35,249 nucleotides of DNA from positions 1-35,249 of the forward strand of contig JABWBB010000030.1 of assembly GCA_013360675.1 (NCBI GenBank), given 5' to 3'. A program made the position numbers and the translations under genes. The notes under the pieces were generated by a model. The model did not search any database. It worked only from the letters and a program-made list of their open reading frames with translations, and had not been told where the DNA came from. Position 1 is the first letter of the stretch; every line of letters begins with the position of its first letter. Origin of the DNA: Phycisphaerales bacterium (GTDB lineage: Bacteria; Planctomycetota; Phycisphaerae; Phycisphaerales; UBA1924). Positions 1-35,249 of this stretch are shown one piece after another.

Positions 1-1
1 C

Positions 2-334
2 CTCTGGCTCGGCACCGTGATCGTCGGCAGCGCCCATCTCGCGGGCAGCGACCTCGCGGCGAGCCTCCACCGCGCCGACTTCGGCATCGGGATCGAACGA
101 CCCCATCGCGGCCGGGGCTGGGGCGCTCGGCTCACCGAGGCCGCGATCACGTGGGCGTGTGCCCAGCCGGCGATCGACTGGATCGATCTCGGTGTGTTCC
201 GCGGGAACGACCGAGCCCACGCGCTCTACACGAGCGTGGGCTTCGTGGAGGTCGGACGCGTGACGGATCGTTTCCGCGTCGACGGTCTGAGCATCGACGA
301 CATCCAGATGACCCTGCGGGTCGCAGCCCGGTGA
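2..334 (+). CDS. GNAT-family N-acetyltransferase, C-terminal part (5' end outside the window)
   Basis: The frame is open to the left edge, so the gene probably starts before the window; the first internal start is a GTG at 17. The fragment has the GNAT acetyl-CoA pyrophosphate-binding loop (HRGRGWGARLTEAA, an R/Q-x-x-G-x-G/A match) followed by the usual late strand and helix (NDRAHALYTSVGFVEVG). This is the C-terminal half of a typical acetyltransferase of about 170 residues, transferring an acetyl group from acetyl-CoA to an amine. The substrate cannot be told. The stop at 332-334 lies 3 bases from the stop of the convergent gene on the minus strand. Family assignment is firm; function is not. 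Confidence 0.75.
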   Translation, partial: LWLGTVIVGSAHLAGSDLAASLHRADFGIGIERPHRGRGWGARLTEAAITWACAQPAIDWIDLGVFRGNDRAHALYTSVGFVEVGRVTDRFRVDGLSIDDIQMTLRVAAR

Positions 335-337
335 GGC

Positions 338-682
338 TCAGACCGCGCGCGGGAGCCAGGAGGCGCGACGGCGGGCGACCTCGACGTTCGTCCATGGGCC
401 GCGGCTCGCCATCTCGCGCACGAGCGCGTGGAAGCGCTCGGGATCGGTCGCGACGGGCAACGTCACCTCGAGCACCGCGCGACGCGCGCCGCCCTCGACG
501 TCGATCTCGCGATAGAGGAAGACGGTCGCGGGATCCTCGGGGTCGTCCACGAGCGCGAAGCCGAACAGCGGACGGCTCGGGTGCGGAAAGGACCAGGCGC
601 CGAGCGCCTCGACGAGCGACGGAAGCCCCGAAGCCGAGACGCCCTGCCAGCCACCGATGATCGAGGTGCGCCACCACTCCAC
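338..682 (-). CDS. Hypothetical protein, probably truncated at its N-terminus
   Basis: I do not recognise the family. From a possible GTG at 680-682 the frame encodes about 114 residues of balanced composition (starting EWWRTSIIGGWQG, with FALVDDPEDPATVFLYREID in the middle) and strongly GC-biased third positions, so it is very likely coding. The frame stays open upstream to 1123, but that extension is only the antisense of the rmuC coiled coil. No good ribosome binding site is visible. Because rmuC, on the opposite strand, also seems to lack its beginning at the same place, both genes may be cut by one junction at about 680-750. The start is therefore uncertain. Confidence 0.5.
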   Translation of the reverse strand: MEWWRTSIIGGWQGVSASGLPSLVEALGAWSFPHPSRPLFGFALVDDPEDPATVFLYREIDVEGGARRAVLEVTLPVATDPERFHALVREMASRGPWTNVEVARRRASWLPRAV

Positions 683-751
683 GCTCGCGACGCCCGCCAC
701 GCGCACGAGCAGGCGCAACGCCTGGGCGAAGATCTCGCCCGCGAGCGCGGC

Positions 752-2056
752 ATGACCCAGCAGGTGCGCGAGGAAGGCGAGAAACGGCTGGACGCGGCGC
801 GCGACGCCGCCCGGGCGATCGAACAGCAGCGTGCCGAACTCGAGGCCGATCTGTCGACGGCACGTGTCGAGCACAAGGCCGCGCTCGAATCGATGGAGAT
901 CACGTTCAAGGGGAATCTGCGCGCAGTCGAGATGCGCGAAGCGCAGTTGCGCGAGCAGGTCGATCAGCTGCATGTGCGGATGCAGGAGACGTTCCGTTCG
1001 CTGGCGGCGGGCGCGCTCGAGAAGGCCAACACCGAACTGCTCAAACTCGCCGACGAGCGCTTCAAGGCGCAGCAGCAGCAATCGGTGCACGAGCTCGAGC
1101 AGCGCAAGAACGCCGTCGAACAACTCGTCAAGCCCATCGCCGAGACGCTGAGCAAGACCGAGGCGAAGCTGGGCGAACTGGACCGGTCACGCGCGTCGAC
1201 GGCGGCGGCGATCGGCGAGCAGATGAAGGCCGTCGCCGACATGGGGCGCGTGCTCAAGGATGAGACCTCGAAACTGGTCAACGCGCTCAAGCGCCCCGAG
1301 ATCCGCGGGCGCTACGGTGAGATCCAGTTGCGGCGTGTCGCCGAGCTGGCAGGCATGACCGCGTATTGCGACTTTGACGAGCAGACGGGCGTGCGCGACG
1401 CCGAGGGCCGTCTGCAGAAGCCCGACATGACCGTGCGCCTGCCCAATGAACGCATCATCGCGGTTGACGCCAAGACGAACATCGCGGCGTATATCGACGC
1501 CGTCGAGGCCACCACGCCCGAGCAGGCCGAGACGCACCTGAACCGCTTCGCCGCGCACGTGGCCGAGCAGGTCGCCGCCCTGTCGCGCAAGGGGTATTGG
1601 GAGCGGTACGACGGCGCGCCCGAGTTCGTGGTGATGTTCGTGCCGGGCGATCAGTTCATCGACGCCGCGCTGCAGCGCAAGCCCGAACTGATCGAGCAGG
1701 CGGCGCAGCAGCGGGTGATCCTGGCCAGCCCCAGCACGCTGATCGGGCTGCTGCGGGCCGTCGCCGTCGGCTGGCGCGAGCAGCGCCTCGAGAAGCAGGC
1801 GCAGGAGCTCTTCACGCTGGGGCAGGAGCTGCACGACCGGGCGGCAGTCCTTTCAGAGCACCTGGGGCGGCTGGGCGGTTCGCTCGAGCAAGCCGTCAAA
1901 CGCTACAACGACGTCGTGGGCAGTTACGAGGGGCGGCTCGAGCCGACGCTGCGCCGCTTTGAAGAGGCGGGCGCCCGCAGCGGGAAGCAACTGGCCGAGG
2001 TCGAGTGCGTCACCGTGCGGGCACGCCTGCCCGCGGGGCAGAACACCCAGGAATGA
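752..2056 (+). CDS. rmuC: DNA recombination protein RmuC, N-terminal part apparently missing
   Basis: RmuC proteins are nuclease-fold proteins that limit recombination at inverted repeats; they usually have an N-terminal membrane anchor, a long coiled coil and a restriction-endonuclease-like domain. Here the coiled coil (E/A/R/Q-rich heptads up to about codon 160) is followed by the conserved core, including RPEIRGRYGEIQLRRVAELAGM, the stretch IIAVDAKTNIAAYIDA, FVVMFVPGDQFIDAA and LIGLLRAVAVGWREQRL. From the ATG at 752 it encodes 434 residues. The frame is open upstream to 428, and coiled-coil-like sequence continues back to about 680, before which it becomes the antisense of the neighbouring gene. 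No membrane anchor is present. I chose 752 as the first ATG inside clear coiled coil; the native start may be lost. Confidence 0.85.
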   Translation: MTQQVREEGEKRLDAARDAARAIEQQRAELEADLSTARVEHKAALESMEITFKGNLRAVEMREAQLREQVDQLHVRMQETFRSLAAGALEKANTELLKLADERFKAQQQQSVHELEQRKNAVEQLVKPIAETLSKTEAKLGELDRSRASTAAAIGEQMKAVADMGRVLKDETSKLVNALKRPEIRGRYGEIQLRRVAELAGMTAYCDFDEQTGVRDAEGRLQKPDMTVRLPNERIIAVDAKTNIAAYIDAVEATTPEQAETHLNRFAAHVAEQVAALSRKGYWERYDGAPEFVVMFVPGDQFIDAALQRKPELIEQAAQQRVILASPSTLIGLLRAVAVGWREQRLEKQAQELFTLGQELHDRAAVLSEHLGRLGGSLEQAVKRYNDVVGSYEGRLEPTLRRFEEAGARSGKQLAEVECVTVRARLPAGQNTQE

Positions 2057-2102
2057 CGAGGCGGGTGGTGGCACCCGGATTCAGATTGATCGCCGTGCTG
2101 TG

Positions 2103-2185
2103 CATGCAGCCCGAGCGTGAGCGAGGGCTTTCCTTTTATTGACCAGACAAAAGAAGAGATCCCTCCCTGACGGTCGGGCTGCATG
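2103..2185. terminator. Long inverted repeat between convergent rmuC and ftsH, possible bidirectional terminator
   Basis: A perfect 12-base inverted repeat (catgcagcccga at 2103-2114, tcgggctgcatg at 2174-2185) encloses nested complementarity: gaggg 2123-2127 with ccctc 2161-2165, and ctttt 2133-2137 with aaaag 2149-2153. It lies in the 152-base gap between the ends of rmuC and ftsH, where a shared terminator is expected. T/A-rich stretches lie inside the structure, not directly after the outer stem, so a classical intrinsic terminator is not certain. Confidence 0.4.
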
Positions 2186-2208
2186 TCAAGATTGCCTTCG
2201 CGTTCGTC

Positions 2209-4242
2209 TCACGCCGGGCTGGGGAGCACATCGGGCGGAAGGTCCTCGCTCGCCGTCGCCTTGCCGCCCGGGGCGGGGGTCTGGGCCTTGCGTGCCTCGA
2301 GCATGGCGAGCATCTCGCTGACGGTGGGCTTGTCGAGCTTTTCGCCGCGCATCAGGCGGGTGACCTCGTCGGCGCTGAGAGTCTCGTGCTTGAGGAGGGC
2401 CTCGGCGACGCTGACGACCTTGTCCCAGTTGGCCTCGAGGATCTCGCGGGCCTTGGTGAAGGCCTCGTCGGCGAGGCGGCGCACCTCTTCGTCGATGATG
2501 CGCGCGGTCTCGTCGGAATAATCCTTGTCGGGGAGCTGCAGCTCGCGCGAGTCGCTGGGCGCATAACGGATGAAGCCCAGCCGATCGGACATGCCCCACT
2601 CGAGCACCATGTGCTTGGCCATGGCGGTGACCTGGGCGATGTCCTGCGATGCGCCCGACGAGACATCATTCATGGCCTTCTGCTCGGCGATGCGCCCGCC
2701 GCAGAGCACTTTCATCGTCGCGTTGAGCCAGCGCACGCTGTAGCCCATGCGGTCCTTCTCGGGGAGCGAGAACGTCGCGCCGCCCGCGGCCCCGCGCGGG
2801 ATGATCGTCACCTTGTGCAGCGGGTCGGCGTCGGGCAGCAGCGCCTGCAGCACCGCGTGCCCGGCCTCGTGATAGGCCACGAGCTTGTTCTCGTCCTTCT
2901 CGCGCACGCGCGACTTCTTCGCGCGACCGAACTTCACCTTGTCGCGGGCCTCTTCCAGGTCCACCTGCTCGACGTAATCCTTGTTCTGCATCGTGGCGGC
3001 GATGGCGCCCTCGTTGATGATGGCCGCCAAGTCCGCTCCCGAGAACATCGGCGTGCCCCGCGCCACGCGCTCGAGGTCGACCTCCGGGCTCATCTTCACC
3101 TTCTTGGCGTGCACGCGCAGGATCTCGAGCCGCCCCTTGAGATCGGGCAGCGGCACGATGATCTGGCGATCGAATCGACCCGGGCGGATGAGCGCGGGGT
3201 CGAGCACATCGCCACGGTTGGTGGCGGCGATGACGATCACGCCGTCGGTGGTGGCAAAGCCGTCCATCTCGACGAGAATGGCGTTGAGCGTCTGCTCACG
3301 TTCGTCGTGCCCGCCGTGCGAGAAGCCCCCGCCGCGCCGGCGCCCCACGGCGTCGATCTCGTCGAGGAAGATGATGCAGGGGGACGATTCCTTGGCCTGC
3401 TTGAAGAGATCGCGGACGCGCGACGCGCCCACGCCCACGAACATCTCGACGAAGTCGGAGCCCGAGATCGAGAAGAAGGGCACGTCGGCCTCGCCGGCGA
3501 TGGCGCGGGCCAGCAGGGTCTTGCCGCAGCCGGGCTCGCCCACGAGCAGCACGCCCCGCGGGATGCGCCCGCCCAGGCGCGCGAACTTCTTGGGGTTCTT
3601 GAGGAACTCGATGATCTCGGAGACTTCGTCCTTGGCCTCGTCGATGCCGGCGACATCGTTGAAGGTGACGTTGGTCATCTCCTTGTTGAGGGTGCGGTGG
3701 CGCGATTTGCCGAAGTTGCCCAGCATGCCGCCCCCGCCCCCCGCCCCGCGGATCCCGCGGGTGATGAGCATCCAGATCACGATGAAGATGATGAGGATGG
3801 GTCCGTAGAAGAGCAGGAGTGGCATCCACCAGCTGCTCGCCTCGGGGCGTGCCGCGTTGGCGGTGATCCGCATCACCTCGTCGGCGACGGTCTTCGACGT
3901 CGCGGTGTTCAACTGGATCGAGACGTTGCCCTGCGGGGCGTCCTCGGCGGCGCGCCGGACGGCGATCACCGCGCTGTCGCTGATCCGCACCGAATCCTCG
4001 ACGATCAGCCCGCTGTTCCACAGGTTCTCAAAGTCCGCCAGCGTGACGGACTTGCCCGCGCGCGGCGTGCTGAAGAGCATCACCAGCAGCAGCACCAGCA
4101 ACGCCGCTGACAAGATGCCAAAGACCCCGCGCCCCGGCTGCGGGGCCCCCTGCCCCGGCGGACGATCGCGCCCGGGTTCCTGTCCGGAACGCTGCGGCTT
4201 GGGAGCGGGCGGGCGATCGTTCTTGTCGGGTCGGTTGGCCAT
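2209..4242 (-). CDS. ftsH: ATP-dependent zinc metalloprotease FtsH
   Basis: Membrane-bound AAA+ protease that unfolds and degrades membrane and short-lived cytosolic proteins. The 677 residues show a proline-rich basic N-terminus, a first membrane segment (about 40-58), a periplasmic domain, a second membrane segment (about 137-160), Walker A GEPGCGKT (235-242), Walker B IIFLDEID (290-297), the arginine-finger region ending [11 protein letters not shown], and the zinc-binding HEAGH (458-462) with a further ligand Asp near 534 in [12 protein letters not shown]. The length is normal for the family and all catalytic residues are present. AGGAG lies 5 bases before the ATG. The 163-base gap to lptE contains a TATAAG at 4376-4381 (minus strand) that could be a -10 box, without a clear -35, so ftsH may have its own promoter. 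Confidence 0.97.
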
Positions 4243-4405
4243 GCGACTCCTGAAGGCTGATACCGATTCTTCGGCCGCCCGGACGCCCCGGATGCACCCA
4301 AGGTCCGTGCGAAGCCATCAAAAGGTAGGCGGGCGTTGGGGTCCGCATCGGCCCGGAGGGTGTTTTCTGCACCCGCTTATAAGGTGAATGTGCCTGATTG
4401 ATTCG

Positions 4406-4945
4406 TCACCAGGTCTCACGGAGTTCGGCCACGATGTCGCGGGCCAGTCGCTGGGCGGTGGCGTGACGCCCGGTTTCGATCCGCTCTCCCGTGGGTTGCG
4501 CGGGGACAAAGACATCGGCGCTGGCGAAGGACTTTCGGGCGACGATGGGCTTGCCCGTACGCGCGTCGATCCACTCGAAATCGACGCTGAGCTTGTACGA
4601 CATCGTCTGCGTCAGGCCGGTGATCGAATCGTTGGCCAGCGAGCGGATCTGCGCCGAGCGGATCACGCCGCGTAGTTCGCTGTCGGCCCGGCCCGCGCGG
4701 GTCACCACCATCGGGGTGCTGCGCTGGATCTCCTTGATGATCGCCTCGGTCAGCTCGACCTCGACGCCCACGGCGTATGTCTTGTTCTCGAAGACCGGCA
4801 CCGCGACCGAACGCACACCCGAGTCATACGTCGAATCAAAGGCGTATCCCTGGCTCGGGCTGCTCGCGCACCCGCCCACCGCAAGCAGGCCAAGCCCGAG
4901 CACGGGCACAAGCACGACCGCCCGTGTCAAGACGGCCCGGATCAT
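4406..4945 (-). CDS. lptE: LptE-like LPS-assembly lipoprotein
   Basis: A 179-residue lipoprotein: basic start, hydrophobic segment VLVPVLGLGLLAVGG, lipobox cysteine (LAVGGC) and a mature domain with SVAVPVFENKTYAVGVEVELTEAI, the pattern of the LptE/lipopolysaccharide-assembly family found in planctomycetes and related phyla. LptE is the outer-membrane lipoprotein that plugs the LptD barrel during LPS delivery. The ATG overlaps the stop of the BamD-like gene (ATGA), showing translational coupling in one operon. Family assignment rests on pattern recognition of the N-terminal half; the role in LPS export is inferred. Confidence 0.8.
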   Translation of the reverse strand: MIRAVLTRAVVLVPVLGLGLLAVGGCASSPSQGYAFDSTYDSGVRSVAVPVFENKTYAVGVEVELTEAIIKEIQRSTPMVVTRAGRADSELRGVIRSAQIRSLANDSITGLTQTMSYKLSVDFEWIDARTGKPIVARKSFASADVFVPAQPTGERIETGRHATAQRLARDIVAELRETW

Positions 4946-5979
4946 GGCGCGGGCTCCTCGGGCGCGGCGTCGCTGGGCGCGGCATCTTCGGGTGCGATCG
5001 CATCGGCGGGCTTGGGCGATTCACCCATGCCCCAGCCACGCTGCTCGATGATCTCCAGTCCCTCCTGCGCCGAGCGGGTGCCGGGGAACTTGCGCACCAG
5101 GCGTCGGAGCGTGAGGCGTGCCGAGACCGGATCGCCGCGCGTGAGGTACCAGCGCCCCACGCCCAGCACCTGGGCGGCGCGCGATTCGTCGAGGCGGGCC
5201 TGGAGTTCGGGCCCGAGGCCGGCTTCCTGGGCGTGCGCGGGGAACTCTTCGACGAGCGTGTCGATCTGGTAGCGGGCATCGAGCAGCGGGGCCGCGTCGT
5301 AGCGCGGGCCCTTGAACTGCGCGATGTTGGCGTAGATCAGCCGCTGCATGGCCATGGGGCGGGCGTCGGAGTTGGGGAAGTTCTGCAGGAAGACGTCGTA
5401 CGTCTCCGCCGCCCCGCGCAGATCGCGGTTGCGGTAGTAGTAGTCGCCCAGTTCGAGCAGAGCCCGCTCGGCCAGGCGGCTGCCGGGCAGGCGCTCGTTG
5501 ATGCGGATGATGATCTCTTCGGCGATGGGCACGCCCGAATCCATGCGGAAGAGGCCCAGCACCTTCTTGCGCAGGCCGCCCAGATAGAGCAGCGCCACGT
5601 CGAACTCACGCTCGAGGGCCGGGGCGAACATCTCTGACCCCGAGAAGTTCTTGACGACTTCTTCGAAATCGAGCAGGGCGTCGTACTCGTCGCCGTCGGC
5701 GAGCTTGCAGTCGCCGCGCAGGACCAGGGCCTCGGGCACGTAGGCGTTCGAGGTCAGTTCGTAGACCGCCATCCACGCGTCGAGTTCGCGCCGGGCCGCG
5801 CTGATGCGCCCCTCGGCGATCTTGGTGCGGACGCCAGCCATGACGGCGGCGTCGGAGCCGGGCTCGGGGGCCGACTGCTGCACGATCTGCCCCTCGTCAT
5901 CGAGGCGGAAGGTCGATGACTGGGCGCTCGCCGTCGCGCTCAGGCCCAGGAGAATGAACGGTGTCAACCGGCGGAGCAT
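4942..5979 (-). CDS. BamD-like TPR outer-membrane assembly protein
   Basis: 345 residues with a Sec signal peptide (MLRRLTPFILLGLSATASAQ) and TPR-type helical repeats through the body (for example AERALLELGDYYYRNRDLRGAAETYDVFLQNFPNSD and GRWYLTRGDPVSARLTLRRLVRKFPGT, each quoted in part of a repeat). This resembles BamD/YfiO proteins, periplasmic lipoproteins of the beta-barrel assembly machine, but no lipobox cysteine is present, so it is soluble or anchored otherwise. A proline/alanine-rich acidic tail ends the protein. The start at 5979 is fixed by the signal peptide, although that puts the first 83 bases inside the preceding Bfd-like gene in another frame. It has no visible ribosome binding site. 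Stop overlaps the lptE start by 4 bases. Confidence 0.75.
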   Translation of the reverse strand: MLRRLTPFILLGLSATASAQSSTFRLDDEGQIVQQSAPEPGSDAAVMAGVRTKIAEGRISAARRELDAWMAVYELTSNAYVPEALVLRGDCKLADGDEYDALLDFEEVVKNFSGSEMFAPALEREFDVALLYLGGLRKKVLGLFRMDSGVPIAEEIIIRINERLPGSRLAERALLELGDYYYRNRDLRGAAETYDVFLQNFPNSDARPMAMQRLIYANIAQFKGPRYDAAPLLDARYQIDTLVEEFPAHAQEAGLGPELQARLDESRAAQVLGVGRWYLTRGDPVSARLTLRRLVRKFPGTRSAQEGLEIIEQRGWGMGESPKPADAIAPEDAAPSDAAPEEPAP

Positions 5980-6238
5980 CGCGCACAGGATACGCGAGGC
6001 CGGCGCAGCCCGCAGGATCGACCTGGGCCAGCAGCCGCCTCAGCCCCGCCTCGTCCTGGGGGATCCACCGCGTGCGGCCCGTCTTGAGCGTGAGCAGGAT
6101 GTACGGCATGCAGCGCCCGCAGGAGGTCCCGCAGCCCGTCGCCGCCGACAACGCCCCCAGCGACGGGCCCACCCTGCGCGACAGATCCAGCAGCGTGGCG
6201 AAGGTCACGTTGTGGCAGACGCACCGGTCAACGCTCAT
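5897..6238 (-). CDS. Bfd-like [2Fe-2S]-binding protein
   Basis: 113 residues. The N-terminal half has the cysteine pattern of bacterioferritin-associated ferredoxin / NirB-type BFD domains: C6-x-C8 in DRCVCHNVTF and C36-x3-C40-x2-C43 in TGCGTSCGRC. Four of these (C6, C8, C40, C43) would hold a [2Fe-2S] cluster; C36 is extra. Bfd itself reduces bacterioferritin to release iron, but stand-alone relatives have unknown partners. The ATG at 6236-6238 overlaps the stop of the upstream pseudopilin (ATGA). The C-terminal 27 residues are Pro/Arg-rich and are read from the same DNA as the signal peptide of the BamD-like gene, so the true conserved domain ends earlier. Confidence 0.8.
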   Translation of the reverse strand: MSVDRCVCHNVTFATLLDLSRRVGPSLGALSAATGCGTSCGRCMPYILLTLKTGRTRWIPQDEAGLRRLLAQVDPAGCAGLAYPVRDAPPVDTVHSPGPERDGERPVIDLPPR

Positions 6239-7080
6239 CGCCATTCGTCCGCGTCGGGGACGTAGTGCGTGGTGTTGGTCTGACCCGCCGAACCCACGTT
6301 GAACCCGGGCACCACGATCCATTCCGGGCGGCTGACCACCTGCTGGGCCGAACCATCGGCGCGGCTGGTGACGGCGGTGCCCTGGCCCGCCTTGCGCGTG
6401 TGATGCCGGAAGGCGGTCGTGGGCGTGCTGTTGTCGGTCCAGCCCTCGCCGGGCGAATAGAGCTGCGGCGGGTCGAGCAGCGCGCAGTTGCGCGCGGGCT
6501 GCATGGGGAGAAGCGTATCGGCGAAGACAAAGAGGTCGGGCGTGCGCACGATATCGCTCAGGCGTCGCCACGGGCGAAAGCCGATCGTCGCGCCCCAGCC
6601 GGGCGTCTTGGCGGGGGAAAGGTAATACCCGTTGTAGCCGTAGGTCGAGGTGGGCTCGTTGCTCGCCCCCTGCGGGCGGTAGGAGCCCCAGGGCTGGCTG
6701 ACGCACTCAAAGACCGACTTGCGCGCCAGCTCCGCGCCCAGGTAGGGCCCGATGAACCCGCGCGAGAGATCCACGGGCGATGAGGGCGTGCCGTGCGTGC
6801 CCCACCAGAAGACCTGCGGCCCGCCGCCGATGTCGGCCTCGGACCAGTAGGCCAGCGGCATGGCGCGGTCCTGGTAATCGTTGGCGTAGAGCGACCAGGC
6901 GATGATGAGCTGGTGCTGATTGCTGAGGCACGAGGCGATGCGTGCCGCCTCTCGCGCCGAGCGCAGCGCGGGGATCAGCAGCCCGATGAGCAGCATGACC
7001 ACGCCCAAGACGACCAGCAGCTCGATCACCGAAAAGGCGCGGCGCGACACGACGCGGCGCTGGGAGGCGGGGCGCGACAC
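6235..7080 (-). CDS. Prepilin-type (pseudopilin) secreted protein with C-terminal DG motif
   Basis: A type II secretion / type IV pilin-like N-terminus, RRAFSVIELLVVLGVV, gives a prepilin cleavage site before F followed by the hydrophobic helix with the conserved Glu at +5. The large C-terminal domain ends with a HHTRKAGQGTAV...RADGSAQQV motif resembling the H-x9-DG motif of the DUF1559-type pseudopilins that are expanded in planctomycetes. I chose the GTG at 7078-7080 (281 residues), which has AGGGA upstream and leaves a 15-residue basic leader; a GTG at 7048-7050 is an alternative. An in-frame ATG at 7200 is less likely because the codons between are unlike the rest of the gene. Its stop overlaps the Bfd-like start. 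Confidence 0.8.
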   Translation of the reverse strand: MSRPASQRRVVSRRAFSVIELLVVLGVVMLLIGLLIPALRSAREAARIASCLSNQHQLIIAWSLYANDYQDRAMPLAYWSEADIGGGPQVFWWGTHGTPSSPVDLSRGFIGPYLGAELARKSVFECVSQPWGSYRPQGASNEPTSTYGYNGYYLSPAKTPGWGATIGFRPWRRLSDIVRTPDLFVFADTLLPMQPARNCALLDPPQLYSPGEGWTDNSTPTTAFRHHTRKAGQGTAVTSRADGSAQQVVSRPEWIVVPGFNVGSAGQTNTTHYVPDADEWR

Positions 7081-7204
7081 AACCGGACGTTCCCTGTGGG
7101 GGGTGGGCGCGCCCGGCGGCCAGCGACCCGCCTCCGCGCGTCGCGTCGGAGGGGTGGTGGGTATTCGCCCGTAGTGTCGTCTGCGTTTCACAACTTGCAT
7201 GCAA

Positions 7205-8836
7205 TTATCCGTCATAGGCGCCGATGGCCCATTCTCCGGCGCGCAACCTCGACAGCAGGAGCACACGGTCGGTCTCGTTGATGTCGCCATCGGCGTTGAC
7301 ATCGCGGGCGCCGAGGCCCTGCTCCCAGGCGTAGAGGTCATCGATCGAGATTCGCCCGTCCGTATTCACGTCGTAACGGGTCGCGGGATACCCCATGCCG
7401 CGCAGCCCTTGCGCACCGATGCTGAATAGCGTGCCATCGTCGATCGCGGGGGACGCACCCACGCCCTCAACACTCTCCACGAGAAAGCCCGGCATCGACG
7501 GCGAACGCGTGTAATCGAACGCCACCAGCTCTGCACAGGGCGTATACGCCGATGCGCCCGAGGGAGCCACGCCCACGAACACCCGGCGCCGGGCTTGATC
7601 GATCACGCACGCGGGCTGGATCGTCCACCCGCCCACGCGGAGATATTCGCCCGGGTCGATGACGCCGTTGCTGTTCTCGTCGATCCATGAGTCGAGGGCG
7701 CTGTCCCACACGCGCTGGGCATGATCGGCATTGTCCTTATAAAGGGTGATGCTGGGGACGCTGCCAAAGCCGCTCACCCCGCCACTGACGAGAACATACC
7801 CCCCGGAAATGGGGACGGGAGTCGTCGACGTGCGGTTGCTGGCGATGCTCCACGCCAGTTCTCCAGTTCGCGCATTAAGCCTCACCAGCGATGACGAGAA
7901 GAGCCCACCCCAGAAGTGGTACGACGCGGCGTAGAGCGCGGGGTCTTGCCCCACGCTTGCGGGCGACGTCACGCACACGCCCCCGTAGTACCCATGCCCC
8001 TCAGGGTTGGGCGCAACAAAAGCGGGCGCGGGCGTCACGCCAGCGTCGGCGGGGAAGGCCAGGAGTTCACCCGGGCCGAAGAAAAAATCACCCGATGTCG
8101 CCACGTACACCAGACCCAGGCCGCCCTCTCGCTTCGAGAGATACGCGGGCGTGTTGCCGCTGGTCGAGCCGATCATCGCGCTCCAGACGATCGCGCCGGG
8201 CTGATACGGGTTCTGGGCCGCGTGAAATGCATCGACGTTGAGGCAGAGCAGGCGACCGTCGCCGCCGGTGCTGAAATCGGTGATGAACAGGCGGTTGGAG
8301 TGGCCCAGATCATCGGTGACCAGCGGCGAGGCATTGACCACCGACGCGCCCAGCGGAGTTTGCCATCGCTGCTGACCTGTCTGGGCATTGATGCAGGTGA
8401 CGAACGAACCCGAGGCGACATAGACCGACGCCGTGCGCACGTCGTAGCAGGGGCTCGACCACGACTCGAGCACCGGCGCGGGGATCGGGGCGGCCCAGCC
8501 GGGCGTGCCGCTGTCGCGCGAGAAGCAGAACAGCCGCCACTGGGCGCCCTGCCCCGGGGGCGTCACGCGCCCGATGGCGAAGACGCTGTCCTTGCTCAGC
8601 ACCACGCCCGACTGCCCATGAAACGTGATCGCCAGGCCCGAGGCATCGGTGGCACGGGTCCAGGCGTGCAGAGAAAGGTCGGGCAGGCACCCCTCGATCA
8701 CGGACACACGGCTCGGCGTGCGCGCGAAGCTGGCCCAGCCGTCCGTGGGGCCACTGGCGTGCGCGCCCGGTGCGACAAGCGTGAGAAGGATGATCACCCA
8801 CAGGCCCGGGGCGATACCGCGGGCACACGCGTTCAT
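7205..8836 (-). CDS. Secreted PQQ-like beta-propeller protein with C-terminal dockerin
   Basis: 543 residues. A signal peptide (LWVIILLTLVAPGAHAS) is followed by repeated beta-propeller blades of the PQQ-binding-like type (SVYVASGSFVTCINAQTGQQ, VRLNARTGELAWSIAS, each with the xxLDAxTGxxxW signature). An EF-hand-like calcium loop DENSNGVIDPGE sits between blades. The last 57 residues are a type I dockerin with two calcium loops (D489-V-N491-T-D493-G and D512-V-N514-A-D516-G). Dockerins bind cohesins, or in planctomycetes may serve as surface anchors; no cohesin is in the window. The gene starts 49 bases after the PEP-CTERM-like gene, so it is probably in the same B12-riboswitch-controlled transcript. 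Ligand unknown. Start set by the signal peptide. Confidence 0.85.
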   Translation of the reverse strand: MNACARGIAPGLWVIILLTLVAPGAHASGPTDGWASFARTPSRVSVIEGCLPDLSLHAWTRATDASGLAITFHGQSGVVLSKDSVFAIGRVTPPGQGAQWRLFCFSRDSGTPGWAAPIPAPVLESWSSPCYDVRTASVYVASGSFVTCINAQTGQQRWQTPLGASVVNASPLVTDDLGHSNRLFITDFSTGGDGRLLCLNVDAFHAAQNPYQPGAIVWSAMIGSTSGNTPAYLSKREGGLGLVYVATSGDFFFGPGELLAFPADAGVTPAPAFVAPNPEGHGYYGGVCVTSPASVGQDPALYAASYHFWGGLFSSSLVRLNARTGELAWSIASNRTSTTPVPISGGYVLVSGGVSGFGSVPSITLYKDNADHAQRVWDSALDSWIDENSNGVIDPGEYLRVGGWTIQPACVIDQARRRVFVGVAPSGASAYTPCAELVAFDYTRSPSMPGFLVESVEGVGASPAIDDGTLFSIGAQGLRGMGYPATRYDVNTDGRISIDDLYAWEQGLGARDVNADGDINETDRVLLLSRLRAGEWAIGAYDG

Positions 8837-8885
8837 AATCGCCTGCGAGCGCCTTTCGACGGCTCGCAAGCGGATCCTCTCCCAA

Positions 8886-9683
8886 CTACAGGCAGCGGCG
8901 ACGGCGCAGGCCCGCCCCCGCAAACATTCCAAGCAAAGCCAGCACGCCCGGCGTCGGCGCGACGGCCGCCAGGGCGTCGATCTGAAAGGCCGCCGGGTTT
9001 GACGACAGATTCGTGAAGCGCACGAACGAGACCGATCCAAGCCCGAAGGCCCCGATGTCGACGCCCGCCCCGCCGCCCGAGCCCTTGTAGCCCGCGATGA
9101 TCTGCGCGAAGGTCTTGCCCATCGGGTCAAAGGCCGGATCGACCGGGCGTGTGAAATCCGAGAGGACGTTGCCTGGCGCGACGGAATACGGATCGGTGAG
9201 ATCGAGGTAGCCCAGCGTGGGGAAAAGCCTGTCGGGGGCGATGCCCGTCGCCGTCACCCAGACCTGCCCATCGCTGCTGAGCTCGACGCGTGCGGCGCCG
9301 CTCTGGCCGAAAAGCCCGCCCACGATGCCGTTGGGGTAATCGATGTCGATGAACCCGGCGTTACCGAAGATCAGCAGATCGATGCCGTAGGGATTGGCGG
9401 GGTTATTGAGGACCGGCTCATCGAAGGCGAGGGTGAGATGCCCCCCGCCGCCGATCGAGACGAGTTCGGTCTCCATCCAAGCGGGGTTGAACGGGGTGAC
9501 CGCGCCCGGAAAGACACCCACCCCGGTGAAGCGGGTAGGCTGACCCAGCGCGGTGCTGGGATTGGTATAGGTCCCTGCGCCCAGCCCCGGGTTGTAAGAG
9601 ATGACGCGGTCGGCCCACGGATCGGCCGCCATGATCGCGGGGGTCATGCCCCCCACCAGCAACGCCACAATAACGACACGCAT
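8886..9683 (-). CDS. Secreted PEP-CTERM-like surface protein, first gene after the B12 riboswitch
   Basis: 265 residues. Signal peptide MRVVIVALLVGGMTPAIMA, then a beta-rich domain beginning ADPWADRVISYNPG, with GHLTLAFDEPVLNNPANPYG, GIDLLIFGNAGFIDIDYPNG and ARVELSSDGQVWVTATG, reminiscent of discoidin-like or lectin-like extracellular modules, and a PEP-CTERM-like tail (TPGVLALLGMFAGAGLRRRR) for membrane retention and sorting. GGAGGT lies 6 bases before the ATG, a strong start. The only upstream element within 550 bases is the cobalamin riboswitch, which makes this a B12-regulated surface protein. I know of no proven function; B12 or cobamide binding is an inference from regulation. Confidence 0.85.
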   Translation of the reverse strand: MRVVIVALLVGGMTPAIMAADPWADRVISYNPGLGAGTYTNPSTALGQPTRFTGVGVFPGAVTPFNPAWMETELVSIGGGGHLTLAFDEPVLNNPANPYGIDLLIFGNAGFIDIDYPNGIVGGLFGQSGAARVELSSDGQVWVTATGIAPDRLFPTLGYLDLTDPYSVAPGNVLSDFTRPVDPAFDPMGKTFAQIIAGYKGSGGGAGVDIGAFGLGSVSFVRFTNLSSNPAAFQIDALAAVAPTPGVLALLGMFAGAGLRRRRCL

Positions 9684-9722
9684 GCCAGACCTCCGGTCCC
9701 GATTCGCGCGGGACAACGCACG

Positions 9723-9740
9723 AAAAAACCCGGTGCGGGT
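9723..9740 (-). terminator. Intrinsic terminator in the B12 riboswitch leader
   Basis: Read on the minus strand, ACCCG-CAC-CGGGT forms a 5-bp GC stem with a 3-base loop (9728-9740), followed at once by TTTTTT (9723-9728). It lies between the cobalamin aptamer and the ribosome binding site of the PEP-CTERM-like gene, 40 bases before its ATG, exactly where a riboswitch expression-platform terminator belongs. The stem is short, so strength is uncertain. Confidence 0.55.
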
Positions 9741-9883
9741 GGCCTTGCTCTGCGATGTGAAGTGAGTCGGCGAGGCGGCGCGACCAGAAGACGGCGGCGC
9801 ACCTGCCGGTCTCCCTTCGCCCGTGGCATGGGCCCGGCGTGCAACGCCTTCCCATCGCCGCGGGCCCGCGAGGGGCCGCCAGC

Positions 9884-10118
9884 ACGTCGTCGGCAGGTCT
9901 TCCGGCTTCGGGCTCCGCTGGCGTGGCCTTCCCAATCTTGTCGCTCCCGACACGCGTCGGAATCCGATTCGATCAGTGGCCGGGAGGCTCGTCGTGGCCT
10001 CCCTCAACGCTCAACATCAGCACCCGTTACGGCGGCGCGTCCGCGGTGGCATTTCACCACGCTTCCCTGTTTCACCCGGAGCCCCCGGCCACGAATACGC
10101 CGAAAACTCCGAGCACCG
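9884..10118 (-). ncRNA. Cobalamin (B12) riboswitch
   Basis: On the minus strand the hallmark elements occur in order. The 5' part reads ACAGGGAAGCGTGGTGAAAT, matching the conserved AGGGAA...GGTGAAA block, followed by GCCACCGCGGACGCGCCGCC then GTAACGG, the equivalent of the GC...CCCGCnACTGTnA block. After an expanded variable region comes the B12 box GAAGCCGGAAGACCTGCC at 9892-9909, differing from the consensus at one or two positions. Such aptamers bind adenosyl- or hydroxocobalamin and switch off genes for B12 uptake or synthesis. The ends are approximate. The gene controlled is the PEP-CTERM-like protein at 9683, and probably the propeller gene after it. Confidence 0.93.
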
Positions 10119-10129
10119 ATGACGCATTC

Positions 10130-10157
10130 AGCCTAGCAAACCACGCCCGTGTGTCAA
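10130..10157 (-). promoter_or_regulatory. Predicted sigma-70-type promoter of the B12-riboswitch transcript
   Basis: A perfect -35 box TTGACA (minus strand, 10152-10157) is separated by 16 bases from TAGGCT (10130-10135) as a weaker -10 box. The predicted start at about 10123 is a few bases before the first recognisable riboswitch nucleotides, so position and orientation agree with the aptamer. Confidence 0.55.
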
Positions 10158-10235
10158 GAACGCACTGTGATCGCGCGGGGCCACGCGACGCGGGCATCAT
10201 CGCAAATGCACGCGTGTCAACATGTTGCGCCTCTA

Positions 10236-11066
10236 TCACGGGATCGTGCGCAAGTGCGCATCAATCGCGTCCCAATAGGCGACTCTGTCGTGCGGAAAGT
10301 CGTTGTGCCCGCCGTCGAGTTCGACCAGGGTGGTGCGGGGCGCGAGGGCGGCGAGGGTGCGCGAGTGGTCGGGCGGGATGATCGTGTCGTGCCGCCCGTG
10401 CAGCAGCAGCACGGGCACGTCGATCGCGGGCAGCGCGCGATCGGTACGCCAGGGGCTGGCGATGAGAAAGTCGGGCACACCCATGCGGCGCGTGAAGGCG
10501 AGCGTGCTGGTGAGCGTTGATTCGAGGATCAGCGCGGCGGGCCTTCGCTCGGTTGCCACCTGCGCCGCCACCGCGCCGCCGATCGAACGCCCGTGATAGA
10601 TCAACCCCGCGCGATCGATGGCGTTGGGCAGGGCGTCGATGATGGCGATGGCATCAGCGACGATGGCGGCCTGGGTGGGGCTGCCTGTGGTGCGCCCGTA
10701 GCCGCGGTATTCGATGAGCAGCACCGCGCAGCCGCGCTGGGCGTATTCGTCGGCGAGATCGAGCTGGTGGTCGATCAACTCGGCGTTGCCGTGGAAGAAG
10801 ACGACGCAACGCGATGCGTGTGCGGCGTCGGCGGGCTGGTGCAGCCAGGCCTCGACCGACGCGCGCGGATCGTCGGCGGGCGTGTGCGTGAGGCGGGTCC
10901 AGCCCGCGTGGAGTACCGGGGCCTCGGGGCGGCCGGCAAAGTCGCGGGGGAACATCGCCGCGTGAAGGCGCCACGCCACGAGGGTGCACCAGAAGGCGTA
11001 CGCGGCGGCGAGGATGGCGAGAAGTCGGAGCAGGCGTCGTTTCCAGGTCATCGGGGGGCGGGTCAT
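10236..11066 (-). CDS. Alpha/beta hydrolase, BEM46/ABHD13-like, membrane-anchored
   Basis: From the ATG at 11066, 276 residues. An N-terminal hydrophobic anchor (LLRLLAILAAAYAFWCTLVAW) precedes an alpha/beta-hydrolase fold with the oxyanion region VVFFHGNAELI, nucleophile elbow GRSIGG, the acid residue in LLHGRHDTIIP and the catalytic histidine in DGGHNDFP. This is the BEM46/YfhR-like subgroup; substrates are generally unknown. The start is ambiguous: MTRPPMTWKRR offers ATGs at 11066 and 11051, neither with a convincing ribosome binding site. A still earlier ATG at 11114 would run into the divergent glyS start at 11117, so it is disfavoured. Confidence 0.85.
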   Translation of the reverse strand: MTRPPMTWKRRLLRLLAILAAAYAFWCTLVAWRLHAAMFPRDFAGRPEAPVLHAGWTRLTHTPADDPRASVEAWLHQPADAAHASRCVVFFHGNAELIDHQLDLADEYAQRGCAVLLIEYRGYGRTTGSPTQAAIVADAIAIIDALPNAIDRAGLIYHGRSIGGAVAAQVATERRPAALILESTLTSTLAFTRRMGVPDFLIASPWRTDRALPAIDVPVLLLHGRHDTIIPPDHSRTLAALAPRTTLVELDGGHNDFPHDRVAYWDAIDAHLRTIP

Positions 11067-11116
11067 TCGGGGGATTGTTGCGACCCTGGGCCCGGCGTTC
11101 CCTACGATCGCCACCT

Positions 11117-12688
11117 ATGACCACCACGCCCAAATCGATGGACGCCATCATGGCGCTGTGCAAGCGCCGCGGCTTTGTCTACCAGGCCTCGGAGATCTAC
11201 GGGGGCATCAACGGCTTCTGGGATTACGGCCCACTGGGCGCACAACTCAAGAAGAACCTGCGCGACGCCTGGTGGCAGGACATGATCATGAACCCGGCGT
11301 GGGGGCGCAAGGGGCCTAACGGCGAGCGCGTGCGCTGCGTGCCGCTCGAGACGTGCATCATCCAGCACCCCAAGGTGTGGGCGGCGAGCGGGCACGTGGG
11401 TGGGTTCAATGACCCGATGGTGGATTGTCGCGAGACCAAGATGCGCTACCGCGCCGACCACCTGCGCCTGGTCCACGCGACCAACGAGCGCAAGTCCGGG
11501 CGTTTCTTCGCCTTCATCGAGAACGATCCCGACACGCTCGAGAGCGCACTCAAGAAACTCGGCAAGTACGTACGCCGCGACATGGGCCAGGGTGATACCG
11601 AGATCCTCGAATTCAGCGCGCTCGACATGGAAGAGGAACTTCCCCGCGTCGTCGGCCCGCACGCCAAGGAAGCGGGGACGCTCACGCCGCCCCGCCAGTT
11701 CAACCTGATGTTCCACTCCTACACCGGGGCGACGGCAGGCGAGGACGACAAGGTCTATCTGCGCCCCGAGACCGCGCAGGGCATCTTCGTGCAGTTCAAG
11801 AACGTGGTCGATACGACGCGCGTAAAGATCCCCTTTGGCATCGGCAACACGGGGCGATCATTCCGCAACGAGGTGACGCCGCGGAACTTCACCTTCCGCT
11901 CGCGCGAGTTCGAGCAGGCGGAACTCGAGTTTTTCTGCCACCCCGACGAATCGCAGGATTGGTATCGCTTCTGGCGTGACTTTCGCATGGAGTGGTGGAA
12001 GTCGATCGGGCTTGCCGGGGAGAACCTGATCCTGCGCGAGCACGACAAGGACGAACTGAGCCACTATTCGGTGGGCACCAGCGACGTGGAATATCGCTTC
12101 CCCTTCACCGCGCCGGGGTTTGGCGAACTCGAGGGGATCGCCCACCGCGGGTGCTTCGACCTGACCCAGCACCAGCAGCACAGCAACGCCAAACTCGATT
12201 ACTTCGACACGACGCGGGGCGAGACGCTGCCCAACGGCGGGAAGAAGGGCGAGCGGTACATCCCCCACTGCATCGAGCCCGCCGCCGGGCTCGACCGCGG
12301 CGCGCTGGCGCTGCTGTGCGAGGCGTACACGCGGGATGATTCGCGCCCCAGCCCCGAGTTCCTGAAGCTCAACCCGCGGGTGGCGCCCATCAAGGCCGCG
12401 GTCTTCCCGCTGGTGGACAAGGACGGCATGCCCGAGATCGCCGAGCGGTTGACCGATGAACTCTTTGCTCGCTTCGGGCGCGGCGGGTTCATCGAGAGCG
12501 ACGCCAAGCAATCGATCGGCAAGCGCTACGCCCGCATGGACGAGGCGGGTTGCCCCTTCTGCTTCACCATCGACGGGGAGACGCTCAAGGACCAGAGCGT
12601 GACCTGCCGCGACCGCGACAGCGGCACGCAGCAGCGGATCGCGCTCGATCAGGTCAAGGTGTTCCTGGGCGAGAAACTGGGGATGTAG
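11117..12688 (+). CDS. glyS: Glycine--tRNA ligase (dimeric, eukaryote/archaea-type class II)
   Basis: Charges tRNA-Gly with glycine in the cytosol. 523 residues in a single chain, so this is the alpha2 type (often named glyQS or glyS), not the split glyQ/glyS. Visible features: N-terminal CKRRGFVYQASEIYGGINGF and DYGPLGAQLKKN (motif 1 region), class II motif 2 around GNTGRSFRNEVTPRN, the RSREFEQAELEFF strand, and motif 3 EPAAGLDRGALALL; the C-terminal anticodon-binding domain has GCPFCFTIDGE. The ATG at 11117 gives the usual family N-terminus; an upstream in-frame ATG at 11075 would overlap the divergent promoter region. There is no ribosome binding site, and only 50 bases separate it from the divergent hydrolase gene, so the mRNA may be nearly leaderless. 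Confidence 0.96.
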   Translation: MTTTPKSMDAIMALCKRRGFVYQASEIYGGINGFWDYGPLGAQLKKNLRDAWWQDMIMNPAWGRKGPNGERVRCVPLETCIIQHPKVWAASGHVGGFNDPMVDCRETKMRYRADHLRLVHATNERKSGRFFAFIENDPDTLESALKKLGKYVRRDMGQGDTEILEFSALDMEEELPRVVGPHAKEAGTLTPPRQFNLMFHSYTGATAGEDDKVYLRPETAQGIFVQFKNVVDTTRVKIPFGIGNTGRSFRNEVTPRNFTFRSREFEQAELEFFCHPDESQDWYRFWRDFRMEWWKSIGLAGENLILREHDKDELSHYSVGTSDVEYRFPFTAPGFGELEGIAHRGCFDLTQHQQHSNAKLDYFDTTRGETLPNGGKKGERYIPHCIEPAAGLDRGALALLCEAYTRDDSRPSPEFLKLNPRVAPIKAAVFPLVDKDGMPEIAERLTDELFARFGRGGFIESDAKQSIGKRYARMDEAGCPFCFTIDGETLKDQSVTCRDRDSGTQQRIALDQVKVFLGEKLGM

Positions 12689-12746
12689 CGATCAGCGTCT
12701 CGCCGCACAAGGCCTGGGTGTGTGAGCTTTAATGTGGGTGCGCATG

Positions 12747-12780
12747 AAAAACGCCCGCCGCGGGTGTTCCGCGACGGGCG
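12747..12780 (-). terminator. Strong intrinsic terminator of the minus-strand PEP-CTERM-like gene
   Basis: Positions 12752-12763 pair with 12769-12780 (CGCCCG and CGCGG blocks, one internal mismatch) around a 5-base loop. On the minus strand the stem is followed by TTTTT (12747-12751). It lies 37 bases beyond the stop of the PEP-CTERM-like gene and also between the convergent glyS, for which the stem could act as a transcript end without a T-tract. Confidence 0.8.
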
Positions 12781-12816
12781 CAAGAGAAGACATCAAAGAC
12801 AATTCGCCGACAGGAT

Positions 12817-13530
12817 TTAGCGGCGACGGCGCACGCCCAGCAGGCCCAGGCCCATGCCCATCAGGCCGGCGACGCCGGTGGTCGGCACGTTGCAGAAGGT
12901 CGCGCCGCGCAGGGCGATGGTGTAGGCCCCTGCGTCCGAGTCGCTGAAGTTCTCCCAGTGATCGAAGCCGGCCGCGGACGGATTGGGGCCGTGCAGGGCG
13001 TCAAAGTCGGACCCCAGCAAGGCGATGTCGGTGTTACCCGCGTCCTCCGGATCATTCGCAAAGGAGGAGATAGAGAGCAGGTAGCGCCCCGGAGTGATCG
13101 AGATCGTCGCGGTCGGGGCGACCACGCCGCCGCCCGTGAGCGCGGCGTAGGTCGACGGATCCGAGATGACCGATGCCAGCCCGCCGCCGGCGCCGGCTGG
13201 GGTGTCGTCATTGGCTACGACAAGGCCGCCGTTGGCGTTCCACAGCCACAGGCGCGAATCGAAGGCCGCGGCACCGCCGAAGGCCGCCGACGTGCTGGCC
13301 ATGAAGTTGGCCGGGTCGGTGATGTTGATGCAATACGTATCGACGTGATCGCCATTCGGACGGTCGATCGAGCCCATGATGGACAGCAGCGGGCCCACGC
13401 CCGTGGTGTCCTGGAAGGGGATGGGGCCGTCGGGCGCGTCGCCCGATTCGGTCCAGGTCTGTGCCGAGGCGGTCGCGCCCGCCAGGCCCATCACCATCGC
13501 CGCGTACAGAAAGTGTCGTGTCATCTTCAT
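12817..13530 (-). CDS. Secreted PEP-CTERM-like protein
   Basis: 237 residues with a signal peptide (MKMTRHFLYAAMVMGLAGATASAQ), a beta-rich body (DRPNGDHVDTYCINITDPAN, AAAFDSRLWLWNANGG, ISITPGRYLLSISS; compare bacterial pre-peptidase C-terminal-like domains) and a PEP-CTERM-like tail VPTTGVAGLMGMGLGLLG followed by VRRRR. The tail differs in sequence from that of the protein at 8886-9683 but has the same plan, so the organism very likely has an archaeosortase/exosortase-type sorting enzyme, not seen here. AGGAGAG lies about 8 bases before the ATG. It is transcribed alone and ends at a strong terminator. Function unknown. Confidence 0.85.
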   Translation of the reverse strand: MKMTRHFLYAAMVMGLAGATASAQTWTESGDAPDGPIPFQDTTGVGPLLSIMGSIDRPNGDHVDTYCINITDPANFMASTSAAFGGAAAFDSRLWLWNANGGLVVANDDTPAGAGGGLASVISDPSTYAALTGGGVVAPTATISITPGRYLLSISSFANDPEDAGNTDIALLGSDFDALHGPNPSAAGFDHWENFSDSDAGAYTIALRGATFCNVPTTGVAGLMGMGLGLLGVRRRR

Positions 13531-13880
13531 CCGTATCTCTCCTTCTGCTCCGTCCTATCCGGAGCCCTACTTGAGCGTTGGCGCGGCACCCACGTGGCGT
13601 GACCCCGCCAGCGCAATACATACTCCGACCCTATCACGAGGCGCATGCACCTCAACCCCACGCGTAGGCATTTCGGGGCATATTGAGTAGCGCGATGGCG
13701 AACAACCTTGAAACATCCGGGTCTTATCGGCGAAGTGATTGCCGCGCACGGCCTCTCAGGCTCGCTCACACACGCTCACACCAGTGAAAACGCTAGACTC
13801 TCCCGCAGGTGCGGCGTTCGTCGCACCGCCCGGACACGAGTCTCGCCGCACGCGACGAACTCGATCTCAAGGAGCCACGC
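13531..13880. other. Intergenic region between divergent genes
   Basis: About 350 bases without a convincing gene. It must contain the promoters of the PEP-CTERM-like gene (minus) and of the membrane protein (plus). I see no riboswitch, tRNA or strong repeat, and no promoter good enough to place. Confidence 0.6.
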
Positions 13881-14471
13881 ATGGTTTCGATCCTCGATCT
13901 CTGGCTGCCCATCGTGCTGAGCGCGGTCTTTGTCTTCTTCGCCAGCAGCCTGCTGTGGATGGCGCTGCCGTTCCACAAGAACGACTTCAAGTTCCTGGGT
14001 GGCGAGGAGGCCAACGTGATGAACATGATCCGCGGGCTCAACCTGGGCGGCGGCATATACATGTTCCCTCGCTGCGACCCCAAGGCGGTCAAGGACGATC
14101 CCGCCGCCGCCGAGCGACTCAAGACCGGCCCGTGGGGCATGCTCACGGTGATGGCGTCACCGGGCAGCATGGGCAAGTGCCTGGGTCTGTGGATGCTCAA
14201 CACCCTGCTCGTCGCCGCCTTCGTGGCCTATATCGCGTCGAACGCGCTCCCGGCCGGGACCGAGTATCTCAAGGTGTTTCAGATCGTCGGGGCGACCACG
14301 TTCCTGGCCTATGGCGGCAACGCCCTCTGCGACAGCATCTGGAAGGGACGCCCCTGGAGCCACCTCCCGGGGAGCATCATCGATGCGCTGATCTACGCCC
14401 TGCTCACGGGCGGGGCCTTTGGCTGGCTGTGGCCCAAGGCCGCGGCCATCCTGCCCGTGATGCCCTCCTGA
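13881..14471 (+). CDS. Conserved-looking integral membrane protein of unknown function
   Basis: 196 residues from the ATG at 13881, which has AAGGAG 7 bases upstream. An N-terminal membrane helix (LWLPIVLSAVFVFFASSLLW) is followed by a soluble stretch of about 70 residues (HKNDFKFLGGEEANVMNMIR, PRCDPKAVKDDPAAAERLKT) and about three more hydrophobic helices near 110-190 (WMLNTLLVAAFVAYIAS, VGATTFLAYGGNALC, IIDALIYALLTGGAFGWLW). I do not recognise a named family. The composition and codon bias match the neighbours. The frame extends upstream to 13809, but that part lacks a ribosome binding site and looks non-coding. Confidence 0.8.
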   Translation: MVSILDLWLPIVLSAVFVFFASSLLWMALPFHKNDFKFLGGEEANVMNMIRGLNLGGGIYMFPRCDPKAVKDDPAAAERLKTGPWGMLTVMASPGSMGKCLGLWMLNTLLVAAFVAYIASNALPAGTEYLKVFQIVGATTFLAYGGNALCDSIWKGRPWSHLPGSIIDALIYALLTGGAFGWLWPKAAAILPVMPS

Positions 14472-14501
14472 CCAGCGTATCTGCACCTCGCGCTCGCGGG
14501 C

Positions 14502-15692
14502 TCAGACCGGGATCGTGAGGTTCGCCAGTTCCTTGCCCGCAAGGTCGTGGACCAGCAGCGCGAGGCCCGTGCTGTCGGCGTGGCCTTCGATCACCGTCGC
14601 GCTCTCGGGCGCAGGGCCGCCCCCCACGACCTGCACATAGGGGTGGTCGGCGTTGAGCGGCGTGATCGCGTGGTGGTGCGTATGCCCGCAGATCAACGCG
14701 TGGATCCCCGCCCGCGCCAGCAGCGGGGCCCACTTCACGCGCGAGTCTTCGCTCGACCCCGGCCCCCACAGCGGGATGTGCATGAGGGCCACCCGCACCG
14801 CCGCGTCGCGAAACTCCTCCTCCTCGATCGCCCGCTCGAGCCAGACGCGCTGCGCGTCGCGGTATCGCGCGAAATCGTTGAGCCCCGCGTAGACCCGGTG
14901 CCCGTCGGGCTTGTCCTCGCCCGTGTCCATCACGAGATAGGCGATGGGCCCGTCGCGCAGCGTGAAGAAGCGCACGCCGCCGGGATGGTCCATGAAGCGG
15001 TCGAGCTGGCGGGCGTGTATGCCGCGCACGTCGTGATTCCCGCTCACGAGGCAGAACGGGTTCGAGGCGGCGTAGTCGCTCCCACCGGGGCGGAAGAGCT
15101 GAGACACCACCTGATTGTCGTGGCGCACATCATTAAAGACATCCCCGTTCCAGAACGTCGGCCCCGGTTTGCACGCGGCGAGCCGCTCCGTCACGCCCTT
15201 GAGCGTGGTCTCGTTCTCGTGCGTGTCGTTGATGACGCGGAACGAGGCGGTGCTCGCGCGCCCGGGTGTCGTGAATTGATACTTTTCGGAAAACTCGGCC
15301 GCCCCGCGCGTGATCTTGTACGCCCCGCGGAAATCGATGGGACAGACGCCCACGCGATACCAATAGCGCGTGCCGCGCTTGAGCCCGGTGAGGCGAATCT
15401 TGTGGATCCGTCCATCGAGCGGGAGCAGGCCATGACGGCTGTTGTCGGCGCGTTGACCCAGCGTGCTGCTGGTGCCGTATTCCACCCACGCCGTGCTGAT
15501 CGCCCGGACGGCGATGCTGACGGTCATCGCGTCGGGTGCGGGGTTCTGCAGCACCGGGGGGCTGTCGATCACGCCATCGGCGACGGGTTGCAGGCCAAAG
15601 TCTTCGTGTGCGCCGTGAGCCTCACTCGATGAGAGCGAAAAGCCCGCGGCCAGGGTCGCCGCCGACAGCCCGACAAACTCACGCCTGTCCAT
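14502..15692 (-). CDS. Exported metallophosphoesterase with N-terminal fibronectin-III-like domain
   Basis: 396 residues. A twin-arginine-like signal (MDRREFVGLSAATLAAGFSL) suggests Tat export of the folded metalloenzyme. A purple-acid-phosphatase-type N-terminal domain (AVRAISTAWVEYGTS, GLKRGTRYWYRVGV) precedes a calcineurin-like phosphoesterase core with the ordered metal motifs: INDTHEN, NGDVFND, GNHDVRG, MHIPLWG and GHTHHH. These hold the two metal ions that hydrolyse phosphate esters. The substrate is not predictable. It lies 102 bases after a gene on the same strand and has no close ribosome binding site, but the TAATCT 6 bases before the ATG could be a -10 element. Confidence 0.9.
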   Translation of the reverse strand: MDRREFVGLSAATLAAGFSLSSSEAHGAHEDFGLQPVADGVIDSPPVLQNPAPDAMTVSIAVRAISTAWVEYGTSSTLGQRADNSRHGLLPLDGRIHKIRLTGLKRGTRYWYRVGVCPIDFRGAYKITRGAAEFSEKYQFTTPGRASTASFRVINDTHENETTLKGVTERLAACKPGPTFWNGDVFNDVRHDNQVVSQLFRPGGSDYAASNPFCLVSGNHDVRGIHARQLDRFMDHPGGVRFFTLRDGPIAYLVMDTGEDKPDGHRVYAGLNDFARYRDAQRVWLERAIEEEEFRDAAVRVALMHIPLWGPGSSEDSRVKWAPLLARAGIHALICGHTHHHAITPLNADHPYVQVVGGGPAPESATVIEGHADSTGLALLVHDLAGKELANLTIPV

Positions 15693-15794
15693 GTGGACAG
15701 ATTACCACGCGCCGGCTGGCCCGTCGGCGGACTTATGTCACACCCCTGTCACGAGCCCGGCGGCGGGAACCCGGCGCGGGCACTGCATCGCGGC

Positions 15795-16682
15795 TTAGTA
15801 GCGATAGGTCAGCCCGATCGCCGTGCCAAAGTCATCGGAAGCGTTCGTCAGCCCGAACCGCAGGCTGACATCGAACAGCAGATCCGCGGACAAGGCATAG
15901 GTCAGACCCGTGTTGATAAACGCGCGGTAGTCCTCATCGCCGCCCAGGTTCACCTGACCGGCGTATTCGATAAATGCGCCAAGGTCCTTGGCGATCTCGC
16001 GCCCGAGCGAGATCGTGTGCCCCATGTCGATGACATGCGCGGTGTCGTCGCCGTTGCGCAGGGCTTCGAACATCACCATCGCCGCCATCCCAAAGTCGTG
16101 CGGCAGGGCGAACGACACGGGGAACATCACTCCGCCCTCGACGTCGCCGTTGCCCAGGTCGTCGTCCGCCGTGGGGATCTTGATGTAGGGCATCAGGGCG
16201 CCGGCGCTATCGCCCCCGTCGTTGCCCCACAGGTTCTTTTTGACGCGCAGCACCAGGTCGCCAAAGCCGTCGACGGTCTGGGTCGTGCCCCCCTCTTCGG
16301 TACGGACCTGTGCGTAGGGGTCGAGGCCAAGGTGCATATCGACGCTGTTGCACAGCCCGACCTTCAGCAGCATGGGCGCGACACTGACCGAGCGGGTCTT
16401 GACATCATCGCGCTTGTCATAGGTGAAATCGGCCAGCGACACCTCGATCTGGAAGTGCCCCGCGTCGACGGTGTAGGCGCTCTCGGTCGCGTCGGGGCGA
16501 TCCGCCGACAGGTCACGCATCTGCTCGCGCGGCGTGGGATTGAAGAGCGTGTACCCGGCCTTGCTCGATTCTTGCGCCAAGCCGATCGACGGGAGCAGCA
16601 CGCCCGCGGCGAACAGTGAGATCCGCTGGCTCTTCGCCGACGTCGTCATCGCCGTTTGAATCCATCCACATGTGTGTTTCAT
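15795..16682 (-). CDS. Outer-membrane beta-barrel protein, MetA-pathway-of-phenol-degradation / transporter-like family
   Basis: 295 residues with an N-terminal signal sequence (ISLFAAGVLLPSIGLAQ), followed by the family signature SADRPDATESAYTVDAGHFQ and alternating amphipathic strands typical of a barrel (EVSLADFTYDKRDD, MHLGLDPYAQVRTEEGGTT, FGDLVLRVKKNLWG), ending on an aromatic residue (GLTYRY) as barrels often do. The family is annotated as putative transporters; no substrate is known. Of two possible starts I keep the ATG at 16682 (AGGAA about 11 bases upstream); the ATG at 16649 would give a more usual signal-peptide length. Confidence 0.82.
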   Translation of the reverse strand: MKHTCGWIQTAMTTSAKSQRISLFAAGVLLPSIGLAQESSKAGYTLFNPTPREQMRDLSADRPDATESAYTVDAGHFQIEVSLADFTYDKRDDVKTRSVSVAPMLLKVGLCNSVDMHLGLDPYAQVRTEEGGTTQTVDGFGDLVLRVKKNLWGNDGGDSAGALMPYIKIPTADDDLGNGDVEGGVMFPVSFALPHDFGMAAMVMFEALRNGDDTAHVIDMGHTISLGREIAKDLGAFIEYAGQVNLGGDEDYRAFINTGLTYALSADLLFDVSLRFGLTNASDDFGTAIGLTYRY

Positions 16683-16825
16683 AACGCGTGATTCCTGTAC
16701 GGATAGCCAGCGACACTTCTCAGAGCCGCTTCTCCAACTCGCCTGTTGACCGGCGCACGCCGGCTCATACCGCGAGTGTGAACGTGAGTGACTTCAACAA
16801 CGCAAGGCCGATGACCAAGCCGCCC

Positions 16826-17299
16826 TCAACAACAGCCGCCGTACAAAGCCGCCGACCGCTTTTTGATCTCGTCGAATGTCAGGTTTTCCTTGCGCGACGC
16901 AAAGCCCCACAGGTGCCCGCAGGGGTCCTGCAGCATCACGCTCCGATCGCCGTAGAACTTGTCCTCGATGGGCTGAATGACCTTGGCCCCGGCGGCGACC
17001 GCGCGGGCCAACAACGCATCCACATCCTCGACATAGATATGGATCGTGACGCTGGTGCCGCCCAGGGTCTCGGGGCTCTTGAGGCCATTCATCGGGCACT
17101 CCTCGGCCAGCATGAAGAAGGCGTCGCCGATCTTCACCTCGGCGTGCCCGATCACGCCGCCGGGCATCTCGATCTTCTCGAGCACTCGAGCACCGAAGGC
17201 TTTCTCATAGAACGCCAGGGCTGCGGCGGCCCCCTTGCACATCAGGTATGGAGCCGCGGAACGGTTGTCGTCGGGGATCGGTTTGACTTTGTCGCCCAT
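16826..17299 (-). CDS. VOC-family protein (glyoxalase/PhnB-like)
   Basis: 157 residues with the PhnB-type vicinal-oxygen-chelate fold: PYLMCKGAAAALAFYEKAFGA at the first beta-alpha unit (quoted here as a 20-residue-scale motif), GHAEVKIGDAFFMLAEE, VTIHIYVEDVDALLARAVAAG and the late DRSVMLQDPCGHLWGFASR. Such proteins include glyoxalases, dioxygenases and drug-binding resistance proteins; the PhnB-like group mostly lacks a proven activity. GGAGAAG lies just before the ATG. It stands alone between thiC and the outer-membrane protein gene. The 270 bases between it and thiC hold nothing I recognise. Confidence 0.9.
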   Translation of the reverse strand: MGDKVKPIPDDNRSAAPYLMCKGAAAALAFYEKAFGARVLEKIEMPGGVIGHAEVKIGDAFFMLAEECPMNGLKSPETLGGTSVTIHIYVEDVDALLARAVAAGAKVIQPIEDKFYGDRSVMLQDPCGHLWGFASRKENLTFDEIKKRSAALYGGCC

Positions 17300-17572
17300 G
17301 ACTTCTCCAGTGCTGCTTGAGAGTGCCTAACAACCACGCGGCGAACGGCCCGGCGCACGCGGCGCAACCCTGCCGAGGTCTGCCCGCGATCGTCACGGCC
17401 TAATCGCAGACGCAGTCACTGTACACCATGTTTTCTAGTCATGGCGAAACAAGGTGTTCAAGCATGTACACGTTGATACACGTCCGCCGTCACGTGTCTC
17501 TTGCCGGATTACTCGCGAGAGAAATGAGCCGCACACCGGGCAACTGTTAATCGTTCATCCGCAGTCGAACGA

Positions 17573-19621
17573 TCACACGACCCGGTCCTCCTTCGCAATC
17601 CCCAGCGCCGGGCGCACATCCACCTGCACCACCACCGCGCCTGTCTTTTCGCGGTGCAGGCGCTTGGCCTCTTCGGGGTCGACATAATCACTGTGACAGG
17701 TGGCCTTTTCGCCCTGCTTATCCGCGCCAACGGCCTTCTTGGTCTTGCTCGCCAACTTATGAATCTCATCGGGCGAGAGCACGCCGCGCTTGGCCAGGAT
17801 CTCTTGCTGTTCGGGGGTGAGGGCCGCGCTCTTGACGGGCGCCCCGGCCTTGCCGCCGGCCCCGACGCGCTCAAACCCCTCGGCCTTGCCGCTGGCGAAC
17901 TCTTGGATCTCCTTGCTGATGCGCACGCTGCACCAGTCGTGCCCGCACATGGCGCAGAAGTCGGTGTCCACATCAAGGTCTTCGTCGTGATACGCCCGTG
18001 CCGTGTCGGGGTCGAACGACAGCTCAAAGTGCTTCTGCCAGTTCAGGGCGGCACGTGCCTTGGTCAACTCATCATCGCGGTCGCGCGTGCCGGGGATGCC
18101 CAGCGCAACGTCCGCAGCGTGGGCCGCGATCTTGTACGCGATGCAACCCTGCTTCACGTCGTCCTTCTTGGGCAGGCCCAGGTGCTCCTTGGGCGTGACG
18201 TAGCACAGCATCGCCGCCCCGTGATAGGCCATCGCCGTTGCGCCGATGCAACTGGTGATGTGGTCATACCCGGGGAACATGTCCGTCACCAGCGGGCCCA
18301 GCACATAGAACGGCGCGCCGTGGCAGAGCGTCCGCTGCACCTTGGCGTTCCACTCGATCTGATCAAACGGCACGTGCCCGGGCCCCTCGATCATCACCTG
18401 CACGCCCTTGCGCCACGCCCGCTCGGTCAACTCACCCAGCGTTTCGAGTTCGGCGATCTGGGCGGCGTCGGTCGCGTCGGCCAGCCCGCCCGGGCGCAGC
18501 CCGTCGCCGATGCTGAACGTCACGTCGCTCTCGCGCAAGATGTCGCAGATGTCCTCCCAGCGTTCATACATGATGTTCTCGCGGCTGTGCACGAGCATCC
18601 ACTTGGCCAGCAGCGACCCGCCACGCGAGACGATCCCGATCAACCGGTTCTTCACATACTTCAGGTGCCCCCGCCGCACGCCCGCGTGGATCGTGAAGTA
18701 ATCGACCCCCTGCGACGCCTGGCGGCGCAGCCCCTCGTCGATCGTCGCCCAGTCCAGGTCATCGATCTTCTTGCCGATGATCATCGAATAGATCGGCACC
18801 GTGCCGATGGGCACCGTGCTGTGGCGGCAGAACGCCGCACGGCATTCGTCCAGGTTCCCGCCCGTGCTCAGGTCCATCACCGTGTCCGCGCCCCAGCGCA
18901 CGGCCCAGTCGAGTTTCTCGAGTTCCTCGTGCGTGCCGCTGCTCACGGGGCTCGCCCCCATGTTCGCGTTCACCTTGGTCAGGCTCGCCCGCCCGATCGC
19001 CATCGGGTCGAGACGATGCGTCAGGTGGTTCACGTTCGCCGGGATCACCATCCGCCCCGCGGCGACCTCATCCCGCACCGCCGCCGCACCCTGCCCCGGG
19101 AAGAGCACATCAAAGTGCGGCTCGCGCTGGGCCACGCGCGCCATCTGCGGCGTCACGATCCCCAGGCGCGCACACTCGAGTTGCGTCACCGGCGCAAAGC
19201 CCTTGGGATAGATCACCCGCACGCGGCGCGCCATTCCATCCGCCCCCGCGGCGTAGGAAAACTCGACGAACTCGCGCGCATCGCCCAGGCAACTCGTGCA
19301 CCCCTCGCCCTTGGCCGCGGGGAACGCACGCGAGCAGGCGTGCGGCACGTGCGGGTTGGCGCTGCGCACGTCGCCCGACCAGGGGCCCGCCTCGCCCACG
19401 CCAAGATCGACCACGCTCCACCCCTCGGGCAGAAAGTCCCACGCGGTCTTGTCGCTGGGTGGCGGCATGCCGGGCGTGTCGGGGCTGCTGAACGTGCGCG
19501 GCCCGCCGATGTTGGGCGCGTTGGCGAACGAGCCGGGCGTGGTGACGCCGCTCGTGGTGCCGGGGTTGCGGGCGCCGTGAGTGGGGGCGCGAAAACGGTT
19601 GTGGGTCGAAGCCTGCGTCAT
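17573..19621 (-). CDS. thiC: Phosphomethylpyrimidine synthase ThiC
   Basis: Radical-SAM enzyme that converts aminoimidazole ribotide to hydroxymethylpyrimidine phosphate in thiamine synthesis. 682 residues. Characteristic stretches are [69 protein letters not shown] and the atypical C-terminal [4Fe-4S] motif C556-x2-C559-x4-C564 (CAMCGHDWC). About 118 residues follow the cluster, more than in E. coli ThiC. The first 60 residues are a Ser/Thr/Pro-rich leader. The start at 19621 is fixed by GGAGG 8 bases upstream, inside a TPP riboswitch. It is alone on its strand; other thiamine genes are not in the window. Confidence 0.97.
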
Positions 19622-19623
19622 GG

Positions 19624-19711
19624 CGCTTCCCTCCGCCGGTGCGAACCGGTTCAGGTTCAACGGGTGCATCTCAGCGGTCGGCCCCGTGTGGCCGCCGCGC
19701 CCCGAGCGATA
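19624..19711 (-). ncRNA. TPP riboswitch (THI element) of thiC
   Basis: The minus strand carries the conserved parts in order: CTCGGGG at the 5' side, CCGCTGAGATGCACCC, GTTGAACCTGAACCGG and finally CGGAGGGAAG. These match the TPP aptamer (CTGAGA...ACCC...GAACCTGATC...GCGnAGGGAA). The final conserved strand contains GGAGG, the ribosome binding site of thiC, and ends only a few bases before its ATG. TPP binding would therefore hide the ribosome binding site directly, giving translational repression. Confidence 0.95.
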
Positions 19712-19714
19712 CCC

Positions 19715-19720
19715 ACTATA
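19715..19720 (-). promoter_or_regulatory. Predicted -10 box of the thiC transcript
   Basis: TATAGT on the minus strand predicts a transcription start near 19708, at the first recognisable bases of the TPP riboswitch. No good -35 box is visible; the same 36-base gap must also serve the divergent DUF1697 gene. Confidence 0.4.
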
Positions 19721-19747
19721 GGGGCTCACTTCCCCTACCCTCGCCGC

Positions 19748-20308
19748 ATGACCCCCGCCATCGCCCTCATCCGCGGCATCAACGTCGGCGGCAAGCACGC
19801 GCTCCCCATGGCCACCCTGCGCACCCTCTGCGAGCAACTCGGCTGGCGCGACGTCGCCACCAATATCCAGAGCGGCAATGTTGTCTTCCGCGCCCCCGTC
19901 CGTTCGCTCGCCCCCGCGGCCAAGCGCCTCGAAGCCGCCATCGAACACGCCGTCGGCTTTCGCCCCGGCGTGGTCGTGCGCACCCTGGCCGATCTGCGGC
20001 GGACCATCGCCGCCAACCCCTTCCCCGCCGAGACCAGCGCCGACCCCGCGCACGTGCTGGTGATGTTCCTCGCCGCCACACCCACCGCCGCGGCGAAGAA
20101 GGTTTTCAACACCCTCACCCCCAGCCCCGAACGCATCGCCCTCGCCGGCGACGCGGTGTTCATTCACTTCCCCAACGGCATCGCCGGGTCGAAGTTCCAG
20201 TCCGTGCACGTCGAGAAGGCGCTGAAAACCCCGGGCACCTGCCGCAACTGGAACAGCGTGCTCAAGGTGCTGGCCATGACCGAGGCCCTCGAGGCGGCGG
20301 GCGGCTGA
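19748..20308 (+). CDS. DUF1697 family protein
   Basis: 186 residues, beginning [20 protein letters not shown], followed by [13 protein letters not shown] and a C-terminal [20 protein letters not shown]. These are the landmarks of the DUF1697 family (about 180 residues, two ferredoxin-like halves). No biochemical function is known. It is divergent from thiC and has no visible ribosome binding site, so translation may be from a leaderless or very short leader mRNA. Confidence 0.9.
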
Positions 20309-20421
20309 TCCCGTTTCACGGCGTTCCATGCCATCGTCACACACGCGTACGGCATCAGTTCGCCAGCCCCGCCATACACCAGTTTCGGGGCATGCCCATT
20401 CACCGGGTGAACAACCGGGTG

Positions 20422-20449
20422 TTGCAAGTCGCCAAGCCCACATTACACT
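20422..20449 (+). promoter_or_regulatory. Predicted promoter of the tandem membrane-protein genes
   Basis: TTGCAA (20422-20427) and TACACT (20444-20449) are separated by 16 bases. The predicted start near 20456 leaves a leader of about 30 bases before the ATG at 20489. Match to consensus is moderate (4 of 6 in each box). Confidence 0.4.
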
Positions 20450-20488
20450 GGGCCGTCTTCCACGAACTCACACGTCTAGGGGTGCACC

Positions 20489-21130
20489 ATGGGTTTGCTT
20501 CTCGGGCTGTTGGGCGGCGGGATCGGCGGCGCGATCGGGGCGGCGATCTGGGCGGTCATCGCCTACACCACCGGCTTTGAAGTCGGCTGGATCGCCTGGG
20601 GCGTGGGCGTGCTCGCGGGCGTGGGTATGGCCATCGGCGCCCGCGACGACACCTCGATGCTCACGGGCATCCTCGCGGCGGTGATCGCCCTGGGCTCGGT
20701 CCTCGCCGGCAAATACATCGCCATCACCTATATGGTCAACGATCACATCCCGACTTCGTCGCTCACGACCATCACCGACGAAGACATCCTGGTTCATATC
20801 GCCGATCAACTGGTCGAGGAATATCAGCAGGCGGGCAAACCCCTGGCCTGGCCCGTGGGGATGACCGTCGAAGAGGCCACCACCGAGGCGGACTATCCCA
20901 AGAACCTCTGGGCCGACATGCTCACCCGGTGGAAGGCCCTCTCGCCCGACGAGATCGAGCAGCGCCGCGCGTTCCTCACCCAGGAATCCACGCAGTCGCT
21001 GGCGCAGTTCAAGTCGATGGTCGCCGAGGACGCGTTCACCGAATCCTTCAGCCTCTTCGACGCCCTCTGGTTCTTCCTCGCTGTCGGCAGCGCGTACAAG
21101 ATCGGTTCGGGCGAGGGCGAAGGCGAGTAA
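20489..21130 (+). CDS. Membrane protein of unknown function (first of a tandem paralogous pair)
   Basis: 213 residues. A glycine-rich N-terminal membrane region with about three helices (LLGLLGGGIGGAIGAAIWAV, WIAWGVGVLAGVGMAIG, ILAAVIALGSVLAGKYIAI) is followed by a soluble domain containing DQLVEEYQQAGKPLAWPVG and NLWADMLTRWKALSPDEIEQ, then a last hydrophobic stretch (SLFDALWFFLAVGSAYKIG) and an acidic tail. No family recognised. AGGGGTGC precedes the ATG. The next gene encodes a clear relative with the same layout. Confidence 0.82.
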   Translation: MGLLLGLLGGGIGGAIGAAIWAVIAYTTGFEVGWIAWGVGVLAGVGMAIGARDDTSMLTGILAAVIALGSVLAGKYIAITYMVNDHIPTSSLTTITDEDILVHIADQLVEEYQQAGKPLAWPVGMTVEEATTEADYPKNLWADMLTRWKALSPDEIEQRRAFLTQESTQSLAQFKSMVAEDAFTESFSLFDALWFFLAVGSAYKIGSGEGEGE

Positions 21131-21169
21131 CCTCAGCCGGCATATCGCAGGGCTCAAGGAAGATCCATC

Positions 21170-21829
21170 ATGGCATTGATGCGAGGGTTACTGTACAGTG
21201 TCGTTGGCGGGGCTATCGGAGCCTGCGTATGGGCCGCGATCATTTATTTATTCTCATTTCAAGTCGTCATCGCCTCGATCTTTATCTCGGTGTTTGTTGT
21301 AATTGGTTTTCTAAAGGGTGCCCCCGACCATCGCTCGGCGCTGGCCGGGTTCGCCGTCAGCCTGATCGCCTTGGTCGCGCTTGTGGCGGGCAGGTACACC
21401 GGCGGGTATTTAAAGGGCCTGGATCATGTCGTACAGATCATGCCCAATGGCCCCGTTACTGATGAAGAGTTACAACTCCAACTCGCAATCCAAATCGCCG
21501 ACGAGTATGCACAAGCCGGCATGCCTGTGGAATGGCCCGCGGGCGAGAGCGTCGAATCGGCGGACTCCGAAGCAGATTTCCCGCCTGCGATCTGGGCCGA
21601 CATGAACGCCCGCTGGCGGTCGCTCACACCCAATGAAATCGAACTGCGCCGCGCCAGCCTCACCCAAGACATACAAGCTGCCACCCAGACGATTTCGCAT
21701 CAGATTGCTCTCGATACGCTGGCAGGCAACTTTAATGACAAGAACGTGATCATGATCCTCGTGCTGCTCATCACCGCCTATGTGCCGGTGTCGGGCCAGT
21801 TCAAACCAAAGCCCATCGAGTCGCCCTGA
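21170..21829 (+). CDS. Membrane protein of unknown function (second of the tandem paralogous pair)
   Basis: 219 residues, same architecture as the gene 39 bases upstream. The soluble parts align without gaps, for example DEYAQAGMPVEWPAGESVES against EEYQQAGKPLAWPVGMTVEE, and IWADMNARWRSLTPNEIELR against LWADMLTRWKALSPDEIEQR. The first membrane region is less glycine-rich and its codons are less GC-biased. AAGGA lies about 10 bases before the ATG. The pair is probably one operon derived from duplication. No function can be assigned. Confidence 0.82.
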   Translation: MALMRGLLYSVVGGAIGACVWAAIIYLFSFQVVIASIFISVFVVIGFLKGAPDHRSALAGFAVSLIALVALVAGRYTGGYLKGLDHVVQIMPNGPVTDEELQLQLAIQIADEYAQAGMPVEWPAGESVESADSEADFPPAIWADMNARWRSLTPNEIELRRASLTQDIQAATQTISHQIALDTLAGNFNDKNVIMILVLLITAYVPVSGQFKPKPIESP

Positions 21830-21877
21830 CACCGCACACCCCCTCGTCAACACCGCGAGGGCAGTACACACTCCTCC

Positions 21878-22822
21878 CTACTTCACCTCGGCATACGCCG
21901 TCGCCCGCTGCACGCGCCGCCCCACCTCGCTGGCGTAGCGCACGCCCAGGTCGTCGCGCCGCTGCGTGGCCCACTCGGTCAGCCGCACCGCGCCCTCGAT
22001 CGCCGGCTGGTCCGAATCGAGCAAGCCGCGCATCAGCCCCACCACCTCTTCCCACGTCAAAATCACATCGCCCACCAGCGGGTTGAGCATCGTCGTCACG
22101 CCATACCCCAGCCGCGGCGGCACGCCCACGATCGCCCGCCTCACCCCGACGATCTCCGCCAGCGCGTGCGCCAGCCCGCGATACGTGAACCCCTCGGGCC
22201 CGACGGCGTCGGTGCATGTGTTCTCACGCCGCCCCGCCTGCTCGATCATCAGCCGCGCCATGTCGTCCACGTGCAACGGGCGCAGGCGATACTCGCCGTC
22301 GCCAAAGACGCCAAAGACCGGCATCGTGCGCAGCGCCCACGCGATGTTGTTCACCAGGATGTCAAACCGCCCGAAGAGCACGCCCGGGCGCACGACCGCG
22401 TGCGAGACGCCCAGGCCGCGCAGCGCGTCCTCGAGCTCGTGCTTGCCCTTGTAATACCCCAGGTCGTCGGCCTGGTCGGCGTGCAAAATGCTCACGTGCA
22501 CGATGCGCCCCACCCCCGCGCGCTTGGCCGCCGCGAAGAGCGTCTTCGTGTTCCGAACCGCCTGCTCGAACGTGAAGAGCCGGTGGTTGAATCGCACCCA
22601 ATAGGTATTGAACAGCACGCTCGCCCCCTCGAGCGACCGCGCCAGCGCGTCCTCATCATCAAAGGCCAGCGGCTTGATCTCCAGCGCATCCCCGAACGGA
22701 TTGGGCCGCTCGGGCGAGTTGGTCAGCGTCCGCACGCGCCCCCCCGCGCCGAGCAACTGCTCCGTCAGCGAACGCCCCGTGTACCCCAAGGCCCCCGTCA
22801 CGACGTGCAGCGGTGTGTGCAT
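21878..22822 (-). CDS. NAD(P)-binding epimerase-like protein (atypical extended SDR, NmrA/NDUFA9-like)
   Basis: 314 residues. The N-terminal Rossmann motif VVTGALGYTGRSLTEQLL matches the G-x2-G-x2-G of extended and atypical short-chain dehydrogenases. FNTYWVRFNHRLFTFEQAVR and RIVHVSILHADQADDLGYYK carry the usual central strands, with YYKGKHELE giving a Y-x3-K-like catalytic pair. The fold resembles complex I NDUFA9-type and NmrA-type proteins, which often bind NAD(P) without known catalysis. It is convergent with the tandem membrane-protein genes (48-base gap). No ribosome binding site is evident before the ATG at 22822. Confidence 0.85.
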   Translation of the reverse strand: MHTPLHVVTGALGYTGRSLTEQLLGAGGRVRTLTNSPERPNPFGDALEIKPLAFDDEDALARSLEGASVLFNTYWVRFNHRLFTFEQAVRNTKTLFAAAKRAGVGRIVHVSILHADQADDLGYYKGKHELEDALRGLGVSHAVVRPGVLFGRFDILVNNIAWALRTMPVFGVFGDGEYRLRPLHVDDMARLMIEQAGRRENTCTDAVGPEGFTYRGLAHALAEIVGVRRAIVGVPPRLGYGVTTMLNPLVGDVILTWEEVVGLMRGLLDSDQPAIEGAVRLTEWATQRRDDLGVRYASEVGRRVQRATAYAEVK

Positions 22823-22946
22823 GCAGCAACGCTAGGCACCGTCCGCGCAGCCCTCCTTGAAACCCGCCCTTGCCCAGATCGCCACGCTCGTGCCCGCGTT
22901 CTCGAGAGCGGGACGCTCGCCAACGCCACGTTACGAGTCGGCTCGC

Positions 22947-24131
22947 TTACTCAAAGTCCCTTCCCGCCAGCCCTCCAACAGTCGCAAGGCCGGGTACGGG
23001 AATCGATCCGTACGGTCGATTGATCGTGGATTCCGTGAAGGCGTCGGTGACGGGTCGCCGAGACGCTCCTCCATCCATCATTACCACGGCTACTCGGCCA
23101 GGATCTTCCCCACGCCGCCCAGCACCGAAATAGTCCGAAAGCAAGTGCAGGTTCAGCACTTTTTGGGCCGGGAACAGGGCTTCGTGCACTCGGACACTCC
23201 GGTACAACGCCAAGTCTGTCGGCGGCGTTTCGCCACGCCAGTATTCGGGCGCCGCGAACGCCCCTTGCGTCATCCGATACGGAGTCATAAAGTGAACGGA
23301 TTGTCTTGATGACGCGCCGTACTCGCCCGGTTGATCCACGTCTGCGCGCTCCGAGAAATAGGAGGGGTACAGCAGGTTGATGTAATACGCACTCTGTGAG
23401 AAGTAGCTCGCCGGAGCAGGTGTCTGATCCAGGGTCAGACCTCTCCACGGCTCGCCCGCATATCCAAGGTAAGGCAGCGCTTCCCTCCATTCCTCAGCGT
23501 ATGACCACACCGCGGCGTGAAGCTGCCGTAAGGTCGATACCGTGCGTACCTGGCGCGCGCTAATCTTTGAACGGCTGAGCATCGGCAACGCCAGTGCCAG
23601 CAGCACGCCAAATACAACGATCACCACAAGCAACTCCACGAGCGAAAACGCACGCGCCGATTCACTCCCTCCCTCGGTCGGTTCTTCGGCGTGAGCCTCG
23701 CTTTGCTTGCTCCCTTTGATCTCAAACACGAGTAGAAGACTCACACCCAGCAATCCCAGGTTGCGAATTGTCCCCCACCAGGCAGTCGCAATGCCGTCGC
23801 CTGACTCCGCACTTGCATCGCTGACTACTCCCGCGATCATGCCGAGCCGAATAGTGGCTCCGACCAAGATCGCGAAGAAAATGGCGGCCAACATGGCCGA
23901 TACCCGCCGCCATCGCCCCGAGAGAATGACGAACCCTAACGCCCCCTCAACGCACGTGAAGCCCGCCGCGCCGACCAAGAACCACGACGTGCGGCCTGTC
24001 GCCGGCAGCAACCCGTCTATCGCCTCAAGAACTCCCGAGGGATTGATCGCATTGGCCGCAGCGGCCCAGAGCAGCACACCCCCGATCAAGACTCGCGCAA
24101 TCTGTTGCAAGCCTTTACTGCTGGCGGACAT
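22947..24131 (-). CDS. Fusion of a MauE/DoxX-like membrane domain with an internal prepilin-type pseudopilin
   Basis: 394 residues in one frame. Residues 8-137 form a four-helix membrane domain resembling MauE/DoxX proteins (IARVLIGGVLLWAAAANAIN, VEGALGFVILSGRWRR, AMLAAIFFAILVGATIRLG, WWGTIRNLGLLGVSLLLVFE), but without the usual CGCFG redox cysteines. After a hydrophilic linker, ARA161|F162 followed by SLVELLVVIVVFGVLLALAL is a textbook prepilin cleavage site and pilin helix, and the rest is a pseudopilin-like domain with VAVVMMDGGA near the end. The ATG at 24131 has GGAG 8 bases upstream and starts 2 bases after the previous gene. A prepilin signal in mid-protein is unusual; the linker would lie on the cytoplasmic side if both ends of the membrane domain do. 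Confidence 0.8.
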   Translation of the reverse strand: MSASSKGLQQIARVLIGGVLLWAAAANAINPSGVLEAIDGLLPATGRTSWFLVGAAGFTCVEGALGFVILSGRWRRVSAMLAAIFFAILVGATIRLGMIAGVVSDASAESGDGIATAWWGTIRNLGLLGVSLLLVFEIKGSKQSEAHAEEPTEGGSESARAFSLVELLVVIVVFGVLLALALPMLSRSKISARQVRTVSTLRQLHAAVWSYAEEWREALPYLGYAGEPWRGLTLDQTPAPASYFSQSAYYINLLYPSYFSERADVDQPGEYGASSRQSVHFMTPYRMTQGAFAAPEYWRGETPPTDLALYRSVRVHEALFPAQKVLNLHLLSDYFGAGRRGEDPGRVAVVMMDGGASRRPVTDAFTESTINRPYGSIPVPGLATVGGLAGRDFE

Positions 24132-24133
24132 CC

Positions 24134-25009
24134 TCAATACTCCCAGCGTGCGCTCGACATGTCTGCCTTTTCATAGTTGCCGTGGCAGTACCCGTCGATC
24201 CACCACCCTCCCGTTTTAGGGTCTTGGTACATCATCAACTTTGCAGGCCTTCGCTTGCCGTCCACGAAATCGATCACAAAGCCGACCGTAGCCGTCTTCA
24301 CTTTCCCATACTGCGCCATCAACTCGTCGTAACTCACGCCCGGTCGCCACCACGAATGCGAGATCATCAGAGGCCCGCCATAACTGAGCACGTCTCCGAG
24401 CGCGCCGTCTACGGCGGCTCGCCCGGGGTCTGCCCGAGTCGCCGTGCGCACAACGATTCGCAGATCATCGGGCCCGACGCCAACCCCGCTCGGCCTGGTG
24501 CGCCCCTTCTCGAACGCGTCCTGGCCAAGCATCATCTCCGCAAAGACATCGTCCCAGGACGCTCCCGCATCGAGGGGCTTGTCGAGATAGGTGCGATAGG
24601 CGTCGTCAAGAAACCACTGTTTCCGAAGTTCTTCAAGTGGCCGACGCCGGTACCCCTGTTCCTCTCGCCACAGAATGAACTGTGCGGGGTCAGAAGACCT
24701 CCCGAATCGCAAGCCGAGGAACTTCTCGATCGTTGTGCTGATTCTCCTGGCTTCCTCGGATGATAATCCACTGCCCGCCTTTCTGGCGGCTTGATGCAAC
24801 GATTCACGGATCGTGTCCGACTCATCGATCCCCGCCATCGTGGCCCTGGCGATGGATGCCACGCCGCGGGCCCGCAGCACCTCGGCATCGTCTCTCGACG
24901 ACGCGGACTGGCTCATCCGCGCGCCCCTCCAATAGGTCACGCCACCGATGAGCAAGCCCGCAGCAACCACGCCCGCGATCACATTAAGATTGGCACGGCT
25001 GAATCCCAT
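24134..25009 (-). CDS. Membrane-anchored protein of unknown function in the Cys-rich peptide operon
   Basis: 291 residues. A single N-terminal membrane helix (LNVIAGVVAAGLLIGGVTYW) precedes a periplasmic domain of about 260 residues rich in charged residues and tryptophan (FILWREEQGYRRRPLEEL, GGPLMISHSWWRPGVSYDEL, YQDPKTGGWWIDGYCHGNYE). I recognise no family. It begins 10 bases after the Cys-rich mini-protein gene and ends 2 bases before the MauE-prepilin gene, so the three are one operon. Third codon positions are less GC-rich than in most neighbours. A longer in-frame start exists at 25162, but that part overlaps and is antisense-like to the Cys-rich gene region. Confidence 0.75.
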   Translation of the reverse strand: MGFSRANLNVIAGVVAAGLLIGGVTYWRGARMSQSASSRDDAEVLRARGVASIARATMAGIDESDTIRESLHQAARKAGSGLSSEEARRISTTIEKFLGLRFGRSSDPAQFILWREEQGYRRRPLEELRKQWFLDDAYRTYLDKPLDAGASWDDVFAEMMLGQDAFEKGRTRPSGVGVGPDDLRIVVRTATRADPGRAAVDGALGDVLSYGGPLMISHSWWRPGVSYDELMAQYGKVKTATVGFVIDFVDGKRRPAKLMMYQDPKTGGWWIDGYCHGNYEKADMSSARWEY

Positions 25010-25019
25010 GGCATGCTCG

Positions 25020-25307
25020 CTATTGGCACAGCGTGCAAAGACTGCTCCCGCCGCAGTCCGCGCCCGCCATGCACGCCGCGGTGTACACCGCCGGACTCGC
25101 CCCATTGGAGCAGCAGCATCGGGAGTCCCCGGACGGGCACGTGTCATTACCGGCGGCTCCACAACTTGTCAACGAACAATCCCATTTCTTCGGCCCCATG
25201 GCGATGCCTCCCCCACCGCCTACTTCATCAGCATGACTCATGCCGGCACCCGCGACCAACATCGAGAACATCAGACTTGTATTCCAAACGATCTTCTTCA
25301 GTTGCAT
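25020..25307 (-). CDS. Secreted cysteine-rich mini-protein
   Basis: 95 residues. A signal peptide (NTSLMFSMLVAGAGMSHA) is followed by a mature chain of about 68 residues with ten cysteines, including a CCC triplet (SRCCCSNG) and a C-terminal SSLCTLCQ. The even number suggests five disulfides in the periplasm or outside. A glycine run (VGGGGGIAMG) follows the signal peptide. No family recognised; methylamine dehydrogenase small subunits are also Cys-rich and need MauE, but the length and motifs do not fit well. AAAGGAGT lies 5 bases before the ATG. It is the first gene of the operon and sits directly behind the 18-G promoter spacer. Confidence 0.78.
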   Translation of the reverse strand: MQLKKIVWNTSLMFSMLVAGAGMSHADEVGGGGGIAMGPKKWDCSLTSCGAAGNDTCPSGDSRCCCSNGASPAVYTAACMAGADCGGSSLCTLCQ

Positions 25308-25328
25308 TCGTGACTCCTTTAAAAAGTT

Positions 25329-25364
25329 GTTTTAGACTCCCCCCCCCCCCCCCCCCTATGTCAA
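25329..25364 (-). promoter_or_regulatory. Putative length-variable promoter with poly-G spacer
   Basis: Minus strand: perfect -35 TTGACA at 25359-25364, then TA, a run of 18 G, AGTC and TAAAAC (25329-25334), a 4/6 match to -10. The spacer is 24 bases, too long for good sigma-70 activity; TCTAAA at 25331-25336 would give 22. Loss of 5 to 7 G would bring it to 17. The leader from here to the Cys-rich gene contains a good ribosome binding site. Position is seen; activity and switching are inferred. Confidence 0.5.
25339..25356. repeat. Homopolymer tract of 18 C (plus strand)
   Basis: An uninterrupted run of 18 C, the only such tract noticed in the window. Homopolymers of this length slip readily during replication, and are also prone to sequencing or assembly error, so the true length may vary. 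Confidence 0.9.
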
Positions 25365-25469
25365 GCGTCTTTGACTTATCCACATATCCATTTCAATGCC
25401 TTCTTGAAACTTCTCGCAACTCCTGATCCTTCAGACTCCCCGTTCTCGCCCTCTGATACCCTCTCCCCC

Positions 25470-26468
25470 ATGCTCACCCGCACCCTCCTCCTGCTTATCC
25501 TCTCTCTCATGGCCGCCTGCGCTTCCACACCCGCCGCCTCTGGCCCCACAACGCCCCCCATCACATGGGCAGTCGCCATCCACGGCGGGGCCGGCACCAT
25601 CGACCGCAACACCCCCCCCGAACAGGCCGCCGCCTACCTCGCCTCCCTCACCCGCGCCCTCGATGAAGCCACCACGCGGCTGGCCCGCGGCGAGTCCTCG
25701 CTCGATGTCTGCGAGGCCGTCGTCCGACTCCTCGAAGACGACGAACTCTTCAACGCCGGTCGCGGCGCCGCCCTCAACGAAAAGGGCCAGGCCGAACTCG
25801 ACGCCTCCATCATGGACGGCGCCACCCTCCGCTGCGGCGCGGTCGCGGGCGTGCGCACCGTCAAGAACCCCATCACCCTCGCGCGGGCCGTCATGGAGCA
25901 GACCCGCCACGTCCTGCTCATCAGCGACGGCGCGGAGCAGTTCGCCGCCTCCATCCACACGCCCCTTGTTGATCCCTCCTACTTCGTCACCCCGCGCCGC
26001 CAGCAGATGCTCAAAAAGGCCCTCGAAAAACCCGGCGCGCGGGCCGACCACCCCGGCGTCACCTACGGCACCGTGGGCTGCGTCGTGCTCGATTCCAAGG
26101 GCAACCTCGCCGCCGCCACCAGCACCGGCGGCATGACCGCCAAGAAGTGGGGCCGCGTGGGCGATTCCCCCATCCTCGGCGCGGGCAACTACGCCGACCA
26201 ATACGCCGCAATCAGCGGCACGGGCACCGGCGAAGAGTTCATCCGCCACGGCGTCGCCCGCATGATCGCCGCCCGTGTCGCGCTGAAGAACGAAACCCTC
26301 GCCCAGGCCGCCGACCACCTCGTCCACAAGACCCTCCGCCCCGACGACGGCGGGGTCATCGCCGTCGATGCCAAGGGCAACATCGCCATGCCCTTCAACA
26401 GCGAGGGCATGTACCGCGCCTGCGCCGACAGCACGGGCAAGCGCGAAGTCCGCATCTGGGAGGATTGA
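25470..26468 (+). CDS. Exported isoaspartyl peptidase / L-asparaginase (Ntn-hydrolase, type 2)
   Basis: 332 residues. A signal with lipoprotein-like cysteine (LILSLMAAC17) suggests a membrane-anchored periplasmic or outer-membrane lipoprotein. The family marks are VAIHGGAGTIDR, FNAGRGAALNEKGQAELDAS and the autocleavage/nucleophile site YG-T201-VGCVVLDSKGNLAAATSTG. The precursor self-cleaves before T201 to expose the catalytic Thr. These enzymes remove beta-aspartyl residues from isoaspartyl dipeptides, including the beta-Asp-Arg released from cyanophycin. The next gene, 4 bases on, is a cyanophycinase-like peptidase, supporting that role. An earlier in-frame ATG at 25371 would destroy the signal. 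Confidence 0.92.
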   Translation: MLTRTLLLLILSLMAACASTPAASGPTTPPITWAVAIHGGAGTIDRNTPPEQAAAYLASLTRALDEATTRLARGESSLDVCEAVVRLLEDDELFNAGRGAALNEKGQAELDASIMDGATLRCGAVAGVRTVKNPITLARAVMEQTRHVLLISDGAEQFAASIHTPLVDPSYFVTPRRQQMLKKALEKPGARADHPGVTYGTVGCVVLDSKGNLAAATSTGGMTAKKWGRVGDSPILGAGNYADQYAAISGTGTGEEFIRHGVARMIAARVALKNETLAQAADHLVHKTLRPDDGGVIAVDAKGNIAMPFNSEGMYRACADSTGKREVRIWED

Positions 26469-26472
26469 TCGA

Positions 26473-27684
26473 ATGCACCGCACGCTGATCCTGGGCCTCG
26501 CCGCGCTCGTCGCCGCCGCACATCTCGCCGGCGCGGGGCGCTCGCACACCGACCCCGCCCGGGCCGAATCCGCCCGTGTCGCCGTTCCGACTTTCATCGC
26601 CATCGGCGGCGGGCTCGACGACGACAACGACGCCATCTACCGCCACCTCCTCACACGCAACGACACCAACAAGATCGTCATCGTTCCCTTCGCCAGCGGC
26701 GACGCCAAGGCCGCCGCCACGCGCACCGCCGAACGCTTCGCCAAACGCCGCCCGGGCGTCACGTGCGTCACGCTCCCCGACGCGCTCGAAGGCCCCGACG
26801 CCGCCAAACTCGCCGCCGAGTGGATCCCCCACGCCGATCTCGTCTACTTCACCGGGGGCGACCAGAGCCGCATCACCCCGCGCTTCCTCGATGAGAAGGG
26901 CAACCCCAACGCCATCCTCCGCGCCCTGCAGGACGGCCAACTCACGTGGGCCACGCCCGTCGGCGGCACCAGCGCCGGCTGCGCCGTCCTCTCCGACCCC
27001 ATGTTCACCGGCGGCGGGAGCGAATCCGCCCTTGCCGACCTTCCCGCCACCGACGGCGAGCCCGAGGGCGATACCGCCAACGCCACGCCGCCCAAGTCCG
27101 GCGTGCGCCTGGGCAAGGGCCTGGGGCTCATTCCCGAAGTCATCATGGACAGCCATTTCCTCGAGCGCGGCCGCTTCGGACGCATGGCCGCCGCCCTCGA
27201 GGTCTCCAACCGCCGCTTTGGCGTGGGTGTCAACGAGAACCGCGCGGTCAGGTATGCCTCGGGCATCTTCCGCGGCATCGGCCCCCAGGCCGCCCTCGTC
27301 GTCGATGCCAAAGACCTCGCACGCGTTGGCCTCTCGCGTCGAAACCTCCGCATCTCGCTGCTGGGCGACCACGACACGCTCACCATGCCCAGCGCGGCCC
27401 AAGACGCCCTGGTCGAGCTCCGCGGCGAACCCCTCCCCCGCCTCCCCATCACACCGCCCGATCAACCCAAGGGCGGCGCGTGGAGCAAGGGCGTCATGAT
27501 CGCACTCCTGACGCGCCTTGCCTGCGACCCGACCTCAACCCAGCACGCCGTGAGCGACCGCTTCGAGATCGTCGTCACCGCCGACGAAACCACGCGGTTC
27601 GTCTGGCGCAACAACGACCCCGCCACGCTCAGCGTCGCGTACGCCAGGCTCGATATCATCGAGCGCACGCCCCCGCCGGAGTAG
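26473..27684 (+). CDS. Exported cyanophycinase-like peptidase S51
   Basis: 403 residues with a signal peptide (LILGLAALVAAAHLAGAG). The body is the S51/cyanophycinase fold: FIAIGGGLDDDNDAIYRHLL, VPFASGDAKAAATRT, DLVYFTGGDQSRI, nucleophile elbow GGTS167AGCAVLSD and VIMDSHFLERGRFGRM, which in cyanophycinases contributes conserved substrate-pocket residues. Cyanophycinase cuts multi-L-arginyl-poly-Asp into beta-Asp-Arg. A C-terminal extension of about 90 residues follows the core. With the isoaspartyl peptidase 4 bases upstream it forms a two-step, exported degradation module. Specificity for cyanophycin is inferred from family and pairing. Confidence 0.88.
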   Translation: MHRTLILGLAALVAAAHLAGAGRSHTDPARAESARVAVPTFIAIGGGLDDDNDAIYRHLLTRNDTNKIVIVPFASGDAKAAATRTAERFAKRRPGVTCVTLPDALEGPDAAKLAAEWIPHADLVYFTGGDQSRITPRFLDEKGNPNAILRALQDGQLTWATPVGGTSAGCAVLSDPMFTGGGSESALADLPATDGEPEGDTANATPPKSGVRLGKGLGLIPEVIMDSHFLERGRFGRMAAALEVSNRRFGVGVNENRAVRYASGIFRGIGPQAALVVDAKDLARVGLSRRNLRISLLGDHDTLTMPSAAQDALVELRGEPLPRLPITPPDQPKGGAWSKGVMIALLTRLACDPTSTQHAVSDRFEIVVTADETTRFVWRNNDPATLSVAYARLDIIERTPPPE

Positions 27685-27689
27685 ACGCC

Positions 27690-27911
27690 ATGACCAAGGG
27701 CAAACTCAAGGCCATCACGCTCGTCCTGGTGCTGATCGTCGCGCTGCTGCTGGTCGTGCTCAACAGCGCTACCACCGAGGTCCGCCTGATCGTCGCCAAG
27801 ATCCAGATGCCCCTCTCGCTGCTGCTCGTCTGCGTCTTTGGGCTGGGCACGATCGCGGGGATCATCGTCGGCATGCTGCTGGCCCCCCGCGCCGCCAAGC
27901 CCAAACCCTAG
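27690..27911 (+). CDS. LapA (DUF1049)-like small membrane protein
   Basis: 73 residues with two membrane helices (AITLVLVLIVALLLVVLNSA and LSLLLVCVFGLGTIAGIIVG) and a basic tail, the pattern of lipopolysaccharide assembly protein A domain proteins. LapA in E. coli works with LapB and FtsH to tune LPS synthesis; a FtsH gene is elsewhere in this window but no LapB is seen. It follows the cyanophycinase-like gene by 5 bases and precedes the MscS gene by 18. Confidence 0.82.
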   Translation: MTKGKLKAITLVLVLIVALLLVVLNSATTEVRLIVAKIQMPLSLLLVCVFGLGTIAGIIVGMLLAPRAAKPKP

Positions 27912-27929
27912 CCGGAGGTCGCCTCGCCC

Positions 27930-28898
27930 TTGCTGATCCCGCTGCTCACCACGCCGCCCGTGCCCGCCGGCCCACCCGCCGATTCAGCCACGGGCCTGGC
28001 CTACGCCCTCGACACGCTGGTGCGCATCTGGCGCTTCGAACTCATGACCATCGAGGGCAACCCCCTCACGGTCGGCTCGCTCATCATCTTCGTGGTCGTG
28101 CTGATCCTGGGCGCGTGGCTGGCCCGCCTCCTCTCCCGCGGCGTGTCGTCGGGCCTGGTCCGGCGCTTCCACGTCAACGAAGGGCCTGCCGCCACGATCC
28201 GCGCCCTCCTCTTCTATCTCCTCCTCGCCGTCGTCTTCGTCTTCTCGCTCCAGATCATCAATGTCCCGCTGACGATCTTCGCCGTCGCGGGCGGCGCGCT
28301 GGCCATCGGCATCGGCTTCGGCAGCCAGAACGTCGTCAACAACTTCATCAGCGGGCTCATCCTCCTGGTCGAACGCCCCGTCCGCGTGGGCGACATCATC
28401 GAGGTCGACGGCCTGCAGGGCATCGTCCGCGAGATCGGCCCGCGCAGCACCCGCGTCGTCACCGGCGACAACGTCGACGTCGTCATCCCCAACTCCGCCA
28501 TCCTCCAGGCCAACATCGTCAACTGGACCCTGGGCGACGACACCGTCCGCGCCGGCGTCAGCGTCGGTGTGACCTACGGCTCGCCCGTCCGCGAGGTCGA
28601 AACCACCCTCCTCGACGCCGCCGCCGCCCACGAACGCATCCTTCGCGAGCCCCCGCCCGTCGTCCTCTTCGAAGACTTTGGCGACAACGCCCTGCTCTTC
28701 CGCCTCTACTTCTGGGTCCGCATCCGCCGCCCCTTCGAACGCCGGCGCGTCGAGAGTGACCTTCGCTTCGACATCGACGATCGCATGCGCGCCAAGGGCA
28801 TCACCATCGCCTTCCCCCAGCGCGACGTCCACCTCGACACCCTCAAACCGCTCGACGTGCGGCTCCTGCATCCCGACACGCCCGTCCGCAAGCCCTGA
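27930..28898 (+). CDS. MscS-family small-conductance mechanosensitive channel
   Basis: 322 residues. Two membrane helices (LIIFVVVLILGAWLARLL, LLFYLLLAVVFVFSLQII) lead to the pore helix and beta-domain signature: FAVAGGALAIGIGFGSQNVV, NNFISGLILLVERPVRVGDI, ending VIPNSAILQANIVNWTLGD and a C-terminal alpha/beta domain. The channel opens under membrane tension to release solutes during osmotic down-shock. The start is a TTG at 27930 with GGAGGT 10 bases before it; the next ATG (28044) would cut into the first part of the N-terminal region. Length is close to E. coli MscS (286) with a short extension. Confidence 0.93.
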   Translation: MLIPLLTTPPVPAGPPADSATGLAYALDTLVRIWRFELMTIEGNPLTVGSLIIFVVVLILGAWLARLLSRGVSSGLVRRFHVNEGPAATIRALLFYLLLAVVFVFSLQIINVPLTIFAVAGGALAIGIGFGSQNVVNNFISGLILLVERPVRVGDIIEVDGLQGIVREIGPRSTRVVTGDNVDVVIPNSAILQANIVNWTLGDDTVRAGVSVGVTYGSPVREVETTLLDAAAAHERILREPPPVVLFEDFGDNALLFRLYFWVRIRRPFERRRVESDLRFDIDDRMRAKGITIAFPQRDVHLDTLKPLDVRLLHPDTPVRKP

Positions 28899-28938
28899 GG
28901 CACTCGCCCGAGGCCTGCCGCTCGGTATGCTGTGCGCC

Positions 28939-31900
28939 ATGCTCAGGCTCCTCGCCCTCGCCGTCTCGTGCGCCGCCGCACTCGCCCAGCCCACCTCCAC
29001 CAGCCCGCTCGCCCCGCCCTCCAACGGCATGCGCCGGGCCGATCCCGACTGGATCGCCCTCGCCAACGCCACCGTCCACGTCAAACCCGGGCAGGTCCTC
29101 CGCAACACCACCATCCTCTGCCGCGACGGCCACATCACCGGCCTGCTCGCCCCCGACCCCGGCCCCGACGCCACCCCCAACACCGACGACGACCTCCCGC
29201 CGCGCATCCCCCTGGGCCCGCGCGTCATCGACTGCACCGGCCTCACCATCTACGCCGCCTTCATCGACCCCTACGTCGAGGTCGATGCCCCCGCGCCCCA
29301 GGGCAACCCCGCCCACCTCCACTGGAACGCCAAGGTCACCCCGCAGCGCTCCGCACTCGACGGCCCGGGCATCCCCGCCGCCACCGCCGAATCCCTCCGC
29401 AAAATCGGCTTCGCCACCGCCGCCATCGCGCCCAAGGGCGGGATCTTCCGCGGCTCCTCCGCGCTGGTCTCACTCGCCAAGGCCCCCGACGACCCTTCCG
29501 CCCCCAAGCCCCCCGTCTACACGCGCGACCTCTATCAATCCGTCGCCTTCGAACTCGGCGGCGGGTACCCCGGCTCCGAGATGGGCGCCATCGCCCTCAT
29601 CCGCCAGACCCTCTCCGACGCGGCATGGCAATCCGCGCGTCGCCCCGCCTTCCCCGAGCCGCCCAACGCCCTCGACGCGCTGGGCGCGGGCGCCTCGACG
29701 CCCCCGCTGCTCCTCTTCAACACCGACGACGAACTCCAGGCCCTCCGTGCCTACAAGATCGCCGTCGAGTTCAGCCGCCCCGCCATGATCCTGGGCAGCG
29801 GCACCGAGTTCCGCCGCCTCGAGGCCATCCGCAAAGACAACCTCCCCTTCCTCCTCCCCCTCAACTTCCCGCGCACCCCCGATGCCTCCTCGCTCGCCAA
29901 GCAGGATTCGCTCGAACTCCGCGACATGATGACGTGGGAGCAGGCCCCCACCAACCCACGCCGCCTCGCCGCCGCGGGCATTCCCTTCGCCCTCACCACC
30001 GCCAAACTCCGCGATCGGGGCGAGTTCCTCAAGAATCTCCGCACCGCGATCCAGCACGGCCTCACGCCCGACCAGGCTCTCGCCGCGCTCACCACCACCC
30101 CCGCCGCCATCCTCAACGCCGCCGCCCAACTTGGCACCATCGAGCCCGGCAAGCGCGCCAACCTTCTCGTCGTCGACGGCGATCTCTTCGCCACCAAAAA
30201 CGCCGACAAGGTCAAGATCCGCACCCTCATCATCGACGCCATCCCCCACGAGATCACTCCGCCCCCGCACGATCTCGCCGGCACGTGGGATGTCGAACTG
30301 CCCGGCGCGCCCGAGGCCAAGCGCTCGCTCGTCATCACCGCCGATTCCGACCTCACCATCCACCGCGACGACAAAAACGTCAAGGCCACGCGCGTCGCCA
30401 TCTCACGACACACCCTTGCCTTGGTCTTCGATCACGAACCCCTCGACGGCCAGATCGGCCTCTACGCCGTCACCGCCAGCATCGAACGCAACCCCGCCGG
30501 CACCCCCGTCCGCCTCAGCGGCCAGGGCATCACGCCCGACGGCTCCCGCTTCGCCTGGTCCGCCACGCGCCGCCTCCCCTCCCTCGCCGGGCACTGGCCC
30601 ATCCTCTTCGACGCTCCCGACCAACCCGGCCCCGTCCTCGTCTTCGACGATGCCAACACCCTCACCTTCCTCGATGAATCGCTCGACATCGATCAGAAAC
30701 CCATCCTCCCCGCCAATCTCACCTGGGACGGCTCACGCCTCGCCTACGACATCGCCCTTCCCGACGGCGTCGCCCGTGTCGAGGCCACCGCCGACCTCGC
30801 CGCTGAACCGCCCACGCTTAAGGGCCACGTCATCGTCAACAACCAGCGCCACGCCTTCACCGCCTCGCGCAGCAAGGACCACCCGATGCTCGGGCGCTGG
30901 CGCGTCGTCCGCTTCGACAACAAGGACAAAGACCCCAAAGACAAGTCGCAGGTCTTCCTCGACATCAAGAAAACAGGCAAGGGCCACGCCGTCACCATCA
31001 CCTTCACCGGCCGCAAGCCCGCCGACGCCGCCCCCGACTCAACCTCCTCCTCCTTCACCATCGAAGCCACCGACGTCACGCTCAAGGGCTCCACCCTCAC
31101 CTACACCCACGACCTGGCCAAGATCGGCATGCAGGGCCAGACCACCGACACCGTCCGCCTCGTCCGCGACCGCCTCGAAGGCAGCGGCACGCTCCCCGGC
31201 GACATCCCTCATGCCTTCACCGCCGCCCGCGACAAACCCGAAGATGACGACGACACTCCCGAAGTTCCCGAGACCTACGGCCTTCCCTTCGGCCCCTTCG
31301 CCATCGAATCGCTCCCGCCGCAGGACACCTACATCATCACCAACGCCACCGTCTGGAATGGCAAAGAAGTCCTCGAGCACGCCCATGTCGTGATCCGCGA
31401 CGGCAGAATCGCCGCCGTCGGCGCGGGCGATTTCTCCATGCATCTCCCCGCCGGTGTCAACGCCACCACCATCGACGCCACCGGCAAGCACATCACCGCC
31501 GGCATCATCGACGCGCACTCGCACACGGGCATCTCCAGCGGCGTCAACGAGGGCGGCCAGGCCGTCACCGCCGAGGTCCGCATCCAGGACGTCACCGACC
31601 CCGACGATGTCAACTGGTACCGCCAACTCGCCTCGGGCGTCACCAGCGTTCTCCAACTCCACGGCAGCGCCAACGCCATCGGCGGCCAATCCCAGACCAT
31701 CAAGATCCGCTGGGGCGCACCCCACCCCGACGACATGCACTTCGAATCCGCCGCGCACGGCATCAAGTTCGCGCTCGGCGAAAACCCCGTCGGCGCCAAC
31801 GGCTCGCGCGAACGCTCGCGTTACCCCGGCACCCGCATGGGCGTCGAGAAACTCATCCGCGACCGCTTCACCGCCGCCCGCGAATACGCCGCCGCCCTCG

Positions 31901-32781
31901 CCTCACCCACACCCCCCCGCCGCGACCTCGAGCTCGAAGCCCTCGCCGAGATCCTCGCCGGCTCGCGCCTCGTCCACTGCCACTCCTACCGCCAGGACGA
32001 GATCCTCATGCTCACGCATGTCGCCCGCGATTTCGGCTTTAAGATCGGTACCTTCCAGCACATCCTCGAGGGCTACAAAGTCGCCGACGCCGTCCGCGAC
32101 TACTCCGGCGGCGGCTCGGGCTTCGCCGACTGGTGGGCCTACAAGGTCGAAGTCCAGGACGCCATCCCCCACGGCCTGCCCCTCATGCACGAAGTCGGCG
32201 CGGTCGTCTCCTTCAACTCCGACTCCGCCGAACTCGTCCGCCGACTCAACGTCGAAGCCGCCAAGGCCGTCAAATACGGCAACGAATACGGCTCCATCTC
32301 CGAGGTCGAAGCCCTTAACTTCGTCACCCTCAACCCCGCCAAGCAACTCCGCATCGACGCCCGCGTCGGCTCCATCGAGCCCGGCAAGGACGCCGACCTC
32401 GCCCTCTGGTCCGGGCACCCGCTCTCCACCTTCAGCCGCTGCGAGATGACTTTCGTCGATGGCCGCCTCGTCTTCTCCCTCGACGACGACGCCAACCGCC
32501 GCGCCCACGTCACCAGCGAACGCCAGCGCCTCATCCAGAAGATCCTCACCGACGGCAAGAAGCGCAAGCCCGCCGCCGACGCCGCATCGCCCGAGGCCGC
32601 ACCAACCCCAGGCGACGCGCCGCCCGAACGCCCGCGCCGCCGCCGCCCCACCGACGAACTCAACACCCCCAGCGCCCTCTCACCCCAGCAACTCGAAACC
32701 CTCCGCCAGATGCACCTCGACGCCCTCCAGTCCGGGCGCGATCCCTTCCACCTCCCGGGCGTCTGCGGCTGCTACTTCTAA
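28939..32781 (+). CDS. Exported two-domain amidohydrolase; N-terminal half degenerate, C-terminal half with metal ligands
   Basis: 1280 residues with a signal peptide (MLRLLALAVSCAAALAQ). An N-terminal amidohydrolase-like domain (about 30-430) keeps the beta-sandwich and late motif TTTPAAILNAAAQLGTIEPG but replaces the first metal HxH by DPY (FIDPYVEVD, 108-116). A beta-rich central region of about 350 residues contains repeated lipocalin-like blocks starting LAGTWDVELPGAPE and MLGRWRVVRFDNKD. The C-terminal domain (about 805-1200) is an imidazolonepropionase-like amidohydrolase with IIDAH860SH862TG, VH1013CH1015, QH1041ILEG and NSD1095S as likely metal ligands and LNPAKQLRIDARVGSIEPGK. A Pro/Arg-rich linker and a short Cys-containing tail (GVCGCYF) end it. 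An earlier in-frame ATG is at 28927. Substrate unknown. Confidence 0.85.
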   Translation: MLRLLALAVSCAAALAQPTSTSPLAPPSNGMRRADPDWIALANATVHVKPGQVLRNTTILCRDGHITGLLAPDPGPDATPNTDDDLPPRIPLGPRVIDCTGLTIYAAFIDPYVEVDAPAPQGNPAHLHWNAKVTPQRSALDGPGIPAATAESLRKIGFATAAIAPKGGIFRGSSALVSLAKAPDDPSAPKPPVYTRDLYQSVAFELGGGYPGSEMGAIALIRQTLSDAAWQSARRPAFPEPPNALDALGAGASTPPLLLFNTDDELQALRAYKIAVEFSRPAMILGSGTEFRRLEAIRKDNLPFLLPLNFPRTPDASSLAKQDSLELRDMMTWEQAPTNPRRLAAAGIPFALTTAKLRDRGEFLKNLRTAIQHGLTPDQALAALTTTPAAILNAAAQLGTIEPGKRANLLVVDGDLFATKNADKVKIRTLIIDAIPHEITPPPHDLAGTWDVELPGAPEAKRSLVITADSDLTIHRDDKNVKATRVAISRHTLALVFDHEPLDGQIGLYAVTASIERNPAGTPVRLSGQGITPDGSRFAWSATRRLPSLAGHWPILFDAPDQPGPVLVFDDANTLTFLDESLDIDQKPILPANLTWDGSRLAYDIALPDGVARVEATADLAAEPPTLKGHVIVNNQRHAFTASRSKDHPMLGRWRVVRFDNKDKDPKDKSQVFLDIKKTGKGHAVTITFTGRKPADAAPDSTSSSFTIEATDVTLKGSTLTYTHDLAKIGMQGQTTDTVRLVRDRLEGSGTLPGDIPHAFTAARDKPEDDDDTPEVPETYGLPFGPFAIESLPPQDTYIITNATVWNGKEVLEHAHVVIRDGRIAAVGAGDFSMHLPAGVNATTIDATGKHITAGIIDAHSHTGISSGVNEGGQAVTAEVRIQDVTDPDDVNWYRQLASGVTSVLQLHGSANAIGGQSQTIKIRWGAPHPDDMHFESAAHGIKFALGENPVGANGSRERSRYPGTRMGVEKLIRDRFTAAREYAAALASPTPPRRDLELEALAEILAGSRLVHCHSYRQDEILMLTHVARDFGFKIGTFQHILEGYKVADAVRDYSGGGSGFADWWAYKVEVQDAIPHGLPLMHEVGAVVSFNSDSAELVRRLNVEAAKAVKYGNEYGSISEVEALNFVTLNPAKQLRIDARVGSIEPGKDADLALWSGHPLSTFSRCEMTFVDGRLVFSLDDDANRRAHVTSERQRLIQKILTDGKKRKPAADAASPEAAPTPGDAPPERPRRRRPTDELNTPSALSPQQLETLRQMHLDALQSGRDPFHLPGVCGCYF

Positions 32782-32794
32782 CTCCCACGCCCCG

Positions 32795-32848
32795 CCGCCC
32801 TACACAACCTCGTGGGGCAGGCAGCCCGCCTGCCCCTACCCCTTCTCC
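32795..32848. repeat. 54-bp direct repeat containing a GC palindrome, copy 1
   Basis: Matches 32921-32974 with two mismatches. Its core, ggggcaggc-agccc-gcctgcccc (32814-32836), can form a 9-bp perfect hairpin with a 5-base loop. It lies right after the double amidohydrolase gene. Confidence 0.85.
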
Positions 32849-32920
32849 CTCTTCTCTTACACTCGGAATGCTGCCTCCCCTACCACTTTCTTCCCTGTTC
32901 TCTTCCCCGCGTGTGGCAAT

Positions 32921-32974
32921 CCGCCCTACACAGCCTCGTGGGGCAGGCGGCCCGCCTGCCCCTACCCCTTCTCC
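32921..32974. repeat. 54-bp direct repeat containing a GC palindrome, copy 2
   Basis: Second copy, 126 bases after the first. The core ggggcaggc-ggccc-gcctgcccc (32940-32962) keeps the stem; the loop differs from copy 1 at one base. It lies just upstream of the second amidohydrolase gene. The unrelated T/C-rich sequence between copies holds no gene. Confidence 0.85.
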
Positions 32975-33028
32975 GCCTTCGTTCCACAAATCACTCCTCA
33001 CTCATCACGAATCTCACAGAGCCCACCC

Positions 33029-34435
33029 ATGAAACACCTCCTCATCCTCATCCTCTTCCTCGCCACACCGGCCCTGGCCCAAGACCTCACCCACAAGGCC
33101 GCGCCACAATCACACCCCATCCTCATCAAGAACGCCGTCGTCCATCCCGTCTCATCTCCCACCATCTCCGACGGCGGGGTTCTCTTCGATCAGGGCGTCA
33201 TCCGCGCCATCCTCAACCAGGGCCAACTCGACGAACTCGTCCGTTCCCCCAATCTCCCTCCCAACACGCTCATCATCGACGCCGACGGCAAGCACGTCTA
33301 CCCCGGCCTTATCGCCCCCTACACGCAACTCGGCCTCACCGAGATCCAGGCCGTCCGCCAGATGCAGGACACCACCGAAGTCGGTGACATCACCCCCGAG
33401 GCCTCCGCCGCCATCGCCATCAACCCCGACTCCACGCTCCTCCCCGTCACCCGGTCCAACGGCGTGCTCCTCGCGGGCGTCTTCCCTATTGGCGGGGTCC
33501 TCCCCGGCCGCGCCGCCGCCATCCGCCTCGACGGCTGGACCAGCGACGACATGACCATCACGCCCGGCGGTGGGCTCATCCTCCGCTGGCCCTCCATGCG
33601 CACCATCAGCGCCTGGTGGATGGACCGTTCCGAATCCGACCAGCAGCAGGACATCCGCCGCGGCCTGCAGCGCATCACCGATGTCTTCGACACCGCCCTC
33701 GCCTACCGCAACGCCAAGGACGCCGACCCCACCCACCCCACCGATCTCCGCTGGGAGGCCATGCGCCCCCTCTTCCCCGCCGACCTCACGCCGATCACCG
33801 AGAACGCCGTCGGTATCGACCCTGCGCTCGCGCCCGCCACGCAACTCCCCCTCTTCATCCTGGCCAACGACATCGATCAGATCAACGCCGCCGTCGCCTT
33901 CTGCCTCGAGCGCGGCCTGCGCCCGGTCATCGTCGGCGGGCGCGACGCCCCCAACGCCGCCGATCTCCTCAATCGCCACGACATCCCCGTCATCGTCAAC
34001 GGCACGCACGTCATGCCCCGGCGCGACGACGCCCCCTACGACGACCCCTTCACCCTCCCCGCTCGCCTCCACGAGGCCGGCATCCGCTTCGCCATCGCCA
34101 ACAACGACGACACCGCCCACGAACGCAACACGCCCTACTCCGTCGCCACCGCCGTCAAACACGGCCTACCCCGCGACGCCGCCCTCCGCGCCCTCACCAT
34201 CGAGGCCGCCCGCATCCTCAACATCGCCGATCGCTACGGCTCGCTCGAAACCGGCAAATCCGCCACGCTCATCCTCACCAGCGGCGACCCGCTCGAAGTC
34301 ATGACCCGCGTCGAGCGGGCCTACATCGACGGCCGCGAGATCGACCTCTCCAACAAGCAGACCACCCTCGCGCAGAAGTACCGCGAGCGCTACCGCCAGA
34401 TGGGCCAACTCAAGGACGAAGCCGAGAAGCCCTGA
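33029..34435 (+). CDS. Exported amidohydrolase-superfamily protein lacking the HxH metal motif
   Basis: 468 residues with signal peptide MKHLLILILFLATPALAQ. The beta-sandwich and barrel entry (ILIKNAVVHPVSSPTISDGG, DADGKHVYPGLIAPYTQLGL) follow the amidohydrolase plan, but where a metal HxH should follow PGLI the sequence is APYTQ. Later family marks remain: IPVIVNGTHVMPRRDD, GIRFAIANNDDTAHERNTPY and ALTIEAARILNIADRYGSLE followed by TGKSATLILTSGDPLE. It resembles the N-terminal half of the gene before it, so the two may act together, for instance as non-catalytic partners of the metal-bearing domain. It starts 247 bases after the preceding gene, with two palindromic repeats between. Confidence 0.85.
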   Translation: MKHLLILILFLATPALAQDLTHKAAPQSHPILIKNAVVHPVSSPTISDGGVLFDQGVIRAILNQGQLDELVRSPNLPPNTLIIDADGKHVYPGLIAPYTQLGLTEIQAVRQMQDTTEVGDITPEASAAIAINPDSTLLPVTRSNGVLLAGVFPIGGVLPGRAAAIRLDGWTSDDMTITPGGGLILRWPSMRTISAWWMDRSESDQQQDIRRGLQRITDVFDTALAYRNAKDADPTHPTDLRWEAMRPLFPADLTPITENAVGIDPALAPATQLPLFILANDIDQINAAVAFCLERGLRPVIVGGRDAPNAADLLNRHDIPVIVNGTHVMPRRDDAPYDDPFTLPARLHEAGIRFAIANNDDTAHERNTPYSVATAVKHGLPRDAALRALTIEAARILNIADRYGSLETGKSATLILTSGDPLEVMTRVERAYIDGREIDLSNKQTTLAQKYRERYRQMGQLKDEAEKP

Positions 34436-34505
34436 CCCGCACGAACGCGTGCGAACCCGGTCTTCGACATCGCCTCATCTTCCAATAGTCTCTTCGGTCC
34501 GGGTA

Positions 34506-34526
34506 GCACAGGCGTCCCGCCTGTGC
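34506..34526. repeat. REP-like palindrome, variant stem
   Basis: gcacaggcg-tcc-cgcctgtgc: 9-bp perfect stem. It shares the inner CAGGCG/CGCCTG with the ggggcaggc palindromes, but the outer bases differ on both sides so that pairing is kept. Confidence 0.7.
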
Positions 34527-34569
34527 ATTCTCAACTCATGATTCTTCCGGGCTTCCTTCCCCATCTCGT

Positions 34570-34592
34570 GGGGCAGGCGGCCCGCCTGCCCC
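34570..34592. repeat. GC palindrome, third copy of the ggggcaggc hairpin
   Basis: ggggcaggc-ggccc-gcctgcccc, identical to the core at 32940-32962, preceded by the same ctcgt and followed by ccta. It lies between convergent genes ending at 34435 and 34623, where it could also stop transcription. Confidence 0.8.
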
Positions 34593-34622
34593 TACACCCC
34601 CTCCTGATCGCAACCACCTGCG

Positions 34623-35171
34623 TTACTGCATCACATATTCATCCTCGAGGTACCGCTCGCTCGCGTCGGCTCCGATCACCGTGTAGACCACGCGCAACTT
34701 CAGGCCCGTCCCGCCGCCGCTCTGCCAACTCGCCACCCACGCCGGCGCGATCAGCGGGATGCGATACGTCCGTGTGGCCCGGTCATACCGGCGCGAGTTC
34801 TCGTCCGGGTCGGCCAGGTCCGCCACTTCCCACGCCAGCTCCTGGCGCTCGACGCCTGACGCCCCCGCGCCCCCCGGCTTGTACATCTGCACGCGCAGCT
34901 TCCCGATCGACTTCACGACGTCCCCGTACCGGTCCTTGAGTTCATAGTGCAGCACGATCAGCCCGCGATCCGGCGGCTGTCCTGCGGACGGGCCCTCGGC
35001 GTGCGTCAGCGGGTGCACGCGGATCGTCACCGCCGCAAAGGGCTCGCTCGTCGGCGCCCCCGCGAACCCGCCGCCCGTGCTGGGCTTCTTGGGTGGCGAG
35101 CACCCCGCGCACAACACCGCGGCGATCACCGCCGCCCCCAGACTCGCCCATGCATGTCGCGCCCTGTTCAT
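34623..35171 (-). CDS. Lipoprotein of unknown function
   Basis: 182 residues. N-terminal signal MNRARHAWASLGAAVIAAVL with lipobox-like CAGC and a Pro/Gly-rich linker (SPPKKPSTGGGFAGAPTSEP). The mature domain is beta-rich (VTIRVHPLTHAEG, LIVLHYELKDRYGDVVKS, TYRIPLIAPAWVASWQSG, LKLRVVYTVIGADA), of one-domain size. I do not recognise a family. A GTG two codons upstream (35177) is an alternative start; neither has a strong ribosome binding site. Transcribed towards the amidohydrolase gene. Confidence 0.75.
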   Translation of the reverse strand: MNRARHAWASLGAAVIAAVLCAGCSPPKKPSTGGGFAGAPTSEPFAAVTIRVHPLTHAEGPSAGQPPDRGLIVLHYELKDRYGDVVKSIGKLRVQMYKPGGAGASGVERQELAWEVADLADPDENSRRYDRATRTYRIPLIAPAWVASWQSGGGTGLKLRVVYTVIGADASERYLEDEYVMQ

Positions 35172-35192
35172 GCCCACAGTCTACCGCGGGTT

Positions 35193-35249
35193 CTACCCCG
35201 CGCGCCGGCCCCCCTCGCGCGGGCGCAGCGTCTCGATGGCGCGCCCCAG
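35193..35249 (-). CDS. Possible C-terminal end of a gene entering from the right edge
   Basis: A frame open to the window edge encodes LGRAIETLRPREGGRRAG then TAG. It has the same direction as the lipoprotein gene and ends 22 bases before it. Only 18 codons are visible, so it may be a chance frame. Confidence 0.35.
   Translation of the reverse strand: MGRAIETLRPREGGRRAG

Follow-up and report, generated by a model that had tools for sequence, protein, structure and literature searches.

A riboswitch-headed operon of a Phycisphaerales bacterium that probably scavenges cobamides and carries a recurrent pseudopilin

Bacteria that depend on B12 and have no pathway for its synthesis have to get cobamides past the outer membrane, for which the TonB-dependent receptor BtuB is the known route. 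In Bacteroides thetaiotaomicron the protein BtuG1 has been renamed BtuGH; it consists of a propeller joined to a BtuH domain, and each of the two binds B12 (PMC12751083). In BtuH2, residues 316-593 belong to the domain in which the crystal structure shows B12, and the pair Asn399-x-Phe401 contacts the vitamin (PMC8941943). Proteins of the DUF4465 family have also been found experimentally to bind B12 (PMC13398666).

The locus described here lies in a window of 35,249 nucleotides, the whole stretch of DNA that was analysed, from the genome of a Phycisphaerales bacterium. All of its parts are on the minus strand, in the order riboswitch, P1, P2, P3, P4:

9875-10130, minus strand: cobalamin riboswitch aptamer RF00174 (57.4 bits, E 6.9e-12)
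9728-9740, minus strand: terminator-like hairpin with a T run, weak, between the aptamer and P1
8886-9683, minus strand: P1, secreted protein of 265 aa with a predicted BtuH B12-binding-domain fold and a PEP-CTERM-like tail
7205-8836, minus strand: P2, secreted protein of 543 aa, predicted eight-bladed BamB/PQQ-type beta-propeller with a dockerin-like tail
6235-7080, minus strand: P3, prepilin-like pseudopilin with a GTG start at 7080 or slightly downstream
5897-6244, minus strand: P4, small BFD-like [2Fe-2S] protein overlapping the end of P3

We consider this locus to be a cobamide-scavenging operon, with a probability of roughly 0.8. The riboswitch is real and heads an operon larger than P1 and P2: the aptamer proposed in a first-pass annotation of the window matches the Rfam Cobalamin model well above its gathering score of 31.5, covers the whole model (1-189), and is the sole cobalamin riboswitch detected in a scan of the 2.92 Mb genome. 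That annotation had described a locus of two genes, whose coordinates are right but which ends too early, omitting P3 and P4, both of which recur with the riboswitch in relatives. It had also placed a promoter and a terminator around the aptamer. Our search for a sigma-70-like promoter found none for the riboswitch operon, leaving the first of these unsupported, while the second corresponds to a hairpin that must be called weak, since shuffles contain 0.5 terminator-like hairpins on average compared to the one found. Its remark that B12 synthesis and transport genes are absent agrees with what we see in the window.

Elsewhere in the window, a TPP riboswitch (19611-19714, minus strand, 58.2 bits), the only one of its kind detected in the genome, precedes an ORF reading like thiC. 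A further minus-strand ORF at 22947-24137 seems, from its translation, to join a DoxX/MauE-type membrane domain to a prepilin-like one, and upstream of it is a small Cys-rich secreted protein (25020-25307, minus strand).

P1 is predicted to fold like the BtuH B12-binding domain. Its AlphaFold model, for which the family alignment held 29 sequences, has a mean pLDDT of 89.6, and the sole Foldseek match in the PDB below 1e-3 is 8blw_B, the BtuG1 of B. thetaiotaomicron. With VIA-align the model matches BtuG1 residues 391-660 at Z 12.2 and BtuH2 residues 316-593 at Z 12.0 (2.7 A over 140 residues), so that the best PDB chains are the B12-binding domains of BtuG1/BtuGH and BtuH2, the next reaching Z 9.3. 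The runner-up matches have a discoidin/CBM32-like fold, which is common, and a shared fold alone proves no function. A conserved N-x-[FG]-[FY] motif of P1 (N108) resembles, in sequence, the Asn399-x-Phe401 pair of BtuH2. Direct sequence comparison gave no link to a solved BtuH structure for P1 or its relatives: the BtuH entries 7biz and 8blw were listed neither by phmmer with P1 (E up to 1) nor by hmmsearch with the P1-family profile (E up to 10) against PDB sequences. The P1 profile does align with a second family found in sister operons (hhalign probability 98.2, E 2.8e-14), which we call BtuH-like because of this link and its operon partners, not because of a solved relative. We also considered P1 as a divergent DUF4465 protein (PF14717) and ruled this out, as P1 has no match in a Pfam search and hhalign aligns the C-terminal tail region only.

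Both ends of P1 fit the secreted, PEP-CTERM-like protein of the first-pass annotation, with a Sec-type leader at the start, where the absence of a cysteine lipobox means that there is no lipoprotein signal, and a PEP-CTERM-like tail at the end; this tail does not itself reach PF07589, which related co-operonic proteins do pass. P2 starts 49 nt past P1, as had been reported, and passes the PQQ_2 cut-off (PF13360, 34.3 bits against 27.6), so the PQQ-like propeller stands, whereas the dockerin assigned to it scores 19.6, just under the cut-off of 22.9. On its AlphaFold model (pLDDT 85.2), the description that suits P2 best is that of an eight-bladed propeller of the BamB/PQQ type, the type that matches best in a fold search. 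A relationship of P2 to BtuG, the parallel drawn earlier, is unsupported, with BtuG absent among the matches listed; the Bacteroides-like part of the operon is P1. We infer that P1 binds cobamides, and that P2 does so too.

The association with the riboswitch extends across the order of the window genome. A cobalamin riboswitch is present in 94 of its 101 genomes, exactly one in 86 of these 94, and for 74 of the 78 P1-family genes the distance to one is at most 1,789 nt. Of the four that deviate, two belong to genomes with no detected riboswitch and two have theirs on another contig. All 29 P1-homologue loci scanned with Rfam have RF00174 upstream. On named GTDB contigs, a B12-box match (at most 3 mismatches) occurs within 500 nt upstream in 70 of 77 loci compared to 1 on the opposite strand, and Rfam finds a full RF00174 match in 7 of the 10 loci with the weakest boxes, including that of Lacipirellula limnantheis I41. 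As the genomes of the order are related to one another, these counts are not independent events. The L. limnantheis locus (NZ_CP036339.1) reads riboswitch, pseudopilin, AALVID-type dockerin/PEP-CTERM protein, short Cys-rich ORF and P1 homologue.

The most constant gene of these operons is the pseudopilin. P3 itself has the prepilin peptidase motif SRRAFSVIELLVVLGVV and a hydrophobic N-terminal helix, and it matches DUF1559 weakly and GspG/GspH-type models at its N-terminus (for GspG, E 8.3e-4, below the model cut-off); its relatives pass PF07963. With a profile of P3 relatives, 57 of 60 riboswitch loci prove to have a same-strand pseudopilin downstream, as do 60 of the 62 named-contig loci with room for one, some of the sequences counted having also been in the training alignment of the profile. 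The other three of the 60 riboswitch loci are a TonB-receptor-like operon (L108) and two that are cut short or have no recognisable operon (L121 and L122). When the model was built from other families only, P3 scored 147 bits and the other pilins tested from its genome 111, 102 and 54, where the other close pilins, on contig 53, stand alone with no secreted partners in their operon. Directly after the pseudopilin comes a BFD-like 2Fe-2S gene in 21 of the 57 loci, including P4 of the window, which matches PF04324 at E 9.3e-05 and 23.1 bits, under the cut-off of 26.

The genes beside the pseudopilin vary, and include the P1 type, the BtuH-like type, several kinds of propeller, DUF4465 and an AALVID-type protein, for which we found no convincing relative among solved structures. 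Outside the order, operons with the pseudopilin are found both within the same class and in family f32, in which the pseudopilin is the first gene after the riboswitch and a TonB plug is absent from all 4 genomes checked; many riboswitches outside the order precede genes that look like TonB receptors, ABC transporters or propellers, as judged by reading translations rather than by family searches. An inherited neighbourhood without functional meaning, in which a conserved riboswitch happens to lie beside conserved but unrelated surface genes, would be helped by the relatedness of the order's members. We nevertheless regard it as very improbable, as the downstream content changes while riboswitch and pseudopilin stay, in several families and outside the order, and the exchanged parts are repeatedly of B12-binding types.

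Sister operons connect this layout to known B12 proteins. All four DUF4465 genes among the 101 genomes of the order are inside riboswitch operons. One operon, L283 in genome G156, consists of riboswitch, DUF4465, BtuH-like gene, pseudopilin, BtuF, BtuD and BtuC, tightly packed on one strand. Its transporter genes were recognised as Peripla_BP_2, ABC ATPase and FecCD, and the best NCBIfam matches of the last are BtuC models, though below their cut-offs. Genome G156 also has TonB receptors, so L283 is no proof that a pseudopilin replaces BtuB. At another locus (L154), a FecCD gene adjoins a gene reading like metH. Two genomes, G085 and G094, have two cobalamin riboswitches in a row (L105 and L113), the first preceding the pseudopilin and the second a TonB-receptor-like gene, after which come genes that read like ExbB, ExbD and TonB.

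Cobamide capture by the operon is well supported by this combination of sequence and model evidence, because the predicted BtuH fold of P1 is joined by the order-wide riboswitch association and by DUF4465 and btuFCD in sister operons. Surface capture had been claimed for the locus before; the capture is supported on these grounds, and what needs correcting is the extent of the locus and the placing of the BtuG likeness on P2. B12 riboswitches can also control B12-independent isozymes, and one could imagine that the operon serves a B12-dependent or B12-replacing surface process instead of uptake, such as adhesion or electron transfer via the 2Fe-2S protein; P4, as a BFD-like protein, and P2, as a PQQ-type propeller, would suit this. 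Such a role seems improbable given the BtuH-type fold predicted for P1, the DUF4465 and btuFCD genes of the sister operons, and the riboswitch-TonB receptor operons that adjoin the riboswitch-pseudopilin gene in G085 and G094.

A need for external B12 is consistent with the gene content of these genomes. Genes with B12-binding domains are present in all 21 genomes checked, whereas a search for cobI gave no match above the cut-off in 61 genomes and none at all in the family of the window genome. FecCD (BtuC-like) permeases are found in 97 of the 101 genomes of the order, and a TonB-plug receptor is missing from 64, of which 60 have a cobalamin riboswitch when the genome lists are compared. Among the planctomycete genomes that a 2012 survey searched, it detected TonB receptors in just four (PMC3422733). 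The window genome has one TonB-plug receptor, so a TonB route may exist there; its translated neighbours read like a possible substrate-binding protein and a HAMP-type sensor kinase, and the one cobalamin riboswitch of the genome lies away from it.

In the mechanism we propose for cobamide scavenging, low intracellular cobamide would lead the riboswitch to permit expression of the operon, as its family suggests. Secreted P1 would then bind cobamides outside the cell or at its surface with the assistance of P2, and the PEP-CTERM and dockerin tails would hold both proteins nearby, a form of anchoring that is plausible. P3 would become part of a structure resembling a type II secretion system or type IV pilus, which either displays or exports P1 and P2, or helps captured cobamide to cross the outer membrane; a BtuCD(F)-type ABC transporter would then carry it to the cytoplasm for use by B12-dependent enzymes such as MetH. 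In this scheme we infer that B12 represses the operon, that the proteins are located at the surface, and what P3 and P4 do.

The pseudopilin may thus act in display, secretion or outer-membrane uptake. There is slightly less than an even chance that P3 serves only as an adaptor for secretion or as a minor pseudopilin, dedicated to the export of P1 and P2 to the cell surface, and that the cobamide crosses the outer membrane via a porin or another receptor, which would compete with our reading on the pseudopilin only. The GspG/GspH-type matches at the P3 N-terminus speak for such an adaptor, as do the 41 pilin-like genes of the window genome, which make pseudopilins common there. It fits less well with three genomes (G085, G094 and G100) where the pseudopilin follows the riboswitch with no recognised secreted binding protein before it, with its first place in family f32, or with its position directly before btuFCD in L283. 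Taken together, we see export as at least as likely a role for P3 as vitamin transport. A more far-reaching proposal is that Planctomycetota without TonB-dependent receptors import cobamides across the outer membrane by a dedicated pseudopilin structure with BtuH-fold and DUF4465 proteins as capture heads, by analogy with competence pseudopili and DNA; this is speculative and, in our view, rather unlikely.

The layout recurs order-wide, mostly in bacteria without the usual outer-membrane B12 transporter, and is therefore a testable candidate for B12 acquisition there, the riboswitch singling out a concrete and small set of genes for testing. If cobamide scavenging is the correct reading, BtuH-type capture extends from Bacteroidetes to Planctomycetota, and the part of the pseudopilin, which is the novel element of the operon, could reveal a role for such proteins in vitamin acquisition. 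The literature searched on B12 riboswitches contained no paper tying pseudopilins or PEP-CTERM proteins to them in such operons, and that searched on BtuH or cobalamin riboswitches in planctomycetes gave nothing on point.

Among known systems, P1 shares the predicted fold of the B12-binding domain of BtuH2 and BtuGH from B. thetaiotaomicron (PMC8941943, PMC12751083), and like them is secreted and under a cobalamin riboswitch. It differs in having no detectable direct sequence match to them and in carrying a Sec leader and PEP-CTERM-like tail instead of a lipoprotein signal; its operon has no btuB nearby, and the propeller partner, fused in BtuGH, is separate here and of another, eight-bladed BamB-like type. 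DUF4465/BtuJ proteins (PMC13398666) accompany the same pseudopilin in sister riboswitch operons, where they too are secreted and have PEP-CTERM tails; P1 is itself not a DUF4465 protein, the profile alignment being confined to the C-terminal tail region. Uptake by BtuB-BtuFCD has the same regulator, the cobalamin riboswitch, and the same kind of inner-membrane transporter genes as L283, but the operon lacks the outer-membrane TonB-dependent receptor and includes a pseudopilin. Finally, P3 shares the prepilin N-terminus and overall size of the DUF1559/H-X9-DG pseudopilins of Planctomycetota, from which its subfamily is set apart by being tied to the cobalamin riboswitch.

What the first reader, a model, noticed from the sequence alone, without database searches (positions are those of the whole stretch)
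25329..25364. Eighteen-G run inside the -35/-10 spacer: likely phase-variable promoter
TTGACA (perfect) is followed by TA, 18 G and AGTC before TAAAAC, all just upstream of the Cys-rich peptide operon. Spacer length is 24, but contraction to about 11-13 G would give the optimal 17. Neisseria porA uses the same kind of poly-G spacer switch. The same TTGACA box is seen at the B12 promoter here, so the consensus seems to apply. Phase variation in a planctomycete would be noteworthy.
Basis: partly seen in the sequence, partly recalled or inferred. Interest (0 to 1): 0.7.

Follow-up and report, generated by a model that had tools for sequence, protein, structure and literature searches.

The report
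Poly-G switch promoter, family-wide regulon
An 18-G run sits inside a bacterial promoter ahead of genes for a small secreted cysteine-rich protein, and the same kind of length-variable G or C run sits in the promoters of many related exported-protein genes across a family of uncultured planctomycetes, which suggests that these environmental bacteria switch exported proteins on and off by DNA slippage, as some pathogens do.

Summary
In detail: on the minus strand TTGACA (25364-25359), TA, 18 G (25356-25339), AGTCTAAAAC, then SD and ATG of a secreted-looking Cys-rich peptide. The next longest G/C run in the window is 8. It is not a curiosity of one locus. In the window's family (Phycisphaerales by NCBI labels of matching contigs), TTGAC followed by a G10+ tract occurs in 51 of 163 genomes; the reversed pattern gives almost nothing. 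A TANNNT -10 follows the tract in 88 of 111 non-redundant cases (3 of 152 in a control stretch). Five of the six G12+ tracts of this genome sit at spacer positions, ahead of the window operon, three LolA-like anchored proteins and a pseudopilin. Across the family the same gene kinds recur, with poly-G or poly-C. Orthologous promoters without a tract mostly have 17-nt spacers; tract promoters spread over 11-22, half at 19-22. Three congeneric species share identical flanks with G9, G11 and G9. Best reading: a porA/fetA-type spacer switch deployed over a regulon of exported proteins; the assembled window allele (spacer 19-24) would be weak or off. Switching within a population is inferred, not shown.

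The parts
25359..25364 (-). -35 box TTGACA
   Evidence: TTGAC is the shared anchor of 86 family promoters
25339..25356 (-). 18-G tract in the promoter spacer (18 C on the + strand)
   Evidence: other G/C runs in the window are at most 8
25329..25339 (-). -10 region; candidates GAGTCT 25339-25334 (spacer 19), TCTAAA 25336-25331 (22), TAAAAC 25334-25329 (24)
   Evidence: family -10 is TANNNT just after the tract
25314..25320 (-). ribosome-binding site AAAGGAG
   Evidence: read from sequence
25020..25307 (-). 95-aa secreted-looking Cys-rich protein (P0001); no Pfam or NCBIfam family; homologs in at least 8 other genomes of the family
24134..25009 (-). second gene of the operon, likely start ATG 25009 (MGFSRANLNV...); no known domain; similar-looking genes follow the P0001 homologs in G004 and G030 (by eye)
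   Evidence: L023 and L022 sequences
22947..24131 (-). third gene: MauE-like membrane domain plus type IV pilin-like N-methylation motif (P0003)
   Evidence: (PF07291, PF07963)

Best explanation
The tract is the length-variable spacer of a sigma-70-type promoter that drives the Cys-rich-peptide / MauE-pseudopilin operon. Replication slippage changes the number of G's, which changes the distance between -35 and -10, so transcription goes up near 16-17 nt and down at longer or shorter spacing. The assembled allele (18 G, spacer 19-24) is predicted to be a low or off state. The promoter belongs to a family-wide set in which poly-G or poly-C spacers sit ahead of genes for exported proteins (Cys-rich proteins, pseudopilins, MauE-like proteins, membrane-anchored LolA-like proteins), so each cell can carry its own combination of expressed exported proteins. 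Shown: promoter anatomy, enrichment, gene classes, tract-length differences between species. Inferred: slippage within a population, and its effect on transcription.
For: Promoter boxes and tract co-occur: TTGAC-N1-7-G10 in 51/163 family genomes, the reversed control pattern giving 7 hits in 7 genomes. TTGACA-N0-6-G11 in 32/301 genomes of the order, 29 of them in this family, control zero. TANNNT lies within 9 nt of the tract end in 88/111 non-redundant promoters, against 3/152 at +40. No other strongly conserved motif upstream of -35 or downstream of -10. Own genome: five of six G12+ tracts are at spacer positions. Orthologs of the window's peptide: tract promoters in G000 G18, G030 G14, G004 G12, G081 G14, G108 G15; tractless with 17-nt spacers in G160, G141, G088 and 21 nt in G028. 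LolA-like family: 43/86 upstream regions carry a G/C tract of 8 or more, against 14/478 random windows; tractless members have TTGACN with mostly 16-18 nt to TANNNT. Spacer lengths: generic TTGACA..TATAMT promoters of the family peak at 16, 80% at 15-18; tract promoters 39% at 15-18 and 50% at 19-22, p about 2e-10. Genus g78: cttgacagatgtac-G9/G11/G9-tagggtggtg in three species. Poly-C spacers ahead of the same gene kinds, control zero.
Against: No reads, clones or transcripts were available, so neither within-population length variation nor an effect on expression is shown. The window's own -10 is weak and ambiguous. The genome has a MutS-type gene, so slippage would have to escape or tolerate mismatch repair, as long G tracts do elsewhere (general knowledge). 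Two paralog pairs keep equal total spacers (16/16 and 19/19) although the tracts differ, which shows constraint on the sum rather than free drift. The genomes are consensus assemblies, in which exact tract lengths are uncertain.
Confidence: 0.78

Rival explanations
1. Fixed structural or regulatory element: the G:C tract is a conserved cis-element of this regulon (stiff or A-form DNA, G-quadruplex, or a protein site) that tunes promoter strength and is not meant to vary.
For: The tract marks a coherent set of genes across genera, and two paralog pairs keep the same total spacer with different tracts.
Against: Poly-C replaces poly-G in the same position and gene classes, which argues against a strand-specific quadruplex. 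Orthologs dispense with the tract and keep only the two boxes. Tract length ranges from 9 to 24 and total spacing is broad.
Confidence: 0.13
2. Sequencing or assembly artefact: poly-G from two-colour Illumina chemistry or a mis-assembled homopolymer.
For: Other tracts in this family lie within tens of bases of contig ends or beside Ns and look artefactual, and the exact length 18 cannot be trusted.
Against: This tract lies about 9.9 kb from the nearest contig end, between a perfect -35 and a gene with a good SD. Independent assemblies show the same arrangement, including the single-contig H1_PLA1 chromosome CP054186.1.
Confidence: 0.03
3. Decayed promoter: the tract expanded neutrally and the operon is silent or uses another promoter.
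For: Spacing is off-optimal in the assembly and no 16-18-nt promoter is found by the scan.
Against: Open reading frames of all three genes are intact; the tract is retained in orthologs of four other genera; -35 is perfect and SD strong.
Confidence: 0.06

Closest known systems
Neisseria meningitidis porA promoter (poly-G in the -35/-10 spacer; van der Ende et al. 1995, as described in PMC3899988 and PMC5320596)
   Same: Mononucleotide G tract between -35 and -10 of a promoter of an exported protein; length of the tract sets spacing.
   Different: There shown experimentally and at few loci; here a whole set of promoters over several unrelated gene kinds in an environmental, uncultured planctomycete family, and not yet tested.
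Neisseria gonorrhoeae fetA/frpB promoter (poly-C in the spacer; Carson et al. 2000, as cited in PMC5320596)
   Same: Poly-C in the spacer with expression set by length; matches the poly-C variants found here.
   Different: Single gene in a pathogen, tested by experiment.
Helicobacter poly-G promoter tracts (H. bilis and 'H. rappini' pair, G13 and G14 with identical flanks; homopolymer survey of H. canadensis, PMC2823697, abstract only)
   Same: TTGACA-NN-polyG-TANNNT anatomy and a tract-length difference between near-identical loci.
   Different: Different phylum; the genes behind these tracts were not examined here.

Membership tests
porA/fetA-type transcriptional phase variation (homopolymer in the -35/-10 spacer) | G or C homopolymer lies between -35 and -10 | tested here: met
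   window; family-wide
porA/fetA-type transcriptional phase variation (homopolymer in the -35/-10 spacer) | recognisable -10 at a distance that slippage can bring to the optimum | tested here: inconclusive
   family: TANNNT after the tract in 88/111; window itself has three weak candidates at 19, 22 and 24 nt
porA/fetA-type transcriptional phase variation (homopolymer in the -35/-10 spacer) | tract length differs between strains or close relatives while flanks are constant | tested here: inconclusive
   met for a related promoter in genus g78, G9/G11/G9 with identical flanks; for the window's own promoter no close relative is held, and orthologs of other genera have G12-G18 with diverged flanks
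porA/fetA-type transcriptional phase variation (homopolymer in the -35/-10 spacer) | transcription depends on tract length | not testable with these tools
   needs reporters or RNA
porA/fetA-type transcriptional phase variation (homopolymer in the -35/-10 spacer) | reversible length change within a clone or population | not testable with these tools
   needs raw reads or culture; no metagenome scan was available
porA/fetA-type transcriptional phase variation (homopolymer in the -35/-10 spacer) | controlled genes encode surface or exported products | tested here: met
   71% Cys-rich and 84% with an N-terminal hydrophobic stretch after tract promoters, against 24% and 40% of background ORFs; pseudopilins, MauE, LolA-like

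The most novel reading that the evidence does not exclude
A family of uncultured, environmental planctomycetes runs a multi-locus, combinatorial contingency system: several independent poly-G/poly-C spacer promoters per genome, each switching a different exported protein (Cys-rich proteins, pseudopilins, LolA-like anchored proteins), so that a population displays many exported-protein combinations without an evident host immune system to evade, plausibly against phages or grazers or for attachment.
Probability: 0.55. Interest if true: 0.82.

Novelty: new member of a known kind. Interest (0 to 1): 0.7.

Why it matters
Slippage switches in promoter spacers are known mainly from host-adapted pathogens and a handful of loci. 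Here the same device marks a recurring set of exported proteins of unknown function in environmental planctomycetes, where no account of phase variation was found in the searched literature. It gives a sequence handle, the tract plus TTGACA and TANNNT, for finding the members of an undescribed regulon, and it makes population heterogeneity testable from existing metagenome reads without culture. It also means that gene expression in these organisms cannot be read from one consensus assembly.

Tried and rejected
Unbiased look at all G12+ tracts in the family: many of the first-listed ones are contig-end or low-complexity tracts, so mainly tracts with TTGAC upstream were analysed further. A dedicated operator or sigma factor: no strongly conserved sequence outside -35, tract and -10. 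Mismatch-repair loss as cause: a MutS_V match is present. Structure of the Cys-rich peptide: model of low confidence (mean pLDDT 50), not used. LolA-like protein: no Pfam or NCBIfam family, but the model (pLDDT 85) matches the LolA/LolB/RseB fold (best Foldseek E 7e-7; Z 11.4, rmsd 6.0 over 218 residues) with a C-terminal helix; fold only, no function claimed. Paucity of spacers 17-18 among tract promoters (peaks at 16 and 19) was noted but is post hoc and depends on the -10 call. Literature: no paper on phase variation in Phycisphaerae or on poly-G promoters in planctomycetes found. Read-level polymorphism and metagenome contigs could not be examined.

Full report
1. The observation. The minus strand reads TTGACA-TA-G18-AGTCTAAAAC, followed by AAAGGAG and the ATG of a 95-aa Cys-rich protein with an N-terminal hydrophobic stretch. 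The tract is an outlier: all other G or C runs of the window are at most 8 long, and the whole 2.92-Mb assembly has only four tracts of 14 or more. The -35 is perfect; the -10 is not certain (GAGTCT at 19 nt, TCTAAA at 22, TAAAAC at 24). No promoter with a 16-18-nt spacer is found for the operon. The operon goes on with a gene of unknown kind and one with a MauE domain and a pilin-type methylation motif.

2. The same anatomy elsewhere in this genome. Of six G12+ tracts, five sit at spacer positions: the window; C58 (TTGACA-G12-AGAT-TACACT); C73:36281 (TTGAAC-TCA-G17-AGTCTACTCT); C73:211061 (TTGCGT-T-G13-TATATT); C81 (TTGCGT-CCT-G14-TAAAGT, spacer 17). Three of these -35 boxes are degenerate. 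The genes behind them are the window operon, three members of one family of anchored proteins, and a pseudopilin-like protein.

3. Orthologs of the window's peptide. Homologs with usable upstream DNA occur in eight other genomes. With tract: G030 TTGACA-ACCTGT-G14-TAGCAT, G004 TTGACT-CT-G12-AC-TACATT, G081 TTGACA-GAAGA-G14-TAGTCT, G108 an interrupted G6-C-G15 before TATATT with a poor -35. Without tract: G160 TTGACA-17-TAGATT, G141 TTGACA-17-TAGTCT, G088 TAGACA-17-TACAAA, G028 TTGGCA-21-TACATT (spacers counted by eye on the printed sequence). So the promoter is conserved, and the tract takes the place of an ordinary spacer.

4. Family-wide survey. TTGAC-N1-7-G10 hits 51 of 163 genomes of the family; the same pattern read backwards gives seven hits. 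In the order, TTGACA-N0-6-G11 hits 29 of 118 family genomes and 3 of 183 genomes of other families, control zero (family totals counted from the table). Among 111 non-redundant family promoters with a G or C tract of 9 or more, 88 have TANNNT within 9 nt of the tract end, against 3 of 152 in a control stretch 40 nt further on. Little else is conserved around these promoters apart from a C before TTGACA. Poly-C spacers occur in 11 of 163 genomes, control zero, ahead of the same gene kinds.

5. Spacing. Generic TTGACA..TATAMT promoters of the family (146 listed) peak at 16 nt; 80% lie at 15-18 and 7% at 19-22. Tract promoters: 39% at 15-18 and 50% at 19-22 (34 and 44 of 88), p about 2e-10. The -10 definition is looser in the tract set, a caveat, but in 35 of 86 cases the TANNNT abuts the tract and leaves no choice.

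6. Tract length changes with the flanks kept. In genus g78 three species have cttgacagatgtac-Gn-tagggtggtg with n = 9, 11, 9 (spacers 16, 18, 16), ahead of the same gene. Paralog pairs within one genome: G046 G12 and G11, G036 G15 and G13, each pair with equal total spacers because a base or two after the tract compensate. Helicobacter bilis and 'H. rappini' (G13/G14, identical 44-nt flanks) serve as an outside example of the same thing.

7. What is controlled. ORFs with ATG and SD behind tract promoters are Cys-rich in 71% and have a hydrophobic N-terminus in 84%, against 24% and 40% of background ORFs (the background holds some spurious ORFs, so the contrast is rough). Clustering gives two main groups, pseudopilin-like proteins and a family of about 370 aa, besides many unrelated Cys-rich proteins and MauE-like proteins (PF07291). 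The 370-aa family has no Pfam or NCBIfam match; its predicted structure (pLDDT 85) has the LolA/LolB/RseB fold plus a C-terminal helix. Of 86 upstream regions of this family 43 hold a G/C tract of 8 or more, against 14 of 478 random stretches of like length.

8. Mechanism. Established knowledge (porA, PMC3899988; fetA and porA, PMC5320596) says that such tracts change length by slippage and set promoter strength through spacing. The data here fit: both G and C tracts, no other motif, tractless orthologs with normal spacing, broad spacing with tract, tract-length differences between close species, exported products. A fixed structural element is the main rival and is not excluded without reads or reporters. 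The artefact reading is unlikely for the existence of the tract, because independent assemblies, among them the single-contig chromosome CP054186.1 (identity of G036 with this record checked by sequence), show the same anatomy; but exact lengths in assemblies should not be trusted.

9. Scope and novelty. Within the searched library no account of phase variation in this group was found. The mechanism is known; the group, the number of loci and the regulon of exported proteins are new. I file it as a new member of a known kind.

Noticed in passing
   Followed up: partly
window 19611-19714 (-): TPP riboswitch above the Rfam gathering score.
   Followed up: no
window 22947-24131 (-): One reading frame joins a MauE-like membrane domain to a type IV pilin-like N-methylation motif; an unusual fusion or two genes run together.
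   Followed up: no
L188, L190, L009 and alignment A2: Family of about 370-aa anchored proteins with LolA/LolB/RseB-like fold and no Pfam or NCBIfam entry, three copies in this genome, found in 63 of 163 family genomes.
   Followed up: partly
L119, L120, L121 (G002), L096, L097 (G034): Several contigs end within about 10-160 nt of a poly-G promoter, as if the tract or a repeated cassette downstream breaks assembly.
   Followed up: no
L194, L238, L266, L305 (Alphaproteobacteria MAG BRZ_AF bin11); L204, L215, L221 (Candidatus Ancillula): Other genomes with several poly-G spacer promoters each, some sharing similar flanks with G12 or G13.
   Followed up: no
family dataset: Tract promoters peak at spacers 16 and 19 with few at 17-18, the spacing usually thought strongest; post hoc, unexplained.
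   Followed up: partly
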